A stretch of DNA of 64,000 bases from a virus. Position 1 is the first letter of the stretch. Each line of letters starts with the position of its first letter. Of the stretch, positions 1 through 64,000 are shown one piece after another. A model generated the notes under the pieces. The model made no database searches. It was given only the letters and a program-made list of their open reading frames with translations, and was not told where the DNA came from. The DNA is taken from the IMG/VR virus record IMGVR_UViG_3300027365_000009, positions 62,001-126,000 of that record; one strand, given 5' to 3'. The translations under genes were made by a program, and so were the position numbers.

Positions 1-683
1 ACGGTGATACTGACGATTGGACTATGAAGCCACGCTACGTCATCTGGGTCTAGAATCAGCTGTGCTGACCCAGACGAGTTGTAGCCCCAATCCACCCCTA
101 CCATCTCTGCAACACTCCCATCGGCGAGGTTGGCAATCGCCATTTTCCACACCAGATCCCCAAGAGGTATCTGCGGGAGAACGTAATATCCATCGCCATC
201 GGGTAAGATATTCTCTGCGGTGACAATACCCACAGAGGTCTTCTTGAGTTCTTGATCGGTGACCCAGCTGTTGTAGTTCTGTAAATAGAACCCAAACCGA
301 TCAGAGACCTTTTGTGTTTCTGCAGAAGATAGAGGTAAAAGTCCAACACTTGGAAACGGTCGGGTGATAATCCCCGGATAACCGATGACATACCCCAGAT
401 TGGGGTTAGGGTACTGGTTATCGTTGTCGTCATCGTACTCTGCAATGACTTCGACATTACCGTCCCAAGTGGTGTTCACTACGTGGGTGATGGTGTAGCG
501 CGTTAAGGTTCCTGTCTCGACGGCCCCGGTATCCAGGACTAAAACGTCTGTCTCCGTCACATCCCGCGCGCGGAACTTCCCTTCATTGTCGACTAACTTG
601 AAGGTCAATTTCCACGACTGGGATTCTGTGCCTGGTTCGGCAGACGATAGGTCAATCCTGGACTGAAAATGTAGCCGTGACAT
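1..683 (-). CDS. Phage structural protein, 3' end outside window (partial)
   Basis: An uninterrupted reading frame runs from an ATG at 683 off the left edge (about 227 codons seen). The product starts MSRLHFQSRIDLSSAEPGTE and is rich in beta-prone, Asp/Asn/Tyr-containing stretches such as WDGNVEVIAEYDDDNDNQ. There is no signal peptide or membrane segment. It reads the same way as the two collagen-like fibre genes behind it, which suggests another fibre, baseplate or other virion component, but I recognise no family. The 85-base gap to the next gene upstream holds an inverted repeat. Confidence 0.7.
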   Translation of the reverse strand, partial: MSRLHFQSRIDLSSAEPGTESQSWKLTFKLVDNEGKFRARDVTETDVLVLDTGAVETGTLTRYTITHVVNTTWDGNVEVIAEYDDDNDNQYPNPNLGYVIGYPGIITRPFPSVGLLPLSSAETQKVSDRFGFYLQNYNSWVTDQELKKTSVGIVTAENILPDGDGYYVLPQIPLGDLVWKMAIANLADGSVAEMVGVDWGYNSSGSAQLILDPDDVAWLHSPIVSIT

Positions 684-706
684 GGTGTCGTCCTTAAACG
701 ATGAAA

Positions 707-750
707 AGACTCATGATGAGAACTTAAAAAGGGATCTACACCATGAGTCT
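707..750. repeat. Inverted repeat between fibre genes
   Basis: AGACTCATG (707-715) pairs perfectly with CATGAGTCT (742-750) around a 26-base loop. It lies just after the stop of the 719-residue collagen-like gene and could be a weak terminator or a processing site. The stem has no G+C core and no strong T-run. Confidence 0.3.
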
Positions 751-768
751 AAACAGTGAAGTTAAGTG

Positions 769-2928
769 TTACACGACCACCACACGAAAGCGGGTGCCTT
801 CCCCATCAATCAAACCAACCTTTTCAATCCGCACACGCCCATCTGGTTCCAATGTGTAGTTCTGAAGCGTAGTGGGCTGCTGTACAGACGGTACCGCATG
901 GTTGTATTCCACAAAGAAAGGAATATTCATGGTCAGTACGTTCGTATTTCCAAACGGTTCCTTATAGAAAATGTTGAAATACGATGTGGTGTTAAAGCCA
1001 TCATGGTAGATCACCGAGATGTTCTTCAACATGCAGGTGGACGGGACATTGTCAATCTCTAACGTATTCCCGCCACTTTGGGTAATGGTGATCTGGGACG
1101 AGTCAGTTTCTGACCCAAAGATCACCAGGTTAACAAAACATTCAACGCCGTTATGGGTGAATGTGTACTCACGGGCATGAGGAACCCCACTGCCGGCAGT
1201 GCCGCCTGAAGTACCCCCTCCAGGAATATCGACAGTTACCTCACCTGCGCTTTGAGTGGTGGTGACACCCGCTCCGGTGAAATTAAGGTGTGTAGCCGCG
1301 GCGGTGAGCTCAGTTCCTTCATCACTAACCGCAACGGATTGACCAGGTTCGCCTTGCGGGCCCATGGGGCCTTCGGGACCCTGAGGGCCTTCGGGGCCGA
1401 TGGGACCAACCTCCCCCTGAGGACCTTGGGGACCCACAAGTGAAGTCAACCACTCCGTCTCCGTCCCCACGAAGCCGTTTGTTACCGCCACATCATAAGC
1501 ACTGTCGCCCTCTAATGAGACGAGCCATTCGCTTTCGGTACCCACATACCCGTTATTGACGGCGATTTCATAGGCAGATTCAGCACTGGTGACGCCTGCA
1601 TCCAACCAATTCATTCCATCGAAATAGTAGAGCTCGTCGGTACCTACCAGATAGACGGTTCCCTGTGTTGCGTCGGTTGGGAGCTCTCCGAACGTTGCTA
1701 CTTGACCGTCAATCTGTAACCCGTGGCCAGCGGGACCTTGTGGGCCCTCGGGACCCTGAGGGCCTTCAGGACCGGTAGGGCCTTGCGGGCCCATAGGACC
1801 TTCGTCCCCAGCAGGTCCGACAGGACCCTGTTCACCCTGGATGCCCTGCGGACCTACCAATGAGGATAACCATTCGGTTTGGGTGCCCATGAACCCATCA
1901 TTTAAGGCAACCTGATAGGCACTGTCGCCTTTCTCCCCCTTCAGGGTATCGAGCCACTCGGCTTCTGTCCCAGTAAAGCCCTGGGCAACCGCACTGTCGT
2001 AGGCAGAGTCTCCTTGAAGGGTATCCAAGAACTCTTGTTCCGTACCTGTGAATCCCTGCGCTACGGCTAATTCATAAATGCCCTGACCATCTTGTCCATG
2101 GAGGCTGTTCAGCCAGTCATTTAATGTGCCGGTATACCCCTGCTCTACCGCATGGTCATACGCACTGGGTCCGGGTTCACCTTTCAGTGACTCCAGATAT
2201 TCCTGCTCAGTCCCGGTAAAGCCCTGCTCTTGAGCAAGCGCATATGCCGATTTACCCTCCAGTGATGCCAGGTAGGTGGCGAGATCGCCCGTGAAGCCCT
2301 CCTGAACGGCGAGATCGTAGGAAGAGGGGCCAGGGTCCCCCTGAGGGCCCGGCTGGCCCTCAGGGCCTTGTATGCCCTGTATACCGGCATCGCCTTGGGG
2401 ACCCTCTGGCCCAATGGGACCCTCCGGGCCTTGAGGACCCTGGAGACCCATTTCGCCTTGAGGACCTTGGGGGCCCTCCGGGCCTGTGGGTCCCTGGGGT
2501 CCGGGAGGACCCTGAATACCGCCTGCGTTTAACCAGCTCTCTCCTATCCAGACATGGAGTTCACCGTCGATCAAATACGCATCGCTTTGTGTTGCATCGG
2601 TGGGCAACTCCGCGGTTGAAAGTAACTCCCCTTTCAGCACCACCACTGCTGCCGGATCGCCTTCGGGTCCTTGCGGTCCTACGGGCCCTGCAGGGCCTTC
2701 TGGCCCCACCAGACTACTAAGCCATTCCGCTTCTGTTCCGGTAAAACCCTGTTCAATTGCCAGGTCATAGGCAGACTTACCGTCGGTACCCACCATGTCT
2801 TTCAAGCGGTAACGGCGGTTTTGCCAGGGTTCGAAGGTGTCACTACGTTCAATGACCTCAATAAAGACATCGCGTCCTTGGATGTCGACTAACTCACTTA
2901 GCTGGGAAATCTTTCTCGGTCCCGCCAT
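769..2928 (-). CDS. Collagen-like phage fibre protein (719 aa)
   Basis: Probable virion fibre or adhesin. The start [10 protein letters not shown] has a good AAGGAG ribosome site at about -10. After a short N-terminal anchor (residues 1-45; the KISQL motif is shared with the next gene) the chain alternates two things. One is collagen-type Gly-X-Y tracts (GPQGPEG, GPTGPEG). The other is about nine copies of a 25-residue helical repeat with core [15 protein letters not shown]. Two further modules of the type ELPTDATQ...YLxG...W (about residues 97-140 and 410-455) are inserted. The last 170 residues have no repeats and look like a beta-rich globular head. It precedes the 1,297-residue relative in the same orientation. 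Collagen tracts in phages usually form trimeric fibre shafts; the trimer and any receptor role are inferred. Confidence 0.85.
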
Positions 2929-2962
2929 GGGATTCTCCTTTTACAAACTGGATACATCACAA

Positions 2963-2998
2963 CATAACAGGGCGGGCGACATGGCCCGCCCTGTTATG
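2963..2998. terminator. Perfect 15-bp hairpin between the two collagen-like genes
   Basis: CATAACAGGGCGGGC (2963-2977) and its exact complement (2984-2998) enclose a 6-base loop. It lies 12 bases past the stop of the 1,297-residue gene and upstream of the 719-residue gene, so it can end or attenuate read-through on the minus strand. There is no long T-run, so it could instead stabilise an mRNA 3' end. Confidence 0.6.
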
Positions 2999-3009
2999 TG
3001 TTAGTGGGT

Positions 3010-6000
3010 TTAGACTGCTGGTGCAATGGTACCTTCGTCGTTGACCCAATCCCCTGCGGCTTCGTCGTAGTAGACGCCGAGTTGATCGAGCAGGAAGGTT
3101 TCCAGGGCTACTGGGGTGACCGCTTTATCGACCACAGTGGTATTGGGTTGCATGTCAGCTGTCGCATCAGCAAAGCCCAGCGGTACCCAAGTCCCATCAC
3201 CTTTCCGCACATACGTCAGAGTCGGGTCGGTATCGGGCACCTCCTCCACTTCGGCAGTCAGGATTGCCCAGGCACCGTCAATACGAACGTATTGCTGTCC
3301 ATCGACAGGGGCTTCTTCCACCTCAGCGGTTTGGACTTCCCAGAGACCATTCTTACGCACGTAAGCCTGATTGTCCTCTGGAGCCTCTTCCACTTCAGCG
3401 GTCAGCACTGCCCATTCGGCATTCAGACGCACATACTGTTGGCCGTCTTGAGGGGCCTCGTAGACGGTACCGCCACCCAGGTAACCCATCGCGGACCAAG
3501 TGGTATCAGAGACCTTCTGGAACCACTGGTTAGTGACTGAGTTGATGGCGAAGTCGCCGATGTCCCCAGTCACGGCGTCGGGGTCGTAATCCCGGGCGAT
3601 CCAGCGGTTACCGTTGAGGCTATCCAGCCAGTCGATCTCAGTACCCACATAGTCAGGGTACTGTTCGAGATAGACTTCATATGCTGACGGACCCCGAATA
3701 TCGCCCATGTCGAGCCAGCTGCCCGCACTGGCTACCCACAGGAAGATGTGATCACCCACCTGGTAGGCTTCACCCTGGAAACTCCCCGCCGTAGGCAGGT
3801 CGGCTTGAGATGCCAATTCGCCTTCGATGATGATACCCAAGGCATCGGCGCCCTGTGGACCTTGGAGGCTATCTAACCACTCCTGCTCGGTCCCAGTGAA
3901 GCCCGCATCGACAGCCACTTGGTAAGCGGACTTACCCTGGAAACCGATCAGGCTATCCAACCACTCCTGACGAGTCCCGACGAAGCCTTCATTAACCGCC
4001 ACTTCATACGCGGAGTAACCGCGCGGACCGACGAGCGTGTCGAGCCATTCTGCCTTGGTTCCGGAGAACCCTTCGGCTACAGCAATGGCGTAGGCACTAT
4101 CGCCTTGGGCACCCTTGATCGACTCGAGCCACTCGGCTTCAGTGCCCACGAACCCACCAGCAACCGCGATGTCGTAGTTGCTGTCACCCTTGTCACCTTT
4201 GAGGGAATCCAGGAACTCCTGTTCGGTGCCCACAAAACCATTATCGAGGGCCACGGCGTAGGCATCACCCCCCTTCAGGGAGTCCAACCATTCGGTTTCA
4301 GTACCTGAGAAGCCCTGCTCAACAGCCACCTCATACGCGGAGGGACCTTCCAGCGACTCAAGCCATTCGGCTTCGGTACCTGTGAAGCCACCAGATACCG
4401 CAGCATCATAGGCTGACGGACCCGTATCGCCTTGGATACCCTGATCGCCCTGCGGGCCTTTCACAGTGCCCAGGTTCTTCCACTGGTCGTTGACCCAAGC
4501 GTACAGGTCCTCACCCACTAGATAACCTTCACCAACGGTACCGGAGGTGGGAAGCTCACCAGTGGTTGCGACACTGTCCACGATATTCAGGCTCGGACCG
4601 GGGTCGCCCATGTCACCCTGCGGACCTTGAGGGCCTTGGGGACCGACCAGCGACTCCAACCACTCACCGGCCGTACCAGTGAAGCCGTTGGCTACAGCCA
4701 CCTGGTAAGCATCATCACCTACCAGTGATGCCAACCATTCACTGCGGGTTCCGGTGAAGCCATCAGCCACTGCGACGTCGAAGGCATCCCCACCCTTGAG
4801 GGATTCGAGCCACTGACCCACACTGCCCGAGAAGCCGTTTTCCACCGCCTGCTCGTAGGCAGACGCGCCGACCAGGCTATCCAGCCACTCTTGTTGAGTA
4901 CCCACGAAGCCTTGATCCAGTGCTACCTGGAAGGCGCTATCCCCGGCCAGCGGACCAGCATTGACCCACTCACCTGCCAGACGCAGATACAGGTCAGACC
5001 CTGCCACGTAGGCTTCGCCGTCTGCACTGTCAGTCGGGAGGTCAGCTTCCGTCGCCACCACACCGGTGATGTTCAGGCCAGTGCCCATCGGACCCGCCGG
5101 ACCTTGCGGGCCGACCAGGGTATCGAGCCACTCTTGCTCGGTACCACTGAACCCCGTGGAGAGAGCCACTTCATAGGCGGACTTGCCAACCAGGGTCTGG
5201 AGCCACTGAGTCTCAGTACCATTGAATCCCTGGTCTTGAGCGTGTTCAAAGGCCGACTTACCGGTAGCGCCTTGGAGGCTGTCCAGGAACTCTTGCTCCG
5301 TTCCCACGAAACCGTTCTGCACCGCTACGGAATAGACGGAGTCGCCCTCGAGGGTACTCAGCCAGTCGCTTTCCGTGCCCTGGAAGCCATTGTTAACGGC
5401 AACGTGATAGGCGCTGTCACCATCATCACCCTTGGGACCCTGAACCCCCTGGATGCCTTGCTCGCCCTGAGGACCGACAACAGGACCCACGTCCAGCCAC
5501 TGGGAGTCGTCCCAGACGTAAAGGTTCTCACCAATGAAGTAGGCATCGCCCGGGGCGTTACCTGATGCCGGAAGGTCGCCCACAGCGGCGACTTTGCCCA
5601 GGACCTTGATGGCCGCAGACGGTTCACCCTTGGGACCTTGAACCCCTTGGATACCCTGATCCCCCTGAGGACCAACGAGGCTATCGAGCCATTCGGCGCG
5701 GGTGCCGGTATAGCCATCAGCCACGGCCACTTCGTAGGCATCGCCCCCTTTCAGGGAGTTAATAAAATCCTGTTCGGTACCCACGAATCCGGTGGAGAGG
5801 GCGACCTGATAGGCGCTATCACCAATCAGGCTGTCGAGCCACTCACTCACGCTGCCAGCAAAGCCATTAGCCAGGGCCAGTTGGTAGGCGCTGTCACCTT
5901 CCAGGTCTGCCAGCCACTTCTGGACGGTGCCTTCATAGCCCTGCTCCACGGCCAGGACATAGGCCGACTTACCGTCCGGACCGGTCTGACCGACAGGCTC

Positions 6001-6903
6001 CCACTCAGTACCTTCCCATACGTACATCATGTAATCGATGATGTAAGCATCACCCGGGGCGTTGTTCTGCATCGGCAGGAATGCCGTGTCTTCAAAACTA
6101 CCCAGGATACGCAGGCCGTTACCGGTACGCCCTTGCAGGGAGGCGAGCCACTCTTCCTCGGTACCAATGAACCCATCAGCGACGGCGATTTCATACGCGG
6201 ACATCCCGCGCTCACCACCAAGGGTATCCAGCCACTCCTGACGGGTGCCGGTGAACCCTTCTTCCACGGCAATCTCGTAGGCGTTCTCGCCTTTGAGCGA
6301 TGCCAACCATTCTGTTTCGGTTCCGGTAAACCCGTCATCGACCGCCACCTCAAAGGCGCTCTTGCCGGTCTCTCCTACCAGGGAGTCCAGGAACTCCTGC
6401 TGGGTACCCACAAAACCTTCAGAGACCGCGAGGTCATACACGGACATCCCGGTCTCGCCCTGAGGACCAACCAGGGATGCCAGGAACTCAGCTTCAGTAC
6501 CCACAAAGCCGTTTTGTTGGGCGAGCTCATAGGCGGAATAACCACGGGGACCTTGGTCACCGGTATCACCTTTCACGCCCTGGATACCTTGGTCGCCTTG
6601 CGGTCCAATCAGGTGGTCAAGCCATTCCTGTTCGGTACCGGTGAATCCGTTTTCCACGGCCACGTTGTAGGCAGACCAGCCACGGGGGCCTTCAGGACCC
6701 ACAAGGGTGTCCAGCCACTCTTGGCGTGTGCCTTCAAAACCTTGATCGACAGCCACCTCATAGGCATCTTTACCGATCAGCTCGCGCACATAAGCGCTGA
6801 GGTTCTCAAATCCGCCACCAAACGAAGGACGGATAACTTCCAACATCTCAGTGCCGGATAAACCACCCGCCGCTTCTAATTGAGAAATCTTCCTGTTGGC
6901 CAC
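3010..6903 (-). CDS. Giant collagen-like repeat fibre protein (1,297 aa)
   Basis: Paralogue of the 719-residue fibre gene. The start is GTG at 6903 (product MANRKISQLEAAGG) behind a strong GAGGAGG ribosome site. I count about 27 copies of a 25-residue repeat (core GFxGTxxEWLxSLxG, usually preceded by SAYEVAV), some separated by Gly-X-Y tracts (GPQGDQGIQG). Five larger modules (ELPTS...GDAYxxGxxLYVW...W) are inserted at intervals. Near the C-terminus there are four copies of a 24-residue unit with core EAPxDGQxYVR and W. No hydrolase motif is visible. A long fibre shaft is the likely role. The repeats diverge in DNA sequence, so they are old rather than recent copies. The last 50 residues have no repeat and may form the tip. 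Confidence 0.85.
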   Translation of the reverse strand: MANRKISQLEAAGGLSGTEMLEVIRPSFGGGFENLSAYVRELIGKDAYEVAVDQGFEGTRQEWLDTLVGPEGPRGWSAYNVAVENGFTGTEQEWLDHLIGPQGDQGIQGVKGDTGDQGPRGYSAYELAQQNGFVGTEAEFLASLVGPQGETGMSVYDLAVSEGFVGTQQEFLDSLVGETGKSAFEVAVDDGFTGTETEWLASLKGENAYEIAVEEGFTGTRQEWLDTLGGERGMSAYEIAVADGFIGTEEEWLASLQGRTGNGLRILGSFEDTAFLPMQNNAPGDAYIIDYMMYVWEGTEWEPVGQTGPDGKSAYVLAVEQGYEGTVQKWLADLEGDSAYQLALANGFAGSVSEWLDSLIGDSAYQVALSTGFVGTEQDFINSLKGGDAYEVAVADGYTGTRAEWLDSLVGPQGDQGIQGVQGPKGEPSAAIKVLGKVAAVGDLPASGNAPGDAYFIGENLYVWDDSQWLDVGPVVGPQGEQGIQGVQGPKGDDGDSAYHVAVNNGFQGTESDWLSTLEGDSVYSVAVQNGFVGTEQEFLDSLQGATGKSAFEHAQDQGFNGTETQWLQTLVGKSAYEVALSTGFSGTEQEWLDTLVGPQGPAGPMGTGLNITGVVATEADLPTDSADGEAYVAGSDLYLRLAGEWVNAGPLAGDSAFQVALDQGFVGTQQEWLDSLVGASAYEQAVENGFSGSVGQWLESLKGGDAFDVAVADGFTGTRSEWLASLVGDDAYQVAVANGFTGTAGEWLESLVGPQGPQGPQGDMGDPGPSLNIVDSVATTGELPTSGTVGEGYLVGEDLYAWVNDQWKNLGTVKGPQGDQGIQGDTGPSAYDAAVSGGFTGTEAEWLESLEGPSAYEVAVEQGFSGTETEWLDSLKGGDAYAVALDNGFVGTEQEFLDSLKGDKGDSNYDIAVAGGFVGTEAEWLESIKGAQGDSAYAIAVAEGFSGTKAEWLDTLVGPRGYSAYEVAVNEGFVGTRQEWLDSLIGFQGKSAYQVAVDAGFTGTEQEWLDSLQGPQGADALGIIIEGELASQADLPTAGSFQGEAYQVGDHIFLWVASAGSWLDMGDIRGPSAYEVYLEQYPDYVGTEIDWLDSLNGNRWIARDYDPDAVTGDIGDFAINSVTNQWFQKVSDTTWSAMGYLGGGTVYEAPQDGQQYVRLNAEWAVLTAEVEEAPEDNQAYVRKNGLWEVQTAEVEEAPVDGQQYVRIDGAWAILTAEVEEVPDTDPTLTYVRKGDGTWVPLGFADATADMQPNTTVVDKAVTPVALETFLLDQLGVYYDEAAGDWVNDEGTIAPAV

Positions 6904-6971
6904 AATAGCCTCCTCATTAACATTGACCCAACGTGAAGCTATGCCTCACCACGTCATATAATAGTTAATCT

Positions 6972-7826
6972 TTACGCAACCGACTGACTATATTTATCAA
7001 ACGCTCTGGCCAACCGGGTGTCATAGGGGGGATTATGCTTCGCGTAAGCGGGTCCATTGTAGATTCGTGCAAAACGGGCCCAGTTGCGTTCTTTCAGCGC
7101 TTCGTGTAATCGCTGGTCGGCCCGAATGAATTTCACAAAGGCCATCAAATGGTGGCGTTCGCTTTCTTTCATTAAGCCGACGAACTGATTAACACTTTGG
7201 TAACCTAATTGTTCCCAGTGAAAGCCCATGATTTGGAACAGTCCCCACGAGGCCGACTCGAGGCCACTTTCCTCATGGAGTTGGCATGCAGCGTTTAGCC
7301 GTTGGTGTTCCGCCACGCCCCCGCGATACCCACCGGTTTTGGTGTTGACGATGTTCGGGTATTGATCGACATATGGGCGGGGGTCAATTCCATGGTGCTT
7401 CATGCGCCGAAACATGATGTGTCGTTCATAGAGGATCGTCGGTTTGTCCTCAGTGAAAAACCCACTCCCCCGAGACTCGACGGCGTTGACAGCCATCACG
7501 GAAGCCACCGGGACATCCAACATGACCGCGGCATCTTGGATATCGTCTTGAGATAGGACTTTCGGATCTTTCGGATGGTTATCCAATCGCCATTGGGTTT
7601 TCGGGCCCACCCGACCATCCTGGACCAACCCAACGTCTTTTTGGAACTGACGGATAACCCGTTCGGTACCGGGACCAAACGCGCCGTCGATGGTGATGTC
7701 ATATCCCGCTTCTTTCAGCTGTCGTTGGATGGATTCAACCTGGTGGCCCGAATCTCCCCGCTCCAGCATGATGTCTTGTTCTGGGATAAAATCCACGTCA
7801 TCAAACCAGTGTTGTGTTTCGCTCAT
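6972..7826 (-). CDS. Endolysin: peptidoglycan-binding domain plus N-acetylmuramidase (DUF3380)
   Basis: Modular endolysin of 284 residues. An N-terminal peptidoglycan-binding domain 1 (about residues 20-80) shows the usual pattern: RGDSGHQVESIQRQL, then IDGAFGPGTERVIRQFQKD, then DGRVGPKT. A DUF3380 N-acetylmuramidase domain follows (about 95-280), with VNAVESRGSGF, whose Glu is the expected catalytic residue, plus LYERHIMFRR, SWGLFQIMGFHW and the C-terminal ARIYNGPAYAK. In this family it cuts the MurNAc-GlcNAc bond of peptidoglycan. There is no signal peptide or N-terminal anchor, so a holin or other release factor is expected elsewhere. The ribosome site GGAGGT is 7 bases before the ATG. A second small peptidoglycan-binding-like gene follows upstream. 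Confidence 0.92.
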   Translation of the reverse strand: MSETQHWFDDVDFIPEQDIMLERGDSGHQVESIQRQLKEAGYDITIDGAFGPGTERVIRQFQKDVGLVQDGRVGPKTQWRLDNHPKDPKVLSQDDIQDAAVMLDVPVASVMAVNAVESRGSGFFTEDKPTILYERHIMFRRMKHHGIDPRPYVDQYPNIVNTKTGGYRGGVAEHQRLNAACQLHEESGLESASWGLFQIMGFHWEQLGYQSVNQFVGLMKESERHHLMAFVKFIRADQRLHEALKERNWARFARIYNGPAYAKHNPPYDTRLARAFDKYSQSVA

Positions 7827-7829
7827 CTA

Positions 7830-8045
7830 TTACCTCCGGCTGTCAAAACAGTGTTGTAACTTGGTTAAGGTCAGGGCATCGACTCGACCATGGTAAGGCA
7901 GGCGCAGATCGCGCTGGAAGGCCCTCACACCGCGAATCGTACGTTCATCAGGGGTACAGGCCATGGTGCCTTGAAAATAGCCCAGGCGACGTAACATGAA
8001 CTGGATATCGTAACACCGGGAGTGTAAGTAGTCAGTCGTCGCCAT
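7830..8045 (-). CDS. Small peptidoglycan-binding-like protein (71 aa)
   Basis: The start MATTDYLHSRC at 8045 is chosen because it has GGAGAG at about -10; a longer frame reaches 8087 but overlaps the upstream gene further. The product has the half-repeat pattern of peptidoglycan-binding domain 1: FMLRRLGYFQG, DERTIRGVRAFQRDLRLP, GRVDALTLTKL. It lies 3 bases before the endolysin start and overlaps the DUF1353 gene by 14 bases, so the three are probably co-translated. It may be a detached cell-wall-binding module for the lysis or tail machinery; that role is inferred. Confidence 0.7.
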   Translation of the reverse strand: MATTDYLHSRCYDIQFMLRRLGYFQGTMACTPDERTIRGVRAFQRDLRLPYHGRVDALTLTKLQHCFDSRR

Positions 8046-8400
8046 GGAATGCTCTCCGATAGGCCCCATACGCTTCGACGGCACCAACCATTAAGGCACG
8101 CCGCCACCAGGTGACCCGCTGGGCTTTTAATGTTTGTCGGAAACGTAGATTGGCGACGCGCCAGCCTACGCCTTGTTTGAGTAGATAGTCATGTAGAATT
8201 GCCGCCGGTAAATACCGACACACGGGAGGAAACACGATCCACATCCAGCGTGGTGTGGTTGCGGCATCGGTTTCAAATCCCAAGGGGACTTGCGTGCCGT
8301 TAATTGACAAGGTCTCTTTTAACCGGTAGATAACCGGGTTCCACCACTTTTCAGGGAGGATGATATCGACCGGATAGGTTTGGCGTAGGGTTAAATCCAT
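8032..8400 (-). CDS. DUF1353 family protein (122 aa)
   Basis: Matches the DUF1353 pattern common in phage lysis and tail regions: VPLGFETDAATTPRWMWIVFPP, followed by YLPAAILHDYLLKQ with the family His-Asp pair, and a C-terminal amphipathic segment MVGAVEAYGAYRRAF. The biochemical function of this family is unknown to me. The ribosome site GGAGGTGGGG precedes the ATG. It overlaps the next gene by 14 bases and sits at the head of a three-gene set ending in the endolysin. Confidence 0.75.
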   Translation of the reverse strand: MDLTLRQTYPVDIILPEKWWNPVIYRLKETLSINGTQVPLGFETDAATTPRWMWIVFPPVCRYLPAAILHDYLLKQGVGWRVANLRFRQTLKAQRVTWWRRALMVGAVEAYGAYRRAFHGDD

Positions 8401-8537
8401 TACCCCACCTCCATGCGATGAGGGCTCACGGCTTTTTGTTCGATAAAAAGCTCACGTGCTCCAGGTTAGTATGTTTGCGGATTACGTGCGTTCTGGATCA
8501 CAGGATTGGGTAACTTTACCCGGTAGACGACATAAAG

Positions 8538-8557
8538 GACCTCCCCATAGGGAGGTC
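8538..8557 (-). terminator. Hairpin terminator after tail-fibre tip gene
   Basis: GACCTCC...GGAGGTC hairpin in the 256-base gap between the fibre-tip gene (stop 8657) and the DUF1353 gene (start 8400). On the minus strand it is followed by CTTTATG, a weak U-tract. I see no gene in the rest of the gap. Confidence 0.55.
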
Positions 8558-8656
8558 ACTGGTACTCATTTTTACTTGTATTGCTCTGATGTCGACGAGC
8601 GCTAGCAAAGAACCCTACCAAGTACCGACGATCGTCGACGTCCGCTCAGCGGTCTG

Positions 8657-9544
8657 TTAGGCCACTAATTCCAAAGCCGGCCGCCACCCGAAGTTGGTAT
8701 GCGTACCCGCCGCAGTATTGCGAGAGAAGTACGACACACCAATGTAGCCACGAGTGACGCGATTGCCGGTATTATCCCCATTCGTTTCCTGACACCAGCT
8801 GTAGCTGCCGTTACCGTGAGTGTACTCCACTAGCAGGTCGGCATCGCTGTAGCTGGCCCAGCTCGCAAACGGGTCAGCGTTAGGGTCTGAGTGAGTGGTG
8901 GGATTGGAGGTATTGGTATGCTGACCCGAATGAATCGGGTAGAACAATCGGTTCCATTCTGAGCCGTCACCAATCGAGACGTCGAAACCATACCATACCC
9001 CGTCAGGGCCTTGTACGGTGGGGTCGGATCCAGCCCCGCGCAGTAAGCGCACACGGTAGTCAAAGCCATCCACGGTCACCACCGCGTCTTGCAGGCGGGC
9101 GGTACTTGAGGGATTACTGCCGTTGGTGTCGTCGCCGTACACCGCGCCCGCCTGGTAAATGTGTTCCCAACTCACGGAATGACGAAACGTCAGTTTGGGT
9201 ACTAAGATCACTTGGCCATTACTGGCAAACTTTAACCAGTCACTGGTGCTGTGTTGACTGGTGCCAGCACTGAGACCAATCGCGGACGCTAGCGCGTCAC
9301 CGCTGATGAAATCCGTGCTGGCCACTTCCCCATAAAAGCCCCAGGTGGTGTCCCCACCGATGATCGACTGAGGCCCATGGCCCACAGGCTCATAAGCCTG
9401 CTGGCCGACGATTTCAAACCCACCCAGCGTACTGCCGTCATGAATACGCAGTCCTTTGGTTTCGCTATCAAACGACAGCTCCCCGGCGGGTAGCGTCAAC
9501 CCATTGTTTTCAGTACGGTTACCACGTAAAAACCGTGTACGCAT
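8657..9544 (-). CDS. Tail-fibre/tip protein with GWRPALELV C-terminal domain (295 aa)
   Basis: The N-terminus (RGNRTENNGLTLPAGELSFD, then GLRIHDGSTLGG, residues 7-43) is the short attachment motif common to phage tail-fibre and appendage proteins. The middle is Gly/Ser/Thr/Asp-rich. The C-terminal 100 residues begin with EWNRLFYPIH and end with FGWRPALELVA, a terminal domain often found at phage fibre tips. This C-terminal domain has a degraded homologue at 35.2 kb. GAGGAG precedes the ATG, and the gene starts 7 bases after the 146-residue gene ends. A receptor-binding role is inferred from the architecture. Confidence 0.75.
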   Translation of the reverse strand: MRTRFLRGNRTENNGLTLPAGELSFDSETKGLRIHDGSTLGGFEIVGQQAYEPVGHGPQSIIGGDTTWGFYGEVASTDFISGDALASAIGLSAGTSQHSTSDWLKFASNGQVILVPKLTFRHSVSWEHIYQAGAVYGDDTNGSNPSSTARLQDAVVTVDGFDYRVRLLRGAGSDPTVQGPDGVWYGFDVSIGDGSEWNRLFYPIHSGQHTNTSNPTTHSDPNADPFASWASYSDADLLVEYTHGNGSYSWCQETNGDNTGNRVTRGYIGVSYFSRNTAAGTHTNFGWRPALELVA

Positions 9545-9550
9545 CTGGTA

Positions 9551-9991
9551 TTACTCCTCATCTATGCGGTGGGATTCCATCCGCTTCATAAAATCACTAG
9601 AGGTCTCAGAAATCACGCCGATTTCCTCTTCCCCATCCACCAGTTCATGTTCCCCTAACTTCTCGGGATTGGCCTCGGGTACCGGTACGTGTTCCACACT
9701 TCCATCGGGATTGCGTTCAAACGGGTTGCGGTTCTGTTGCATCAGCACCATTTCCCGCATGGCCTCTGCCACTTCTTTGGAGCTATCCGCGTTACGTTCA
9801 TCAATGTTGTTCTTGCGATCATTGATGGCAGTGGTATCCATGTCCTTTAAGGCTTTCAGGACAATTTCAATGTCTTTCGGGTCATTGGGGATGGTCTCCT
9901 TGATGAAGTTATCCACCACCCGTTTGCGGATGTTTTGAGAATACGCTAACGTCTCCTCATATGACAGCCGGTCTTGGGCGTTATCGCTCAT
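9551..9991 (-). CDS. Hypothetical protein, acidic and helical (146 aa)
   Basis: Soluble, highly charged and mostly helical by composition (IRKRVVDNFIKETIP, VLKALKDMD, EVAEAMREMVLMQQ), with an acidic C-terminus (VDGEEEIGVISETSSD). AGGAGAG precedes the ATG. It is transcribed with the fibre-tip gene 7 bases downstream, so it may be a fibre-assembly or attachment factor. I do not recognise the family. Confidence 0.8.
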   Translation of the reverse strand: MSDNAQDRLSYEETLAYSQNIRKRVVDNFIKETIPNDPKDIEIVLKALKDMDTTAINDRKNNIDERNADSSKEVAEAMREMVLMQQNRNPFERNPDGSVEHVPVPEANPEKLGEHELVDGEEEIGVISETSSDFMKRMESHRIDEE

Positions 9992-10055
9992 CCTGTCTCT
10001 CCTACTACCTAAATTTACCCACCACGTTGATGGTGTGATGAGTAGACGACGTTTG

Positions 10056-10070
10056 ACATCTATATCATTG
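10056..10070 (+). promoter_or_regulatory. TATATCAC-type phage promoter (TATATCAT variant)
   Basis: ACATCTATATCATTG, one base from the motif found upstream of five other plus-strand genes or operons. It is 65 bases before the start of the 170-residue gene and is followed by a near-copy of the shared downstream CATG. It also lies in the divergent gap to the minus-strand fibre genes. Confidence 0.55.
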
Positions 10071-10132
10071 CCACGATGCCCCTAAGACTGGGCGTTTGCT
10101 CCACTAACCCATTCCCATAAGGAGCCACCACC

Positions 10133-10645
10133 ATGTTCGGTCGTCATATGCGACTGCGCCGTTACCTGCGCCAATACGAGGCGTTATCACCCAGTGCCAC
10201 CGACAGTCAAAATGTCGCCACTCAGCTCGCCGCCTTTTGGAAGGGAGTTCGATTACGTGATGTGTTGTCCATGCCCAATGACGTTCGTGGCGTGGCCACG
10301 CTAACGGTATGGTTTCCCAATCTGGAACAGCTGGTCAAGGAGTTGAAGTTACACAACGATCTGATCGCCGAACAAGACGACGGTGGATTGGAGTCCCGTA
10401 ATCGGAAAACCATTCAAGAACGCACCACCGTGATCCTGGATTTCTACTTTGCGGATGCCAATCACTACCCTGTTGATGAAACCCACCTCTTAAGGCGCCT
10501 ACAAGGCCTCTTACAGGAGCATTCGTATTTAGTTGACCAGTATGAGGGGCATTACTACCAACGCCTCTCAGAGCGCTTCTACGACGATGTCATCGCCCTT
10601 ACCCAAACCCTACTCGACGCTAACCGACCCAAGGAGTCTCCGTAA
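10133..10645 (+). CDS. Hypothetical protein (170 aa)
   Basis: First gene of a plus-strand run of four. The ATG follows AAGGAG, with a promoter-like motif about 65 bases upstream. The product is helical and soluble, with a basic start (MFGRHMRLRRYLRQYE) and many Gln/Leu/Asp residues. There is no membrane segment and no known motif. The promoter type suggests early expression. Confidence 0.75.
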   Translation: MFGRHMRLRRYLRQYEALSPSATDSQNVATQLAAFWKGVRLRDVLSMPNDVRGVATLTVWFPNLEQLVKELKLHNDLIAEQDDGGLESRNRKTIQERTTVILDFYFADANHYPVDETHLLRRLQGLLQEHSYLVDQYEGHYYQRLSERFYDDVIALTQTLLDANRPKESP

Positions 10646-10736
10646 CGCCTTATCGCCTACCCCACTACCCTGTGGTGTCATCAGACACCGGGCCTTGCCC
10701 ATTGACCGTTGGTCAACCATTAGAGAGAATACGACG

Positions 10737-11504
10737 ATGTCTAAGACCGTAAAAGAGCTGCTGAGTGACCCTTTAAAGGGGACGAACCGCGCTCACGGGA
10801 TACTTTGCTATCTCTTCCGTCATGTCCTGCTGTGGCGAAAGGTGAATCAGTTCGCCTGGGACAAACGAGCGAAACTCTTCTTTGACAAGCCCCACAACAA
10901 GAACAACCAAGATAAAGGGAACTTGAATAAGGCATTAGTGCATGACGAGTTTACCTGGGCGACGTTTAAAGAAGCCATCGATTTTCTAAACCCAGTGTCA
11001 GCGACCCTGACAATTCAGCTGACCTGGAAAAGCGGACGGATATCACGCTACACTGTCGTGATCGATCCTGCCGAAGACGAGTCTGATCCTGAAGTCAATA
11101 CGTTTGACATGCAAGAAGGAGAAGGCAGTGATGTCTTTGCGAATAAGAAGAAGCCGACCAGTACCTTGGCTCGCCTTTTTCGTAAGATCGTCGCGGAAGA
11201 AGACATCAACGCCACACAGTGGGCGGCATTACTGGAAGCTTATGCGCGTAATCCTGTGAATGGGATTGCCCAGAACAGTCGGGAAATCAATCAAGCGATT
11301 TCCGGTCTCCAGCGCATGTTGCTCTCCCCCCGCATGTCATGGGGGACGTTCCGTAAGGGGCTTCTGGTCCTTGGGCCGAAACAAGAAGACTACATCCTTG
11401 AGATGCGGTGGTCCAAGAAACCCGGAGACGTCACCACCCATGTGGTCACCCTACGTGATCCGCTCACGATGGTACCCCCACCGCTGGAATCGGACTCCGA
11501 ATAA
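10737..11504 (+). CDS. Hypothetical protein (255 aa)
   Basis: The ATG at 10737 gives MSKTVKELLSDPLKGTNR and follows AGAGAG; the open frame reaches further upstream but would overlap the previous gene. The product repeats a pattern: FTWATFKEAIDFLNPVSATL with LTIQLTWKSGRIS, and later MSWGTFRKGLLVLGP with YILEMRWSK. This suggests two related alpha/beta halves of about 110 residues. I recognise no catalytic motif. It shares the plus-strand run with the 170- and 154-residue genes. Confidence 0.75.
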   Translation: MSKTVKELLSDPLKGTNRAHGILCYLFRHVLLWRKVNQFAWDKRAKLFFDKPHNKNNQDKGNLNKALVHDEFTWATFKEAIDFLNPVSATLTIQLTWKSGRISRYTVVIDPAEDESDPEVNTFDMQEGEGSDVFANKKKPTSTLARLFRKIVAEEDINATQWAALLEAYARNPVNGIAQNSREINQAISGLQRMLLSPRMSWGTFRKGLLVLGPKQEDYILEMRWSKKPGDVTTHVVTLRDPLTMVPPPLESDSE

Positions 11505-11523
11505 TCAACACTAAGGAAACGGC

Positions 11524-11988
11524 ATGTCGCAGGTAGCTTTCACCTATAACGACGTCACCTCACGCGATGGGGTGGCACACATCAATATCGGCAGTCTGGC
11601 GAAGACCGCCCTGGGGCGGCACCTGGGGTACTACCACGCCAGTCCCAAGTCCACCATCGATGGACAATCGTTCTCTCTGTACGCGGGGTTCTATTACTAC
11701 CTGATCACAGAAGGGGACAATCGGCGTTTTCTCACGGCCACCACACGACAGGAGCTGGGGGCGAAACGGAAATACCGGTGGGAGAACGTGCCAGGTATTG
11801 AGACACACCTCGAAAGTGTGCTGAGCTACAACCTACGGCAGTCGCCCATGGCGATACCGTTAATCATCCGACATCCCTTACCCCTAGTGTGGGAGGAGCC
11901 CGACCGCGCCCTGACGAACGCTGAGAAGCGGTGGTTACGGGTGGTACAACGCACGGTGGACCGTTTGCGGTTTGAACACACCCAGTGA
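11524..11988 (+). CDS. Hypothetical protein (154 aa)
   Basis: The ATG at 11524 follows AAGGAAAC, 19 bases after the previous stop. The product (MSQVAFTYNDVTSRDG...) is soluble, alpha/beta in appearance and basic near the C-terminus. No family recognised. A strong terminator follows directly. Confidence 0.75.
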   Translation: MSQVAFTYNDVTSRDGVAHINIGSLAKTALGRHLGYYHASPKSTIDGQSFSLYAGFYYYLITEGDNRRFLTATTRQELGAKRKYRWENVPGIETHLESVLSYNLRQSPMAIPLIIRHPLPLVWEEPDRALTNAEKRWLRVVQRTVDRLRFEHTQ

Positions 11989-11998
11989 CGGCAGACGA

Positions 11999-12039
11999 CC
12001 CTCCCTACGGGGAGGGCGTTTATCTCGTCTTTTTTTTTT
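11999..12039 (+). terminator. Rho-independent terminator
   Basis: CCCTCCC-TACG-GGGAGGG stem (11999-12016), then a run of ten T residues at 12030-12039. It ends the 10.1-12.0 kb transcript. Confidence 0.75.
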
Positions 12040-12078
12040 GTCCCCGATCTTATAGTTCACCCATCAAAGGATTCTCTC

Positions 12079-13059
12079 ATGTCACGTATTGCCAATCCTG
12101 TTTTTAACGGCTCTCCCTTAGATGACCTTCAAGCTGTTGATGTCTACAATGAAGTTGCTGATAGTGTCCGTAATAGCTTCACCACACAGTTTTCTGCCTT
12201 TGGTCAATCCCTCCAAGATAGCCTCGGACAACTGACCGGCGGTCTTGGAAACCTCCGTGGTGACTTAAAAGGGGGACTCGCCGATACCCGAGAAGCCACC
12301 CAGCGTATCCGCGATGCGCTACGAGGTGCTAAGGGCGATCTAGATAAGTTACGCGATAATTTGAAAACTAATATCATCGCATCCACCGGCATCGACGTTG
12401 AGGGCCTAAAAGAACTCAAGGTGACGGTTGAGGGGGAAATTAAACGCTTTAAAACAGCAGACCTGGGAAGTGCTAAAGGCGTCATGTCCCTTGCTCGTGA
12501 CCTCACCGGCAGTGACCTATTTGACGTCGTGGATTTTGGTGCTGAAGTGGGACTTTTCCGTGGGGTGCTGGAAGAAATCTCGGCGTGGGGAGTACCAGAG
12601 CTCATTGATGAGGTCTTAGGTAATATTGATGACCCTGCCATGCGCCGCCGGGTAGTCCAGGAAAGTACCGGTGTCCTGAGCACCAATGGGGATATTGATA
12701 GCATTGAAGCTATCCTCAATCAGGTAGGTGCGGCTCCCTTAACGGCGGGTCGCCCTGACTTCCCCAAGCAGGTCTTACAACGTTATAAGTTCAAGAAGGG
12801 GACCACACCAGCGGATTACCCCGCACGGTTAACCCAACTGACGGGGGTCATGAATCGCCTTCAGTTTGATTGGCTCTGGACGCAACGAGGTGGGGAGGCA
12901 GTATGGAACTTGAGTTTGATCCAACATGCCAGTGACGACGCCCGTACGTTGTTTCTGTCCACTGAAGAGTACCGCACACCAATGTTAATCGCGGGACACT
13001 ATACGTCAGTGCCCGTGACTACATTAATGCGTGAGACCTATCCAGGTATTGCAGTGTGA
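12079..13059 (+). CDS. Probable virion protein (326 aa)
   Basis: The N-terminal third is helical and heptad-like (FSAFGQSLQDSLGQL, DTREATQRIRDALRG, LDKLRDNLKTNI), which fits a coiled coil. The C-terminal half is globular with no known motif and includes RYKFKKGTTPADYPARLTQL. It stands alone between two terminators, convergent with the prohead protease gene. Position next to the capsid and polymerase block suggests a structural or assembly protein; this is inference only. Confidence 0.75.
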   Translation: MSRIANPVFNGSPLDDLQAVDVYNEVADSVRNSFTTQFSAFGQSLQDSLGQLTGGLGNLRGDLKGGLADTREATQRIRDALRGAKGDLDKLRDNLKTNIIASTGIDVEGLKELKVTVEGEIKRFKTADLGSAKGVMSLARDLTGSDLFDVVDFGAEVGLFRGVLEEISAWGVPELIDEVLGNIDDPAMRRRVVQESTGVLSTNGDIDSIEAILNQVGAAPLTAGRPDFPKQVLQRYKFKKGTTPADYPARLTQLTGVMNRLQFDWLWTQRGGEAVWNLSLIQHASDDARTLFLSTEEYRTPMLIAGHYTSVPVTTLMRETYPGIAV

Positions 13060-13060
13060 C

Positions 13061-13088
13061 AAAAAAAAAAGCCTCCCCGAAGGGAGGC
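13061..13088. terminator. Bidirectional terminator between convergent genes
   Basis: An A10 run (13061-13070) followed by GCCTCCC-CGAA-GGGAGGC (13071-13088). For the minus-strand protease operon the A-run is read as a U-run after the hairpin, making a strong terminator. The same stem serves the plus-strand gene ending at 13059. Confidence 0.8.
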
Positions 13089-13098
13089 GTTTCTGCCA

Positions 13099-13863
13099 TC
13101 ACCATCCCAAGTACGCCGGGGTCGACGCTTTTTCGGTGGTCTTCTCCCACCCTAAATCACGGGCCAGAGTTTCATAATCCACTTGAGCCGATTCCATCCC
13201 TGATGCCATCTGAGCCTTTTGTTCTTCGGCCAGGCCCCACAGCATGGTTGGGGTGAGTTCGACCTCTGAGAAGGACTCTAACGCCGGAGAGTAATACTTA
13301 TTGGCGTTATAGATACCGCCTTCGTTGACAAAGTCCCAGGTCACGATATCGCGGGTGTACTTTACGCCGCGCATCATGTCATCCACGGTGAGACTGCGCA
13401 CTGAGAAGTAGACGTTCTCGTGAGGATTATCTAACGCGTCCTTCAGGACTTGGCCATAAGGACCCGAGGGACGTACCTCACCGATGACCACAGTGACAGG
13501 ACGCCCTTTATCGTCCTTCTGGCCCGGTTCAAGACGCAGGTTACGGATATGGAACGCCACCCGATCGGAATCGATCTGGCGAATCCGTCCAATAAAGGCT
13601 TGGTCAGATTGCCCTGCCTGTTTCTCCGGGTGTTTGTACTCACCGCGCAGTACCCCCTTCTCCAACATCCGTATCAGGGGTGAGCCCTGTTGGAAGAACG
13701 GTACTGCCGATTGCAGGTCATAGAACATCCCGGCGCTGTTATACGCCCCATAGGCGCCTAACACGACAGTGTAATACCCATCCTCATCAGGGGTCAGTAC
13801 CCCTTTCTTTTGGGTGCCCATGAGCATGGTACAGCCCATACTCACACTACGTTTCGGTTGCAT
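13099..13863 (-). CDS. Prohead protease, herpes/T4 gp21-like (phiKZ gp175-like)
   Basis: Capsid maturation protease that cleaves scaffold and capsid proteins inside the prohead. The chain (254 residues) shows the assemblin-type layout: GEYKHPE (about residue 75, candidate catalytic His), RIRQIDSDRVAFHIRNLRL, then IGEVRPSGPYGQVLKDAL and VYFSVRSLTVDD with the candidate Ser nucleophile. This matches T4 gp21-type enzymes in order and spacing, though identity is low. AGGAGAG precedes the ATG. The position just beyond the RNA polymerase genes matches phiKZ as I remember it. Confidence 0.72.
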   Translation of the reverse strand: MQPKRSVSMGCTMLMGTQKKGVLTPDEDGYYTVVLGAYGAYNSAGMFYDLQSAVPFFQQGSPLIRMLEKGVLRGEYKHPEKQAGQSDQAFIGRIRQIDSDRVAFHIRNLRLEPGQKDDKGRPVTVVIGEVRPSGPYGQVLKDALDNPHENVYFSVRSLTVDDMMRGVKYTRDIVTWDFVNEGGIYNANKYYSPALESFSEVELTPTMLWGLAEEQKAQMASGMESAQVDYETLARDLGWEKTTEKASTPAYLGW

Positions 13864-13872
13864 GTTTCTCTC

Positions 13873-14589
13873 CTACGTCCTCAATAACTGTTCGATCCGC
13901 TCCACTCGCTCACTGGGATTCACCAACGCTGAAGTCACACCATCGCTAAAGTACGCACCAATTAATTTACTGGTAGTATCGCTCGTATTATAGATCACGC
14001 TTCGGAAGGGCACGACCTTAGGGGCAAGTCGGTATACGTCCTCAACCTTCTTAATGGCGTGACGGTACAACCGTGTGATCTCTTTAGGGTCGCGGGCAAT
14101 GGTAGAGATGATCAACTCCAACACCGCCGGGTTCCCCAAGTTCATCCCTGCGTGTTCTTTTGCCGTTTCAAACAACTTGGCCATATCAAAGTAGTTCATG
14201 AACCACGGGATACGGCCCTTGGCTACAAACTCATCGTAGATATAGTAAGTTAAGGTGTTGTTCTGGACGAGGTCGGTGGAGTCAAACACCCGATCCCCTG
14301 CCTGGAAGTGGAACTCCAGGTAGTTCTCTTCTTCGATCTCTACGGTCTCGGTGCTGGCCGGGTTGATGCGCATCATCGCGTTGGTCAGGGATACCGCGTA
14401 ATCCTGATCCACGATAATGGCAAAGATGCCGAGGATATACACCTCGGCACCAATGCTGGCCAACTGACGATTCAGGTACCGCTCGGGTACCTGAATCTTA
14501 CACGGTTTCGTCGTGACAATCCCGCCGTCCGACGTCTCCTTCAGGACCGCATTGACCGCCTCAGCATTACGCCGGTACGGTGTCGTCAT
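13873..14589 (-). CDS. Virion-associated hypothetical protein (238 aa)
   Basis: The start MTTPYRRNAEAVN at 14589 is preferred because GAGGAGAG lies at -9; the open frame reaches 14619. Soluble alpha/beta protein with no membrane segment. It includes the patterns YVLGIF-like VYILGIFAIIVDQDY and ELIISTIARDPKEITRLYRH. It overlaps the end of the 547-residue gene by 23 bases and precedes the protease by 9 bases, so it belongs to the capsid/polymerase operon. It may correspond to a phiKZ-type virion protein; family not recognised. Confidence 0.75.
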   Translation of the reverse strand: MTTPYRRNAEAVNAVLKETSDGGIVTTKPCKIQVPERYLNRQLASIGAEVYILGIFAIIVDQDYAVSLTNAMMRINPASTETVEIEEENYLEFHFQAGDRVFDSTDLVQNNTLTYYIYDEFVAKGRIPWFMNYFDMAKLFETAKEHAGMNLGNPAVLELIISTIARDPKEITRLYRHAIKKVEDVYRLAPKVVPFRSVIYNTSDTTSKLIGAYFSDGVTSALVNPSERVERIEQLLRT

Positions 14590-16210
14590 GCGTCTCGCTC
14601 TCCTCAGCCTTTTCCTCATCGTCAGTGGTGACGTCCGCTTCTTCTTCGCTCACGTCCTCACCACGCTCGGGCTCTTGCGCCGGGTTCTCCGCTTCGTGTT
14701 CAGTGACGACTTCACTGTCAGCCACTTCACGAATATCCGGGGTAAACGGCTCACTGCGAATCTGCTTAGCCAGCCACTGGGCGGTCATCTCGACGGTGGC
14801 GAGAGTTGCCAGCTCACGTGCCGGGATGTCCCCATGAACCTTTGCCATCCGATCCATGGCGGTAAGGAACTCTTCATAAGGCGTATTGGGGTAATACACA
14901 CGACACACCAGACGTACGATAGTCCGCCACGGGTCATCAAAGTGCTCCTCCCGCAGGGCCTTGAGTTCTTTACTTGCCCGCTCGACCAGTTCGTTATACC
15001 CAATCGAAGGCAGGGCTCCAGACAACTCATCGTTCTGATCGTTCAGGTTGGGAGCATCCACCAGCAACATGCGCAGGTTGTCCCGACGCTTCTTCAGGAA
15101 ACGGTCCATCGCTGTCTGACGGATCAGGTGATGACGGCGCTTCCAACGACGCACCAGTTCTTCACGGGCCTCTTCGAGGTCCTTGGCGTGCATGCGGGTC
15201 GGCGCTTCAACAGCCGCCCCCAGCAGTACTTCGATATCCCCACCCTGTTCGAGCCAGTCGGTGTAGATATCGCCGTTAACATGCACGGTAATCATGTCAT
15301 TGCCGTACCGGGCATCACGCTCGACGTCGTAGCGGAACACCACCCGCTCACGTTCCCGTGCCTTGGCGCGAAACTCGTACGCCTGACACAGCAGGGCACC
15401 CATCAGGCTGTGCAGCTGACTCATGCCATGGTGCCATTCGTCGATGGACACCGACTCACCCGCCACGTCCTGCGGCTCTTTACAGAGGTACGCGGTCAGC
15501 AGATAGGCGATCAAGATTTGGTCCAGACAAAACGGCAGGTTACCCCGTGACGCAAACGAAATATCGCTCAGGGTGATTTCCCGACGATGACCAAACAGCA
15601 GATCCCAAACGGCACCGATTTCAAACTCATGGTCCTCTCGCGCCAGCAACCATTCGGTGGTGGTCTTGGCATCAACATGTTTGTTGTCGGCAATCCATTC
15701 CACCAGGGTCTCAACGGAAGGACGATCGATAATGAATGACCGATAACTTTCCTTGGGGCGCTGGTTACAATAGCCTTCCAGGATATGTGTGGTCAGCGTC
15801 GGATCATTGTGGATCTCATGGAAGACAAACGGTTTAACTTCCAGCTTGGGGACGCGCTGGTGGTCGCCAATGGTGTCGTAGTCTTCCTTCATGCGTTTAC
15901 AGACCGGCACCACCACACCACGCACCTGAGTCAGCATGCGCTTCAGGCCCTGGGCCATCAGGTCAGTGAGTTGGTCGAACTCTTCCTCGTTGCCTTCTGA
16001 GGTGGTCTGGTTGGCCTTTTCGATCAAGGTGTTGATCTTCTGGCCCCGCTCACGTGTGAACGGGCAGTAATCGGCATCCACCGCGGTGCGAATCTGAGAA
16101 GCCATCACCCCCACCGGGTAATGGTCAGATTTCGGAGTCAGGACCAGGCGGTTGTCGGTCAGTGCTGCCGCTACTGAGCTGACCACCGGGATCGTGGGTC
16201 GCTTTAACAT
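14567..16210 (-). CDS. Probable virion protein with acidic tail (547 aa)
   Basis: Long, mostly helical and charged (residues 1-480), ending in a very acidic segment of about 60 residues (GEDVSEEEADVTTDDEEK). The basic helix VRRWKRRHHLIRQTAMDRFL is in the middle. No enzyme motif seen. AAGGAGAG precedes the ATG. It is flanked by a 66-residue gene and the 238-residue gene in the operon that runs from RNA polymerase to the protease, which points to a head or inner-body component. Acidic tails are common in scaffold-like proteins, so a scaffold role is possible but unproven. Confidence 0.8.
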   Translation of the reverse strand: MLKRPTIPVVSSVAAALTDNRLVLTPKSDHYPVGVMASQIRTAVDADYCPFTRERGQKINTLIEKANQTTSEGNEEEFDQLTDLMAQGLKRMLTQVRGVVVPVCKRMKEDYDTIGDHQRVPKLEVKPFVFHEIHNDPTLTTHILEGYCNQRPKESYRSFIIDRPSVETLVEWIADNKHVDAKTTTEWLLAREDHEFEIGAVWDLLFGHRREITLSDISFASRGNLPFCLDQILIAYLLTAYLCKEPQDVAGESVSIDEWHHGMSQLHSLMGALLCQAYEFRAKARERERVVFRYDVERDARYGNDMITVHVNGDIYTDWLEQGGDIEVLLGAAVEAPTRMHAKDLEEAREELVRRWKRRHHLIRQTAMDRFLKKRRDNLRMLLVDAPNLNDQNDELSGALPSIGYNELVERASKELKALREEHFDDPWRTIVRLVCRVYYPNTPYEEFLTAMDRMAKVHGDIPARELATLATVEMTAQWLAKQIRSEPFTPDIREVADSEVVTEHEAENPAQEPERGEDVSEEEADVTTDDEEKAEESETHDDTVPA

Positions 16211-16222
16211 GGTATTCTCTCC

Positions 16223-16423
16223 TTAGGCGCCCAGGATCTTACCCAGACGGCTGGCCAGAAGTTCTTGGATATCACGGGTTTCTTGGGTCTCTCCATTGAT
16301 CTGGGTGGAAGTTTCCTCCCCACCCAGAACTTTCTGAAGAGCTCCCTCACCCAGGGCAACCGCGCCAGCCAGCACGGTTACGTTTTCTGCGTATGCCTTA
16401 TTCGGGCTTTGGGGCTTGGCCAT
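16223..16423 (-). CDS. Small conserved-context protein (66 aa)
   Basis: The start MAKPQSPNKAYAENV has AGGAGAG at -6. It overlaps the last 26 bases of the third beta-subunit exon, so it is coupled to RNA polymerase translation. The middle is Ala/Gly/Leu-rich (VLAGAVALGEGALQKVLGG) and the end is helical (IQELLASRLGKILGA). Function unknown; it may be a small virion or polymerase-associated protein. Confidence 0.7.
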   Translation of the reverse strand: MAKPQSPNKAYAENVTVLAGAVALGEGALQKVLGGEETSTQINGETQETRDIQELLASRLGKILGA

Positions 16424-16634
16424 CTTTCTCTCCTCGATAAACCGCCGCTACATGTTGGGATAGGCTCCGGAGAAGCCGGTTGGTGGTCCCCATCAGTTTG
16501 GGTGACAATACCATCCGGTCTTCGATACTGGTGTTACCGAATATGGCGTCCAGGGGCTGACCTGATTCAGTACGGTTCTCACCTGACATGACACGAGACA
16601 CCACAGTCTTCATCTGGTTGGCAAAGACGAATTT
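16398..16634 (-). CDS. RNA polymerase beta subunit, exon 3 of 3
   Basis: This exon encodes the last 78 residues of the phage beta subunit. It begins KFVFANQMKTVVSRVM; joined to exon 2 (..PAGVGD) it recreates the pattern of E. coli beta PGDKMAGRHGNKGVIS, with both active-site lysines (K1065 and K1073 in E. coli) at the correct spacing of eight. It then continues GQPLDAIFGNTSIEDRMV, like DIVLNPLGVPSRMNIGQ in bacteria. The stop at 16398 overlaps the 66-residue gene. The frame has an internal ATG at 16613, but starting there would lose the first lysine, so splicing rather than re-initiation is the better reading. Confidence 0.85.
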   Translation of the reverse strand, partial: KFVFANQMKTVVSRVMSGENRTESGQPLDAIFGNTSIEDRMVLSPKLMGTTNRLLRSLSQHVAAVYRGEKDGQAPKPE

Positions 16635-17012
16635 CTACTGCTTTCATATGGCATCGTTACTACCATACCGTCCCGTCGTTGTATATCCAACGATGGACTG
16701 CTCCAGGCTTTCCCTGGACGTAAAGACTATATCTTCTCCTTCAGCATGACCTGGTCAGGAGGCTCCCATTTCGAGGTCACTTGACCCCTACACCGTGGTA
16801 AACGGTTAGTCGTTGAACGTTCCCCGTGGGGTCCTTTAGGACCCGGTAGGGGCTTCGCTGCTGATTGCCCAATCCTTCTACTTGTCAAGCCGTCAACACC
16901 TGCTTTCGCGGTGCTTGTGGCAAGAAGGCTCTAAGGGGTTCCCAGCAATTAGAGAGCATTCACTTAACCCTTTCGGATTAAGCGGACTGTGTTACTGCAC
17001 TCGGCAGTCACA
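16635..17012 (-). ncRNA. Group I intron 2 in the RNA polymerase beta gene (no ORF)
   Basis: A 378-base insertion with group I core elements read on the minus strand: P-like AATTGCTGGGAAC near 16939-16950, R-like GTTCAACGACTA at 16807-16818, and S-like GAAGATATAGTC at 16725-16736. The predicted 5' exon ends in T (..GGTGAT at 17013) and the intron ends in G (..GCAGTAG, then AAATTCGTC), as expected. Removal joins GD to K in the active-site motif GDK. It holds no open frame of useful size and so depends on its own RNA fold and possibly trans-acting mobility. The exact boundary could be off by a few bases. Confidence 0.85.
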
Positions 17013-17933
17013 ATCACCAACCCCCGCAGGGATGTCGTGGTCAATGTACACCTGAATGGCCAGGGTATCCGGATCAAGCGCATTACCTTCCACACGGAAA
17101 CTGGTATCGACTTCCCCGGTAAAGGGAGGTTGACCCAATTGTTTCGCACGCTTCTTGCGTTGCTTGTCCGACCATCCCGCCAGTTCTTGGAGGGATTCTG
17201 AGAGGTCCTCAAATTCCCCGTGGTAGAAACACTCCACACGACTGACCGTACCGACCACCTTCGCTCGGGGTGTCATCGCTGACAGACGCCGTAACGTATC
17301 GAGTGCGGCGTCGTCAAATAACGGATTCTCGGCAGTCTCCGGATCTTCAATCGTACATAAGATTGTCTCGAGGTCAACGTGATCACCCTCTTTAACGAGA
17401 CCTGAGACACTTTGGTCGAACTTCACCTGAATAGTTCGTACCTCCGTGGTCTGGGTGGTCATCTTTTTGGCCATGGCCTCAGAGATCACCGAGCCATCTT
17501 CCAGCGTGTCAATGTTGTCGATCAATGCAGTACGACAAAGGGCTCCCGGCTTTAACGTCACCTGACCAGGATTGAACACATCGGGGGTGAAGTACTTTCG
17601 GTTATAGGCAATGACATCGCCTTGGTTAACCTTATCCCCTTTCTTGAAGTCAGTGACGACCTCGTGCGGGTAAGTTACCCCGGCCGCTTTACCGTAGCGC
17701 TTCCCCAACTCGACCTTCTTGACACTTCCATCTGTATACGTCACGGTAATGGCGGTCTTGGTAACATCAGTGACCTTACCATCGGCCTCCGCCGTGGCCG
17801 CAAACAGATCCGTCATTCGGTGCGGAATGACCTGTTCATAGCCTGTCCGGAGTGGAATCGGCTCATACCCATCAGCATACACACTCTGTTGATTCTGGAT
17901 AGCGACAAAATTTATTCTTTTTGCATCGTCATG
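17013..17933 (-). CDS. RNA polymerase beta subunit, exon 2 of 3
   Basis: Encodes 307 residues beginning HDDAKRINFVAIQNQQS, aligning with E. coli beta HDDANRALMGANMQRQ. It continues through a region like the bacterial flap and external-2 domains (YPHEVVTDFKKGDKVNQGDV, VNQGDVIAYNRKYF, GALCRTALI), and ends LAIQVYIDHDIPAGVGD just before the GDK lysine. The open frame begins right after the intron-1 end, with no proper start codon or ribosome site, and ends a few codons inside intron 2. Both facts support splicing. Confidence 0.87.
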
Positions 17934-19994
17934 CAACTATGTTCAGTTACACCGCTACGTGTAACCCGCGATCCGATTGCTGTGAGGCAACCGAACGCTG
18001 CTCTAGGTCTCCCTAGAAGTTCAGACCATATCTTCTTCCCTTTTAAGGAAGCCTCCCATTTCGGAATCGCTTGATTCCTACTCCCCTGCCGGGGATGGTC
18101 GTTGAACGTTCCCCGTAGGCGCTCTAGGAGCGCCCGTAGGGGCTTCGCTGCTAAAGGGGGTCTTAGACCCCACGGTTGTCCATTGCTGCTCTTGGAGAGC
18201 TTTATCCGTCCCGTTGTTAGACCGTCGACGTCTGCTTTCGCGACGCCTGTGGTGGGACAGCTTTAGGAGTTCCCAGCAATTAGAGAGGTTATCATTCTGA
18301 AATTTCTTTCAGAAGGGACCATGTCGAGTTCATTCCCAATCTTCTTTTGAAGACAGTTTACGAACCTGCGTACCTTTACTATGCACTTCCTTACAGCTCT
18401 GACGCAACCAACTGAACATGGTAGATTTACCCACCCCTATCGCCGTGGCTGCTTCAGTTATACTTCCATAACAGGACACCACTCCTGTAGTAACATCTCT
18501 AACTTCGACGGGTTCTTTATTATTAGGCGCTTCGAGAATTTCTTCTTCGGAAACGTCGCGCCATGGAGACGCATCACTCTTTTTCTTTATTAAAAACCGA
18601 CAATCCCATAACGGCTGTCCGGCAGCTGCAATACGTCGAGTCATTTGTGGTTTAGAAATACCAAGGGCGTGTGCGGCGTCTTTCTGCCTCTCGTATTCCT
18701 TTACTTCGCCACTTACAACGTCTTTAACAAGAACCTTATTGCTGCGACCATAGAGTTGAAGTTCTCGTTCGGGATCGTCTACTTTTCTCCACGGCGTTGG
18801 GTCGTTCTTAAATTTCATTAAAACACCAGGTGGTATGAGGGGCTGATTTTTTCTCTTTAGCCAATAAACCACCGTATTACCCGATACGCCAAATGCTTCA
18901 CCACACTTGTGCATACTCTCATAGGTGGTTATTTCGCCTGTATACACATTCTTAACATCGACCCGACGTTCCCACTTTTCAAAAAGAGGTTCTGTGGCTA
19001 AATCCACATCACGCCACGGGGTTAAATCCGATTTGAATTTAACTTGTATATTACCGACGAAGACGGGCTGGTTAGGGCGTTTAAGATAATCATTAATGAC
19101 CCAAATATCCACCCCTAACTCTTTAGCGCATTGAAGTTTTGAATTATATTCCCTTACGATATTTTCATCCAAATACCGCACCAGAACAGGTTGGGGGGCA
19201 TTAGTAGTATTCTCTCTAATTTTACCTCTATCGCGCGTTGTATTCCACGCATGGATATGATTTTCACTCACTGTTGTCCATTCGAGGTTATCCAACCCGT
19301 CGTTGCCTGGAATACCATCAATATGGTTAACGTGTAATTGTTTATAGTTATTGGGGTAATTCGAATACGCCAACATCATTGCGCGATGCCGACCTAGGTT
19401 TGTCCTTCGATTGTCACTATCGCGTTTTATTTGATAGATAACGTAACCACTATCCATGACTGAATAGGGTGCAACTTCCCCACTCAGTACATGTATCACC
19501 ACACCTTCCCGATTTATTGCATATTGGGTATAATCGGGAATATAAGCGTAGCCTGGCCGAAGGAATGGCTCAAGTCCATTCGGTATTTTAAAATGTAAAT
19601 TATTAGGGTGGTGATTGGTGAGATCACCATCGTCGAAGCCCACCTCAATGAGATGCCAGAATTCTACTGGTATCCATATTGAGTTAAAAGTGAATGCGAT
19701 AAGTCTCGCCACTTTATGGGGTTTGATGTTACCTAGCCAACTGACTTTAGTCCAACGCAAGCCATCTCGGTCAGGGTATGTGTTAATAACCCGTTCCTTC
19801 TTACCTGTGACTTCGCCAAGTCGACTAACAAACAATGTTGCGGTGCTGTAAGGTACTGGCAGTAAGGCATTATCGTCGTAAAACATAGGGCATCCGTTGG
19901 TTGACTGAGATATGCTCATAAAGTTACTTAGGTGAGTGAAAACACACCGAAACTAAATTTCATACTCGTCCAACGGATGGTAACTCAAACGTTA
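17934..19994 (-). ncRNA. Group I intron 1 in the RNA polymerase beta gene, carrying an HNH endonuclease
   Basis: A 2,061-base insertion between codons for ..PCAD and HDDAKR. Core elements on the minus strand are P-like AATTGCTGGGAAC (18270-18281), R-like GTTCAACGACCA (18096-18106) and S-like GAAGATATGGTC (18024-18035). The predicted 5' exon ends in T (GCGGAT) and the intron ends in G (CATAGTTG). The exon GCGGAT can pair with ATCCGT about 20 bases into the intron as a P1-type helix. The homing endonuclease ORF fills 18330-19919, 5' of the core. PCAD-HDD aligns without a gap to E. coli PFLEHDD; another in-frame boundary a few bases away cannot be excluded. Confidence 0.85.
18330..19919 (-). CDS. 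Intron-encoded HNH homing endonuclease with NUMOD-type repeats (529 aa)
   Basis: Promotes intron spread by cutting intronless polymerase genes (family role). Residues 1-110 hold a first module with HNH-like remnants (LTNHHPNNLHF). Residues about 112-240 hold a NUMOD4-like start (YAINREGVVIHVLSG) and the HNH core: LGRHRAMMLAY, HVNHIDGIPGNDGLDNLEW and TVSENHIHAWNT. The C-terminal half carries four DNA-binding repeats of about 70 residues, each with a helix-turn-helix (CAKELGVDIWVINDYL, CGEAFGVSGNTVVYWL, AAHALGISKPQMTRRI, AATAIGVGKSTMFSWL). The first three repeats each end in a PWRxV motif. The length and repeat number are well above usual HNH endonucleases (about 170-250 residues). AT-richer than its neighbours, consistent with separate acquisition. 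Confidence 0.88.
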   Translation of the reverse strand: MSISQSTNGCPMFYDDNALLPVPYSTATLFVSRLGEVTGKKERVINTYPDRDGLRWTKVSWLGNIKPHKVARLIAFTFNSIWIPVEFWHLIEVGFDDGDLTNHHPNNLHFKIPNGLEPFLRPGYAYIPDYTQYAINREGVVIHVLSGEVAPYSVMDSGYVIYQIKRDSDNRRTNLGRHRAMMLAYSNYPNNYKQLHVNHIDGIPGNDGLDNLEWTTVSENHIHAWNTTRDRGKIRENTTNAPQPVLVRYLDENIVREYNSKLQCAKELGVDIWVINDYLKRPNQPVFVGNIQVKFKSDLTPWRDVDLATEPLFEKWERRVDVKNVYTGEITTYESMHKCGEAFGVSGNTVVYWLKRKNQPLIPPGVLMKFKNDPTPWRKVDDPERELQLYGRSNKVLVKDVVSGEVKEYERQKDAAHALGISKPQMTRRIAAAGQPLWDCRFLIKKKSDASPWRDVSEEEILEAPNNKEPVEVRDVTTGVVSCYGSITEAATAIGVGKSTMFSWLRQSCKEVHSKGTQVRKLSSKEDWE

Positions 19995-22900
19995 ATCCGC
20001 ACAGGGTGCCGCTAAGGTACTGGAAGAGAGCAGTTTGGTGGGCCCATCTTCCTTTGGATCAAACCGCCGTGTTTGCCCCCGGAGGTTGGTGAAGTTGGCA
20101 TCCGGTGAGAGATACGCCACCACCCCCACGTCTCCCGAATCAACGGTGGACTCACTGACGACCCCCAGATCCGACTTGTGGTATTTCCGGGTACGTTCCA
20201 CCATCGATTTGCCACCACGACCACCATCACCTCGGTAAGACATGACCTCCTGCTCACGCATATTGGCAAAGGGGTTGGTGTCCTCTACTAGCGAGACCGA
20301 TGGATCTTGCACGATCTTCTGCCAGACAGCATGTGGGTTGAGTTCAACCGCATGATCGCCCATTCCGGCTTTGGCATTAAATGTTTTCGCCGCCCGTGCA
20401 AGTTCACCATACACCATTCCAGCGAAGCGCTCATAGCCGCGATAGCGCATGTACGCACCGTCTACTTCTTCCGGTGAGAAGTCCGTTTGTAGGAGTTCCA
20501 CACCACGTAGGAGCAAGGGACCAAATTCGGTGGGCTCGCCCATCTCTTCCAATAGACCACGGGTGATGGGATCGACCCAGGCTTGGAACAGGGCATCGAT
20601 TTCACGAAGATACCGTACGCCAAGCCCCGCGTCCTCTAGAATGCGATAATAGACGTCTTGACGGTCAAAGTCCCACACGCTGAATTGTTTCAAGGACTGA
20701 TGATACCGATTGAAGCCCGCCATCACCATCATGGCTTTCTTGTCCAGTCGTGAGAACACCAGCGTCTCGTCCTGGAAAACGATACGGTATTCATCTGACG
20801 TATACGGGATATGCTCGCCACGTTTAAAGCGGCTCACCGATGCCCCTACCATCTTAATGAGTTCCGCCAGGCCGAACCGGTAGGCCAACACCACCCCGAC
20901 TGGCAAACTTTTGTTTGCCACGGTCATATCCACCACTTCTAGCGGGGCTTTTCCCAAATCCAATCCCAAGACATCATGAATCGTGCCTGCAACCTCAGTA
21001 CCTTCCTCTGTCACGACGTAAAACACATCGTTATGGTCCACTAAAAGGGGCACATTCCGGTAACGTCCCACGACCACCAGGTCATCGGTCTCGTGGTCAC
21101 TGACGTCAAACCCGGCGGTCTCTTTGAAATGCTTCTCTCGGGAATGATAATCCAAGTAGAAATGGTAATCCCCACTTTTAAATGCACTCATTCGACTGGC
21201 GAGGATCGAATACACTCGGGGGAGGTCCAGGCTTTTATCGAACACATTGGATAGTCTGACATCCCCAATATGATCGTTATCCTGGTCCAGTCCCTGTTCG
21301 GTGATCTGCGCCGTCAACCACTTCGCGTAATTATTGGTCACGCGTTCACTGCGATCCAAGAACGTCTTGTTATAGTACGACGTTAACGCCACACGGTGGG
21401 GATGAACCTTCCGTAAAGGAACGTCAACCCGTTGAAGTCTTAGTCGATTTGACACCCCGTTAGAGATGAACCGTCCATCGTCATCCACCACAGGCAGGCG
21501 AAAACGAACCGTTGACTGACGTCCTCTCACGGGCTTCAGCGTCACCGTATGGACTTCGTAGTGGTTCATGGTGTCTTGAACGGTTTCGACACTATAATCT
21601 TTAACGGCAATCCCCTGTTGCTGAATCGCCAAAACGGATGACACCACATCCTTGTGCATGACATTACGCAGATACTGTTGGTTCATTACCTTCAGTTTGG
21701 AATGTAGCATGGACTTATCGGGGATGGTGTCTCGATCGGGGAACGCCGGAATGTCCGGTAGGGCGAGATCCTCCTGAGATACCTCCAGAAGCGTTTCTAG
21801 GGACTGCCCTGACCCGTAGGGGTCTTTGAGCTTCTTGTACGTCTCAGCGTCCTGTATGGCCCTCTGATAGGCTTTCCCTGACATCAGCCCGATATCGTGC
21901 AATTCCCACGCTTTCTTGGCGATCGGCTGGGTCAGGCGTTCTTCCGTTCCTACCGGCTCAACCTCAATGGGATCGTCCTGGTCAGCAACGTTGGGGAGAC
22001 TAACCTCACTGTTATCGGGACCGTCGGATTCGCGTCCATCAAACGCCGGTTGGGGAACCAACGGATCACTGACCGGTTCGGGCAGTACCAGGTCGTCATC
22101 AAGCCCGTTAAGAAGACTTAAACCGAACGACTCGTCGGGAGTCGATGCCTGGGCCGTTGATGTCTCGGTATCATCCGTTTGGGATGCTGGGGTATCTGAC
22201 GATGGAGTCGATGATGTGGTAGGCGCTGCCTTGGTCTGGGCGGGGCCTTCGTTTCGATCGAGTTGGGTGACACCACCGACCAGGTCGCGTAGTCCATGGA
22301 GTAGACGGAGGAAATACCTCTGTAATGTACTTGCGCTAAGGCCAGAGTCCTGGTCATCATCTTTCTCCTTCCGCCACTCGTTGAGTTTCCCCAAATTAAT
22401 GACAAAGAAGTAGCCCTTTACCTTAATCAGGTAATTGACATGGTCGATGGCGTCGTCAGACAGGACACTTAACGATGACAACTCCCGATCATCCGAAAGC
22501 CACAACCACAGGTCCAGAATGTTGAGTTCGGCAGGCCCTGAAAAAGCCGCCAGTGACTTCTGGGTGATGGTCCGTTCAATCCGTTTGAAGTCCTCAAACG
22601 TCGGAATGCGATCCGGGAGATGGAGGTCCACAAACTGGTGACGTTTAAACCGCCGATGGGTGGCTTCCACGTTATCCCAGAAGGTCCGAGCCACGTTCTT
22701 CCACCGGAAGTATTCCGCCTTATAGGAAGGGATATACCGATAGAGGTGAGAGAGCAGTGCGTAATTCACCACCAGCAGGTTCTTGGGGTTAATGGTGAGG
22801 GCCTGGTCTTTCCGCAGTGGCTTGAACAGACGGTTCTTACGCCGGTATTCGTTCTCCATCATCCGGGCATTGAACACGGTCCTACGTGGACCACCTTCGA

Positions 22901-23135
22901 GATGCCGTAACTCATGGAGGTGTTCGATGAAAATCCGACCTCCTACGTCAGAAAAGATCGGGTCTTGAGGGTTGGGACCATAGCTCACCGTGTCGTCCGG
23001 CCAGAAATGGTACACGCTTTCCAGCGGGAAGGTGAGTTGGTTAATTGGCGTCAGGTGGGGCTTCATCAGTTGGTTACGGTGACGTACCCCAACCTGACGA
23101 TAATACTGTGGATATTTTAACCGCATGGGACTCAT
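19995..23135 (-). CDS. RNA polymerase beta subunit, exon 1 of 3
   Basis: Encodes the first 1,047 residues of a phage beta subunit; with exons 2 and 3 the chain is 1,432 residues. The N-terminal half contains a Ser/Thr/Asp-rich linker (about residues 290-400). The second half matches beta lobe and fork regions: VRFRLPVVDDDGRFISNG, NYAKWLTAQITEQG, and near the end SYRGDGGRGGKSMVERTRKY then DSGDVGVVAYLSPDAN, the counterpart of the bacterial VCPIETPEGPNIGLINSL region. It stops at TAA immediately inside intron 1. The start at 23135 is 11 bases after the beta-prime stop; an ATG at 23126 with AGGG in front is an alternative. In-phage gene order suggests the virion RNA polymerase. Confidence 0.87.
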
Positions 23136-23146
23136 CCCTATTGATG

Positions 23147-23333
23147 TTAGGCAAATGTCTCGACGGGATCGCCGGTCATGAAGCGCAAGGCAAGTTTGAT
23201 GGTGTGGATATCCACACTGAAAGCTAGCCCACCACCTGCGTCGAGGTACGCCTTACGTGTGTTAAAATGTTTTTCCGCTTCTTCATTAGCTTCTTTCGAA
23301 TAAGTCGCCAAATAGGAAATGGTATCGCCGTCA
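23147..23333 (-). CDS. RNA polymerase beta-prime N-terminal subunit, exon 2 of 2
   Basis: Continues the beta-prime chain after intron 3. The junction codon is completed by the T at 23333; the frame then reads DGDTISYLATYSKEANEEAE and ends GDPVETFA before TAA at 23147-23149. Joined to exon 1 it restores GGDF-DGDT, the phage version of bacterial NADFDGDQ, with all three magnesium-binding aspartates. The following AEKHFNTRKAYL and SVDIHTIKLALRFMTGDP align with LEARALMMSTNN and SQDVVLGLYYMT of E. coli. There is no start codon or ribosome site, so this piece is only explained by splicing. Confidence 0.87.
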
Positions 23334-23783
23334 CGTTATGTCCACTTGAGGCGCTACCCTCAAGCCGGTGTGCTAAGACACCCGCCCACCGTCACCGGTG
23401 GGGCCAGACCATATCTCCACCCGCCGACGATGACGTCGGGTAGGGTGCCTCCCGTTTCCCCGCCGCTTGGCAGGTACTCTACTCGCTTCTCCCCGTGGGG
23501 TGCTTTCGATGGTCGTTGAACTCATCCCTTAGTGTATCAGCACCTTAGAGACTTCGCTGCGTCGGTTGTGTCTACCATTGACGTTTTTACCATGCCCACC
23601 ACTTCCATTACTGGGGTGGGTATTACACTCAGTTTCCTGGTGTAAGTGGTAGTCAATGACGTAACGACAGTTTCCCGCAATTAGAGAGGTTTTACTAAAG
23701 GTGCTTTCACACCTTGGGACTCTGATCAAATAGCATATTTTTCAATGTCATTTAGATGAGAAAAAATCTACACTATTTTACTA
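23334..23783 (-). ncRNA. Group I intron 3, splitting the beta-prime DFDGD catalytic motif
   Basis: A 450-base insertion without a long ORF. Core elements on the minus strand: P AATTGCGGGAAAC (23671-23682), R GTTCAACGACCA (23511-23522) and S GGAGATATGGTC (23407-23418). The 5' exon ends GGGGACTT (T at the junction) and the intron ends ..CATAACG (G at the end), giving an in-frame GAC TT|T GAC GGC GAT. CTTTAGTAAAA occurs at the 5' junction and again next to the P element. The P element matches the textbook AAUUGCGGGAAAC most closely of the three introns. Confidence 0.87.
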
Positions 23784-25243
23784 AAGTCCCCACCCAATTG
23801 CCCGAGCGTAATGGGACTGACTGACAATGAATCATGGTATTGAGGATCACCACCAAGCCTTGGGTATTCCAACGCCAAGGGAAGCGAATTATCTCGTTCA
23901 AACTCATGATTCAATGGGTAGCGAAGTTCACCCACCACGGTGGTCTTTACGTAGCTTTTTACCGGAATCGAAGAATACATGCCTGTCACGGGATAGCGTG
24001 TAATAAACGCATGGTTTTTGTACCACATCGAAAGGCCAGTGAGGTATATCAGTTCCACGTACGTGATGGGCCTCACCCACTGGGTGTCCCACCCCTCAGG
24101 GACTTCGTCGATACTCCGGAGGATACGATAGTTCTGTTCATCGTCTACATACACCAGCGCCAGGTAATGGCCTGCCACTTCCACATAACGGTGACGCTTG
24201 TCCACGACTTCTAAGTCGTTGATGACTTTCTCCAACCCTTCGTCTGTACTCCAACGATCCATGTCTTCGTTAGAGACCTCCACCCACACCCGCTGATAGG
24301 TCTTCGGGTCCACCAGCTCGACATTATTCGAGGTACTGGCAAAAATCTCTCCCACCAGGGAGGTTTTCAGGTGATAGATCGTCTTGGGAAGTACTGCCTT
24401 GGCAGCCTGATAGAGACCGACTTGGCAGTCGTTAAACCGTGGTCGATTCGGAGCGTCAAGATCGGGCACCGACGTGTCCATGGAGGAGATCACATTTCGG
24501 GTACCATTAAATACCCGTCGTGACGCCCAACGCCCCTGAATAAAACCTTTCTTACCAGAAATCAGATTTTCAATGTATTCATAGATCGCCTGTAGACGTA
24601 GAGTCAATACGAAACGCGTTCGATCGTACAGAGGGAGATCGCTTTTACCAATCTGGTCTGGAAGGTTACGGACGAGCATAAGCACGTTTTGGTACAGCTC
24701 ATTGATCTCATCCATGCTGACGCGGTTATCGCTGTCGATATCAGCGTCCCGGAGTCCCGCCGGCATTACCAACAAGTGTTTCAGGGTGGCCTGTTGACGA
24801 TACCGATTGATCAGCTCGACACGCATGTCCCGACTGGACGAACCTGTTTTCTTAGGGGACAGCTCCTCCCAGTGTGTCATGAAGAAAGCATACCCCGTCG
24901 CGCCATCCAGTTCAGTGGCGGCTTCAAAATCTTTTTCTTCGGGATTCCATTTGGCGTATTCTTGTCCTGAGAGAATTCCTTTATAAAGACTTTTGAGTTT
25001 GATCAGTCGAGAGTACATGACGGGATGCAGGACAGCAATCTTTAGTGGGATGTACCCAAAGCGACGATCCCGGTCGGGGTCACCCACCCGACCAAACGTG
25101 ACGGTGGAGAAGAGCCCATCATCATGGAAATTTCCACCCGGACCATCAAAGATGTCCAAACTGGTAATCGGACGAAGGCGTTGTAGCTGTTGTGGGGTGG
25201 GTGAGAGTAGGGATAAATTAAAAGGTACACTAACTGATTTCAT
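23784..25243 (-). CDS. RNA polymerase beta-prime N-terminal subunit, exon 1 of 2
   Basis: First 486 codons plus two bases of a 548-residue chain. It contains SGKKGFIQGRWASRRVFNGT, the counterpart of bacterial beta-prime [20 protein letters not shown] (lid, rudder and active-site approach), and ends SPITLGQLGGDF directly before the catalytic DGD in the next exon. AGGA precedes the ATG. In phiKZ-type phages the beta-prime equivalent is split over separate polypeptides, so a short N-terminal piece is normal; the C-terminal part is not in this window. As in phiKZ (from memory), the gene lies beside the transglycosylase tail protein. Confidence 0.87.
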
Positions 25244-25337
25244 AGTCTATCCTGTATAAAAGAATCGTCACAGTATTAGGTAGAAGCGTGAAAGCGCTAG
25301 ACGATATGACAGACTTCCTAGCGCCGGAGGATATTCC

Positions 25338-28300
25338 ATGGCGGATAAAAGAAAAGACCTCGAAGAAGAGAACCTGGATTTACGGATTCTTGACCTCGAT
25401 GCGTTAGACGATGAATTTGATTTTGATCCCCCGAAAGACGATAAACCCGTTAAACGGTTTGCGGTCAATTTTAAGCGGGGGTTTTTACAGCAGACCAAAT
25501 CAAAAGTCCTGCTGCGCAATTTCTTACGCAGTTCTCTACCGGATGGTTATTCCCGACTCTGGGCTGCGGGTGAGAGTGCGTTCTCTAGCGGTAAGTCCAC
25601 GGCAGACGACGTCTTCCGGGAAACCGCGCCTGAGCTGGACAGCATTGCCCAAAAGATGGAAGAGGTCTTGCCGAATATTGAAGGCAGGACACCAAAGCGT
25701 CTTTATGGGCGTATTGAAAAGGGAGTAGGACGTTTCCGTCGGGCGACTCAGGATCAACAAGACTCAGGATTCTCGCGTCGCACCCAGGCGGATGACGATA
25801 ACAGCGAACTTGCCGACGCACTGGATGCGCTTAATGAAACATCGCGTGCTGAAGGTGAACAGGCGTCATTAGAAGCTGAAGAAAGACGCGTCCGCGATAA
25901 GCTGGACGCGGGGCGCTTTGACGTTCTGACGCGCCAGATGGACCGCATCGGGACGGGCGTTGAGCATCAGGTTTCATACCAAGACCAGATTCAGTACAAG
26001 TTCCAACGCAAGTCCTTAGAACTTCAATACCGTTCTTATTTCGCACTGCGCGACCTGCGTAAGTTTGCAGAAGTCGCCCAAGACACGCATGAGACGGCTT
26101 ACAACGCCCTGGTTCACAACAGTGCGTTACCTGATCACCTCAAAATGACGAAAAGTCAGCGGGTGAGGTTTGGAACTCAGGACAGCCTCGTCGGTGCCTT
26201 GGGTACCCAGATGGCGGCCTCATTGCCTGGGTTCTTGGCTTCCTACTACCCCACCATTATGGAGAATATCCGTAAGAGTGCGGTGCAGGGCATTCAAGCT
26301 GCGGGCGGTATGCTCTCTACCACTGACATGATGAGTGGGATGGGCGGCGACAGCGCCAGCACCGCCGGTCAGGTCGCCGGAGATGTCGCTGGGGGCTTTT
26401 TCCGCAATACCCTGGTGTCACGGGCTGCCATGATGGCCAAGCCTGGTATGGAGCGTTTAGGGGACAAGCTGGGTGGTGGGCATCACGTAGTGTCCTATTT
26501 CCTGAATAACCTCCCCGCATTACTGCAGGAGTACACTCAGGATCACTCCCACTCCACCGGGTTCCGTGGCGTTATCCAACGGATGGTGCGTGCTATTGTC
26601 CCGTCCTATTACCAGGACGATACTTTAGAGGACGGTTCCTTTCAGACCATTGATCGACAAGCGGCCTTTAACCAGCTGACACAACGTTCCATCGTTGAGG
26701 TCATCCCCGGATACCTGTCGCGCCTCCTGCAAGAAACCCGGATGATTCGCACCGGAAGTGACGACGTCGAACGTGAAGTGTGGGATGTCACCACTGGTCA
26801 GTTCACTGGTTATAAAGCGGCGAGAAAAGCCCTTCAGGGTCGTGTCATTAATGAGGCCCAGCGCCGCAACATTGATGCCACCCTTAATCAAACCGTCGAG
26901 AACTTTGATCCGGATGGCTACCTGTCCGACACGGCACGTGCTGTCCTGAAAGAACGGATGATGCGGGAAGCCTCCCGTAATGACCGTTTTGATCCCAACA
27001 CCTATGCGTCGGGTGAAGGTTATGGGGAGGAGGTCGATGACGCCACCCTGAAGGAACTGACGTCGTTCTTTAAGGCCCAGTTCGATTTTGACGACCAAGG
27101 CAGTATGGTAGAGGACGCCGAAAACCGTCGGCGCCGTAATGCCTTTTCGGACGCCTTCCTGGAAGTACGTAATACCATCCCCGACCCACGCGCAGAGATT
27201 CAGCGGATTTCAGGGGTGGGGATGCAAGAGATCCTCCACGACCTGGGACTGATGACCAGTGATTACGGTCGTAACCGGGTGAACTACGATCGTGTGTGGG
27301 ATCTGTATCGTGGCGATGGTCCTTCAACGCCCAACCGTAGCGGTCCGCGTCCTGAGGGACCGATCCCCCGTACCCAAATCAAGACCGGGTATGACGAGAA
27401 CGTTACCTTTAAAGAGTCTGTCCAACGGGCTAAAGAGGCGGCCAAGGAGAATCTGCGGTTCAAACGCCTGAAAATTGAACTGCCTAAGTTCGATGACGCG
27501 CTTATCAAGCGTCTACCTGAATTGGATGGGAAAACCCTCGCCAAAGTGGTGGAGTGGCGGCCTGAGCTGCTCGATGCATTAAAACGTATCGATGGGGATA
27601 TTGAACTCCGCCTTGCTCCCCATATTGAGAAATTACGCCAACGGGGCAAACCGAAGAAACTGGATCGTGAGACCGCTGAAGCCCTGTGGACACTCGTATC
27701 AGAAAAATCCCGGCATGAGTGGGATGATGTAAAAGCTAAGGCCAAAAAGCACTACGATCAAGCGGAAGAGGCCACACGGGATTGGCGGATTAATACCGCA
27801 AGCGATGTCCACGAAACCGTAGAGAAAGCCAAGAAAACCTGGGAAGGTGTTGACAAAGACCCTGAGTCTTGGAAAGAGAAGGCGGCCAAGAAAACTCAAG
27901 AAGAGAAACAGCGACTTAAGGAGACTTGGGAAAAGACCCGTACTGCAACTGAGGAGCAAACCGAGCAGCTCAAAGAGCAAGTTCGGGAACACACCGATCC
28001 GATGGTTGAGCAAACGCGTGAGAATGCGAATCGCTGGCGCGAAGAAGCCAGTCGTCGTTCGGAAAATATCCGTGAACAGTTCGCCCAACGGGTACGGGAT
28101 CCACTCCATACACCCAGCGATGAAACGACCCCCGGTTATGGTCAAACCGAATACGATCAATACGTCGATGGTATTCAGCGTATAGCAGAGCGGCAAGCGG
28201 AGACGTCCGATAACATCTTTACCCTGCTACGTGAAGAAATGCAGCGTGGCTTCAAGGTAAGGGAGCTTCCGGAACTAACGTTTGCCGATCAGGATGGTAA

Positions 28301-31300
28301 CGCCACCAAAGCGAAAGGTAAGGCCAAACCTGAGAAGAAATGGTCATCCATCCTGAAACGGGGAGCTGATGGTATTGCGGGGTACTATAAGAACCTATTC
28401 CCGGGCATCGGTAAGGGGATGGGTGGTCTCGTTTCAGGTATGGGACGTGGTACGGGTGCTGTGTTCAGTGGAATGGGACGTGCTGTCGGCCGCATGATTG
28501 GCGGTAAAGAGGACGAGGTATTGCCTGATATCTACGTCAAGGCCCGTCCTGACACGCCTGTTCTGCTAGCACGTGACATTAAAACCGGGCGTTATATTGA
28601 CGCCAACACCAACACCGTTATCAAAAGTATTGATGACATCACCGGTGGGGTGTGGGATACCGTTGAAGAACGCATCGCCATCACCCATACTGAGTTTGAA
28701 GAGGGCCTTTTCACACGAGGAGGCGAGAAAATTAAAACTACTCGGGGCCCTGGGATTTTGGGTACCTTGGGGAGTTTTTATAACAACGCTTACCTCAAGC
28801 CCACCCTCTTTGCGGCAAAACAGCTCCCCAATTTAGGGAATGTGGCCAAAGACATGATCTTCTCCGAACGGGATGCGTATATTCCCGGGGAGAAAGAACC
28901 TCGGATTCGGGCGAACCTACTGAAAAAGGGGATTTATTTCGACCAAGCCACAGGTGATCCCATCACCCGCTATAAGGACATTTCGGGCACCGTGGTGGAT
29001 GCCAACAACAACGTCGTTGTCAATGCTGCCGAAATCCCTCACCTGGTTGGTTATGACGGACGTCCTCTTGAGACAGCCGGTACTAAGCTAGGTGGGGTAG
29101 CCAAAGCCATCGGTGGGGCGTATGTGGGGGCCCTTAAAGCAGGATGGCACGCTACGAAATCGGTAGCGAAAGGTGCTTTTGATCTAGGCAAAGCGGTTTC
29201 GGATCGTGTGATTGGCATGATTCGTGGCAAGCGAGGGAAGCGTGATGAAGAATCCATGTCCCGTGAAGGTCAGATAATCTCCATTCTGGGGGGTATTTAC
29301 GACCTGCTCGATCAGCGTCTTCCTCAGAACCAAAACTTCCGTAAAGGGTCATGGCAGGAAGAACTTGCCAAACGAGCTGAAGAACGGGAAGAGGAGAAAG
29401 ACTTCAAGGAAGAACAAGAGTGGCGAGAAGAAGGTATCTTCGGAAGAATTGGTCGTCGTCTAGGTGGTCTACTGGGAATGTACCAGGACCGTCAGGATAC
29501 CCTCGATGAGATCGCCGAAAACACCGAAGACATGGACGATGGTGGGACTGACATACTCGCGACAGGTGGCGGAGACGGTCCTGATGGCCGACGGCGTCCT
29601 GGTCGCACCCGACGTACCCCTAAGAAGCCTGCACCAAAAGGGTTTTGGCGTAAAGCCGCTCATTACGGCGGTAAAGGTTTCCGTAGTGTGGGTCGCGGTG
29701 CAGCGTCACTTGGACGCGGTGCCCTGAACCTGATGGGTATGGGAGGTCTCGCCAATCCGATCGGTCGTGCCGCCGGTGGTCTCGGTAAGGGTATGGCCTG
29801 GGCCGGTAAGGGTCTGTTCGGTGTTGGGGGCATGCTTGTCCGCGGTGGAGCAATGGCCGCCACGGGCTTGGTCAGTATGTTGGGCGCCCCCGTGGTGCTC
29901 GCCGGTACTGCTGTCGCCGGTGCTGCGGCTGGCGGTTTTTGGTTGTGGAACCGCCACAAGAAGACGGCCGGTAAGTTCCGGCAGTTGCGTCTCGCTCAGT
30001 ATGGTTTCCCCGAAGATGGTGGGTTACAGCGCCGGGTGGTTGCCCTGGAAAACCGCCTGGATGAGGTCACCCAACGCAATGAAGGTTCTGAGCCCACGCT
30101 GAACTTACCGGAAATCGACCCATTAGAGTTAATTGAAATAATGGGCATTTCAGAGGACGATGAACCCGCCCTTCTCGCCTTGGGGGATTGGTTTGCCAAC
30201 CGGATGCTTCCCGTTTATCGCAAGTACCAGCAAGTGATGATGACCCACTTCCCCGATACCCCCTTGGGGGAATTGGATGACGTGGTGGATCATGATACCG
30301 CAGGTGATATTCTGCGCATGGTCTCATTTAGCGACGGTGGGAGTAGTCCTTACCAAGTGCGTGCTAATCCCTTCGATCCCGAGACCCCACTGCCGGATGT
30401 CACATCCATTATTGAAGAACGTAAGGAGGCAATTCGTAAGGAGTATGATACCCCGGAAGCGGTACGTGACGCTTCCCGTGCAACCACCGCAGGGGCGGGA
30501 AGTACCGCGGCAATCATGACGTCAGTTAATCATGCCGTCGTACAAGCCCGTGAACGTGAGCGACGCAATAGACAGGCTGAACAGCAAGGAGGGCGTCAGG
30601 TATTTGGTAACGTGGGAGCTACTGCTGCGTTAGCGGTTGCGGGCGCTACTAACGTTACTGAACTGGCGAGTCGCCGCGCGGCGATCCCCGAGTACCGTCG
30701 CATGACCGGTAGTAACCTCACGGCCCTTCAAGCCATGCGGGTGCGGGGGTATGGCCTAGTTGACCTTAACCGGTCAAAGGTCATTGCGCTACTGACCCTT
30801 GAGGATACGGTAGTCCCTTACTTAACGTTCAGTGGGGATGGGACAGTTGCCTTTGAGGGGAGTATCAATGATGTTTTCCGTGAGGTTGCGCCCCTCTTTG
30901 GTCTATCGTTGTACGGGTCATCCACAGGGGACGAAACACGAACCGACAAGGAAAAGTTCCGTTTGTGGTTTAGGAGTCGCTTTTTGAGTGTCTTCCTCAC
31001 CTACGTCAGTGCAATCCGGCAGATTGACGAAAACGTCGGTATCCCGAACGCGGAGCGTCGATTGGATGACATTGGTAAACTGGACGTCGGAAAGAGCCTG
31101 TACTCCGCCACCTGGGAATCGCGGGAGTCGGGTACCATGTCGGTTTGGGAAGTTCCATGGTTGATCTTTGATCAGCCCGCGGCCTTCTCTGCCAAGGAAT
31201 TGGCGAAGATGGAGTTGATGGTATTGGAACAGGCAGTGAGTGGCGAAACCGTAGGGACAGCCGCACAAAGTGCAGAGCAGGCACGTCAACAGGCCCAAGG

Positions 31301-32798
31301 GAATGTAGCGCTGTCGGCATCGGCAATCAATTCTGCACTCCAAGTCGCTAACAGTGGAACGTCATCTCTCGCCTCACGTCATCTCCAAGCCTCACGAACT
31401 GCAGTGCAACGGGCACAGAACCGTTGGGGAACCGCAGGAGTCGAACCCCCTCGGCGGCCCGGTGGTACCGCTGGCGCGTTAGGAAATACGTTCTCCGGTA
31501 TTGTCCAAGGAAATGGAGGGCAGTGGGAGGAGGTCCCCATGCCGCGCGCTAATAAATCCAAGGAAGCCGCGTTACCGACACTTCAGGCGGTAGAAGCCAT
31601 GACGGGTGTTGATGCCAACCTTCTCATGACGTTCGCCTCGATTGAGTCGGCGTTTGATTACACGGTAAAGGCACCGACTTCATCCGCCACTGGGTGGTTC
31701 CAGTTCATTGACGCCACCTGGGATGGCATGATCGAACAACATGCCGACAAATATGGGATTCCTCATACCGGCATGACCAAGAATGCCATTCGGGAAATGC
31801 GTAAGGACCCCCGTATAAACGCCTTGATGGGGGCGGAGTTCTTGAAAGGGAACTACAAGTACCTGGAACGAAAATTGGGACGCAAACCCACCGATACCGA
31901 CCTCTACCTGGCGCACTTCTTTGGTGCAGGCACCGCATACAAGTTCTTGAAGGCGGACCAGAACGCTGTTGCGGCAAATCTGTTCCGTTCTCAAGCGAAC
32001 TCTAACCGGAATATTTTCTACCGGGGCGGTCAGCCACGCACCATTGCTGAAGTGTATCAGGTCATGGACGAGAAAGTGTCGGGACATCGGTTTGGTGGAA
32101 CCAGCGCCTCTCGTACAGTGGATATGGATGAACCTGATCCGGTGTCGGTTCCGGAAGGGGCGTCCATGGAAGCGGCGAATGATCCCGAAGCAGGGGATGC
32201 GGGGATTATTGAAGAGGGCGGTCGTGAGATGATCCAGCTGGCGCCAGAAGGGGTTAACAATCACCTTCAGGGTGTGGATAACCCCATGCTGACAGAAGGG
32301 CAACGAAATGCCCATCGGCGGCGGCAATCGACCAGTAGTCGCGTTGGGTCAACCATCAATCCAGCAAACGCCGCAGTGGCGGGCGCTGGCTTGGGTGGAC
32401 CACTAGGTCAAAACGCCACACCACCGACTGGGGGTAGATTCTACGGGGCGATCGACTCCGATCCTCAGGATGACCCCGTGGTGCGTCAGCGGGAACGCCA
32501 ACGCCAACAGGCGGAGGTGGCAGATCTCCAACAGCGCGAGCTTGCCGATCGAGATCGGGAAACCAACCGGAATGTGGGTCGTGTTCTCAGTCGCCAACTG
32601 GAAGTCCAGCAAACGATGGCGGATTACCTTAAAGCTATCGCGGAGAATATTACAGGTGGGGCGCGGGAATCCACGACGACGGAACGTCAGGACGACCGTC
32701 AGAATCGCAATGATTCCAGTCGGCCCCCTGAACCGCGTGGGGGTGAACGACGTCAGCATCACGTACCGCCCATCAACATGAGACGGAATTCTCCGTAA
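25338..32798 (+). CDS. Giant virion tail lysin with lytic transglycosylase domain (2,486 aa, phiKZ gp181-like)
   Basis: Probably digests peptidoglycan during DNA injection. Residues 1-60 are acidic (EDLEEENLDLRILD-like). About residues 795-925 form a Lys/Glu-rich coiled coil. Around 1450-1540 there is a long Gly/Ala-rich hydrophobic stretch (GRAAGGLGKGMAWAGKGLFG, then MLGAPVVLAGTAVAGAAAGG), like a membrane-inserting segment. A soluble lysozyme-fold transglycosylase domain sits at about 2085-2240, with LLMTFASIESAFD (catalytic Glu), SSATGWFQFIDATW and DLYLAHFFGAGTAYKFL. The C-terminus is Gln/Arg-rich. It diverges from the polymerase genes over a 94-base gap. GGAGG precedes the ATG. Confidence 0.85.
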   Translation: MADKRKDLEEENLDLRILDLDALDDEFDFDPPKDDKPVKRFAVNFKRGFLQQTKSKVLLRNFLRSSLPDGYSRLWAAGESAFSSGKSTADDVFRETAPELDSIAQKMEEVLPNIEGRTPKRLYGRIEKGVGRFRRATQDQQDSGFSRRTQADDDNSELADALDALNETSRAEGEQASLEAEERRVRDKLDAGRFDVLTRQMDRIGTGVEHQVSYQDQIQYKFQRKSLELQYRSYFALRDLRKFAEVAQDTHETAYNALVHNSALPDHLKMTKSQRVRFGTQDSLVGALGTQMAASLPGFLASYYPTIMENIRKSAVQGIQAAGGMLSTTDMMSGMGGDSASTAGQVAGDVAGGFFRNTLVSRAAMMAKPGMERLGDKLGGGHHVVSYFLNNLPALLQEYTQDHSHSTGFRGVIQRMVRAIVPSYYQDDTLEDGSFQTIDRQAAFNQLTQRSIVEVIPGYLSRLLQETRMIRTGSDDVEREVWDVTTGQFTGYKAARKALQGRVINEAQRRNIDATLNQTVENFDPDGYLSDTARAVLKERMMREASRNDRFDPNTYASGEGYGEEVDDATLKELTSFFKAQFDFDDQGSMVEDAENRRRRNAFSDAFLEVRNTIPDPRAEIQRISGVGMQEILHDLGLMTSDYGRNRVNYDRVWDLYRGDGPSTPNRSGPRPEGPIPRTQIKTGYDENVTFKESVQRAKEAAKENLRFKRLKIELPKFDDALIKRLPELDGKTLAKVVEWRPELLDALKRIDGDIELRLAPHIEKLRQRGKPKKLDRETAEALWTLVSEKSRHEWDDVKAKAKKHYDQAEEATRDWRINTASDVHETVEKAKKTWEGVDKDPESWKEKAAKKTQEEKQRLKETWEKTRTATEEQTEQLKEQVREHTDPMVEQTRENANRWREEASRRSENIREQFAQRVRDPLHTPSDETTPGYGQTEYDQYVDGIQRIAERQAETSDNIFTLLREEMQRGFKVRELPELTFADQDGNATKAKGKAKPEKKWSSILKRGADGIAGYYKNLFPGIGKGMGGLVSGMGRGTGAVFSGMGRAVGRMIGGKEDEVLPDIYVKARPDTPVLLARDIKTGRYIDANTNTVIKSIDDITGGVWDTVEERIAITHTEFEEGLFTRGGEKIKTTRGPGILGTLGSFYNNAYLKPTLFAAKQLPNLGNVAKDMIFSERDAYIPGEKEPRIRANLLKKGIYFDQATGDPITRYKDISGTVVDANNNVVVNAAEIPHLVGYDGRPLETAGTKLGGVAKAIGGAYVGALKAGWHATKSVAKGAFDLGKAVSDRVIGMIRGKRGKRDEESMSREGQIISILGGIYDLLDQRLPQNQNFRKGSWQEELAKRAEEREEEKDFKEEQEWREEGIFGRIGRRLGGLLGMYQDRQDTLDEIAENTEDMDDGGTDILATGGGDGPDGRRRPGRTRRTPKKPAPKGFWRKAAHYGGKGFRSVGRGAASLGRGALNLMGMGGLANPIGRAAGGLGKGMAWAGKGLFGVGGMLVRGGAMAATGLVSMLGAPVVLAGTAVAGAAAGGFWLWNRHKKTAGKFRQLRLAQYGFPEDGGLQRRVVALENRLDEVTQRNEGSEPTLNLPEIDPLELIEIMGISEDDEPALLALGDWFANRMLPVYRKYQQVMMTHFPDTPLGELDDVVDHDTAGDILRMVSFSDGGSSPYQVRANPFDPETPLPDVTSIIEERKEAIRKEYDTPEAVRDASRATTAGAGSTAAIMTSVNHAVVQARERERRNRQAEQQGGRQVFGNVGATAALAVAGATNVTELASRRAAIPEYRRMTGSNLTALQAMRVRGYGLVDLNRSKVIALLTLEDTVVPYLTFSGDGTVAFEGSINDVFREVAPLFGLSLYGSSTGDETRTDKEKFRLWFRSRFLSVFLTYVSAIRQIDENVGIPNAERRLDDIGKLDVGKSLYSATWESRESGTMSVWEVPWLIFDQPAAFSAKELAKMELMVLEQAVSGETVGTAAQSAEQARQQAQGNVALSASAINSALQVANSGTSSLASRHLQASRTAVQRAQNRWGTAGVEPPRRPGGTAGALGNTFSGIVQGNGGQWEEVPMPRANKSKEAALPTLQAVEAMTGVDANLLMTFASIESAFDYTVKAPTSSATGWFQFIDATWDGMIEQHADKYGIPHTGMTKNAIREMRKDPRINALMGAEFLKGNYKYLERKLGRKPTDTDLYLAHFFGAGTAYKFLKADQNAVAANLFRSQANSNRNIFYRGGQPRTIAEVYQVMDEKVSGHRFGGTSASRTVDMDEPDPVSVPEGASMEAANDPEAGDAGIIEEGGREMIQLAPEGVNNHLQGVDNPMLTEGQRNAHRRRQSTSSRVGSTINPANAAVAGAGLGGPLGQNATPPTGGRFYGAIDSDPQDDPVVRQRERQRQQAEVADLQQRELADRDRETNRNVGRVLSRQLEVQQTMADYLKAIAENITGGARESTTTERQDDRQNRNDSSRPPEPRGGERRQHHVPPINMRRNSP

Positions 32799-32810
32799 CG
32801 GTATGACCTA

Positions 32811-32840
32811 GGGCCTCCTAGTGAGGCCCTTTTCTTTTTT
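32811..32840 (+). terminator. Rho-independent terminator after the tail lysin
   Basis: GGGCCTC-CTAGT-GAGGCCC hairpin (32811-32829) followed by TTTTCTTTTTT. The next gene starts 13 bases later, so the hairpin may only partly end transcription. Confidence 0.75.
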
Positions 32841-32852
32841 CCGGAGGTAATT

Positions 32853-34871
32853 ATGGGATCACCCACGAACGACAGGCGTTGGATTCGTCACGCCTTCTTG
32901 TTACCCATCAACTCCACTAGTGCTGAGGTGGGTACTAATTCGCGTCGGCGGCTGGCCACTTCCGCCGCCTATAAATTTCAAAACGCTTCCCTAGGAGGTC
33001 ATTACGCTGTTAATGTCCCACCCCAATTCACACGCTTTGCGGACATCCGCGTGCCCGGTAAGGGACGTTCCGAAGACGAGTGGGATAAAGGCATGGGGCG
33101 TTATTACAGTGAAGCGATTGATGACCCCAAGCAGATTGTTCACCTTTCGTTTGGTGTCCCTCGGTATTCGTCGTGGACAAGTTTCTTCACCAACTTCTAT
33201 GACCGACATAGTGCGTTATTGGCCAATACCGGTCGCTCCAGTGGGCCGTTCTATAACCTCGGCCTGGCGGGTGGGTATATCGTCAGTCTCCCGCTGCAGC
33301 CTTTCATTATGGCGTTTAGTGGGGCTTCTAGGGTATGGAACTTCTTGTCCAAAGCCCAACCGAGTAAATGGTACTACTTTAAACCCACCATGCATTCGTA
33401 TTGGTCGTCGGTGAATACCATCGCCAACGAACTGGCCATCAACATGGGATTGATTCCCCGTGTGTTCTCCGATGGTCAATCATCCCTGCAGGAAGGCGGT
33501 GAAATTAGCGATCAAGAAATCAGACGGATGCACGAAATGTTCCCGACCATTTGGCGGGAGGACGGTGGTATTGATGTCATGTCGCTGGCGCGGGAAGCAC
33601 AGCGTCGCTCCGATCATGCGGACCTTGCCGCTAAACGCATGAAAGAAAGTGCCACCAACATTCGAGAACTGGGTGATGCCTTGGTGCAATTTCAACGCCA
33701 AAAAGCAGAAGAGCCCCAACGGAATTTCTCAGATGCAAAAGACTACTTTCTGGCAGCTGTAAAACAAGAAGATTATCGGACGGACGATGGTATTGTCACT
33801 GAAGGTTTCCAATCAACCGGAACAGGTAACGAAGAAGAACCGACCTTCTCCACTTGGAAAGGGCTGAATGGGATGTATGAATTTGTGCGGGCTTCTCAAC
33901 GTGATGGTTCGCAGTTCGCGTCTTTCTATGTTCAGTATAATGGTTCAGTATCGGAATCATTCAATAACTCAACACGTGAGTCCAATATCTCCCAGACACT
34001 CAATCAAAAGGTCGCTTCTGGACGCTCGGCAAGTTTCGACCTGATGGCCGGTAATATATCCGGTGGGATCGGGGAAATTATTAACTCGTTTCAATCTTTC
34101 GCTGCTGGATTGTTGGACAGTGTAAATCTGGGTGGTCTAGCAACGCTTGCTGGTACCGCCTATCTTGACATACCTAAGATGTGGGATGGTTCCACAGCGA
34201 ACTTACCGCGGGCTGAATACACCGTTCCCCTACCCAGTCCGTATGGGAATCCCATTTCCCGCTACACCAACATGATGATTCCGTTGAGCATGCTGCTAGC
34301 GGGGGCCTTGCCTTTATCGGCAGGTAAATCCGCCTACACCAGCCCGTTCTTGTGTCAGATCTACCATCAGGGACGAGTACAAATCCAGTTAGGGATGATT
34401 GACTCGATCACCATCACCCGCGGTACCGGCAACGTGGGGTGGAGTGCTGAACACAACATGCTGGGGGCAGAGGTCAGCTTCTCGGTGGTGGACATGTCAT
34501 CCATTATGCATGTGCCCATCAAAGGGGGGTTCGCCAGTGCAGATTGGATTGGGACCGCCACGCGGGCGGCTGTCATGCAGGGTGCTCAGTCTGGGGGTGG
34601 GGATACCGCCGCGGCGATTGCCGGTATGGCCACCAACGGGTCGGTATGGGATGAACAAAACACCTTTACGGATTACATGTCAGTGCTCAGTTCCTTGTCG
34701 CTTGATAATATCTATTACGTCGGTAAACGTCTGAACCTTAACATGACGCGTACATTACGTAGCTTCAAAACGTGGAAATCACCGTCTAATGTTATGTCGT
34801 GGATGTTAGATGGTCAACCTGCCCGGACCCTATCGGGTCTTTCCCAGTACAGTAACCGTTTCAACGAATAA
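32853..34871 (+). CDS. Virion structural protein (672 aa)
   Basis: Large soluble protein following the tail lysin, with CCGGAGG before the ATG. Patterns include HLSFGVPRYSSWTSFFTNFY, GLAGGYIVSLPLQPF, a helical Arg/Glu-rich middle (residues about 225-290), a Ser/Asn-rich part (360-420), and a hydrophobic stretch near YTNMMIPLSMLLAGALPLSA. The C-terminal third (RVQIQLGMIDSITITRGTGN, LGAEVSFSVVDMSS) resembles baseplate or tail-tube hub beta domains. I infer a tail or baseplate component from this and its place after the lysin; no family is certain. Confidence 0.8.
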   Translation: MGSPTNDRRWIRHAFLLPINSTSAEVGTNSRRRLATSAAYKFQNASLGGHYAVNVPPQFTRFADIRVPGKGRSEDEWDKGMGRYYSEAIDDPKQIVHLSFGVPRYSSWTSFFTNFYDRHSALLANTGRSSGPFYNLGLAGGYIVSLPLQPFIMAFSGASRVWNFLSKAQPSKWYYFKPTMHSYWSSVNTIANELAINMGLIPRVFSDGQSSLQEGGEISDQEIRRMHEMFPTIWREDGGIDVMSLAREAQRRSDHADLAAKRMKESATNIRELGDALVQFQRQKAEEPQRNFSDAKDYFLAAVKQEDYRTDDGIVTEGFQSTGTGNEEEPTFSTWKGLNGMYEFVRASQRDGSQFASFYVQYNGSVSESFNNSTRESNISQTLNQKVASGRSASFDLMAGNISGGIGEIINSFQSFAAGLLDSVNLGGLATLAGTAYLDIPKMWDGSTANLPRAEYTVPLPSPYGNPISRYTNMMIPLSMLLAGALPLSAGKSAYTSPFLCQIYHQGRVQIQLGMIDSITITRGTGNVGWSAEHNMLGAEVSFSVVDMSSIMHVPIKGGFASADWIGTATRAAVMQGAQSGGGDTAAAIAGMATNGSVWDEQNTFTDYMSVLSSLSLDNIYYVGKRLNLNMTRTLRSFKTWKSPSNVMSWMLDGQPARTLSGLSQYSNRFNE

Positions 34872-34884
34872 CGCAGGAGTTCGT

Positions 34885-35130
34885 ATGGGTAATTTTGTCT
34901 TAAAGCTGTTGATTTCACAGCTCATTGGTCGTATCATGAAAAACGTCGATCTGGATGCGCTGATCGACTTTGTGGTGGAGGCAGAGAAGCAGTACGATAA
35001 TGCCTTTGCCAAGAAAGGTTATGTGTATCGCACCATCAAGGAACTGGAACCTCAAGACATCTCCACCACGGCGGTGAACCTCGCCATTGAAGCAGGGGTA
35101 TACTACGCCAAGCGCTACGTCTTTTCATGA
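34885..35130 (+). CDS. Small hypothetical protein (81 aa)
   Basis: The ATG at 34885 follows GCAGGAG, 14 bases after the previous stop. Short helical protein (MGNFVLKLLISQLIGRIMKN; LIDFVVEAEKQYDNAF). The hydrophobic N-terminal 16 residues could be a weak membrane or interface helix. Likely co-expressed with the virion gene before it. A terminator follows. Confidence 0.75.
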   Translation: MGNFVLKLLISQLIGRIMKNVDLDALIDFVVEAEKQYDNAFAKKGYVYRTIKELEPQDISTTAVNLAIEAGVYYAKRYVFS

Positions 35131-35135
35131 CATAC

Positions 35136-35157
35136 GGCCTCCCCGAATGGGGAGGCC
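35136..35157. terminator. Terminator hairpin at the end of the 25.3-35.1 kb operon
   Basis: GGCCTCCCC-GAAT-GGGGAGGCC, nearly perfect 9-bp stem, five bases after the previous stop; only a short AATAAA follows. It separates the structural operon from an oppositely oriented pseudogene fragment. Confidence 0.7.
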
Positions 35158-35198
35158 AATAAACCGCTGGGGCATTTTCTATCGGGCGTGGTGGTCTG

Positions 35199-35489
35199 TT
35201 AGACCACGAGTTCTAATACGGGTCTCCAACCAATATCCGAAAGCATGTACGACGAAGTATTCGTCTTGAAGTTCGTCAAGGAAGAACGACCCCGGTAGAC
35301 ACGCCGTGAGGCGTCTGACGCCGAGGTCTCCTGCACCCACGACGCGCGTCCGTACCCCGACCCCACGCCAATGTCTCCATTGGTGTAGGATGCCCAATGG
35401 GTGCCGGTGGGGTCGTCGACGTGGACGCGGTAGATCAAGTCGTTCCATTCACCCCCTAAACGTCCTCTTCTTGGTTTAACAAAAAAAAA
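35199..35489 (-). pseudogene. Orphan C-terminal fragment of a tail-fibre tip protein
   Basis: In the minus-strand frame, the stretch from GGEWNDLIYRVH to SDIGWRPVLELVV* aligns with the C-terminal domain of the 295-residue fibre protein at 8.7-9.5 kb: EWNRLFYPIH, then SWCQETNGDNTGNRVTRG against SWVQETSASDASRRVYRG, then FGWRPALELVA. The frame has no ATG or GTG start with a ribosome site and is closed by TGA just beyond a T10 run (A10 on the plus strand, 35481-35490). Only about 95 codons survive. The DNA is diverged apart from the very end (GGTCTGTTAG shared near both stops). It could be a decayed fibre gene or a silent donor cassette. Confidence 0.7.
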
Positions 35490-35531
35490 ACGTGTCCGTC
35501 ACATAACATTGTTAATCTTCACGGGCCTCCG

Positions 35532-35537
35532 CAATAT
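35532..35537 (+). promoter_or_regulatory. Possible sigma70-type -10 box
   Basis: TATAAT 29 bases before the start of the 133-residue gene, the first of the dense 35.5-38 kb set. No convincing -35 box is seen at 17 bases, so host-type recognition is tentative. Confidence 0.35.
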
Positions 35538-35565
35538 AATGACACACACCAAAAGGAGGTACCCA

Positions 35566-35967
35566 ATGTCAACTCGCACGTTACGTTCCCATATCGTCAA
35601 TCCCGCTAACGATAAGATCACGATCAACGTCACCGACGAGCCCGGAGATGGTGGTGCCAACCATCGTTATGAGATTAGCGGTTTCAATATCGAATCCAAC
35701 GCCTCAAAAGAAGACCATGACGGGAACCGAAATCAGGTGAACCTCCTGTTCCAAAATGGTCCGATTCCTGAAAAGGGTGTCAATGGTATCACCCATGAGG
35801 TGTTGCTCGCTATCTTGATTGACCGCCTCCAAGGGTTCCAGGACGGTCCCTTCCGCTGCCGTGAAAATGCCCTGGCCCTCACCAAACTGGAAGAGGCTCA
35901 GATGTGGTTGCAGAAGCGCACACGTGATCGGATGTCAAGAGGGGTCGAGGGGACCCATGAGCAGTAA
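35566..35967 (+). CDS. Hypothetical protein (133 aa)
   Basis: The ATG at 35566 follows a perfect AAAAGGAGGT. The product starts MSTRTLRSHIVNPANDKITI and contains VNLLFQNGPIPEKGVNGITH, VLLAILIDRLQGFQDGPFRC, and a helical end. The last part (GPFRCRENALALTKLEEAQM) is like phage Acb2/SPN-type small proteins that carry a repeated Cys-Arg helical pattern (xFxCRENxxAxxxLEEAxxWL). If so, this may be an Acb2-like cyclic-nucleotide sponge that blocks CBASS, but I recall that family only loosely. It overlaps the next gene by 11 bases. Confidence 0.8.
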   Translation: MSTRTLRSHIVNPANDKITINVTDEPGDGGANHRYEISGFNIESNASKEDHDGNRNQVNLLFQNGPIPEKGVNGITHEVLLAILIDRLQGFQDGPFRCRENALALTKLEEAQMWLQKRTRDRMSRGVEGTHEQ

Positions 35968-36262
35968 CCCCGTTAGTGACCATGATATCAACGGGATGCC
36001 CATACGGCATCTCTATGTGCGGTATCTGATGGCCAGCTACTTGTACTATGTGTGTGATGAAGCCTCACCTTGGTCGGATTACGAATACGACCTCGCCTGC
36101 CGGCGTTTACACACTGAGTGGGAAAGCTTCGATCATCCCCATAAGTACCTATTACGTAATCCCGATAGTCTCTTAGCGGGGACAGGGTTTGATATCATCA
36201 ACTACCCCAGCATTGTCCGGGTCTGTTCCTGGTCATGGAAAGAGGGTGAGTTCAACAGATAG
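35957..36262 (+). CDS. Small protein resembling the N-terminal region of NAD-dependent DNA ligase (101 aa)
   Basis: The ATG at 35957 (GAGGGG in front) overlaps the previous gene by 11 bases. The line YLYYVCDEASPWSDYEYDLA resembles the YYVxDxPxxSDxEYDxL signature of the bacterial LigA domain Ia, which binds nicotinamide mononucleotide. No adenylation domain is present, so it cannot be a ligase. It may be a stand-alone NMN-binding-like module or an unrelated helical protein with a similar pattern. Confidence 0.7.
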   Translation: MSSNPVSDHDINGMPIRHLYVRYLMASYLYYVCDEASPWSDYEYDLACRRLHTEWESFDHPHKYLLRNPDSLLAGTGFDIINYPSIVRVCSWSWKEGEFNR

Positions 36263-36273
36263 GAGTAGCAACA

Positions 36274-36507
36274 ATGCGTTTTCAAACCGCGTATGTGTGG
36301 ATGAAGCATGGTAAGCGGATGCGTGTGCCAGGCTTCAAGGGGTATTGGCGTTTCAATAAAGAAACCGAAACTATTGAGATTGTCACGAAAGACAATGTTG
36401 TCATGGATATCCGTGACACTAAAGACGTTGATTTCACGATGTCGTTCATTAACTCCGACGAATGGGAGTTCTACGAAGGACATAATGACCCGCGTCAGAA
36501 CACATAA
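36274..36507 (+). CDS. DUF2829/Tad2-like small protein, candidate anti-Thoeris sponge (77 aa)
   Basis: The sequence MRFQTAYVWMKHGKRMRVPG, GYW, ETIEIVTKDNVVMDIRDTKD, then SDEWEFYEG follows the DUF2829 layout (FGEALxxMKxGKKVxRxGW ... I.M.T.DG ... S.DW). DUF2829 includes Tad2, which binds Thoeris signalling nucleotides and blocks that defence (established for studied members). It is 77 residues, like other members. It is the third gene in a set of small genes after the 35.53 kb promoter-like site, ending at a terminator. Family assignment is from pattern only; ligand specificity cannot be read. Confidence 0.7.
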   Translation: MRFQTAYVWMKHGKRMRVPGFKGYWRFNKETETIEIVTKDNVVMDIRDTKDVDFTMSFINSDEWEFYEGHNDPRQNT

Positions 36508-36512
36508 CTCCA

Positions 36513-36532
36513 AGGGCTCCTGCGGGAGCCCT
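36513..36532 (+). terminator. Hairpin terminator
   Basis: AGGGCTCC-TGCG-GGAGCCCT directly after the 77-residue gene; only a weak T-content follows (ACTATGCC). It is followed 29 bases later by a TATATCAC promoter, marking a transcription unit boundary. Confidence 0.65.
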
Positions 36533-36555
36533 ACTATGCCGTCCCACTGTATTTA

Positions 36556-36569
36556 ACATCTATATCACT
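36556..36569 (+). promoter_or_regulatory. TATATCAC-type phage promoter
   Basis: ACATCTATATCACT, with the core at 36561-36568, 36 bases before the 167-residue gene. It belongs to the six-member motif family, which resembles the phiKZ early promoter TATATTAC as I remember it. Confidence 0.6.
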
Positions 36570-36603
36570 CTATTGCCCACTCACCCAAGGAACTAACACG
36601 CTA

Positions 36604-37107
36604 ATGAATACCAATGCTTCGTTAATCACACTAAGTAACCGCATCCCCGACACTGACGTCACTGCGTTTATCGCAGCCCTTGAAAACAAAGAGGGCCCAT
36701 ACTTCCCCAAAACCGTCGTATTCGATGATCCAGTATCACATTACCAAGTATATTGTGGGAATGTCGAAAAGGGGAGTCGTCACTGGTATTTGGATTTCAC
36801 CAGCATTGCCCTCAAAGAAGGGAAAATCGACGCGCGTGAGGTTTTGCGCGTATACAATGACCTGGCGCTGAAAGGCGGGGATCTCCTCTACGCAGGCGAT
36901 ACCAGTCACTTTATCTTGGACATAGCGCGACGCATTACTAACGGTCCGCGGTTCTACCGTCAGGACGGCATTACCGTTTATGGCATTGTCCGTGAGTTCT
37001 GCCATCGGATGGAAGACCTCAACCATCACCTAGTGGAGATAGGTCCCGTCAATAACCCCAACCACCCTTACGTTATCAAGGTCGTCAGCAAGACCAATCG
37101 GGATTAG
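36604..37107 (+). CDS. Hypothetical protein (167 aa)
   Basis: The ATG at 36604 follows AAGGAAC. Soluble alpha/beta protein; segments include TDVTAFIAALENKEGPYFPK, HYQVYCGNVEKGSRHWYLDF and FILDIARRITNGPRFYRQDG. No family recognised. It is alone between two TATATCAC promoters, which suggests early expression and a host-interaction role (inference). Confidence 0.75.
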   Translation: MNTNASLITLSNRIPDTDVTAFIAALENKEGPYFPKTVVFDDPVSHYQVYCGNVEKGSRHWYLDFTSIALKEGKIDAREVLRVYNDLALKGGDLLYAGDTSHFILDIARRITNGPRFYRQDGITVYGIVREFCHRMEDLNHHLVEIGPVNNPNHPYVIKVVSKTNRD

Positions 37108-37124
37108 TCATCCCAACGAGTTTA

Positions 37125-37138
37125 ACACCTATATCACT
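37125..37138 (+). promoter_or_regulatory. TATATCAC-type phage promoter
   Basis: ACACCTATATCACT, core at 37130-37137, followed by ACCATG as in the other copies. It lies 33 bases before the 35-residue membrane protein gene. Confidence 0.6.
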
Positions 37139-37169
37139 ACCATGCATCCACTGGAAAAGGAACCCCGTC

Positions 37170-37277
37170 GTGAAACAATTTCTCAAAGCCGTCGCCATCG
37201 GTACCATCACTGGCGTCGCCATCACGCTGACCATGGAAGAAATCCATAAGTGGCGCCAGCGTAACGCACGTCACTGA
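37170..37277 (+). CDS. Tiny membrane protein (35 aa)
   Basis: GTG start after AAAAGGAAC. Product MKQFLKAVAIGTITGVAITL followed by a charged tail (EEIHKWRQRNARH). One predicted membrane helix (about residues 4-22) with a basic cytoplasmic-type tail. It directly follows a TATATCAC promoter. Role unknown; possibly a small inner-membrane effector. Confidence 0.6.
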   Translation: MKQFLKAVAIGTITGVAITLTMEEIHKWRQRNARH

Positions 37278-37330
37278 CCCCCATCAAGCCTTAGAATAAA
37301 CCGAAACACAATCACAGGACACGCAACACC

Positions 37331-37468
37331 ATGGACATCAATACCCTGATCGATCTTGTCGAAGCTCACGATGACCTCTCCGCTTCCCTGTACGAAGAGC
37401 AGTTTCGGCACGTCGATCCCGAGCAAGTTTCCCTCTCCACCAACGACAAACTCGTTGATGTGGAATAA
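37331..37468 (+). CDS. Small acidic protein (45 aa)
   Basis: ATG to TAA frame of 46 codons encoding MDINTLIDLVEAHDDLSASL and a short acidic rest. There is no clear ribosome site beyond a purine-rich CACAGGA further upstream. It fits neatly between the 35- and 137-residue genes, and the gap is otherwise empty, which is the main support. Confidence 0.5.
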   Translation: MDINTLIDLVEAHDDLSASLYEEQFRHVDPEQVSLSTNDKLVDVE

Positions 37469-37549
37469 CCATGGCGGGGAAACTACCCGCCAGCACCATC
37501 CGATGAGGGGTAATGCCCTCACCACTGACCCAGAGAAGAGAGAACTGTA

Positions 37550-37963
37550 ATGAGCGAACTCAAGTCCCGCAAGTACGCCGACAAACATGGCCTGGCTGAC
37601 AAGCTGAAGGTGGACGCCAAAACTGGCGAGATCACCCCCAGTGATGATTACTACGAGGCCACACTCGAGGGAACGGGTGTGACCCTGGACCAACTCAAGA
37701 AGGTCCAGAATAACAATGCCGAGCTACTTTCATCCACCACCCTGGTGGCTGGGGAAATGGCTGCCGAACATTTCAAGGAACACCCCGAGACGAACGAGCT
37801 GTCGCTGCGCTATTCCGCTGGACGCGATACCTATGCGATGAACTTCTCCCGCGCGGAAGACGCCAAGCCAGTCCGGCATGAGATCAGCATCTATGGCGCT
37901 GAAGACAAAGGTGAGCTCAAGAAGGTGAAAAAGCTCGTCAAGGGTCTCTTTGACGAGATCTGA
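37550..37963 (+). CDS. Hypothetical protein (137 aa)
   Basis: The ATG follows GAGAAGAGAGAAC. Soluble, charged alpha/beta product (MSELKSRKYADKHGLADKLK; LSLRYSAGRDTYAMNFSRAE; a Lys-rich C-terminus KKVKKLVKGLFDEI). No family recognised. It is the last gene before a terminator. Confidence 0.8.
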   Translation: MSELKSRKYADKHGLADKLKVDAKTGEITPSDDYYEATLEGTGVTLDQLKKVQNNNAELLSSTTLVAGEMAAEHFKEHPETNELSLRYSAGRDTYAMNFSRAEDAKPVRHEISIYGAEDKGELKKVKKLVKGLFDEI

Positions 37964-37988
37964 TCACAGCGTGTCAAAACCTGTTGCT

Positions 37989-38020
37989 AACCGTTCCACC
38001 TTCGGGTGGGGCGGTTTATT
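37989..38020 (+). terminator. Rho-independent terminator before tmk
   Basis: AACCG..CCACC-TTCG-GGTGG..CGGTT stem (37989-38016), then TTTATTTG. It argues against the longest reading frame of the next gene, which would translate this hairpin. Confidence 0.7.
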
Positions 38021-38094
38021 TGTTACCTCCTTTCTTTTTTAGGTTCCGTAATCGTATGTCATCCCCTGTTACTTTGTTACCTAAGGTTCCTATT

Positions 38095-38736
38095 ATGCAA
38101 CACCAACCTCTTTTCATTTGTTTTGAGGGTATTGATGGTGCGGGTAAAACGACCCAACTGGATCGACTTTACACCTACTTGGTGGACTGTGGTATCGATG
38201 TTATCAAGACACGCGAGCCTGGCGGGACCCCATTGGCAGAACATATTCGAGAAGGTATGCTATCAACTGACTTAACCGAGTCCGTCAGTCCGATGACGGA
38301 ACTTCTCATGGTTTATGCGGCTCGTCAACAACACCTCGATAATGTGATTCGTCCCGCCCTTACCAATGGCACATGGGTGTTATGCGACCGTTTTATCGAT
38401 ACCACCTACGCGTACCAAATCCGCGGACGCTGTCTATCCCCAGCCCTATTCCATCAGCTAAACGACATCGTAGTGCGGGACACGAAACCCGATCTGACGC
38501 TATTCTTCACTCTCCCCGACGAGGTCTACCAGGCACGTCTCGCTGGACGGACCGAGAAGTCCGATCGTCTTGATCGTGAATCCCACTTATTTGCCGAGAG
38601 GGTCATTGGCGGCCTAAAAGAACGAGCCCGGTTCTGTGGGCATCCGACGGTTATGGCCGATGGGGCGATTGAAGAAGTTACCGAACGCATGCTTGACACA
38701 CTGCGTCGTTATATTAACCTCCCGGAGGCCGCATGA
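38095..38736 (+). CDS. tmk: Thymidylate kinase
   Basis: Phosphorylates dTMP to dTDP with ATP. The start MQHQPLFICF at 38095 gives 213 residues, the usual size; an earlier in-frame start would run through a terminator, though ATG at 38056 remains possible. Motifs: P-loop FEGIDGAGKTTQ (about 10-21), dTMP-binding REPGGTPLAEHIR, DRFIDTTYAYQ (DR motif) and LID-type RLAGRTEKSDRLDRE. Together with dihydrofolate reductase, thymidylate synthase and dCTP deaminase in this window it supplies dTTP for phage replication. Overlaps the next gene by 4 bases. Confidence 0.95.
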   Translation: MQHQPLFICFEGIDGAGKTTQLDRLYTYLVDCGIDVIKTREPGGTPLAEHIREGMLSTDLTESVSPMTELLMVYAARQQHLDNVIRPALTNGTWVLCDRFIDTTYAYQIRGRCLSPALFHQLNDIVVRDTKPDLTLFFTLPDEVYQARLAGRTEKSDRLDRESHLFAERVIGGLKERARFCGHPTVMADGAIEEVTERMLDTLRRYINLPEAA

Positions 38737-38984
38737 ACCCCGACCTGTATTTACTACAACAGAACTCTAAGGGATTCTGGCAACACCCACGGACCGAGCG
38801 GGTCTATCAAGTGCTCACGGTCGCCAACAAACACAGCACCCGACCTGACGAGTTTCCGATAACTGTGGTTTATCAAGATATCGTTGATGAACGTATCTGG
38901 TCCCTTCCCATCAAGTGTTTTGTCGATAAGTTCGACCCTTGGCAACCACATACCCCCGAGACCGCTCCAGGAGGCCGTCAGTGA
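38733..38984 (+). CDS. DUF1653-like small protein (83 aa)
   Basis: Starts at ATGA overlapping the tmk stop, so it is translationally coupled. GFWQHPRTERVYQVLTVANK, then ITVVYQDIVDERIWSLPIKC and FVDKFDP follow the DUF1653 layout (Y.H...Y.V...A.H..T......VVY........W.RP...F). DUF1653 proteins are small beta domains of unknown function, common in phages. Confidence 0.75.
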   Translation: MNPDLYLLQQNSKGFWQHPRTERVYQVLTVANKHSTRPDEFPITVVYQDIVDERIWSLPIKCFVDKFDPWQPHTPETAPGGRQ

Positions 38985-39403
38985 GCTTTTCACCCACTCC
39001 CTGTGACAAGCACCCGGGGTTTTATGAAATACCCGGATATCGCCGCTACGGAGCAAATAGAAAGGGGGAGATCCTCTTTAAGGATACGGGTCATGTGACT
39101 GCTGGTGGAAATGCCGGTCGTTACCTTAAGGTTGCGGTTTTCCGAGACGGAGATAGTGAGAGAACGCTACAGTATGTCCACGATCTCATCTGTCGGGCGT
39201 TTCGTGGGAAACCCAAACCTGGTCAGGTTGTATTGCATGCCGATGATGATCGCCGCAATAATCGCCCAAGTAACCTGGCATGGGGGACGCAGTCCTCTAA
39301 CATTAAGGCGACCTATGATAATGGTTTGAGAAAGCCCACCACCGGACCACGCCCGAGTAAGGAAGAGTATCGCCACTCTCCTTTCGTGCGACCTTGTCTA
39401 TAA
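38981..39403 (+). CDS. Free-standing HNH homing endonuclease with NUMOD4 domain (140 aa)
   Basis: GTG start overlapping the previous stop (GTGA), with CAGGAGG in front. N-terminal NUMOD4-type segment (GFYEIPGYRRYGANRKGEIL), then an HNH core: VHDLICRAFRGKPKPG, VVLHADDDRRNNRPSNLAWG and TQSSNIKATYDNG. The first HNH His is in VLHADDD. It is not inside a recognisable intron, unlike the polymerase endonuclease. It probably cuts a nearby gene in related phages and favours its own inheritance. Confidence 0.88.
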   Translation: MSFSPTPCDKHPGFYEIPGYRRYGANRKGEILFKDTGHVTAGGNAGRYLKVAVFRDGDSERTLQYVHDLICRAFRGKPKPGQVVLHADDDRRNNRPSNLAWGTQSSNIKATYDNGLRKPTTGPRPSKEEYRHSPFVRPCL

Positions 39404-39415
39404 ACCAAATACTTT

Positions 39416-39430
39416 CACGCCTATATCACT
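39416..39430 (+). promoter_or_regulatory. TATATCAC-type phage promoter
   Basis: CACGCCTATATCACT with core at 39422-39429, followed by ATGGTGC. It lies 56 bases before the 64-residue gene and just after the HNH gene. Confidence 0.6.
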
Positions 39431-39485
39431 ATGGTGCAGGACTTTGACTGCCCTAACGTAACACTAAGTGACTCAAGGAACTCAC

Positions 39486-39680
39486 ATGGCTGTTAATGCA
39501 ATCGAACAAAACCTCAACAAACTGTTCGTTAAAGAGATGTACGGGCAAACCACCGAAGCCATTCTACGAGAAATCCGTAAGAAGAAAGTCGTACTTCAGT
39601 GTCCTAAGCGAGAGGACAGCTACACGATCCCTGTCGCTGAATTCAATAAGAAGTACCGCCTGGCAGCCATGGCTCCTTAA
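39486..39680 (+). CDS. Small hypothetical protein (64 aa)
   Basis: The ATG at 39486 follows AAGGAAC. Basic, helical product (MAVNAIEQNLNKLFVKEMYG, AILREIRKKKVVLQC). It has its own TATATCAC promoter and terminator, so it is a single-gene early transcript, a common arrangement for host-takeover peptides (inference). Confidence 0.75.
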   Translation: MAVNAIEQNLNKLFVKEMYGQTTEAILREIRKKKVVLQCPKREDSYTIPVAEFNKKYRLAAMAP

Positions 39681-39686
39681 GTAAGG

Positions 39687-39709
39687 CCCTCCCCGCGGGG
39701 AGGGTTTTA
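39687..39709 (+). terminator. Rho-independent terminator
   Basis: CCCTCCCC-GC-GGGGAGGG stem (39687-39704) followed by TTTTAT, directly after the 64-residue gene. Confidence 0.75.
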
Positions 39710-39830
39710 TGACGTCACCGCTGTCTAAACGTTCTGTTCGCGGTAAAAACTACTGGTTGTTGCAATGATACACCGGGGGTCGTTTGACCTCCACTTATTC
39801 AGGCCCTACCAAAGGAAGGATTGCGTTATC

Positions 39831-40226
39831 ATGTTGATTCCGGCTCACGAGCGGCGTGTGATGCGTCACGACAGCGAAACCCTGATGCACACCCCGTCGT
39901 CCAAATCCCCCTTCGATATGTTCCATAAGGACGCCGTGTCACACCCCAGTGACAGTTATTCCGAGAACGAACTCGAGGCCATGTCCCACAGTGAGTTGGC
40001 TGACCTCAGTGACTTTAGCGTTACCACCATCCGCATTCGGCGTGAGAAGAAAGGGCTATGTGCTCGGGATTCGGTCGTTCGTGCGACGTTAACCTCTTCC
40101 AGTCATTACCGGGCCCTTGCCCAAGACAATGATATCACCTATCACAAGTTAATGGCGGCTCGACGTAAGTACCCGGATGTTGCACTAACGGACATCGTTG
40201 AACGTCTCAAGATGGGGAAGAAGTGA
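39831..40226 (+). CDS. Helix-turn-helix protein, first of a tandem pair (131 aa)
   Basis: The start MLIPAHERRVMRHDS follows AAGGAAGG at about -12. The middle reads SYSENELEAMSHSELADLSD, then VTTIRIRREKKGL, a helix-turn-helix-like unit; a second unit follows at HYRALAQDNDITYHKLMAAR. The next gene has the same two-unit plan with about 30% identity by eye, so the two are tandem duplicates. They are probably DNA-binding regulators; targets unknown. The 4-base gap shows tight coupling. Confidence 0.75.
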   Translation: MLIPAHERRVMRHDSETLMHTPSSKSPFDMFHKDAVSHPSDSYSENELEAMSHSELADLSDFSVTTIRIRREKKGLCARDSVVRATLTSSSHYRALAQDNDITYHKLMAARRKYPDVALTDIVERLKMGKK

Positions 40227-40229
40227 TCC

Positions 40230-40622
40230 ATGCGTTTATCCGCCCATGAGAAATCCCGACTTACGCAATCACGATACAGTGAAGAAGAACTAAGTAAGAT
40301 GAGCTGGCGCGAGTTATCTAAACTCAGTCGGTTCAGTCATCAGGCGATCCGTTACCGGGTAGTCGAAATGGGGATGTCCTACCGGGATGCTATCACCAAA
40401 CCACAGACACCTCGAACGTCTAAGGTGTCTCAGTTGGCAGAAGAACACAATCTCGGGTATTCCACACTGATGAGCCGTAAACGCCGAAACCCCAACGTTC
40501 CGCTTGAGGTACTCGCTAAACAACCGTTACTTGACCCCTGTGAGTCCTCCCGCCGCGCTAACGATCAGAAAAGGAGGCGTCTTGAGCAAAACCAAACAAC
40601 GTCGTCAAGCAGCGTACAATGA
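40230..40622 (+). CDS. Helix-turn-helix protein, second of a tandem pair (130 aa)
   Basis: Starts MRLSAHEKSRLTQSRYSEEE. The first unit is RYSEEELSKMSWRELSKLSR with FSHQAIRYRVVEMGM; the second is VSQLAEEHNLGYSTLMSRKR. The pattern matches the preceding gene, including the (S/R)YSExEL start and the Arg/Lys-rich second helix. The end is Gln/Ser-rich. The first RMF-like gene begins inside its 3' end. Confidence 0.75.
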   Translation: MRLSAHEKSRLTQSRYSEEELSKMSWRELSKLSRFSHQAIRYRVVEMGMSYRDAITKPQTPRTSKVSQLAEEHNLGYSTLMSRKRRNPNVPLEVLAKQPLLDPCESSRRANDQKRRRLEQNQTTSSSSVQ

Positions 40623-40770
40623 AGGGTATCGTGATGGACAGGCGGGTGTTCGCCCCAAGCGTCGACATAAACTCCCCGGCTTTTACCGCCGGGGATATAA
40701 TCGGGCTATCCGAGAAGAACGTCTGAAACGACCTAAACACCTATCTTTCGATGACGACTATCTGGATTGA
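40582..40770 (+). CDS. RMF-like protein 1 (62 aa, soluble)
   Basis: TTG start with a perfect AAAAGGAGG. The product contains AAYNEGYRDGQAGVRPKRRH followed by FYRRGYNRAIREE. E. coli ribosome modulation factor (55 residues) has AHQRGYQAGIAGRSKEMCPY and WLGGWREA at the same spacing, and RMF is similarly small and basic. RMF dimerises 70S ribosomes into inactive 100S particles in stationary phase. This is one of three related proteins within 1.7 kb. The assignment rests on pattern and size. Confidence 0.68.
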   Translation: MSKTKQRRQAAYNEGYRDGQAGVRPKRRHKLPGFYRRGYNRAIREERLKRPKHLSFDDDYLD

Positions 40771-40772
40771 CC

Positions 40773-41054
40773 ATGGGACGCCATCACCATAAACGAGGTC
40801 GTCAAACATTGGATACCCTTTACTATCAGGGACGTGCCGATGGACGACGGGGACGACCTTACACGATGATACATGCCAAGAAACTCCGTGGGGTATGGTA
40901 CTGGCATGAAGATCGGTATTGGCAAGGGTATCGGGATGGGAAATGTGAAGGAACACCGTGGGTACTTGCGATTTGGCAGAAACGATGGGCGCGCCAAGTC
41001 TGCTACCTTTTCCTCGCTTCCGGTCTCACTGTTGCCATCCTTAGTTTATTATAA
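40773..41054 (+). CDS. RMF-like protein 2 with C-terminal membrane helix (93 aa)
   Basis: The ATG at 40773 lies 2 bases after the previous stop. The RMF-like core is LYYQGRADGRRGRPYTM and DRYWQGYRDGKCEGTPW. It is followed by a membrane-helix candidate at the C-terminus (VCYLFLASGLTVAILSLL). The core is basic, which fits rRNA or ribosome contact; the tail would anchor it in the membrane. Paralogue of the genes at 40582 and 41955. Confidence 0.7.
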   Translation: MGRHHHKRGRQTLDTLYYQGRADGRRGRPYTMIHAKKLRGVWYWHEDRYWQGYRDGKCEGTPWVLAIWQKRWARQVCYLFLASGLTVAILSLL

Positions 41055-41169
41055 CCATAGCGAAGAAATCATTCGGTTAATGGACGGACCTTCCGATAGC
41101 ATCCACCATTCCAGGGAGTATTTTGATGCAACGGACGGTAAATAAAACACCTTACTAGGAGGTGGTGTT

Positions 41170-41361
41170 ATGTTCAAACACATTAACATTCCCAATGTTG
41201 GTTATTTTTCCGTGACTGAAAACAGCGCCAAAGGTCGCCACCGGTGCGTGGGTATGCGCCCACTACTGACGGAAGAATCAACCCGCCCAATTACTGAAGA
41301 AAAGCAACGCTATATCAATGAGATTCAACAGCGAATCATGAGAAAACCCAATGACCGATAA
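41170..41361 (+). CDS. Small hypothetical protein (63 aa)
   Basis: Strong AGGAGGTG before the ATG. Basic product (MFKHINIPNVGYFSVTENSA; EEKQRYINEIQQRIMRKP). It overlaps by 11 bases the leader reading frame that carries the 55-bp repeat. Family not recognised. Confidence 0.75.
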   Translation: MFKHINIPNVGYFSVTENSAKGRHRCVGMRPLLTEESTRPITEEKQRYINEIQQRIMRKPNDR

Positions 41362-41405
41362 CATCCGTAACACCATGTTCGGACCGAATGCAACGTTCGG
41401 TAGAA
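41351..41405 (+). repeat. 55-bp direct repeat, copy 1 (upstream of dihydrofolate reductase)
   Basis: Identical over all 55 bases to 43475-43529, which is the beginning of the thymidylate synthase gene. It contains the inverted repeat CCGAA...TTCGG. Flanking bases differ on both sides, so the identity ends sharply. Confidence 0.95.
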
Positions 41406-41437
41406 ACGCACTTTTTGATATGGGAATCCCTTTATGA
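41351..41437 (+). CDS. Leader ORF sharing the ThyA N-terminus (28 aa)
   Basis: ATG to TGA frame made mostly of the 55-bp repeat: MTDNIRNTMFGPNATFGR followed by NALFDMGIPL. Its first 18 residues equal residues 2-19 of the predicted thymidylate synthase. Its stop overlaps the dihydrofolate reductase start in ATGA, the usual coupling arrangement. It is either a coupled leader peptide or a relic of a duplicated thyA 5' end. Expression is unproven. Confidence 0.45.
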   Translation: MTDNIRNTMFGPNATFGRNALFDMGIPL

Positions 41438-41958
41438 TGATTTCGCTAATTGCGGCAGTAGGGACCAACCGTGTGATCGGTCACGAAGGAAAGATTCCTT
41501 GGTACGTGCCGCGGGACTTCCGGTTCTTTAAGAAGGCCACCACGGGGTGTCCGTGTATCATGGGACGAAAGACGTTCGACTCATTGCCAGGGCCCTTACC
41601 AGAACGCCTCAACCTCGTTTTGACGCGCCACCCTCATCTGGTGAACGTCAAAGGGGGTAACGTACTTCCCCATGCTGAGTGGAGGCATCTCCTGAACAAG
41701 GCGATCCAGTATGCCGAGAACAACCACTCCCCTCGAATCGTCATCATGGGCGGTGAAGACGTCTACCGTCAGTTTATGCCCCTTGCCCACGAATTGCTCT
41801 TGACTCGCATTCGCTATGATGGACCGGGCGATACGTTTTTCCCCGAACTACCACCCAACGAATGGGAGCTTGTCGAAACGATGGACATCTCCGAAGAGGC
41901 GCTTGTGCAACGATACGGGCGCTGTTTTCCCGAGACTATTATGCCGTTATTCCCGTGA
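41434..41958 (+). CDS. folA: Dihydrofolate reductase
   Basis: Reduces dihydrofolate to tetrahydrofolate with NADPH, regenerating the cofactor used by thymidylate synthase nearby. Family motifs: ISLIAAVGTNRVIGHEGKIPW (first 20 or so residues), PRDFRFFKKATTG, IMGRKTFDSLPGPLPER and IVIMGGEDVYRQFMPLA. 174 residues, close to the bacterial size. The start could be ATG at 41434 or 41437. It overlaps the leader ORF (ATGA) in front and the third RMF-like gene (GTGA) behind. Confidence 0.95.
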   Translation: MMISLIAAVGTNRVIGHEGKIPWYVPRDFRFFKKATTGCPCIMGRKTFDSLPGPLPERLNLVLTRHPHLVNVKGGNVLPHAEWRHLLNKAIQYAENNHSPRIVIMGGEDVYRQFMPLAHELLLTRIRYDGPGDTFFPELPPNEWELVETMDISEEALVQRYGRCFPETIMPLFP

Positions 41959-42254
41959 CGCGGCGCGCCCAACGAGAGCGCACGGTGTTTGAGCAGGGGT
42001 TTGCTGACGGACAAAAAGGACGCCCTTTCCGTTACAACAAACCCACCAAGCGTCGGCGTGGGCACGATGGAATACCGGGGCGATACTCCCATCTGTACTG
42101 GTATTACACCAAATATCAAGCTGGTTACAAGCTAGGGAAAGAAAGTCGGGGCACCTACTGGCTCCATCAACCAAAAGTGTCCAAGTGGGTAGTGAAGTGC
42201 CTCATAGGGGCACTAGGAGCTCTTCTGGTGGTTTCTTTTTATGCGGCACTGTAA
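41955..42254 (+). CDS. RMF-like protein 3 with C-terminal membrane helix (99 aa)
   Basis: GTG at 41955 overlaps the dihydrofolate reductase stop (GTGA). The core FEQGFADGQKGRPFRYNKPT and TKYQAGYKLGKES matches the two RMF-like genes 1 kb upstream. The C-terminus is a clear membrane helix (CLIGALGALLVVSFYAAL). The coupling to folA means it is made in the same amounts as a metabolic enzyme, not as a separate regulator. Confidence 0.7.
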   Translation: MTRRAQRERTVFEQGFADGQKGRPFRYNKPTKRRRGHDGIPGRYSHLYWYYTKYQAGYKLGKESRGTYWLHQPKVSKWVVKCLIGALGALLVVSFYAAL

Positions 42255-42265
42255 GGGGTGGAGTC

Positions 42266-42436
42266 ATGACAAAAAACAAACACGAGCGCTTGTTGATCGA
42301 AATACAGCGTGAGTTAGAAATCTTACAGCGAGACCTTAAAATAGCCATTAACACCCGTCCCGAGGACGCCATCGGGATTTGTATCAGGACACGGCGAGTT
42401 ATTAAACGACTGTCGGTCATGAAAGAGCCCACCTAA
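42266..42436 (+). CDS. Small coiled-coil protein (56 aa)
   Basis: The ATG at 42266 follows GGGGTGGAG. Almost entirely helical with heptads (LLIEIQRELEILQRDLKIAI) and a basic end (RTRRVIKRLSVMKEP). No family recognised. Confidence 0.7.
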   Translation: MTKNKHERLLIEIQRELEILQRDLKIAINTRPEDAIGICIRTRRVIKRLSVMKEPT

Positions 42437-42453
42437 TCAAAGAGGACCACCTC

Positions 42454-43206
42454 GTGAGCAATGACAACATCACACAGCTTAACTCGTTTCGCAGCAAGAA
42501 ACGCAACCGCGAACGGCTTGAGGACAATCAGGCGTTCAACCAAAGACTAGTGGATGACGTGGCCGCACTGAACCGGATCTTGAATCCTCAGCGATTAGCG
42601 CTGGATGGGTTTGTAGAGGCCATCCGGGGGTATATGCGCTTGTCCGCTCGGACATTGGCCGAAGATCCCCACAATCCGATAGCCGGCCAGTTTATTGGAG
42701 GTGTTGAACAAGGAGGTGACGACCCCAATAGCGTGGTCCTCGTTTTTTACAACGGCTTTGTTGTTGATGGTGCAGTGACCGTTGAGGACCTCCCTAACTA
42801 CCAGATCAACCGTCTTGCCTGTACAGTCCTTGACACTCCCCAGTGGTTTCCTACGGTCCTTGATGACGACGCGGTATTCGCCGCTATGGAAAACGACATT
42901 GAGACGTTCCACGAGGGGCGTCCGATTCTGCAGGAGTTTGCCCACCTGTATTTGCTGTCAATTACGGCACTTCAGCGCCTTGAGTTCAAAATGACCCACT
43001 ACGTTTTCCATGACGGCGTGATGGAACTGACCCTGGTTAACCGAGCGGAGCAGGTCGCCATATCTCTCGATGTGAAACAACTAATCCTCTCGGCCGAAAA
43101 GGTAGCCAGGAAGTACCGAGAGGGTCTTCATCACATCACCCAAGAAGAGGCTCGGGACCTGGGGGTGGAAGTTGAGAAAGACTGGCTGGAAGAGAACCCG
43201 AAGTGA
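42454..43206 (+). CDS. Hypothetical protein (250 aa)
   Basis: GTG start after AGAGGACC. Soluble; N-terminus Gln/Asn/Arg-rich (NSFRSKKRNRERLEDNQAFN), then alpha/beta (PNSVVLVFYNGFVVDGAVTV, EFAHLYLLSITALQRLEFKM) and a charged C-terminus. No catalytic motif recognised. It lies between the small coiled-coil gene and thyA's upstream gene in one compact run. Confidence 0.8.
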   Translation: MSNDNITQLNSFRSKKRNRERLEDNQAFNQRLVDDVAALNRILNPQRLALDGFVEAIRGYMRLSARTLAEDPHNPIAGQFIGGVEQGGDDPNSVVLVFYNGFVVDGAVTVEDLPNYQINRLACTVLDTPQWFPTVLDDDAVFAAMENDIETFHEGRPILQEFAHLYLLSITALQRLEFKMTHYVFHDGVMELTLVNRAEQVAISLDVKQLILSAEKVARKYREGLHHITQEEARDLGVEVEKDWLEENPK

Positions 43207-43243
43207 CGTAGCCGTAAATCGATAATTGAAAAAGGATATCCCC

Positions 43244-43447
43244 ATGTCAGACAGCTCCCACCGTATTCCGGAAGCCCTCAACATCAATAGCCTTATGTCG
43301 TGCGCTATGTACAACCCCAACCCCGGGATTGGGCGAGACGCAATGTTCTCCACCCCCGCAGAAAGACAGAGGTCGGCTGTCCAATTCGCTGAGCGGGATT
43401 TGAAGAAAATCGCCGACATTCAGAAAAAGATTGCTCGCCGTACTTGA
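43244..43447 (+). CDS. Small hypothetical protein (67 aa)
   Basis: The ATG at 43244 follows AAAAAGGA. The product includes SCAMYNPNPGIGRDAMFSTP and a helical Arg/Lys-rich end. The PNPGIGRDAMF segment is loosely like the FGPNATFGR motif of the neighbouring ThyA N-terminus, which may be chance. It ends 24 bases before thyA. Confidence 0.7.
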   Translation: MSDSSHRIPEALNINSLMSCAMYNPNPGIGRDAMFSTPAERQRSAVQFAERDLKKIADIQKKIARRT

Positions 43448-43471
43448 TTCAACCCAACCGAAAAGGAATGT

Positions 43472-45016
43472 ATGATGACCGATAACATCCGTAACACCAT
43501 GTTCGGACCGAATGCAACGTTCGGTAGAACCTATGTCGACACTCAAACCCCCAACAGTAAGGACATCACAGTGACCAAGCGTTTTGAACTTCCCAAATCC
43601 CTAGTTAACGTCGCCAAAACCCAGAAGGGCCAGGAGATCCTGAAGAAAGCGCAGCAGGGCATACCGCAAACCATGGAAGAACACGATGCTGACATCTTTC
43701 CGAAGTTTCCCGAAAACAACTACGAGGAACACCAATACCTATCGCTCCTGGAGCATATCCTTGAGAATGGTCAATATAAGGGAGACCGTACTGGGGTGGG
43801 ATGTTACTCCGTGTTCGGTGAGATGATGCGGTTCGACCTCAAGGGCGGAAAGATCCCGCTACTGACTACCAAGAAGATGGGGATTAAATCCATCATCGCT
43901 GAACTGCTGTGGTTCCTGGAAGGATCTACCGACAATCGCCGACTCAACGAGCTCGGTGCGACTATCTGGGACGAGTGGGCACTAGAGAACGGCGACCTGG
44001 GTCCCATTTATGGGAAGTGGTGGACGGCCTGGGAAGTGGTGGACAACCACCACATCGAAACAACCCTCCATGAGGCACTAAACGACCTTAATAGTGATAA
44101 GGAAATCGCGAGAGCCCGTCTGTCGGGACTTCTTGAGTACATTAAAAACCCACCCAAGATTAACCAGATTCAGGAGCTAGTCACCGCGCTTAAGGAGAAC
44201 CCCACCTCGCGCCGGATGCTGGTGACTGCTTGGAACCCGGCAGTTCTTCCCCGTGATGTCAAGTGGGAGTATAATTGGCTTGACCCCATGGCGGCGACGG
44301 AAGCGGTACATACTCGCTGGGAACCCATGTCGTTTGACCAGCGGGCGGACTGGCTCTGGGAAACCAAAGGAATCGGTAACGGTGTTTTTGAAGAGGACTA
44401 CCTCGAAGAGTACAATGCTCCCACTCACCGACGGCGTGTGAAAGTATCGCCTCAGGATAACGTCAAGGAAGGACGCGCAGCACTTCCGGCATGTCACACC
44501 ATGTTCCAGGTTCATACTCGGGAGCTATCGGTGGATGAACGCCTTAACATAGCAGAACGCACAGTCAGTGACGGGGTGGCGTTAGACGAAATGTTCGAGT
44601 TGGCAATTTGTGGTTTGGTCGACGATGACAAAGAGGTCATCCAACGGGAACTTGTTGAAAAACTGGACGCAGTGTCGGTTCCCAAGAGGGCCCTGACGCT
44701 ACAGTTCTACGCTCGTTCCCAAGACACGCCGCTTGGAACACCGTATAACATCGCTTCCTACGCAATCCTTGCCCACATGCTGGCGCAATCGGTTGGGATG
44801 GTTGCCGAAGAGTGCATCTGGATGGGAGGCGATTGCCATATCTACAGCAACCAACTCGAAGGCGTCAAAGTCCAATTGGAGCGTGAACCCAGAAGTTGGC
44901 CAACGATTAAACTTAACCCTGACGTAAAGGATATTTTCTCCTTTACAACTGAAGACATTGAACTGATCGGGTACGAACCTCACCCCAAGATTGATTTTGG
45001 GCCGGTTGCGATATAA
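43472..45016 (+). CDS. thyA: Thymidylate synthase, enlarged (514 aa)
   Basis: Makes dTMP from dUMP using methylene-tetrahydrofolate. Catalytic motifs are intact: GDRTGVG, LLTTKKMGIKSIIAELLWFL, TIWDEWALENGDLGPIYGK, the LPACH nucleophile (Cys near residue 340), PLGTPYNIASYAILAHMLAQ and GDCHIYSNQLE. It is almost twice the usual 264 residues. There is an 80-residue N-terminal extension, plus inserts after the GPIYGKWW region, between WNPAVLPRD and LPACH, and about 50 residues after FQVHTRELS. All stay in frame with no intron core elements, so they are protein-level inserts. The first 55 bases from 43475 are duplicated upstream of folA. Confidence 0.93.
   Translation: MMTDNIRNTMFGPNATFGRTYVDTQTPNSKDITVTKRFELPKSLVNVAKTQKGQEILKKAQQGIPQTMEEHDADIFPKFPENNYEEHQYLSLLEHILENGQYKGDRTGVGCYSVFGEMMRFDLKGGKIPLLTTKKMGIKSIIAELLWFLEGSTDNRRLNELGATIWDEWALENGDLGPIYGKWWTAWEVVDNHHIETTLHEALNDLNSDKEIARARLSGLLEYIKNPPKINQIQELVTALKENPTSRRMLVTAWNPAVLPRDVKWEYNWLDPMAATEAVHTRWEPMSFDQRADWLWETKGIGNGVFEEDYLEEYNAPTHRRRVKVSPQDNVKEGRAALPACHTMFQVHTRELSVDERLNIAERTVSDGVALDEMFELAICGLVDDDKEVIQRELVEKLDAVSVPKRALTLQFYARSQDTPLGTPYNIASYAILAHMLAQSVGMVAEECIWMGGDCHIYSNQLEGVKVQLEREPRSWPTIKLNPDVKDIFSFTTEDIELIGYEPHPKIDFGPVAI
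43475..43529 (+). repeat. 55-bp direct repeat, copy 2 (5' end of thyA)
   Basis: Exact copy of 41351-41405. Here it encodes residues 2-19 of the enlarged thymidylate synthase, before the conserved core. The two copies are in direct orientation, 2.1 kb apart, and flank folA plus four small genes. Confidence 0.95.
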
Positions 45017-45022
45017 GAAGAC

Positions 45023-45048
45023 GAGGGGAGGGCTATAGCCCTCCCCTC
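45023..45048 (+). terminator. Hairpin terminator after thyA
   Basis: GAGGGGAGGGC-TATA-GCCCTCCCCTC, a perfect 11-bp stem six bases after the thyA stop; no long T-run follows. Confidence 0.7.
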
Positions 45049-45135
45049 TACCGTGACGCTGTACTCATTATAACCAACCTTTCTAAAGATGCTAACCGCG
45101 TTCCAAGTCAATCATCACCCCAAGAGGAAATTAAG

Positions 45136-45831
45136 ATGGCAGAGCAAATTGTAAGTAACCTGTCCCACCATGACGCAATCGAATGGGCGATCAATGGCAT
45201 CGGGGTAAACACCAGTCCCCAAGTCGTATTCGAAGAAGGCAAACAATGCCAAATTGGCCTGACCATGGTAAATGGAGGTGAGGTCGATTTAGGGCCCAGT
45301 GACTATACCCACACGTTTACCTTGGTGAAAACCCTAGATGAGCTACGTTTTCATGCTAGAACGAATTGTCCCGAGAATAAGCGGGTCGTTTACATTCGTG
45401 TCTACCCGTCCGAAGAGCCGCTCGATACCGTGAAGGAAGTCCACGACAGTTCCTTTCATTTCTTCTGGGAGGAATACGCCTTCTTTAGCGGTGGACCTCA
45501 CCCTAGCCCGTATGACCAAGGCTATGCAGTGACGGAAGAGAAAAACGATTTTCTCAATCTTGTTTACACCGAAGGTCGCCATGCGATTAAAGAGCTATGG
45601 GATAAACGCGATAAATACGGTACATCCGAAGAAAACGTAAAAGAATTGTTGGCCGATTCGGTGCGGCTTGGTCAACGCTCCGTGTTTAACGTACTAGATG
45701 GGGATCCTGAAATCCACGACTCCGGGTATCATGTCATCGCGCGAAAATACAACACTCCCGATGAGTGCATTAAGAAAAGTGTCTCGGGGGACCTTAAAGC
45801 CACTATTAGGTTGTTGTTCGACAACATCTGA
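45136..45831 (+). CDS. Hypothetical protein (231 aa)
   Basis: The ATG follows AAGAGGAAAT. Soluble acidic alpha/beta protein; motifs such as SHHDAIEWAINGIG and FHFFWEEYAFFSGGPHPSPY are visible but I cannot assign a family. It begins a new transcript segment after the thyA terminator. Confidence 0.8.
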   Translation: MAEQIVSNLSHHDAIEWAINGIGVNTSPQVVFEEGKQCQIGLTMVNGGEVDLGPSDYTHTFTLVKTLDELRFHARTNCPENKRVVYIRVYPSEEPLDTVKEVHDSSFHFFWEEYAFFSGGPHPSPYDQGYAVTEEKNDFLNLVYTEGRHAIKELWDKRDKYGTSEENVKELLADSVRLGQRSVFNVLDGDPEIHDSGYHVIARKYNTPDECIKKSVSGDLKATIRLLFDNI

Positions 45832-45927
45832 TATCGTTCCGTCACAACCTATTGGTACCACCTAAAAACATTGGCATGGGGTTTCCTATGCCAATCATAG
45901 CCCAGTTCATTCATAGAGGGTATTGTC

Positions 45928-46743
45928 ATGGCCACCCGTCGCCTTGAACGCATCAAAACTCGAATCGATGAAGAACGTCGAGAACTCAAACATAGTTCGT
46001 CGTCGTACGATGTCGAACGCATCGCCGACCTACACAAAGTTTTCAATAGCCTCAACAAACTTAGGGATGAAGTTATTCGGAATTTGGTGCATGTTGGCGG
46101 TAATTCGCTTGATGATGTGACCAAACTTTTTGATATATCTTCCGCTGAAGTGTACCAAATCGCCCATGGGAAACACGCCAGCACTAGATTGGTTAATGCC
46201 CTGGCCGCACGCTTTGTTAATCTTGACGAAACCCAATACATTGCTACTCAGAAATTCAACAATGCAAAACCAACAACGACAGAAACGTGCTACCCAGTGA
46301 CCCTCACATTTAGCGAAGACGAGTCATACACCATTGTCACTGACGGTGAGGGGTATGTACGAACCCTGGATGATTCAGTGGTGGTAAAATACACCACATT
46401 TGAAGATGCCGACTATCAGCCGAACAATCGGCCAGTCATCATGTTGTCGCCGGTACCGAATATGGCATTTGATGACATGGAAAGCGAATTTGACGGTACG
46501 CGCTATTGTGAATATAACGCCTATGTCAACGATGTTCACCTCAGCGAAGAAGCAATCCGACACACTATCGGGCTACTCATCGCGGTAGATCGGTTCTACC
46601 GGGATTCGAATCGCCCAGGGCGCTTTGTGACCTGGGTCTTCGATGACGTCAAAAACGACCTCTTTGAAAACCAACCCATCCCCGTCCCCGAGTTCGATCG
46701 CGAGTATCAACTCGATATCGGGGTTAACTACACCTATAAGTAG
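45928..46743 (+). CDS. Hypothetical protein with possible helix-turn-helix (271 aa)
   Basis: The start MATRRLERIKTRIDEE follows AGAGGG. The N-terminal 120 residues are helical, with a candidate helix-turn-helix at DDVTKLFDISSAEVYQIAHG. The C-terminal 150 residues are beta-rich and acidic (ESYTIVTDGEGYVRTLDD, NRPVIMLSPVPNMAFDDMES). It may be a DNA-binding regulator with a sensing domain; uncertain. Confidence 0.75.
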   Translation: MATRRLERIKTRIDEERRELKHSSSSYDVERIADLHKVFNSLNKLRDEVIRNLVHVGGNSLDDVTKLFDISSAEVYQIAHGKHASTRLVNALAARFVNLDETQYIATQKFNNAKPTTTETCYPVTLTFSEDESYTIVTDGEGYVRTLDDSVVVKYTTFEDADYQPNNRPVIMLSPVPNMAFDDMESEFDGTRYCEYNAYVNDVHLSEEAIRHTIGLLIAVDRFYRDSNRPGRFVTWVFDDVKNDLFENQPIPVPEFDREYQLDIGVNYTYK

Positions 46744-46764
46744 GTCCTAGGGGAAACCACAACA

Positions 46765-47067
46765 ATGAAAACATTACACATCGTCAAGTATAGCCCGCCC
46801 AGTACACCGGCCTGTTATACCGTGCCCATTCCCGACCGTCATGAGAAATGGGGATATAAGACCGAACTGTCGCTGAATGCGTTCATGAAAGCGCAGTCCT
46901 ATCTGAAACAACAGGGATGTACCTACGCAGTGATCATGGAGGACTGTCATGGTAAGGAAACCAACATACCTAAATTCCCCTGTGAGGATCTGTGGGATTT
47001 CTACCAAAAGACCCATTGGGATGCGTCTCACCGTGCGTTCACCGGTCTGGGTGATCGGTGGAATTGA
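46765..47067 (+). CDS. Hypothetical protein (100 aa)
   Basis: The ATG follows GGGGAAAC. Small alpha/beta protein (MKTLHIVKYSPPSTPACYTV; FMKAQSYLKQQGCTYAVIME) ending in a Trp/His-rich part. It resembles small single-domain phage proteins of unknown role. Same strand and packing as its neighbours. Confidence 0.75.
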   Translation: MKTLHIVKYSPPSTPACYTVPIPDRHEKWGYKTELSLNAFMKAQSYLKQQGCTYAVIMEDCHGKETNIPKFPCEDLWDFYQKTHWDASHRAFTGLGDRWN

Positions 47068-47107
47068 GTTAATTCGATCACCAATGTCAGTGCAAAGAGA
47101 AACTACC

Positions 47108-47476
47108 ATGTCAACCACCACTGAAATTGTTAACCACCCTTCAGAATTTGAGCATGACTTTCTGAAGAATATGGTGGGGGTTCCGGCGATAGACCCAGAA
47201 CGATATTCGCCGTTCTATACGTACCTGGCAGTGTTTGATAAAACACGGAATTACCCGGGCGAAAAGTACAACGAATTGTTAAAAGACAGCTTTTCACCTG
47301 AGGCGATCGTTGACGTTATCCTTAACCAAACGTCCCATAGGCAGTATGAGTTTAGTATTGGTGGATACGACGGTCTTGTCGACACGTGGTTTTTTCAGGA
47401 TGGCGCTGCCGACCAAGAAAAACCGCAGATCGAGGTCGTTACCGTAATCGACGTCACTACCCGCCAGGAGACATGA
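47108..47476 (+). CDS. Hypothetical protein (122 aa)
   Basis: The ATG at 47108 follows AAAGAGAAAC. Soluble, acidic; includes EFEHDFLKNMVGVPAIDPER and YEFSIGGYDGLVDTWFFQDG. No family recognised. Three bases separate it from the next gene. Confidence 0.75.
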   Translation: MSTTTEIVNHPSEFEHDFLKNMVGVPAIDPERYSPFYTYLAVFDKTRNYPGEKYNELLKDSFSPEAIVDVILNQTSHRQYEFSIGGYDGLVDTWFFQDGAADQEKPQIEVVTVIDVTTRQET

Positions 47477-47479
47477 AAC

Positions 47480-47803
47480 ATGCAAAAGCCCATTAAGGGA
47501 ATCGATCGACTTCTCGCCCAACTCCAACAGCTTGTCCATCACGACGAATACCCGGAGAATCCCGGGTTTGATCTAAGTGCAGCACTCCCATTCCTCAATC
47601 TTTCCGACGGAGCACGGAGACTTGTGGAAGACATCATTCGCCTTGCTGCCGAGGAGTGTTTCGGCGAGTCCAATAATGTCATTTGGTCACAGCTCGACTA
47701 CTTGCGACAGTACGGCTTTCCCTGCGACCTAGGCTACGATCACGAGGGTCTGGGTCGTTTGAGTTTAGTGATCTACACCACCAAAGGTGCCATTGAAGTT
47801 TAG
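47480..47803 (+). CDS. Hypothetical protein (107 aa)
   Basis: The ATG follows CAGGAGAC, 3 bases after the previous stop. Helical (IDRLLAQLQQLVHHDEY, ARRLVEDIIRLAAEECFG) with a beta end (GRLSLVIYTTKGAIEV). No family recognised. Confidence 0.75.
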   Translation: MQKPIKGIDRLLAQLQQLVHHDEYPENPGFDLSAALPFLNLSDGARRLVEDIIRLAAEECFGESNNVIWSQLDYLRQYGFPCDLGYDHEGLGRLSLVIYTTKGAIEV

Positions 47804-47853
47804 TGTTTTACTCAGTTCACCAATAGCATGACCCACCCATCGAAGGAGCTTCC

Positions 47854-48234
47854 ATGTCCGCAAGTGCTGTTTATTCAGATAACGTCCTGATTGATCTCAT
47901 CGCTGAGAAGCTGTCCCAGTACCAGGAGATTCTGATCTCCCGCGTAGCAAGCGGACGTACACAAGACCAATCCATTGAACCCACCATGATCCTGTCAATC
48001 GATGAACTCAAGACCTTGACGGGTCGTCGTCGTGGTCGTCAAGCATTCATCGAAGCATTCATCGAAGGACTTGAAGAAAAGGGCCTTTCTGTGGAACGTC
48101 TCAAACACAACCGTTTTGCGGTAACAAAACCCGCAGATAACCTCCCCACTGAGTTTGATTCATTTGAAGAATTCAGTGAGCTGTATGATGAGGTCATCAG
48201 CGAGTTAGAACTCGAACAGGAAGAAGCCGCTTAA
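47854..48234 (+). CDS. Hypothetical protein (126 aa)
   Basis: The ATG follows GAAGGAGC. A basic helix LTGRRRGRQAFIEAFIEGLE and AVTKPADNLP suggest nucleic-acid contact. The C-terminus is very acidic (FEEFSELYDEVISELELEQE). No family recognised; a terminator follows. Confidence 0.78.
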   Translation: MSASAVYSDNVLIDLIAEKLSQYQEILISRVASGRTQDQSIEPTMILSIDELKTLTGRRRGRQAFIEAFIEGLEEKGLSVERLKHNRFAVTKPADNLPTEFDSFEEFSELYDEVISELELEQEEAA

Positions 48235-48243
48235 CTTATAAAC

Positions 48244-48263
48244 GCCCTCCCGCCGGGGAGGGC
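48244..48263 (+). terminator. Hairpin terminator
   Basis: GCCCTCCC-GCCG-GGGAGGGC nine bases after the 126-residue gene; no clear T-run. Confidence 0.65.
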
Positions 48264-48297
48264 TATCTATATTCACTTTCACTTTTTTGGAGTTGTT

Positions 48298-49233
48298 ATG
48301 AGTTCGGTTGAGGCCCGTTTAAAAAACTTAGAAGATGCTTTTCGTTATCTCTCTTCTCAGCTCGATGCGGCCTTCCCCACCATGGGACTTGGCGGGGAGA
48401 GCGATGTAATGGACGCCACCCTACGGGAGATTCGTGATTTAACTGCAGAGCAACAGCTTCGCGGGGAAACGGAATCCGCTGAACTCTTCCGTCGTATTGT
48501 CCCGAAACTGGATGCTTCGGTAGGAAAACGTAACGAGACATTCTATCCGCGCGACCTTCTGCGTCCCACAATAGAACGGTACAGTGGGATTCATGCTGTT
48601 GAACGGTGGATGAAGGATTTCTATCTGGGTCGGGGTTTTGATCTTCCTATCATTGCCAGCTTTGCGAAGCAACTCCGAGAGACTTTCATTCGTAAAGCCC
48701 GGGAGAATCCTGTTGAGGAACCACCAACCACAGCCAAGGAAGGTGTGGTATTTCGTCACCGTATGGGACTCTGGTTTCGTATGACAATCGAACACCGGAC
48801 AGGAGAACGTCATCAGGTTGATGTCGGGTGGGAGGATGCCAATAAGTTCGGCTTTGATCTCCAGTGGCCCACCATTCTGATCACCACAGAAGTGGAATGG
48901 GAACCTCGTCCGATTGGACCCCACCGCCGCATTGAGTTACTGCGTTACGATGACCTCACTCGGGTTTTCCGCCAGCTGGCGAAGACCGTAGGAATTGAAC
49001 TCCCCTTCCAACACACCAGCCATTTTAAGCCTGGTCCAATCGACAACCCCGTCGCGGTGGTAGGCTTTGGGAAAAAGGCCCTCAACTGGTCTGTCCATGG
49101 GGAAGTCCTGATCAATAACAGTACCATCGGGACCCCGCATTGGGTACGTATCCCATATGCAGGACTCCATGAACTCCACATGCTCCATCCTGACCACCCC
49201 ATTTCTCAGAAGGTAACCGATGATGATGGATAA
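48298..49233 (+). CDS. Hypothetical protein (311 aa)
   Basis: The start MSSVEARLKNLEDAFRYLSS follows TTTGGAGTT. Residues 1-30 are a short coiled coil. The central part is alpha/beta (VFRHRMGLWFRMTIEHRTGE; LQWPTILITTEVEWEPRPIG). The C-terminal region contains AVVGFGKKALNWSVHGEVLI. No motif recognised. It overlaps the SLOG gene by 14 bases. Confidence 0.78.
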   Translation: MSSVEARLKNLEDAFRYLSSQLDAAFPTMGLGGESDVMDATLREIRDLTAEQQLRGETESAELFRRIVPKLDASVGKRNETFYPRDLLRPTIERYSGIHAVERWMKDFYLGRGFDLPIIASFAKQLRETFIRKARENPVEEPPTTAKEGVVFRHRMGLWFRMTIEHRTGERHQVDVGWEDANKFGFDLQWPTILITTEVEWEPRPIGPHRRIELLRYDDLTRVFRQLAKTVGIELPFQHTSHFKPGPIDNPVAVVGFGKKALNWSVHGEVLINNSTIGTPHWVRIPYAGLHELHMLHPDHPISQKVTDDDG

Positions 49234-49771
49234 GTATTACACCGGCGTAGGGAGCCGCAATACCCCAAAGGAAATTCAAGCTTGGGAGAGCCGTCTAGCG
49301 ACCGAACTTGAACAACGTGGATATAAGGTACGCACAGGCGGCGCACAAGGCTCTGACAAGGCATTCGAATGGGGAGTAGGGAATGTGTTCCGCAAAGAGG
49401 TTTACGTCCCTTGGGAGGGCTTTAACGGCTATTCTGAAGGACCTGGAGTCATTGTCGCCCCAACCTTGAACAATTACCATCAAGCGGTTGAGATTGCCGC
49501 CTCCATACACCCCGCTTGGAACCGCCTTACCAGGGGCGCACGCGCGCTACATATCCGCAACGTCTACCAGGTATTGGGACAGGACCTTAATACCCCCAGT
49601 CAGTTTCTTCTGTGCTGGGCCGAGTATCAGGGTAAAACGAGAACGGCGGTAAAAGGCGGGACAAACACTGCCGTGCAGCTGGCACGCCAACATCATGTTC
49701 CAGTGATTAACCTTTTCGGCGCCCCTAGCTACGACGCCATTTACGAAAAAGTCCAACCGTACCTCATTTGA
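49220..49771 (+). CDS. SLOG-family protein, DprA/YspA-like (183 aa)
   Basis: Rossmann-like SLOG pattern: YYTGVGSRNTPKEIQAWE, then GYKVRTGGAQGSDKAFEWGV with the GGAxGSD phosphate-binding loop, then ALHIRNVYQVLGQDLNTPSQ, FLLCWAEYQGK, VKGGTNTAVQLARQHHVPV and INLFG. SLOG domains bind nucleotides or nucleic acids; some act in defence signalling and others in DNA processing. Single-domain phage members are common and their role is unknown. It overlaps the previous gene by 14 bases. Confidence 0.85.
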   Translation: MMMDKYYTGVGSRNTPKEIQAWESRLATELEQRGYKVRTGGAQGSDKAFEWGVGNVFRKEVYVPWEGFNGYSEGPGVIVAPTLNNYHQAVEIAASIHPAWNRLTRGARALHIRNVYQVLGQDLNTPSQFLLCWAEYQGKTRTAVKGGTNTAVQLARQHHVPVINLFGAPSYDAIYEKVQPYLI

Positions 49772-49808
49772 TCTAACCGAGAGAGTCCCCACGATAGGAG
49801 GGTCTCGT

Positions 49809-50504
49809 ATGGCGCTTCAAATTGGTAAGTTAATAAGGAAGACGTTTGAAAGCCCGGATGGCTTATTTCATCTCTACACCTTATACTGTCCAGGGGGTCA
49901 TTTCGAGACGGCCGTTTACCGTGGAGACGATGCACCACCTCCCAGAAAAACGGTGGAGTATCAACTCAGTGGGGAATGGATCACCCATCCTCGATACGGC
50001 AAAGAGTTCGAGATTTCCCGATGGCAGAAAACAGGCCGACCCGACCATCGTGGAGAAAGTAAAGTCATGTTGCGGGTCATGAAAAAACTCAAGGAGTCCG
50101 ATGTGAAAGACGAAGCATACTACCAGCAAGACCAAGACGTCATCTGGAAACATGAGCGCGATGTATTCATGGAGCAGGTGATCGATGCTGTCGATAAACG
50201 GATCGTACAGGCTGAAGAGGATCTCAACGAGTACCCCGCTGATAAACTCCATGAGTTGATGACTAACCATATCCGCGGTACAGCAGGTGACGTCCTCGGT
50301 GTGTTGGATAACGGCGGATCAGGTCATGGGTATTTTGTTATCGAGAAAACCGACGACCTGGGGATGTTGCCGGCTTCTCAGGAAGTCTATCATCAGTCCC
50401 GAGATAAAGACCAGATGAAGGTGGGTCTGGATATTGCCGAAAAAGGATCTCTTGCAAAAGAACTCCTGGATCGAGTATCTAATCAGGACGACATCGAAGA
50501 GTGA
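49809..50504 (+). CDS. Stand-alone RecD2-type OB domain protein (231 aa)
   Basis: The N-terminal 75 residues (LFHLYTLYCPGGHFETAVYR; then QLSGEWITHPRYGKEFEIS) match the oligonucleotide-binding domain at the start of RecD2 helicases, whose hallmark is GxWxxHPxYGxQF. No helicase motors follow; the rest is charged and helical, with EEDLNEYPADKLHELMTN, and ends acidic. It could bind single-stranded DNA or compete with host RecD-type enzymes. The start is ATG after TAGGAGGG. A terminator follows. Confidence 0.72.
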   Translation: MALQIGKLIRKTFESPDGLFHLYTLYCPGGHFETAVYRGDDAPPPRKTVEYQLSGEWITHPRYGKEFEISRWQKTGRPDHRGESKVMLRVMKKLKESDVKDEAYYQQDQDVIWKHERDVFMEQVIDAVDKRIVQAEEDLNEYPADKLHELMTNHIRGTAGDVLGVLDNGGSGHGYFVIEKTDDLGMLPASQEVYHQSRDKDQMKVGLDIAEKGSLAKELLDRVSNQDDIEE

Positions 50505-50512
50505 CATAACAA

Positions 50513-50540
50513 GCCTCCTTATCGGGAGGCTTTTTTTTTT
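50513..50540 (+). terminator. Rho-independent terminator
   Basis: GCCTCC-TTATC-GGGAGGC stem (50513-50530) with ten T residues (50531-50540). Confidence 0.8.
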
Positions 50541-50556
50541 ACATTCCAACCATTTT

Positions 50557-50571
50557 TAGGTCTATATCACA
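50557..50571 (+). promoter_or_regulatory. TATATCAC-type phage promoter
   Basis: TAGGTCTATATCACA, with core at 50563-50570 and GACATG just downstream. It lies between a terminator and the 42-residue gene. Confidence 0.6.
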
Positions 50572-50616
50572 GACATGAAGAAGCCCACATAACTAAGAAC
50601 CCCAATGGAGTTTCCC

Positions 50617-50745
50617 ATGACCATCGAACAGAAAGTCGCCATGCGCCAAGCCCTTCGCCGCCTGGATCGTCAAGACCTACATAAGAAACGCGAAGAACAG
50701 CGCCGTAAGGCCGCTTTGGCCCGTATTCTGCGCCAACACCAATAA
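50617..50745 (+). CDS. Small basic protein (42 aa)
   Basis: The ATG at 50617 has only a weak ribosome site (GGAGTT). Product MTIEQKVAMRQALRRLDRQD continues Lys/Arg/Gln-rich; it is a single highly basic helix. It is the first ORF after a TATATCAC promoter. It may bind nucleic acid or the host RNA polymerase; unproven. Confidence 0.6.
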   Translation: MTIEQKVAMRQALRRLDRQDLHKKREEQRRKAALARILRQHQ

Positions 50746-50790
50746 ATGCTACATACACCATAAAACGAAAGAACCATAAGGAGTACGATC

Positions 50791-51330
50791 ATGAACTTCA
50801 ACTTCGCCAATGCCTCTCTTGCCGGTGAGATGGGTATCCCTGTTAACGAAGAGTATGACATCAACCAGGTTATGAGTGTCTTTAATAACATCAGTGACGC
50901 GGCACGCTCCCGCATTCACGAACTGATTGATGACACACCTGTTGTAGTAATTGACCACATGGAAGTACCAATGGCGGCCGTTGTTGTGTTGAACAATGAG
51001 CCCCACTTTGCCCTGAATGCCGACACCTTCAACAACCTCTTTGAAGGCGAGGAAAACGCCGTCATTGAGATCATTGCGCATGAAGCCTGCCATCTACAGC
51101 AGGTGCGGGATGGACGCCTTATCATCGACAACACTACCCGCACCCTCACCTGGGAAGGGAAAGCGTACGACGCGGATGAGATTGACCCCTACGACGAATC
51201 CTATCTGGATCTCCCATGGGAGTTTGAAGCCCATGAGGCGGGACTCAAAGAACTGGTTAAACTCGGCCGGTTTGATTCCTTAGACGAAGGGTGGGCTACC
51301 CTTCGTGAAGCATACCAGAACCTGATCTAA
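50791..51330 (+). CDS. HExxH metallopeptidase-like protein (179 aa)
   Basis: Residues about 93-102 read EIIAHEACHLQQ, a HExxH zinc-binding motif inside a helix. Further on, WEFEAHEAGLKELVKLG supplies acidic residues that could be the third ligand. The order (beta segments, HExxH helix, Glu-containing helix) fits small gluzincin-type or SprT/WSS1-like metallopeptidases. No signal peptide is present, so it should act in the cytoplasm. AAGGAGT precedes the ATG; it follows the 42-residue gene in the same early transcript. Confidence 0.75.
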   Translation: MNFNFANASLAGEMGIPVNEEYDINQVMSVFNNISDAARSRIHELIDDTPVVVIDHMEVPMAAVVVLNNEPHFALNADTFNNLFEGEENAVIEIIAHEACHLQQVRDGRLIIDNTTRTLTWEGKAYDADEIDPYDESYLDLPWEFEAHEAGLKELVKLGRFDSLDEGWATLREAYQNLI

Positions 51331-51357
51331 CCCAACGAAAGAAAAAAGGAAACCAAA

Positions 51358-51621
51358 ATGACCACTATCGCTATCCTCGATATCGCTCTCTTCATCGCCT
51401 TCACCGGCATGGCCGTACTGAAAGCGGCCAGTTGCTGGGATCATAAAGACATCCCCGATCGTCGGGATATCGCTGCTTGGACCGTTGCCCTGTGTGTTAT
51501 CGCCTACGGACTGAGCGCCATCCTAGGACTCGTCTTTGCTGCGCTTGGCATGTTTGTATGGGCCCTCTCTGTTGTAGTAAAAGGTTTGACGTTACGTTTC
51601 AATCGTCATCTCGCGGAATAA
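51358..51621 (+). CDS. Small membrane protein (87 aa)
   Basis: Two or three predicted membrane helices: IAILDIALFIAFTGMAVLKA (1-22), AAWTVALCVIAYGLSAILGL and VFAALGMFVWALSVVVKGL. Charged loop SCWDHKDIPDRRD between them. It is co-transcribed with the metallopeptidase; could be a membrane effector or a partner of that protein. Family not recognised. Confidence 0.75.
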   Translation: MTTIAILDIALFIAFTGMAVLKAASCWDHKDIPDRRDIAAWTVALCVIAYGLSAILGLVFAALGMFVWALSVVVKGLTLRFNRHLAE

Positions 51622-51625
51622 CATC

Positions 51626-51652
51626 AAGGGCCCACAACGGGCCCTTATTTTT
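51626..51652 (+). terminator. Rho-independent terminator
   Basis: AAGGGCCC-ACAAC-GGGCCCTT stem (51626-51646) followed by ATTTTTTAC. Confidence 0.75.
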
Positions 51653-51678
51653 TACTTGTAAACCCGAAGGTACTGACC

Positions 51679-52245
51679 ATGTACACCGATATGTCTTTAT
51701 TCAACGCCGATACCCGCCAATGTTTTCAAGACTTTCTTGGCGAGCTTCTTCTCGCACATGGGGAGGGGGAAGTCCCGGACTTTGCACTGAAGGAAAACGA
51801 CCGCCCAGATAAATGTGATCGCAATACCCTGTATGTTGATATATGCCGCGATGTAGTTGAGTTACGTCGTCCTTTCCCCCAAATGCATGGACTGATTGAT
51901 CACTTGGTCGAGCGTGTAAGTCTTCCTTACCTGTTGACTAAAAAACCTGATCAAGGTGTTGTCTCAATCACAGATGCGATGTCGGGACTCCTTCAACGGC
52001 TCTACCCGAGTCATCAAAAGATTCATCGCCTTAAGTTAGACCATGACAACCGATTTGGGCGCGATGTGGTCAACTATGCAACTTTCCGAAATGAACTGCG
52101 AGCGTCGTTCTATCGGTTAGAGAAAGAACCCGCCGTAAAGGCGGTAAGGATCGCCATCACCTCTTCGGGCATGGTGTCGATCACAGTAATGAGTAGCCGT
52201 GGAATTCCCATTTCCGAATACACCCGCCGTTTCACTTTCCAATAA
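51679..52245 (+). CDS. Hypothetical protein (188 aa)
   Basis: The ATG follows CCCGAAGG. Soluble alpha/beta, mildly basic at the C-terminus (VKAVRIAITSSGMVSITVMS). No family recognised. The next gene begins 11 bases later. Confidence 0.75.
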   Translation: MYTDMSLFNADTRQCFQDFLGELLLAHGEGEVPDFALKENDRPDKCDRNTLYVDICRDVVELRRPFPQMHGLIDHLVERVSLPYLLTKKPDQGVVSITDAMSGLLQRLYPSHQKIHRLKLDHDNRFGRDVVNYATFRNELRASFYRLEKEPAVKAVRIAITSSGMVSITVMSSRGIPISEYTRRFTFQ

Positions 52246-52255
52246 AGGAATACTC

Positions 52256-52417
52256 ATGGCCGATAATAGTCTTAATGCCCTGATGAAACAGTATCAGGAT
52301 ACCAATCGGGAACATCCGGAACCGTCACCACAGAAGGTGTTGAAAAACGAACTCGATCGGGCCTTCGAGCGTAGCCGTACTCACCGAACGGTGGAAATCA
52401 ACTTTATCGGTCTCTAA
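52256..52417 (+). CDS. Small hypothetical protein (53 aa)
   Basis: The ATG at 52256 follows AAAGGAAT. MADNSLNALMKQYQDTNREH then a charged helix KNELDRAFERSRTHRTVEIN. No family recognised. It sits 11 bases before the exported-protein gene. Confidence 0.7.
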   Translation: MADNSLNALMKQYQDTNREHPEPSPQKVLKNELDRAFERSRTHRTVEINFIGL

Positions 52418-52427
52418 GGAAAACATC

Positions 52428-53228
52428 ATGAAAACGTTCATCTACATTGTACTAAGCTTTCTGTTTTTCGGTATCACGGCCGAAGCCCATGCCGACTGGT
52501 GGTATAAAGAAACACCCTCTTTTCTGAGCGACCAGTACCCTGACACGCTTTCCTGCCGTACAGACGGTTTAAACCACTCGGGGAAATTGAGTGTTCTCTG
52601 TTATCCTAAAGGGATTGCAGCTACGGAACAAGTCCTGGTGAAAACCACCGACGGGAAGGTTCAGGTCGAAAGCCATGACACTGTGGCCATAGCGAATTGC
52701 AGTCAGGGTCTGTGTGTGGATACGCGCTACGGCGATTACATGGGAAAACTGGACCTTTCGCGTCTTCCCGACGCTTCAAGAAAAATACTCGGGTTAGATT
52801 TCATTAAGGTCTTCAGTGGGTACTACCTCCATCTCAACGACGACGATATCATCGTTGCCTATCGGGTGGGGACAGGTCCGTTAGCGGACGATTTCCCGAT
52901 TCCACTGATCGAAGACGACGCTGGTGCATTCTATCATGACCTGGCGGGTGTCGAGGAGACCACTGAGTCGGCGATCACCGTCAGCGCACCCCAGGGATCG
53001 TCCATGTCCGGAGGTCAAACTGACGAAACCTACGATCTCTGGTGCGACCCTCGAGGAGATTACTGCTATTACACTACCGACGATGGGACGGGATACGAGC
53101 TCACACGTGAAGAGCTCACTACGTACATCCCGATCGCACAGGACACCAGTGATTGCGACATGGAAGTGTGCTATGATGCTGACATGAATGTCATTGGTCT
53201 CAATCCTCAATATCACCTCTACGATTGA
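52428..53228 (+). CDS. Exported protein with signal peptide (266 aa)
   Basis: Starts MKTFIYIVLSFLFFGITAEA followed by HADWWYKE: a Lys, a hydrophobic core and an Ala-x-Ala site (AHA or AEA) typical of Sec cleavage near residue 22. The mature part contains about nine cysteines (TLSCRTDG, VLCYPKG, IANCSQGLCVDTR, LWCDPRGDYCYY, SDCDMEVC), consistent with disulfides in the periplasm. No lipobox. AAGGAAAAC precedes the ATG. Phage-encoded periplasmic proteins often alter the cell surface or exclude other phages; that role is inferred. Confidence 0.82.
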   Translation: MKTFIYIVLSFLFFGITAEAHADWWYKETPSFLSDQYPDTLSCRTDGLNHSGKLSVLCYPKGIAATEQVLVKTTDGKVQVESHDTVAIANCSQGLCVDTRYGDYMGKLDLSRLPDASRKILGLDFIKVFSGYYLHLNDDDIIVAYRVGTGPLADDFPIPLIEDDAGAFYHDLAGVEETTESAITVSAPQGSSMSGGQTDETYDLWCDPRGDYCYYTTDDGTGYELTREELTTYIPIAQDTSDCDMEVCYDADMNVIGLNPQYHLYD

Positions 53229-53284
53229 CCTACGCAGCACCGATTACCGAAGTTACTCACCAACGAAATTATAAAGAGGACTCT

Positions 53285-53875
53285 ATGTCAAATCTGCTGG
53301 CCAACATCCTGGAAGAGGACGTTCGCATGACCCAATACAAAAAAGCGCTGAAGGCGCTGGAGGACGTCATCCGTGATGACGAGTATCGGACCATTGAGGA
53401 CTCCGCTGTCGCGCAAGCTGGAGTGGTTGTCGCGGACTTCACGTTGGGTGCTGTCGCCCTGCGGTGGATCTTCACCAACTACACCTATTTCTTCATTGAT
53501 CTGATGAAGGAAATGGGTCGGCTGAGTTACGTCCTTAAGGATCGTCAAACCAAGTACGATCCCTATAAGACATCGGTGTCGATGATCGCCACATTCTGCT
53601 TGTGGGTAGTAAAAGATTATGCCGCTGAGCGGGAAGGTCGTATCACACCCGCAATGGGTCTCAGAGAAGCGAACCGCGTGATGCGTTCACTGAAAGTCCC
53701 GGATGACATTCAAATTCACGTTCGGTCGGCGTTCCGACACCATTTCAGGCTGTACATCTCGGAATCCGGATGCTACCACTGTGGTCTTACCCAGATGGTA
53801 GCGGAGGGTACAGTCTCCCCCAAAACGGGCTGGGGGAGCGGCACGGTCGTTCGCCTTCCCTCAGGTAACAAGTGA
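53285..53875 (+). CDS. Hypothetical protein with CxxC motif (196 aa)
   Basis: The ATG at 53285 follows AAAGAGGA. Helical protein (MTQYKKALKALEDVIRDDE; GAVALRWIFTNYTYFFIDLM is hydrophobic). A CYHCG motif near residue 163 has only one Cys pair, so a metal site would need other ligands. The last 25 residues are Gly/Thr-rich. No family recognised. A strong terminator follows. Confidence 0.75.
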   Translation: MSNLLANILEEDVRMTQYKKALKALEDVIRDDEYRTIEDSAVAQAGVVVADFTLGAVALRWIFTNYTYFFIDLMKEMGRLSYVLKDRQTKYDPYKTSVSMIATFCLWVVKDYAAEREGRITPAMGLREANRVMRSLKVPDDIQIHVRSAFRHHFRLYISESGCYHCGLTQMVAEGTVSPKTGWGSGTVVRLPSGNK

Positions 53876-53884
53876 GTGATCCAT

Positions 53885-53931
53885 GAGGCCCCCGCGGGGG
53901 TCTCTTTTTTTTTTCGTTTTTTTTTTTGTTC
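53885..53931 (+). terminator. Rho-independent terminator with long T tracts
   Basis: GAGGCCCCC-GC-GGGGGTCTC stem (53885-53904), then two T-runs of about ten bases each separated by CG (to about 53931). Confidence 0.8.
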
Positions 53932-53965
53932 CCAATCACATGTACTAACTACAACAGGGAACAGA

Positions 53966-54352
53966 ATGATGCCATCTACCACCTACGCAGCCACTGAGCG
54001 TGTTAAACTCCAAGATCCGCTATTATTAAAGTATGCTGCATTGGCTGCCAATTACACCATTCATGACGTATTGCCTTCAGGGGAATTGCTCATCGGTGAA
54101 TATCCCGAAGGTTACTGGAATCCCCTATCCTGTAGCGTAAGTGCCCTACACCTGACAGGAACGCTCAGTATGAGTGTCTCTTCGGTATTACAGCAAGGTC
54201 ACGGCGTGATGCCCTATTACCAGATTACGGTGTGGTCGCCTTATCTCCCCGGACGACCATTGATTCTCCACGGAAGCCAATACCCGCAGCTTTATCGGGA
54301 CGCCGTCACGCTCCTGGCGGCACAATGCTACATCGCGACCATCGACGATTAA
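53966..54352 (+). CDS. Hypothetical protein (128 aa)
   Basis: ATG at 53966 after CAGGGAACAG. Soluble beta-rich protein (NYTIHDVLPSGELLIGEYPE; HGVMPYYQITVWSPYLPGRP). No family recognised. It ends 11 bases before the exonuclease gene. Confidence 0.72.
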   Translation: MMPSTTYAATERVKLQDPLLLKYAALAANYTIHDVLPSGELLIGEYPEGYWNPLSCSVSALHLTGTLSMSVSSVLQQGHGVMPYYQITVWSPYLPGRPLILHGSQYPQLYRDAVTLLAAQCYIATIDD

Positions 54353-54363
54353 AAGGAAACCCC

Positions 54364-54795
54364 ATGTACTTCTTTATTGATTGTGAGTTTAACTCGTTAG
54401 GCGGGAACCTCATTTCTTTGGCGCTAGTAGCGGAAGACGGAGTGCATGAGTTCTATGAGGTGTTAAAACTCAACGAACCGATAGATCCCTGGGTCGAAGA
54501 AAACGTCATGCCTCATCTTGAGAAAGACGCCATCGAATATGCGATCTTCCAAGACAAGCTAAAGAAGTTCCTCAAGCAATTCCCTAAAGTCCACGTGCTT
54601 GCCGATTACCCCATCGATTTGAAACACTTCTGTCAATCGATCGAAACGGGTGCCGGAGATTGGATGGAAATTCAGCCCCTGGTACTTGAAATTGACGACG
54701 ATTTGTCAGCTAAGGCATCCAAGGTCCCACACAACGCTCTACATGATGCTCGGGCCCTGAGGGAGTCATGGTTGAAAAAGGAAGGAGTACTTTAA
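54364..54795 (+). CDS. DEDDh 3'-5' exonuclease (143 aa)
   Basis: Exo I motif FIDCEFNSLGGNLISLALVA (Asp6, Glu8), Exo II LADYPIDLKHFC and Exo III HNALHDARALRESW with the His and Asp of the DEDDh type. The small size resembles phage exoribonuclease-like RNase T relatives rather than a polymerase proofreading domain. It would trim 3' ends of DNA or RNA. AAGGAAAC precedes the ATG. Confidence 0.85.
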   Translation: MYFFIDCEFNSLGGNLISLALVAEDGVHEFYEVLKLNEPIDPWVEENVMPHLEKDAIEYAIFQDKLKKFLKQFPKVHVLADYPIDLKHFCQSIETGAGDWMEIQPLVLEIDDDLSAKASKVPHNALHDARALRESWLKKEGVL

Positions 54796-54796
54796 G

Positions 54797-55528
54797 ATGT
54801 CCAAGCCACACACTCGCCACACAATGAAATATCAAAAACCCCTGTCGCCTGAAGAGTTGGTGGTTAAGAAACCTCAACGCAGAAGCTCGGGCGAAGGATT
54901 GCTACGCCGATTGATGGCGAGTAGCTACCCTCACGCCATATTTGCCAACACAGCTTATAAGCTGGTAGATGGGATCGATAAAGAACAATTCGAGCTTTCT
55001 CAAGAACAAATCCTCAGTGAGTTGGCTAAAGTGGAAGGAGAATTTAGCTTTCTCGACTTCCCACGTTACATCGAACTAAAGCGTCACGACGAGGGTATAG
55101 TTGTTACCTTTCGCCGCCTAATACTCGACGATTCCGCATCGACCATTAAAGACCAACGCCACCACCATGAGGATTTAGCGGAATACCACCTCAATGTTGA
55201 TGATTCTGTCGTAATTGATCGGGTTGAAGACATTGTTATGGAGTGGGCTAATGCCCATTATCACGTAGCCGTTCCGTTCCAGCTTCGGACGAAGAACATT
55301 AATGATTCAGAATGGGTTCTTCAGAGCAAAGTAATGAAAGCGGAACGTAACACATGGGACCTTAGAGATGTGAAGTTTGCAAAAGAAGCCCACAACGGCG
55401 TGTTTTCTGATGTAGTAAACGCGATGAAAGCGAGTATGGAGAAACCGCGGTTTCATGTCGCCATGACCCCCAAAGCCATCTTCTGTTTTGATCAGGGTCT
55501 AAAGATCACTACTGCCCGTATTAAGTAA
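54797..55528 (+). CDS. Hypothetical protein (243 aa)
   Basis: The ATG at 54797 (MSKPHTRHTMKYQKPL) follows AAGGAGTAC, directly after the exonuclease stop. N-terminus basic (KKPQRRSSGEGLLRRLMASS), then alpha/beta with DDSVVIDRVEDIVMEWANAH and a C-terminal FCFDQGLKITTARIK. No family recognised. Possibly works with the exonuclease in nucleic-acid turnover. Confidence 0.75.
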   Translation: MSKPHTRHTMKYQKPLSPEELVVKKPQRRSSGEGLLRRLMASSYPHAIFANTAYKLVDGIDKEQFELSQEQILSELAKVEGEFSFLDFPRYIELKRHDEGIVVTFRRLILDDSASTIKDQRHHHEDLAEYHLNVDDSVVIDRVEDIVMEWANAHYHVAVPFQLRTKNINDSEWVLQSKVMKAERNTWDLRDVKFAKEAHNGVFSDVVNAMKASMEKPRFHVAMTPKAIFCFDQGLKITTARIK

Positions 55529-55531
55529 CGG

Positions 55532-55565
55532 CATACACTCCCTCCCGGTATGGGAGGGAGGTATG
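55532..55565. terminator. Bidirectional terminator
   Basis: CATAC-A-CTCCCTCCC-GGTAT-GGGAGGGAG-GTATG stem (55532-55565) between the convergent 243-residue gene and the 597-residue virion gene. Confidence 0.7.
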
Positions 55566-55568
55566 TCA

Positions 55569-57362
55569 TTAAATGGGAGTGAGACCCACGCCATCGTAAT
55601 TAAACGGATTGCCTGTGGACGCGGATTGAATGGTGCAGGGGTACGGTAGTATCTTTTTCAATTCAGAAAATGCCTTAAACTCCCACGACCCCACAACTGG
55701 ATCAAACACACCAAAGGTTATTCCCTGTTCATCCATGATGTACCATGTATCGTCACCAACTACATTTAGTTCGGCATCAATATCCCCACTCGTTGCCACT
55801 GTATGTGGAGTGACAGTGGGGAACGTATTACCCCCACCCTCTAACAAAGCGCGCTGCTCTAGGCTGATTCTCTGCAACACCGCCGCCAATGAGAGATAAC
55901 TGCCACCGTAGTGTCGCGTTACATAATCCGCTAACTCCTCGACGAGGCTATAGCGATTTAGTCCTGACGCATCGACACTTTGAAGCTCTTCTAGTGTTAG
56001 TGATGTGTTGTAAGAGCCTGACAGAGGGATGGGTTGCGTTTCTACCGAATGCGTTGATGCATACCGGATTGGGGCATCAATCTGTATATCGACAGTGACG
56101 TTATCGAAAGTTGGGAACCCAGTACTTCCTGGAATTGCCCATTGATAAGTGGTACCATCGGTCTGGTTTGTCTGAAACGTGCCCGCAAACACCCCGTCGA
56201 CGTAAATGCGCCCAAATAACGTACCCAATTCCGCATCAAGATTTTCGATGCGTATATCGCCGATACCACGAAATGTGGTTAGTCCTCTGGCGGTAGGGAC
56301 GGTTCGATCCAGCCTTCCTGGATAGATAAACTCTCCGTCCACCACCGTGAAGGCATAACGTTCGGTTACCACAGAGCCATCGTCCATCAAGCCCAGGAAA
56401 TTAACTTCATGCTTTCCTGGAATGGTCAGGTCGGTAGGTGGGATTGATGTCGGACTATACGTCGTGACTTCTGTCACCACCACACGGGATTCTGATCCCC
56501 CCGCCCAAATGTCTTCTGCGTCAGCCATTCCACTGTAAAGTGGGTGGTCGCCGTACGTACTCCTTAAAAACCCCACATTGACTGGTGTGCGATCATAGTC
56601 ATCCGTGAAATAAGCGCCGAAGTTAACAGCAATCCGATTCACTAGCGTAAAGAACCCAGTGTGGGGGAGCATTGCCGCATCCATCCCCGAGAGTACCGGA
56701 CCATGATCTGTAATCAAGATCATTCCATTACCCTGTTCTCTGTATGTCACAATATCCTGAACAGAAGAGTTAGTAATAACGTCGAAGTTATCGGTAGCGA
56801 CACTTGCCATGACAATGATGCATGCGTACTGATCAAGTTCAGCAAACGTGGGGGTGAGAGTACCACCCCAGTCGTCTCGGTCTTTTATTGTGAGCGTAAA
56901 TCCCGCAATATTACACAATCGCTCAAAACTCGTTCTAAAGTCGCTTGCGTTGGTCCCCTTTAGTGAATATGATTGGCCTAATATAGCATCACCGAAGGCC
57001 AGGACTTTTTTATTGCCCGCTGCAACTTTTTCGGGGTTAGCGGTAAAGTTCAACGCGTTATATAGAAACTTGAAACTCCCATTAAGATCCCCGAACGTGG
57101 TGTCGGTACTCAATGGACCATTTGTGTTGTAAAATTTAGGGAATCCCCCGTCATACACTACATTCCCTTTCCCGTCTTGGGTGACAGCAAGGAAGGGATT
57201 CGGGGGGTTGAGAGTATCGTACGCAATATACTCGGAAATGGCAGGAGGAAGGGAGTTAATCGAACTCGCCACTTGACGTACTGACGGATTAGCAGTCCAG
57301 TTGATGGTCTGGGTGGTACTATAATAGCGAGGTTCTTTATCCGGGGTAAAGACAGCCATCAT
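55569..57362 (-). CDS. Virion protein, possible fibre with GATase-like domain (597 aa)
   Basis: N-terminus (residues 1-110) is Pro/Asn-rich and fibre-like. Residues about 115-300 look like a class I glutamine-amidotransferase fold: KKVLAFGDAILGQSYSLK, YACIIVMASVATDNFDVITN, VQDIVTYREQGNGMILITDH, and DHPLYSGMADAEDIWAGGSE. No catalytic Cys-His pair is evident, so it may bind rather than cleave ligands. The remainder is beta-rich (IRIENLDAELGTLFGRIYVD) and resembles adhesin domains. It reads with a 120-residue virion-like gene just upstream. Function inferred. Confidence 0.75.
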   Translation of the reverse strand: MMAVFTPDKEPRYYSTTQTINWTANPSVRQVASSINSLPPAISEYIAYDTLNPPNPFLAVTQDGKGNVVYDGGFPKFYNTNGPLSTDTTFGDLNGSFKFLYNALNFTANPEKVAAGNKKVLAFGDAILGQSYSLKGTNASDFRTSFERLCNIAGFTLTIKDRDDWGGTLTPTFAELDQYACIIVMASVATDNFDVITNSSVQDIVTYREQGNGMILITDHGPVLSGMDAAMLPHTGFFTLVNRIAVNFGAYFTDDYDRTPVNVGFLRSTYGDHPLYSGMADAEDIWAGGSESRVVVTEVTTYSPTSIPPTDLTIPGKHEVNFLGLMDDGSVVTERYAFTVVDGEFIYPGRLDRTVPTARGLTTFRGIGDIRIENLDAELGTLFGRIYVDGVFAGTFQTNQTDGTTYQWAIPGSTGFPTFDNVTVDIQIDAPIRYASTHSVETQPIPLSGSYNTSLTLEELQSVDASGLNRYSLVEELADYVTRHYGGSYLSLAAVLQRISLEQRALLEGGGNTFPTVTPHTVATSGDIDAELNVVGDDTWYIMDEQGITFGVFDPVVGSWEFKAFSELKKILPYPCTIQSASTGNPFNYDGVGLTPI

Positions 57363-57369
57363 AGCCTCC

Positions 57370-57732
57370 TTAGGTCAGACGTGGGACGTCGATGCGGACA
57401 TGACATGTCACACTGCTGGTTCGGTAGTTATGTAGTCTTACCGTCCCAGTGGCGTTGGCACCAACGGTGATTACGCCCTCTGAGTTGATGTACAAATTAT
57501 GCGTTGGTGATGTGGTTTCATCATCTAATACTTTAACTTCAACACGTGCGGAGAGTAGATCATAGTTGGCGGAATCCGCCCCAATCAGGGCGGCGACATC
57601 ATAGTCTTTAGTTCCATTGCCACTTAATGTGACTTGCTCCGATATCAGAGCGATACCTAGGTTGGATCTAAGGTAGTCTTTTATTGCCTGGGTATAGTTG
57701 CTAATCGACGTGGTTAAGTCAGCTAGTGCCAT
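57370..57732 (-). CDS. Small virion-like protein (120 aa)
   Basis: Beta-rich product: EQVTLSGNGTKDYDVAALIG, YDLLSARVEVKVLDDETTSP, HNLYINSEGVITVGANATGT, CHVRIDVPRL. The overall pattern resembles small tail or decoration proteins (beta-sandwich). It ends 7 bases before the 597-residue gene, likely its partner. AGGAAT precedes the ATG. Confidence 0.72.
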   Translation of the reverse strand: MALADLTTSISNYTQAIKDYLRSNLGIALISEQVTLSGNGTKDYDVAALIGADSANYDLLSARVEVKVLDDETTSPTHNLYINSEGVITVGANATGTVRLHNYRTSSVTCHVRIDVPRLT

Positions 57733-57747
57733 AAGGAATGCTCCTGT

Positions 57748-59796
57748 TTACCATGTGGTGTACACGGGTCGGGTGTTTATCAATTGACGCTCCAGGGTTT
57801 TGAGATCGTAGGTCTCTTCCAATTCGTACGCCTCACTAGACACCGTCATGGTACCGTTATCCTCAGATACGTCGAACGGAGACTTAATCCCTAGGATAGC
57901 CTCCACTTGTTGTTGAGACCATGCCAAGATATCGCCGGAGCGTGTGGAGATGTTAGGTTCATTTCCAGTGTCGAGGAAACATTCCCACACCGTCGTTTGG
58001 GTGTCAGCTCCGAGGCGATGAATCCGGCTGATCGCTTGTTCACGAATGTACGCACGGAACGGTGCGTTAATCATGATCATCGTATCGGCCATAGTGAGTG
58101 GGACTGCGGTGGACAGTGACTGATAGGTCGCGATGAGGGGGTTGAGGTCTTCCTGTCGGTCAAACTGCTGGACCGTTTTATTCAGTTCACTGTTATTCTT
58201 TCCGTACACCATCACCGGGTTCATTTCCTGTTTGGTGAGGTGGTCATAGGACGCCTCGAGTGCCTCAACAAATGACGTAAATACCACGGTCTTCTTCGGG
58301 GTCGATCCACACACCCCTTTGAAGTCAATGTGGGGTACCATGTCCACATGACACTGAATGCGTTTACGTCCTAGAATGCGACCTAACGCCTCACCCTGGA
58401 TTTTCAAGTTTACGTACTTAACGATAGACTTGATGTCCTTGAACTCATTGCGAAGTTCTTTGGGGAGACTTGGGATAATATACCGTTTCTCGTAGTCGTT
58501 AGATCGTTTGATCTCTTCGGCACAGAACCGCGCGTCCCCATTGAACTTCTGGACCTTCTTAACATCTTCCCGATAGATCGCTAGGTCGGCTGCGTGCTTA
58601 CGGTCCTTGACTTGGTCAGCATGGATCTTCATACATTTGTCGTAAAACGCATGATCGTCCTTTTTCCGACTCTGGTAATACTTAGTCCTTTCCGCAATAA
58701 ACGCTTTCATGTCTTTGCGGATTTCCGTTAAGGTATAATCCCTACCGTTCGGGATTACCACCGGGAGTTTCTTCATCACTGGCTTATCTAGACCAAGTTG
58801 ATGTTTCTCGACCTTAAAAGCGATCTTTCCAATACGATGTTGAAGAATGTCCAAAGCACGCAGACCGTCACGTCCATAGATTTTCTTGAACCGTTCCTCT
58901 ACGTCCTTGGTGAAATAAGGATCAATCGCCCTGAGAAGCGGAATCGCTTCACTACCAATACTCTTGAACGGCGTCCCTGAGGCGTATAGCGTATCAGTGG
59001 GCTCAAGCTTTTCCAGCAAGGTAAGGAACTTCTGGGTACGTTGACTACCGATGTCGTTCAGATTATGGGATTCATCCAGGATCACTACCGTACGTTCGGT
59101 GCGTAGGTCATTGGCGAGATCCAATGCTTTATCTAGCGCCTCATAATGGAAGATCGCAACATGTTCGTTTTTGAACGGTTTGTCGTGCTGGGCGACCCAA
59201 CTCGACGGGGCTTTCTTGAATAGTTTATTGACCTCACTTTCCCAGACACGCTCTGTGGCATTTTTAGGGCAGACCACCACAATCCGTTCAGCCTTTAAAC
59301 AGTTGGCAATAGTGAGGCCCATCAGGGTCTTACCACTACCCGCTACCGCAGCAAGAAGGTATCCTTTAAGTTGGTACTGCTGGGTGAGTCGATCATATTC
59401 TTCATAAAACGTCTGTTGGTAATCCAACGGACGGTAGATCATGTCATTGACAAGGGACAAATCCATTCTCGGCTTCGGTTCCAACTGTGTGTCTTGGAGC
59501 CAGGTGTGTTCGAGAAGTAGATCCTTGATCTTAGTCAGAGTACGGACATTGGTCCACCGGGAACGATGGGTAGTCATCGTCTCCAACATGTAATAAATGT
59601 CGGTCGCAAAAAAGATAGGAAACGCCAGCGTGTTACGTGACGCGGTCGTGAACATGTACTGGTTAATGCGCGATGTCTTCCAAATGCGTGAAATATCGCG
59701 GGCCATGGTATCAGCAGGAATCCCGCTGATCACAATTTCTTTTTCGGTCTGAGTGACTTTAATGTTGCCAAGAATGCGGCGGATTTTAGAGAACAC
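57748..59796 (-). CDS. SNF2-type helicase/ATPase (682 aa)
   Basis: Superfamily 2 ATPase. Motif I is LAAVAGSGKTLMGLTIANC (about residue 145), motif Ia region IVVVCPKNATERVWESEV, motif II VVILDESHNLND, motif III YASGTPFKSIGSEAIP. The C-terminal lobe has VVFTSFVEALEASYDHLTKQ (IV), IATYQSLSTAVPLT (V) and the arginine-finger motif AISRIHRLGADTQTTVW (VI). The N-terminal 100 residues are specific to this protein. DNA remodelling or translocation during replication or transcription is the likely job. It overlaps nothing; a 340-base gap precedes it. Confidence 0.92.
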   Translation of the reverse strand: MFSKIRRILGNIKVTQTEKEIVISGIPADTMARDISRIWKTSRINQYMFTTASRNTLAFPIFFATDIYYMLETMTTHRSRWTNVRTLTKIKDLLLEHTWLQDTQLEPKPRMDLSLVNDMIYRPLDYQQTFYEEYDRLTQQYQLKGYLLAAVAGSGKTLMGLTIANCLKAERIVVVCPKNATERVWESEVNKLFKKAPSSWVAQHDKPFKNEHVAIFHYEALDKALDLANDLRTERTVVILDESHNLNDIGSQRTQKFLTLLEKLEPTDTLYASGTPFKSIGSEAIPLLRAIDPYFTKDVEERFKKIYGRDGLRALDILQHRIGKIAFKVEKHQLGLDKPVMKKLPVVIPNGRDYTLTEIRKDMKAFIAERTKYYQSRKKDDHAFYDKCMKIHADQVKDRKHAADLAIYREDVKKVQKFNGDARFCAEEIKRSNDYEKRYIIPSLPKELRNEFKDIKSIVKYVNLKIQGEALGRILGRKRIQCHVDMVPHIDFKGVCGSTPKKTVVFTSFVEALEASYDHLTKQEMNPVMVYGKNNSELNKTVQQFDRQEDLNPLIATYQSLSTAVPLTMADTMIMINAPFRAYIREQAISRIHRLGADTQTTVWECFLDTGNEPNISTRSGDILAWSQQQVEAILGIKSPFDVSEDNGTMTVSSEAYELEETYDLKTLERQLINTRPVYTTW

Positions 59797-59849
59797 GAAA
59801 ATTGCCTCGGGCGTGGATAGGTTGCGAAATCATAAGATTGACGACATAA

Positions 59850-59873
59850 CCGGATGACCTCCCTGCGCGTGGG
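59850..59873. other. Hairpin in the leader of the helicase gene
   Basis: GACCTCCC-TGCGCGT-GGGAGGTC (about 59852-59873), 55 bases upstream of the helicase start on the minus strand. No T-run on either side, so it is not a standard terminator; it may shape the helicase mRNA leader or protect an RNA end. Confidence 0.45.
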
Positions 59874-59918
59874 AGGTCGGTACCACAACTGTAACAGTGT
59901 GTCTTACATAGTATTACG

Positions 59919-59924
59919 TATAAT
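59919..59924 (+). promoter_or_regulatory. Possible -10 box for the 60 kb non-coding region
   Basis: TATAAT within ATTACGTATAATGCCC, about 30 bases before a run of hairpins and 213 bases before the 46-residue gene. The decamer TAATGCCCTA recurs 36 bases further on. No good -35 box. Confidence 0.35.
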
Positions 59925-59939
59925 GCCCTAATGTTATAG

Positions 59940-60110
59940 CACTGGTAGGGTTCGGCGTAATGCCCTACGTTAAGGAAGGTGATCCAGTCGCTAAAGGTCG
60001 GTAGGAGGATGAGTTCCGCACTACCGGCTGGGGGTCAACCAATCACCGTGAGGTGACCGTATCCCCACCCTAGGCTACCGGTGCGCATCGCCCTCCCTTC
60101 GGGGAGGGCC
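59940..60110 (+). ncRNA. Candidate structured non-coding RNA or long leader
   Basis: 170 bases with consecutive inverted repeats: TAGGG/CCCTA (59945-59966), GGTAG/CTACC (59999-60035), GGTCA/TGACC (about 60035-60060) and a final GCCCTCCC/GGGAGGGC hairpin at 60090-60109. A -10-like TATAAT lies upstream. No ORF longer than 15 codons has a usable ribosome site. It may be a small RNA ending at the last hairpin, or a leader of the 46-residue gene at 60137. I see no tRNA or known riboswitch. Confidence 0.35.
60090..60109 (+). terminator. Terminator-like hairpin
   Basis: GCCCTCCC-TTCG-GGGAGGGC, followed by CCCTATTCC; T-run weak. Confidence 0.55.
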
Positions 60111-60136
60111 CCTATTCCAACTCTTAGGTGTTAACC

Positions 60137-60277
60137 ATGGATATTCCTCCTGAAGGTACATCCCCTGAGGAAACGATCAACCATTGTTTACATGAGCTTC
60201 TGTCTCGACAACGACCTCTTGATGAAGAATTTCAGCGTGTCTTAAACGAAGAGGCGTTCGACCTCTACGAGGAGTAG
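60137..60277 (+). CDS. Small acidic protein (46 aa)
   Basis: The ATG at 60137 opens 46 codons: MDIPPEGTSPEETINHCLHE, then LLSRQRPLDEEFQRVL and an acidic end (NEEAFDLYEE). Ribosome site weak (TTAGGTG). Helical and acidic; it lies between two non-coding stretches. No family recognised. Confidence 0.55.
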   Translation: MDIPPEGTSPEETINHCLHELLSRQRPLDEEFQRVLNEEAFDLYEE

Positions 60278-60788
60278 TTATACGCACAGTACCCATGATG
60301 TGCTGAGGTACATAACTACCGAAGCATTTTAGAAAGTTCGCCGCCCATTGGCTTAGTGGCAGGCGAGCACCACTAAACAAGAACGGTAGTATGAATTGTT
60401 CCTAAACCCATTTCTCGTGTTTCTATCGTCTCTTTTGGTTCTTCTTTGGTTAACCCGACCCTGTGGTGGGCAGTTGGGGTTTACCTGGTCTGAAGAGCAT
60501 CGTGAAACGCGGGACACACTAAAGATTGGGTGTTCATTACACCGCAACGCTCTGGCCGTTGTATGGATAATGACGCTTAGTCTAGGCCCACCACCCAGTA
60601 AGTCGTGGTTAAAACGAAACACTCCCCTGCGGGAGTGATACCCGACGCGGGTATAAGGAGCCTCCCATGTGGGAGGCTCCTATGTCGTAGGGTAGTATTA
60701 TTACGATAAAGATAATCTTATGACGAGATGTGTGAGTCTCATAATACCAAACCAAAACGCAATCACGCAGCACTGAAGGATACCACCC
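60278..60788 (+). other. Long intergenic region with several hairpins
   Basis: 511 bases without a convincing gene. It contains TTAGTGG/CCACTAA (60353-60378), CACTCCC/GGGAGTG (60620-60638) and a strong hairpin at 60656-60681. An 80-codon TTG frame at 60396-60638 with a hydrophobic start (FLVFLSSLLVLLWL) has no ribosome site and stops inside a hairpin, so I do not call it. No tRNA T-loop consensus is present. The last 100 bases are AT-rich (TATTATTACGATAAAGATAA) and probably hold the promoter for the 62-residue gene. Confidence 0.5.
60656..60681. terminator. Strong hairpin in intergenic region
   Basis: AGGAGCCTCCC-ATGT-GGGAGGCTCCT, perfect 11-bp stem; no T-run directly after it. Probably ends an RNA initiated upstream in the 60.3-60.6 kb region. 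Confidence 0.6.
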
Positions 60789-60977
60789 ATGGATTTACCC
60801 AATGATACCTTTTTAGTTGACCAACATGTGTTAGATCTCCCGGTACAGGCCATTAGCCTCGACTGCAATTTCTGGCAGGGAATGGACCCCTACATGGAAG
60901 TCCCACAAGAAATGACTCGCTATGTCCCAGACCTTATCGACTGTGGGGAGTTTGGTCAGCGCCTACTAGAAAACTGA
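60789..60977 (+). CDS. Small hypothetical protein (62 aa)
   Basis: The ATG follows AAGGATACC. Acidic (MDLPNDTFLVDQHVLDLPVQ; FWQGMDPYMEVPQEMTRYVP). No family recognised. It is 22 bases before the next gene. Confidence 0.68.
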   Translation: MDLPNDTFLVDQHVLDLPVQAISLDCNFWQGMDPYMEVPQEMTRYVPDLIDCGEFGQRLLEN

Positions 60978-60999
60978 TTATCGTCTAAAAGGTATTGTA

Positions 61000-61482
61000 A
61001 TGTACGCCATATCACAAGAACGATTTCTGGCTCGCGTGAGCGACACATTCGACATTGAACTCACCAACAGTCAACCCGATAGCATCGAAAGCTACCAGGT
61101 CACGCCGATGTGGCTAGGGAATGGCTGGTTCCAGTTGGACGATCACCACCCGCGATTGTTGTCGATCACCACCCGCGATCGACATTGGGGCGTATTGGTA
61201 TATTTCTTGAATGGCGCAACACACAAACCCTACATGACGGTACATGGTGCTAATGTTACGTGTTGGGATGATTTCCCTTCAGAAGTCCAGTGGGCGCTTT
61301 GGAAGATCCTTCATCATTTCCATCGCCCGGACAGCGATCTTCATCCCAAACATCTAACACAACACACGTTACACCTCTTACAAGAGAACGGTACTTTATC
61401 GAAGCGAAAGTGCGCTAAGATACGTCCCATCATGGAGCGTTGGTTCTATCGACTGAATCCCGTGTATCAACCACCCATGTAG
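61000..61482 (+). CDS. Hypothetical protein (160 aa)
   Basis: The ATG follows AAAAGGTATT. His/Trp-rich soluble protein; HHPRLLSITTRDRHWGVLVY and ALWKILHHFHRPDSDLHPKH are visible and the C-terminus is basic. The His-rich stretch could bind metal, but there is no defined motif. A terminator follows. Confidence 0.75.
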   Translation: MYAISQERFLARVSDTFDIELTNSQPDSIESYQVTPMWLGNGWFQLDDHHPRLLSITTRDRHWGVLVYFLNGATHKPYMTVHGANVTCWDDFPSEVQWALWKILHHFHRPDSDLHPKHLTQHTLHLLQENGTLSKRKCAKIRPIMERWFYRLNPVYQPPM

Positions 61483-61493
61483 ATGGCGCCCCG

Positions 61494-61517
61494 CCCTCCC
61501 TTCGGGGAGGGATTTTC
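61494..61517 (+). terminator. Rho-independent terminator
   Basis: CCCTCCC-TTCG-GGGAGGG stem (61494-61511) followed by ATTTTC. Confidence 0.7.
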
Positions 61518-61599
61518 TGTCCTTAACGTGAAAATACCCACTTGCCTGATGATCTGCTAATGACTTTCTGTCTGTCACTTGACTACTAAGGATATGTCC

Positions 61600-62091
61600 A
61601 TGGATATGCAATCACCCAATGAGACCCCTGCGGTGTTCGTTCAATCACGGCCTTTTACCATCAAGATGGGGGAGTCCTGCTTTGGCCTACAAACCACGGA
61701 CGCTGATAGCGTTCAACACACGACGCTTACCCTGTATCAGGAAGAAGGCGGTGCCAATACCATTATTCAAGCCGAAGGGCAGGTGGTAGCCACTACAGTC
61801 GAACCCATCATGGGCGTTGATGAAGAAGGCAAGGTTATTGCTGACCGGTCAGTCGGGGCCTATATTGGTGTCCTCACCCAGTGTCAAGACGACGTTTTTA
61901 TTGTCACCCTCATCATCGAGGGTACTGATGGAATCTTCCATGAGCAACGGTCGGTGTCCGTGGAGTGTGATCGGAAAGACGACCTAGTGTTAAGTTATCA
62001 TCACCACCATAACTGCGTTTTCATTACGTCTAACCGAAAGAACGGGACCTTGGCCCGCATCGATAACATCCGCAAAGGAGTCGCCGCGTGA
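61600..62091 (+). CDS. Hypothetical protein (163 aa)
   Basis: Start at ATG 61600, the closest to TAAGGAT at proper spacing; in-frame ATGs at 61594 and 61606 are alternatives. Beta-rich ([40 protein letters not shown]), resembling small immunoglobulin- or jelly-roll-like domains. Ends [20 protein letters not shown]. It overlaps dcd by 4 bases (GTGA). Confidence 0.75.
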
Positions 62092-62747
62092 TCCTTTCTG
62101 ACCGCACCATTCGTAATCTTTGTCAACACCCTTATCAACACGAACATGTTATTGAACGGAAGACATACGAGAGTGGGTTAGAGGCTGTACGTATCGACGA
62201 TAACCTGTCGATCTACAACAACCAACGCCCAATGATTCAGCCGTTTGTCGATGGTCAAGTGCGGGAAGTGGAAGGACAGAAGATCGTTAGCTATGGCTTG
62301 TCGTCTTATGGATACGATGTCCGACTGGCCGACGAATTCAAAATTTTCACTAACGTCAGAAACGCCGTGATTGATCCTCTCAATCCTGACCCGGATTGTT
62401 TTATCAGTCACAAGGGTGATTCCTGCATTATCCCGCCGAACAGCTACATCCTGGGACACACGGTAGAAACCTTTCGTATCCCTCGCAATGTCATGGTGGT
62501 GGCGGTTGGGAAAAGTACCTATGCACGTCTCGCCGGTATCATTAATGTGACACCGATCGAACCTGAGTTCGAAGGAAATGTGGTCATCGAAATCGCAAAC
62601 GCGTCCACGCTTCCATTGAAGGTTTATGCAGGTCAAGGCATTGCGCAGTTCATGTTTTTCAAAGGCGATGCGGAATGTGAAACCTCTTATGCGGATAAGG
62701 ATGGAAAATACCAAGGTCAGACGGGCTTGACGCTCGCTCGTCTCTAA
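62088..62747 (+). CDS. dcd: dCTP deaminase
   Basis: Deaminates dCTP to dUTP, feeding dUMP to thymidylate synthase. Motifs of the Dcd/dUTPase superfamily: [66 protein letters not shown] (the KSTYAR catalytic segment), [20 protein letters not shown] and [10 protein letters not shown]. 219 residues is slightly long for Dcd because of an insert near residues 15-60. GTG start overlapping the previous stop (GTGA). Confidence 0.93.
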
Positions 62748-62752
62748 ATATA

Positions 62753-62773
62753 CCCTCCCCAATATGGGGAGGG
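62753..62773 (+). terminator. Hairpin terminator after dcd
   Basis: CCCTCCCC-AATAT-GGGGAGGG stem, directly after the stop; short T-content follows. Confidence 0.7.
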
Positions 62774-62804
62774 AGTCTATGCCGATAAGAAAAAGGAACA
62801 CGTA

Positions 62805-63281
62805 ATGACGCACACTATAATGACCAAACACCGGCCACACCTTCTAGATTTCTTTATGCCGTTAAATGGGTACTGTGGGTCGGAACTCCACATCCAGCTC
62901 ACCATGACTCCCATTGAGATTGTCACCAAAACAAAGTATCATGACTATCTATCTGAGGTAGTGGTAGAAGGAGACCTTGGGATTTATCGATACACGGTGA
63001 TATTCCCAACAGCGGAATGGGACCATTTGCACATATACGACGCCCTGGACATCCAACGCGAATGTTTGGCCAAAATCGGAGATAACCACGGTGTTGTGTT
63101 ACGCTATGTAGGACCGGCAGTGAAACATCGGGCGTGTCCCAGTAACATGCTGTCCCCTACGGATGACCTGCCAATCTTCAACCAATACTACGATCCAGAA
63201 GACTATACCGATTGGCGTTTGGGAATTGAAGCCCATCCTCAGCGAGAAACCCTGTTTCTTCCTTACCGTATCACACGGTGA
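62805..63281 (+). CDS. Hypothetical protein (158 aa)
   Basis: The ATG at 62805 follows AAAAAGGAAC. Alpha/beta with IEIVTKTKYHDYLSEVVVEG and YTVIFPTAEWDHLHIYDALD. A Cys (residue 107) and a YYDPEDYTDWRLG segment are visible. No family recognised. A TATATCAC promoter follows for the next gene. Confidence 0.75.
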   Translation: MTHTIMTKHRPHLLDFFMPLNGYCGSELHIQLTMTPIEIVTKTKYHDYLSEVVVEGDLGIYRYTVIFPTAEWDHLHIYDALDIQRECLAKIGDNHGVVLRYVGPAVKHRACPSNMLSPTDDLPIFNQYYDPEDYTDWRLGIEAHPQRETLFLPYRITR

Positions 63282-63313
63282 GCCTTAAGGGTGGGTGTGA
63301 GTCAACCAGTAAT

Positions 63314-63328
63314 AAAACCTATATCACT
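63314..63328 (+). promoter_or_regulatory. TATATCAC-type phage promoter
   Basis: AAAACCTATATCACT with core at 63320-63327, then GACATGACCC. It lies 35 bases before the last gene in the window. Confidence 0.6.
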
Positions 63329-63362
63329 GACATGACCCATCCACCCTAAGAAGGACACCGCC

Positions 63363-64000
63363 ATGTTGTTCTGTACCCGCCAACCGCTGTTCGTCGATAT
63401 CACCAAGCATATTTTGGTGTGGCTTGCCGATCTGTCTATCACCCCGGATAGTGTTATCCAAAACACCCTTAGTGCATTACCCAAATGCCAGGATTATCAG
63501 ATTCGACTCTCGTCGGCGACGGTAGAGGTCGTCGCGATTGACGATGACGAGTATCCTTACGGGTTTACGTTGGCTAAACGTGATCTCCCCCTCCGAGATA
63601 AAGCAATCCAGTTCAGCACTGCCGACGCAACCGCTCAGCAGATTGCACAGATTATCACGGAAAGCAGCGTGGTAGACGACATGCCACTTCAACACGCTCA
63701 TTTCGGGACCGCAATGACATACGCCTTGATGCGCCATGTTGGCGAGGACCTTCGGCTGACGCTGCATTTTCGCTCCTCCATTGTAGGTCTCCATCTTGGT
63801 ATTGTGGGGAAAACCCGCACAGGGAGAGCGGTGGTGAATGAAGGGTTCGATTACCCCATCGAGATGGACAGTGCTCTTACGCCAAACGACCTACCGTTGG
63901 TTGATACAGGGAAAGAACACTTCTTCCGTCTCCACTACCTAGGGAAAGGGAATCAGGATATCGTTTATATGGCTTCAGAATGCGATCTGGAGGCTGTTCT
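63363..64000 (+). CDS. Hypothetical protein, 3' end outside window (partial)
   Basis: ATG at 63363 after AAGAAGGACA; the frame stays open to the window edge (212 codons seen). The visible product (MLFCTRQPLFVDITKHILVW) is alpha/beta with RLTLHFRSSIVGLHLGIVGK. No family recognised. Confidence 0.75.
   Translation, partial: MLFCTRQPLFVDITKHILVWLADLSITPDSVIQNTLSALPKCQDYQIRLSSATVEVVAIDDDEYPYGFTLAKRDLPLRDKAIQFSTADATAQQIAQIITESSVVDDMPLQHAHFGTAMTYALMRHVGEDLRLTLHFRSSIVGLHLGIVGKTRTGRAVVNEGFDYPIEMDSALTPNDLPLVDTGKEHFFRLHYLGKGNQDIVYMASECDLEAV

Follow-up and report, generated by a model that had tools for sequence, protein, structure and literature searches.

An exact 55-nt coding repeat shared by a small open reading frame upstream of folA and the start of thyA in a phiKZ-like phage

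Gene content of the folA-thyA region

The DNA analysed here (the window) is a stretch of 64,000 nucleotides, positions 62,001 to 126,000 of the viral record IMGVR_UViG_3300027365_000009, which comprises 149,876 bases in all. It encodes dihydrofolate reductase (folA, with PF00186 over residues 2-153) and thymidylate synthase (thyA), and an exact direct repeat connects a 28-codon ORF (p28) upstream of folA with the front of thyA (Table 1). From p28 through thyA, as far as the palindrome downstream of thyA, genes follow one another closely on a single strand, an arrangement that would fit common transcription of folA and thyA.

Table 1. Features of the folA-thyA region (positions in the window)
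Feature	Position	Strand	Remarks
p63	41170-41361	+	small gene, strong SD; stop codon inside repeat copy 1
p28	41351-41437	+	28-codon ORF between p63 and folA, overlapping both; fills 72-nt gap
Repeat copy 1	41351-41405	+	p28 codons 1-18 plus one base; exact match to copy 2
Hairpin	41383-41401 (copy 1), 43507-43525 (copy 2)	+	predicted 8-bp stem
folA, dihydrofolate reductase	41434-41958	+	PF00186, E = 3e-45
p250	42454-43206	+	between the copies; no Pfam, PHROGs or phage tblastn match
p67	43244-43447	+	67-aa gene directly before thyA; MYNPNPGIGRDAMF, codons from 43307
thyA, thymidylate synthase	43472-45016	+	PF00303, E = 1e-90; 86-residue N-terminal extension
Repeat copy 2	43475-43529	+	thyA codons 1-18 plus one base, from the second ATG, which SD spacing favours
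Perfect palindrome	45023-45048		terminator-like; downstream of thyA

The TGA of p28 overlaps the ATG of folA (41434; an alternative ATG lies at 41437), and the SD of p28 itself is weak. Three small proteins (40504-40770, 40767-41054 and 41958-42254) with an EGYxDGQ/ADGxxGRP motif are those that the first-pass annotation of this DNA had termed RMF-like; the latter two match each other at E = 2e-4, and none of the three has a Pfam match to RMF. Another local duplication is represented by two adjoining paralogous genes (39765-40226 and 40230-40622; 34% identical).

Other repeated elements occur farther away in the window. Two group I introns (Rfam RF00028) lie on the minus strand at 16703-17029 and 18001-18348 (E = 2e-14 and 9e-14), and pieces 70-80% similar to them are found in the record (G000) at G000:13880-14182 and, in the related contig G001 described below, at 76205-76453 and 90041-91143. 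These dispersed elements are probably introns of the same family; compensatory changes are seen in 16 of 44 predicted pairs. Many repeats of 60-70% similarity (1342-6765) lie within a long minus-strand ORF (3010-6903) of tail-fibre-like appearance, with collagen-like stretches.

Extent and coding character of the repeat

By exact comparison, all 55 bases are identical between the two copies, which are spaced 2124 nt apart; the identity ends sharply, the neighbouring bases differing on either side. No third copy of the 55 nt occurs elsewhere in the 149,876-base record, and the runner-up in a search for all exact direct repeats of the record measures 25 nt, so that the pair is far beyond chance. 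The first-pass annotation had described a perfect 55-bp direct repeat with abrupt ends, beginning in thyA after the first codon and forming upstream a 28-codon ORF whose stop overlaps the folA start. Each of these statements is borne out, and the search for additional copies that it proposed returned none within the record.

The two copies share one reading frame, in which they encode the peptide MTDNIRNTMFGPNATFGR, and in both places the codon use is coding-like. With codon-usage statistics derived from the record's long genes, the repeat scored +0.14 in the shared frame versus -0.77 and -1.25 in the two remaining forward frames, and p28 as a whole scored +0.11 versus -0.56 and -1.01; for reference windows of 28 codons the scores were +0.23 +/- 0.13 (in frame) and -0.61 +/- 0.33 (out of frame). 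The 14 codons that follow, from copy 2 to an internal GTG in thyA, scored +0.29. Such statistics, drawn from short stretches, support without proving that the repeat is protein-coding at both sites.

The N-terminal extension of ThyA

The PF00303 domain of the thyA ORF begins at residue 87, which leaves 86 residues before it as an N-terminal extension whose tip is encoded by the repeat. The domain is full and includes the catalytic cysteine (C341, invariant among 42 sequences). Other phages' ThyA proteins begin at the domain (KQYL or HQYL) and lack an extension; this also holds for the phiKZ-like phages compared, unlike the extended ThyA described here. The ATG at 43475, which is the first base of the repeat, lies at a better spacing (6 nt) from the SD sequence AAAGGAA than does the listed start at 43472. 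At both sites, then, the start codon is probably the very first codon of the repeat. The internal GTG (43571), preceded by a good SD, is a possible alternative start.

In an AlphaFold2 model of ThyA, built with 41 viral relatives, residues 1-38 had pLDDT values below 50 and were followed by a modest helical segment (42-63) and then by the well-predicted enzyme. The N-terminal tail is thus probably disordered in the model, although the low confidence may instead reflect the extension's lack of homologues.

A diverged third relative of the repeat peptide

Directly before thyA, p67 contains MYNPNPGIGRDAMF, which aligns with MFGPNATFGRNALF of p28; the two proteins share a 14-residue motif. Their local alignment scored 42, as against 18.5 +/- 4.0 for shuffled sequences, and none of 1000 shuffles reached 42. 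A profile of p67 and p28, run over the six frames of the record, singled out p67 (61), p28 (59) and thyA (38), the next score being 27 and shuffled profiles reaching 30.5; since p67 and p28 had built this profile, their own scores are expected, and the weight lies on the alignment and on an independent single-sequence scan. The latter gave the same ranking with a smaller margin (39 for p67 versus a shuffled maximum of 30.2 +/- 3.3). The match between p67 and p28 extends beyond the end of the repeat (NALF/DAMF, p = 0.0007), where thyA reads TYVD. By its sequence, p67 is a diverged third relative of the repeat peptide, one that was absent from the first-pass annotation. A single-sequence structural model of p67 was uncertain over the motif and confident over the helix that follows (residues 38-66).

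Paralogy between p63 and p67, by which a unit of such a gene plus the repeat would have been duplicated, was also considered. It was not accepted: one of ten comparisons gave p = 0.03, and there was no BLASTP match.

Relatives of the phage and wider searches

On the basis of matches to its capsid, sheath, RNA polymerase and internal head proteins, the phage is phiKZ-like; its major capsid protein is approximately 46% identical to gp129 of phiKZ and its relatives. A scan with the capsid protein recovered five related contigs (G001-G005). Of these, G001 (IMGVR_UViG_3300009194_000005) is the same phage, overlapping the record by 70,878 nt at 99.999% identity and extending it by approximately 45.6 kb on the left. 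The extension includes a homologue of the phiKZ nuclear shell protein gp54 (40% over 585 aa, E = 4e-125). Since G001 ends at record base 70,878, short of the thyA locus of the window, the repeat is not covered.

The repeat peptide was not found in G002-G005. G002 encodes a DHFR of 31% identity without a leader ORF of the p28 kind, and the ThyA of G003, 43% identical in its best part, has a short N-terminus. In G003 the genes that flank the present region stand within approximately 1 kb of each other, a folA/thyA block of approximately 10 kb being absent there, and thyA lies elsewhere. The accessory block, as judged from the flanking genes of G003, corresponds to 39.7-49.2 kb of the window (101.7-111.2 kb of the record). 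The ThyA of G003 (G003:222280-224751, the L075 region) is interrupted precisely at its catalytic Cys by a long in-frame insertion (LPPC...VVNHNCHTLF), intein-like by eye.

Among 80 viral thyA loci, none encodes p28, p67, p63, p250 or the thyA extension. One of them, L063, gave an alignment from thyA residue 15, which was rejected as a homologue of the extension, the L063 ORF having none. Single-sequence scans of IMG/VR yielded no close relatives of thyA or folA, a scan of IMG/VR with two degenerate peptide patterns gave no match, and tblastn of p28 against phages produced nothing better than E values of at least 3. In one genome from each of 84,980 bacterial and archaeal species, the peptide pattern matched once, in a Clostridia bin, where the short ORF concerned overlaps the beginning of a sigma-factor-like gene; this lone match is within chance expectation and was rejected.

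Origin of the repeat

The best explanation for the repeat, which we consider reasonably probable, is that a small coding segment of p28 was recently copied in frame onto thyA. The first 18 codons of p28, just upstream of folA, would have been copied in frame to the front of thyA through a short recombination or copying error, and ThyA would have gained MTDNIRNTMFGPNATFGR at the tip of its probably disordered N-terminal extension. The copied unit would comprise 54 nt in frame, the match of the 55th base possibly being due to chance. Within this scheme, p28 and p67 would be old relatives, and the local micro-family would consist of p28, p67 and now ThyA. A recent duplication had already been put forward in the first-pass annotation, and it accords with the lack of a single difference in 55 positions, with the sharp ends and with the diverged third copy, which suggests the direction. 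Transfer was probably from p28 to thyA, p28 being the source and thyA the recipient because the similarity to p67 continues past the end of the repeat into p28's own tail, a comparison of four residues. No relative is known that carries the same thyA minus the insertion, and we infer the copying event rather than see it.

Among the ordinary changes of phage genomes are short in-frame duplications and fusions that join a small ORF to an adjacent gene. The present case has the same short exact copy, sharp ends, preserved frame and neighbouring gene as source; it differs in that the unit appears to begin exactly at the start codon and in that the peptide has a third, diverged relative encoded between the copies.

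The 55-nt element could also be a maintained RNA or leader-peptide signal before both folate-cycle genes, as proposed in the first-pass annotation. ThyA or DHFR might bind the hairpin, for instance, or translation of the peptide might be coupled to that of folA. The same codons directly precede both enzymes, the stop of p28 overlaps the start of folA, and a precedent exists in human thymidylate synthase, which autoregulates at its own mRNA, binding a hairpin located at the start codon (PMC4274661). In both systems a hairpin stands close to where a thymidylate synthase gene begins; compared with the human one, the phage hairpin is weak, follows from the peptide, is found downstream of the start codon and is at most a putative binding site. 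The stem of 8 bp (ACCGAAUG/CGUUCGGU) does exist, as had been noted, but it is not unusual in context: the folding z was -1.80 for the isolated 55-mer and -0.47 and 0.02 in the two natural contexts, neither of which has the stable structure beyond composition that is expected of a leader RNA. At four of the five stem positions (CCNAA/TTNGG), the codons of Pro-Asn (CCN AAY) can pair with those of Phe-Gly (TTY GGN). The PN..FG of the peptide makes the stem almost by itself, so that a binding site gains no independent support from the hairpin. Moreover, the thyA copy sits within the coding region rather than in a separate leader, p67 retains the peptide despite its differing sequence, and Rfam gave no family at threshold in the repeat region. 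DHFR was encoded nearby in 16 of the 80 viral thyA loci, and no repeat-like element was found in the 15 comparable thyA-folA pairs, whose start regions have only 8-12 nt in common (a value of 79 for L103 was disregarded, the two compared stretches overlapping). A regulatory leader serving both enzymes is unlikely in the light of these results.

Recombination between the copies would delete folA, the third RMF-like gene (p98), p56, p250 and p67, in agreement with the first-pass annotation, which had listed folA, the third RMF-like gene and three small genes. It had suggested further that the segment may be a movable cassette; its 2,124 bp, running from the first copy to the second, would enter or leave by recombination between the direct repeats. 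Such repeats do stand at both ends, thyA would remain in frame downstream of p63 after excision, and the region is variable among relatives. In the comparison of relatives that had been proposed for the cassette, none turned up with the same gene neighbourhood; the absence of the block from G003, the single relative to retain the flanking genes, indicates a variable region, in which the differing unit is approximately 10 kb and not the 2.1 kb that separates the repeats. No recombinase is encoded between the copies (Pfam, PHROGs), no contig with the excised form was found, and we regard the cassette as very unlikely. An origin of the repeat, or of one of its junctions, in the assembler itself would account for the length of exactly 55, a value commonly chosen for the k-mer in a widely used assembler; apart from the record, no contig covers the locus. 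Yet p28 fills a gap between genes and matches p67 across its junction, and thyA keeps its frame, its coding bias and an SD placed for the ATG of the repeat, all of which make an artefact improbable.

Possible role of the repeat peptide

Under the favoured explanation of a copy from p28, the resulting tail of ThyA would be tolerated or would serve as a short docking peptide. The repeat peptide may be nearly neutral; if it is functional, it most likely acts as a short docking peptide or protein appendage rather than as an RNA switch. A more specific proposal, to which we give a low probability, is that the peptide (M[FY]xPNxxxGRxAxF), carried by the free peptide p28, by p67 and, in shortened form, by ThyA, is a short docking module through which they bind one partner in a phage that probably forms a nucleus. 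Its carriers could gather dTMP synthesis, for example, at one site, and p28, with its translation coupled to folA, could be a competitor or regulator. A role as an import tag for the phage nucleus was set aside, since metabolic proteins are reported to lie outside the nucleus in model phages (PMC8191949).

Should the peptide have a function, this locus would illustrate in simple form how a phage tags one of its metabolic enzymes with a micro-gene's peptide. Should it have none, the locus would provide a clean recent example of how N-terminal extensions of phage enzymes may arise by copying the first codons of a neighbouring gene.
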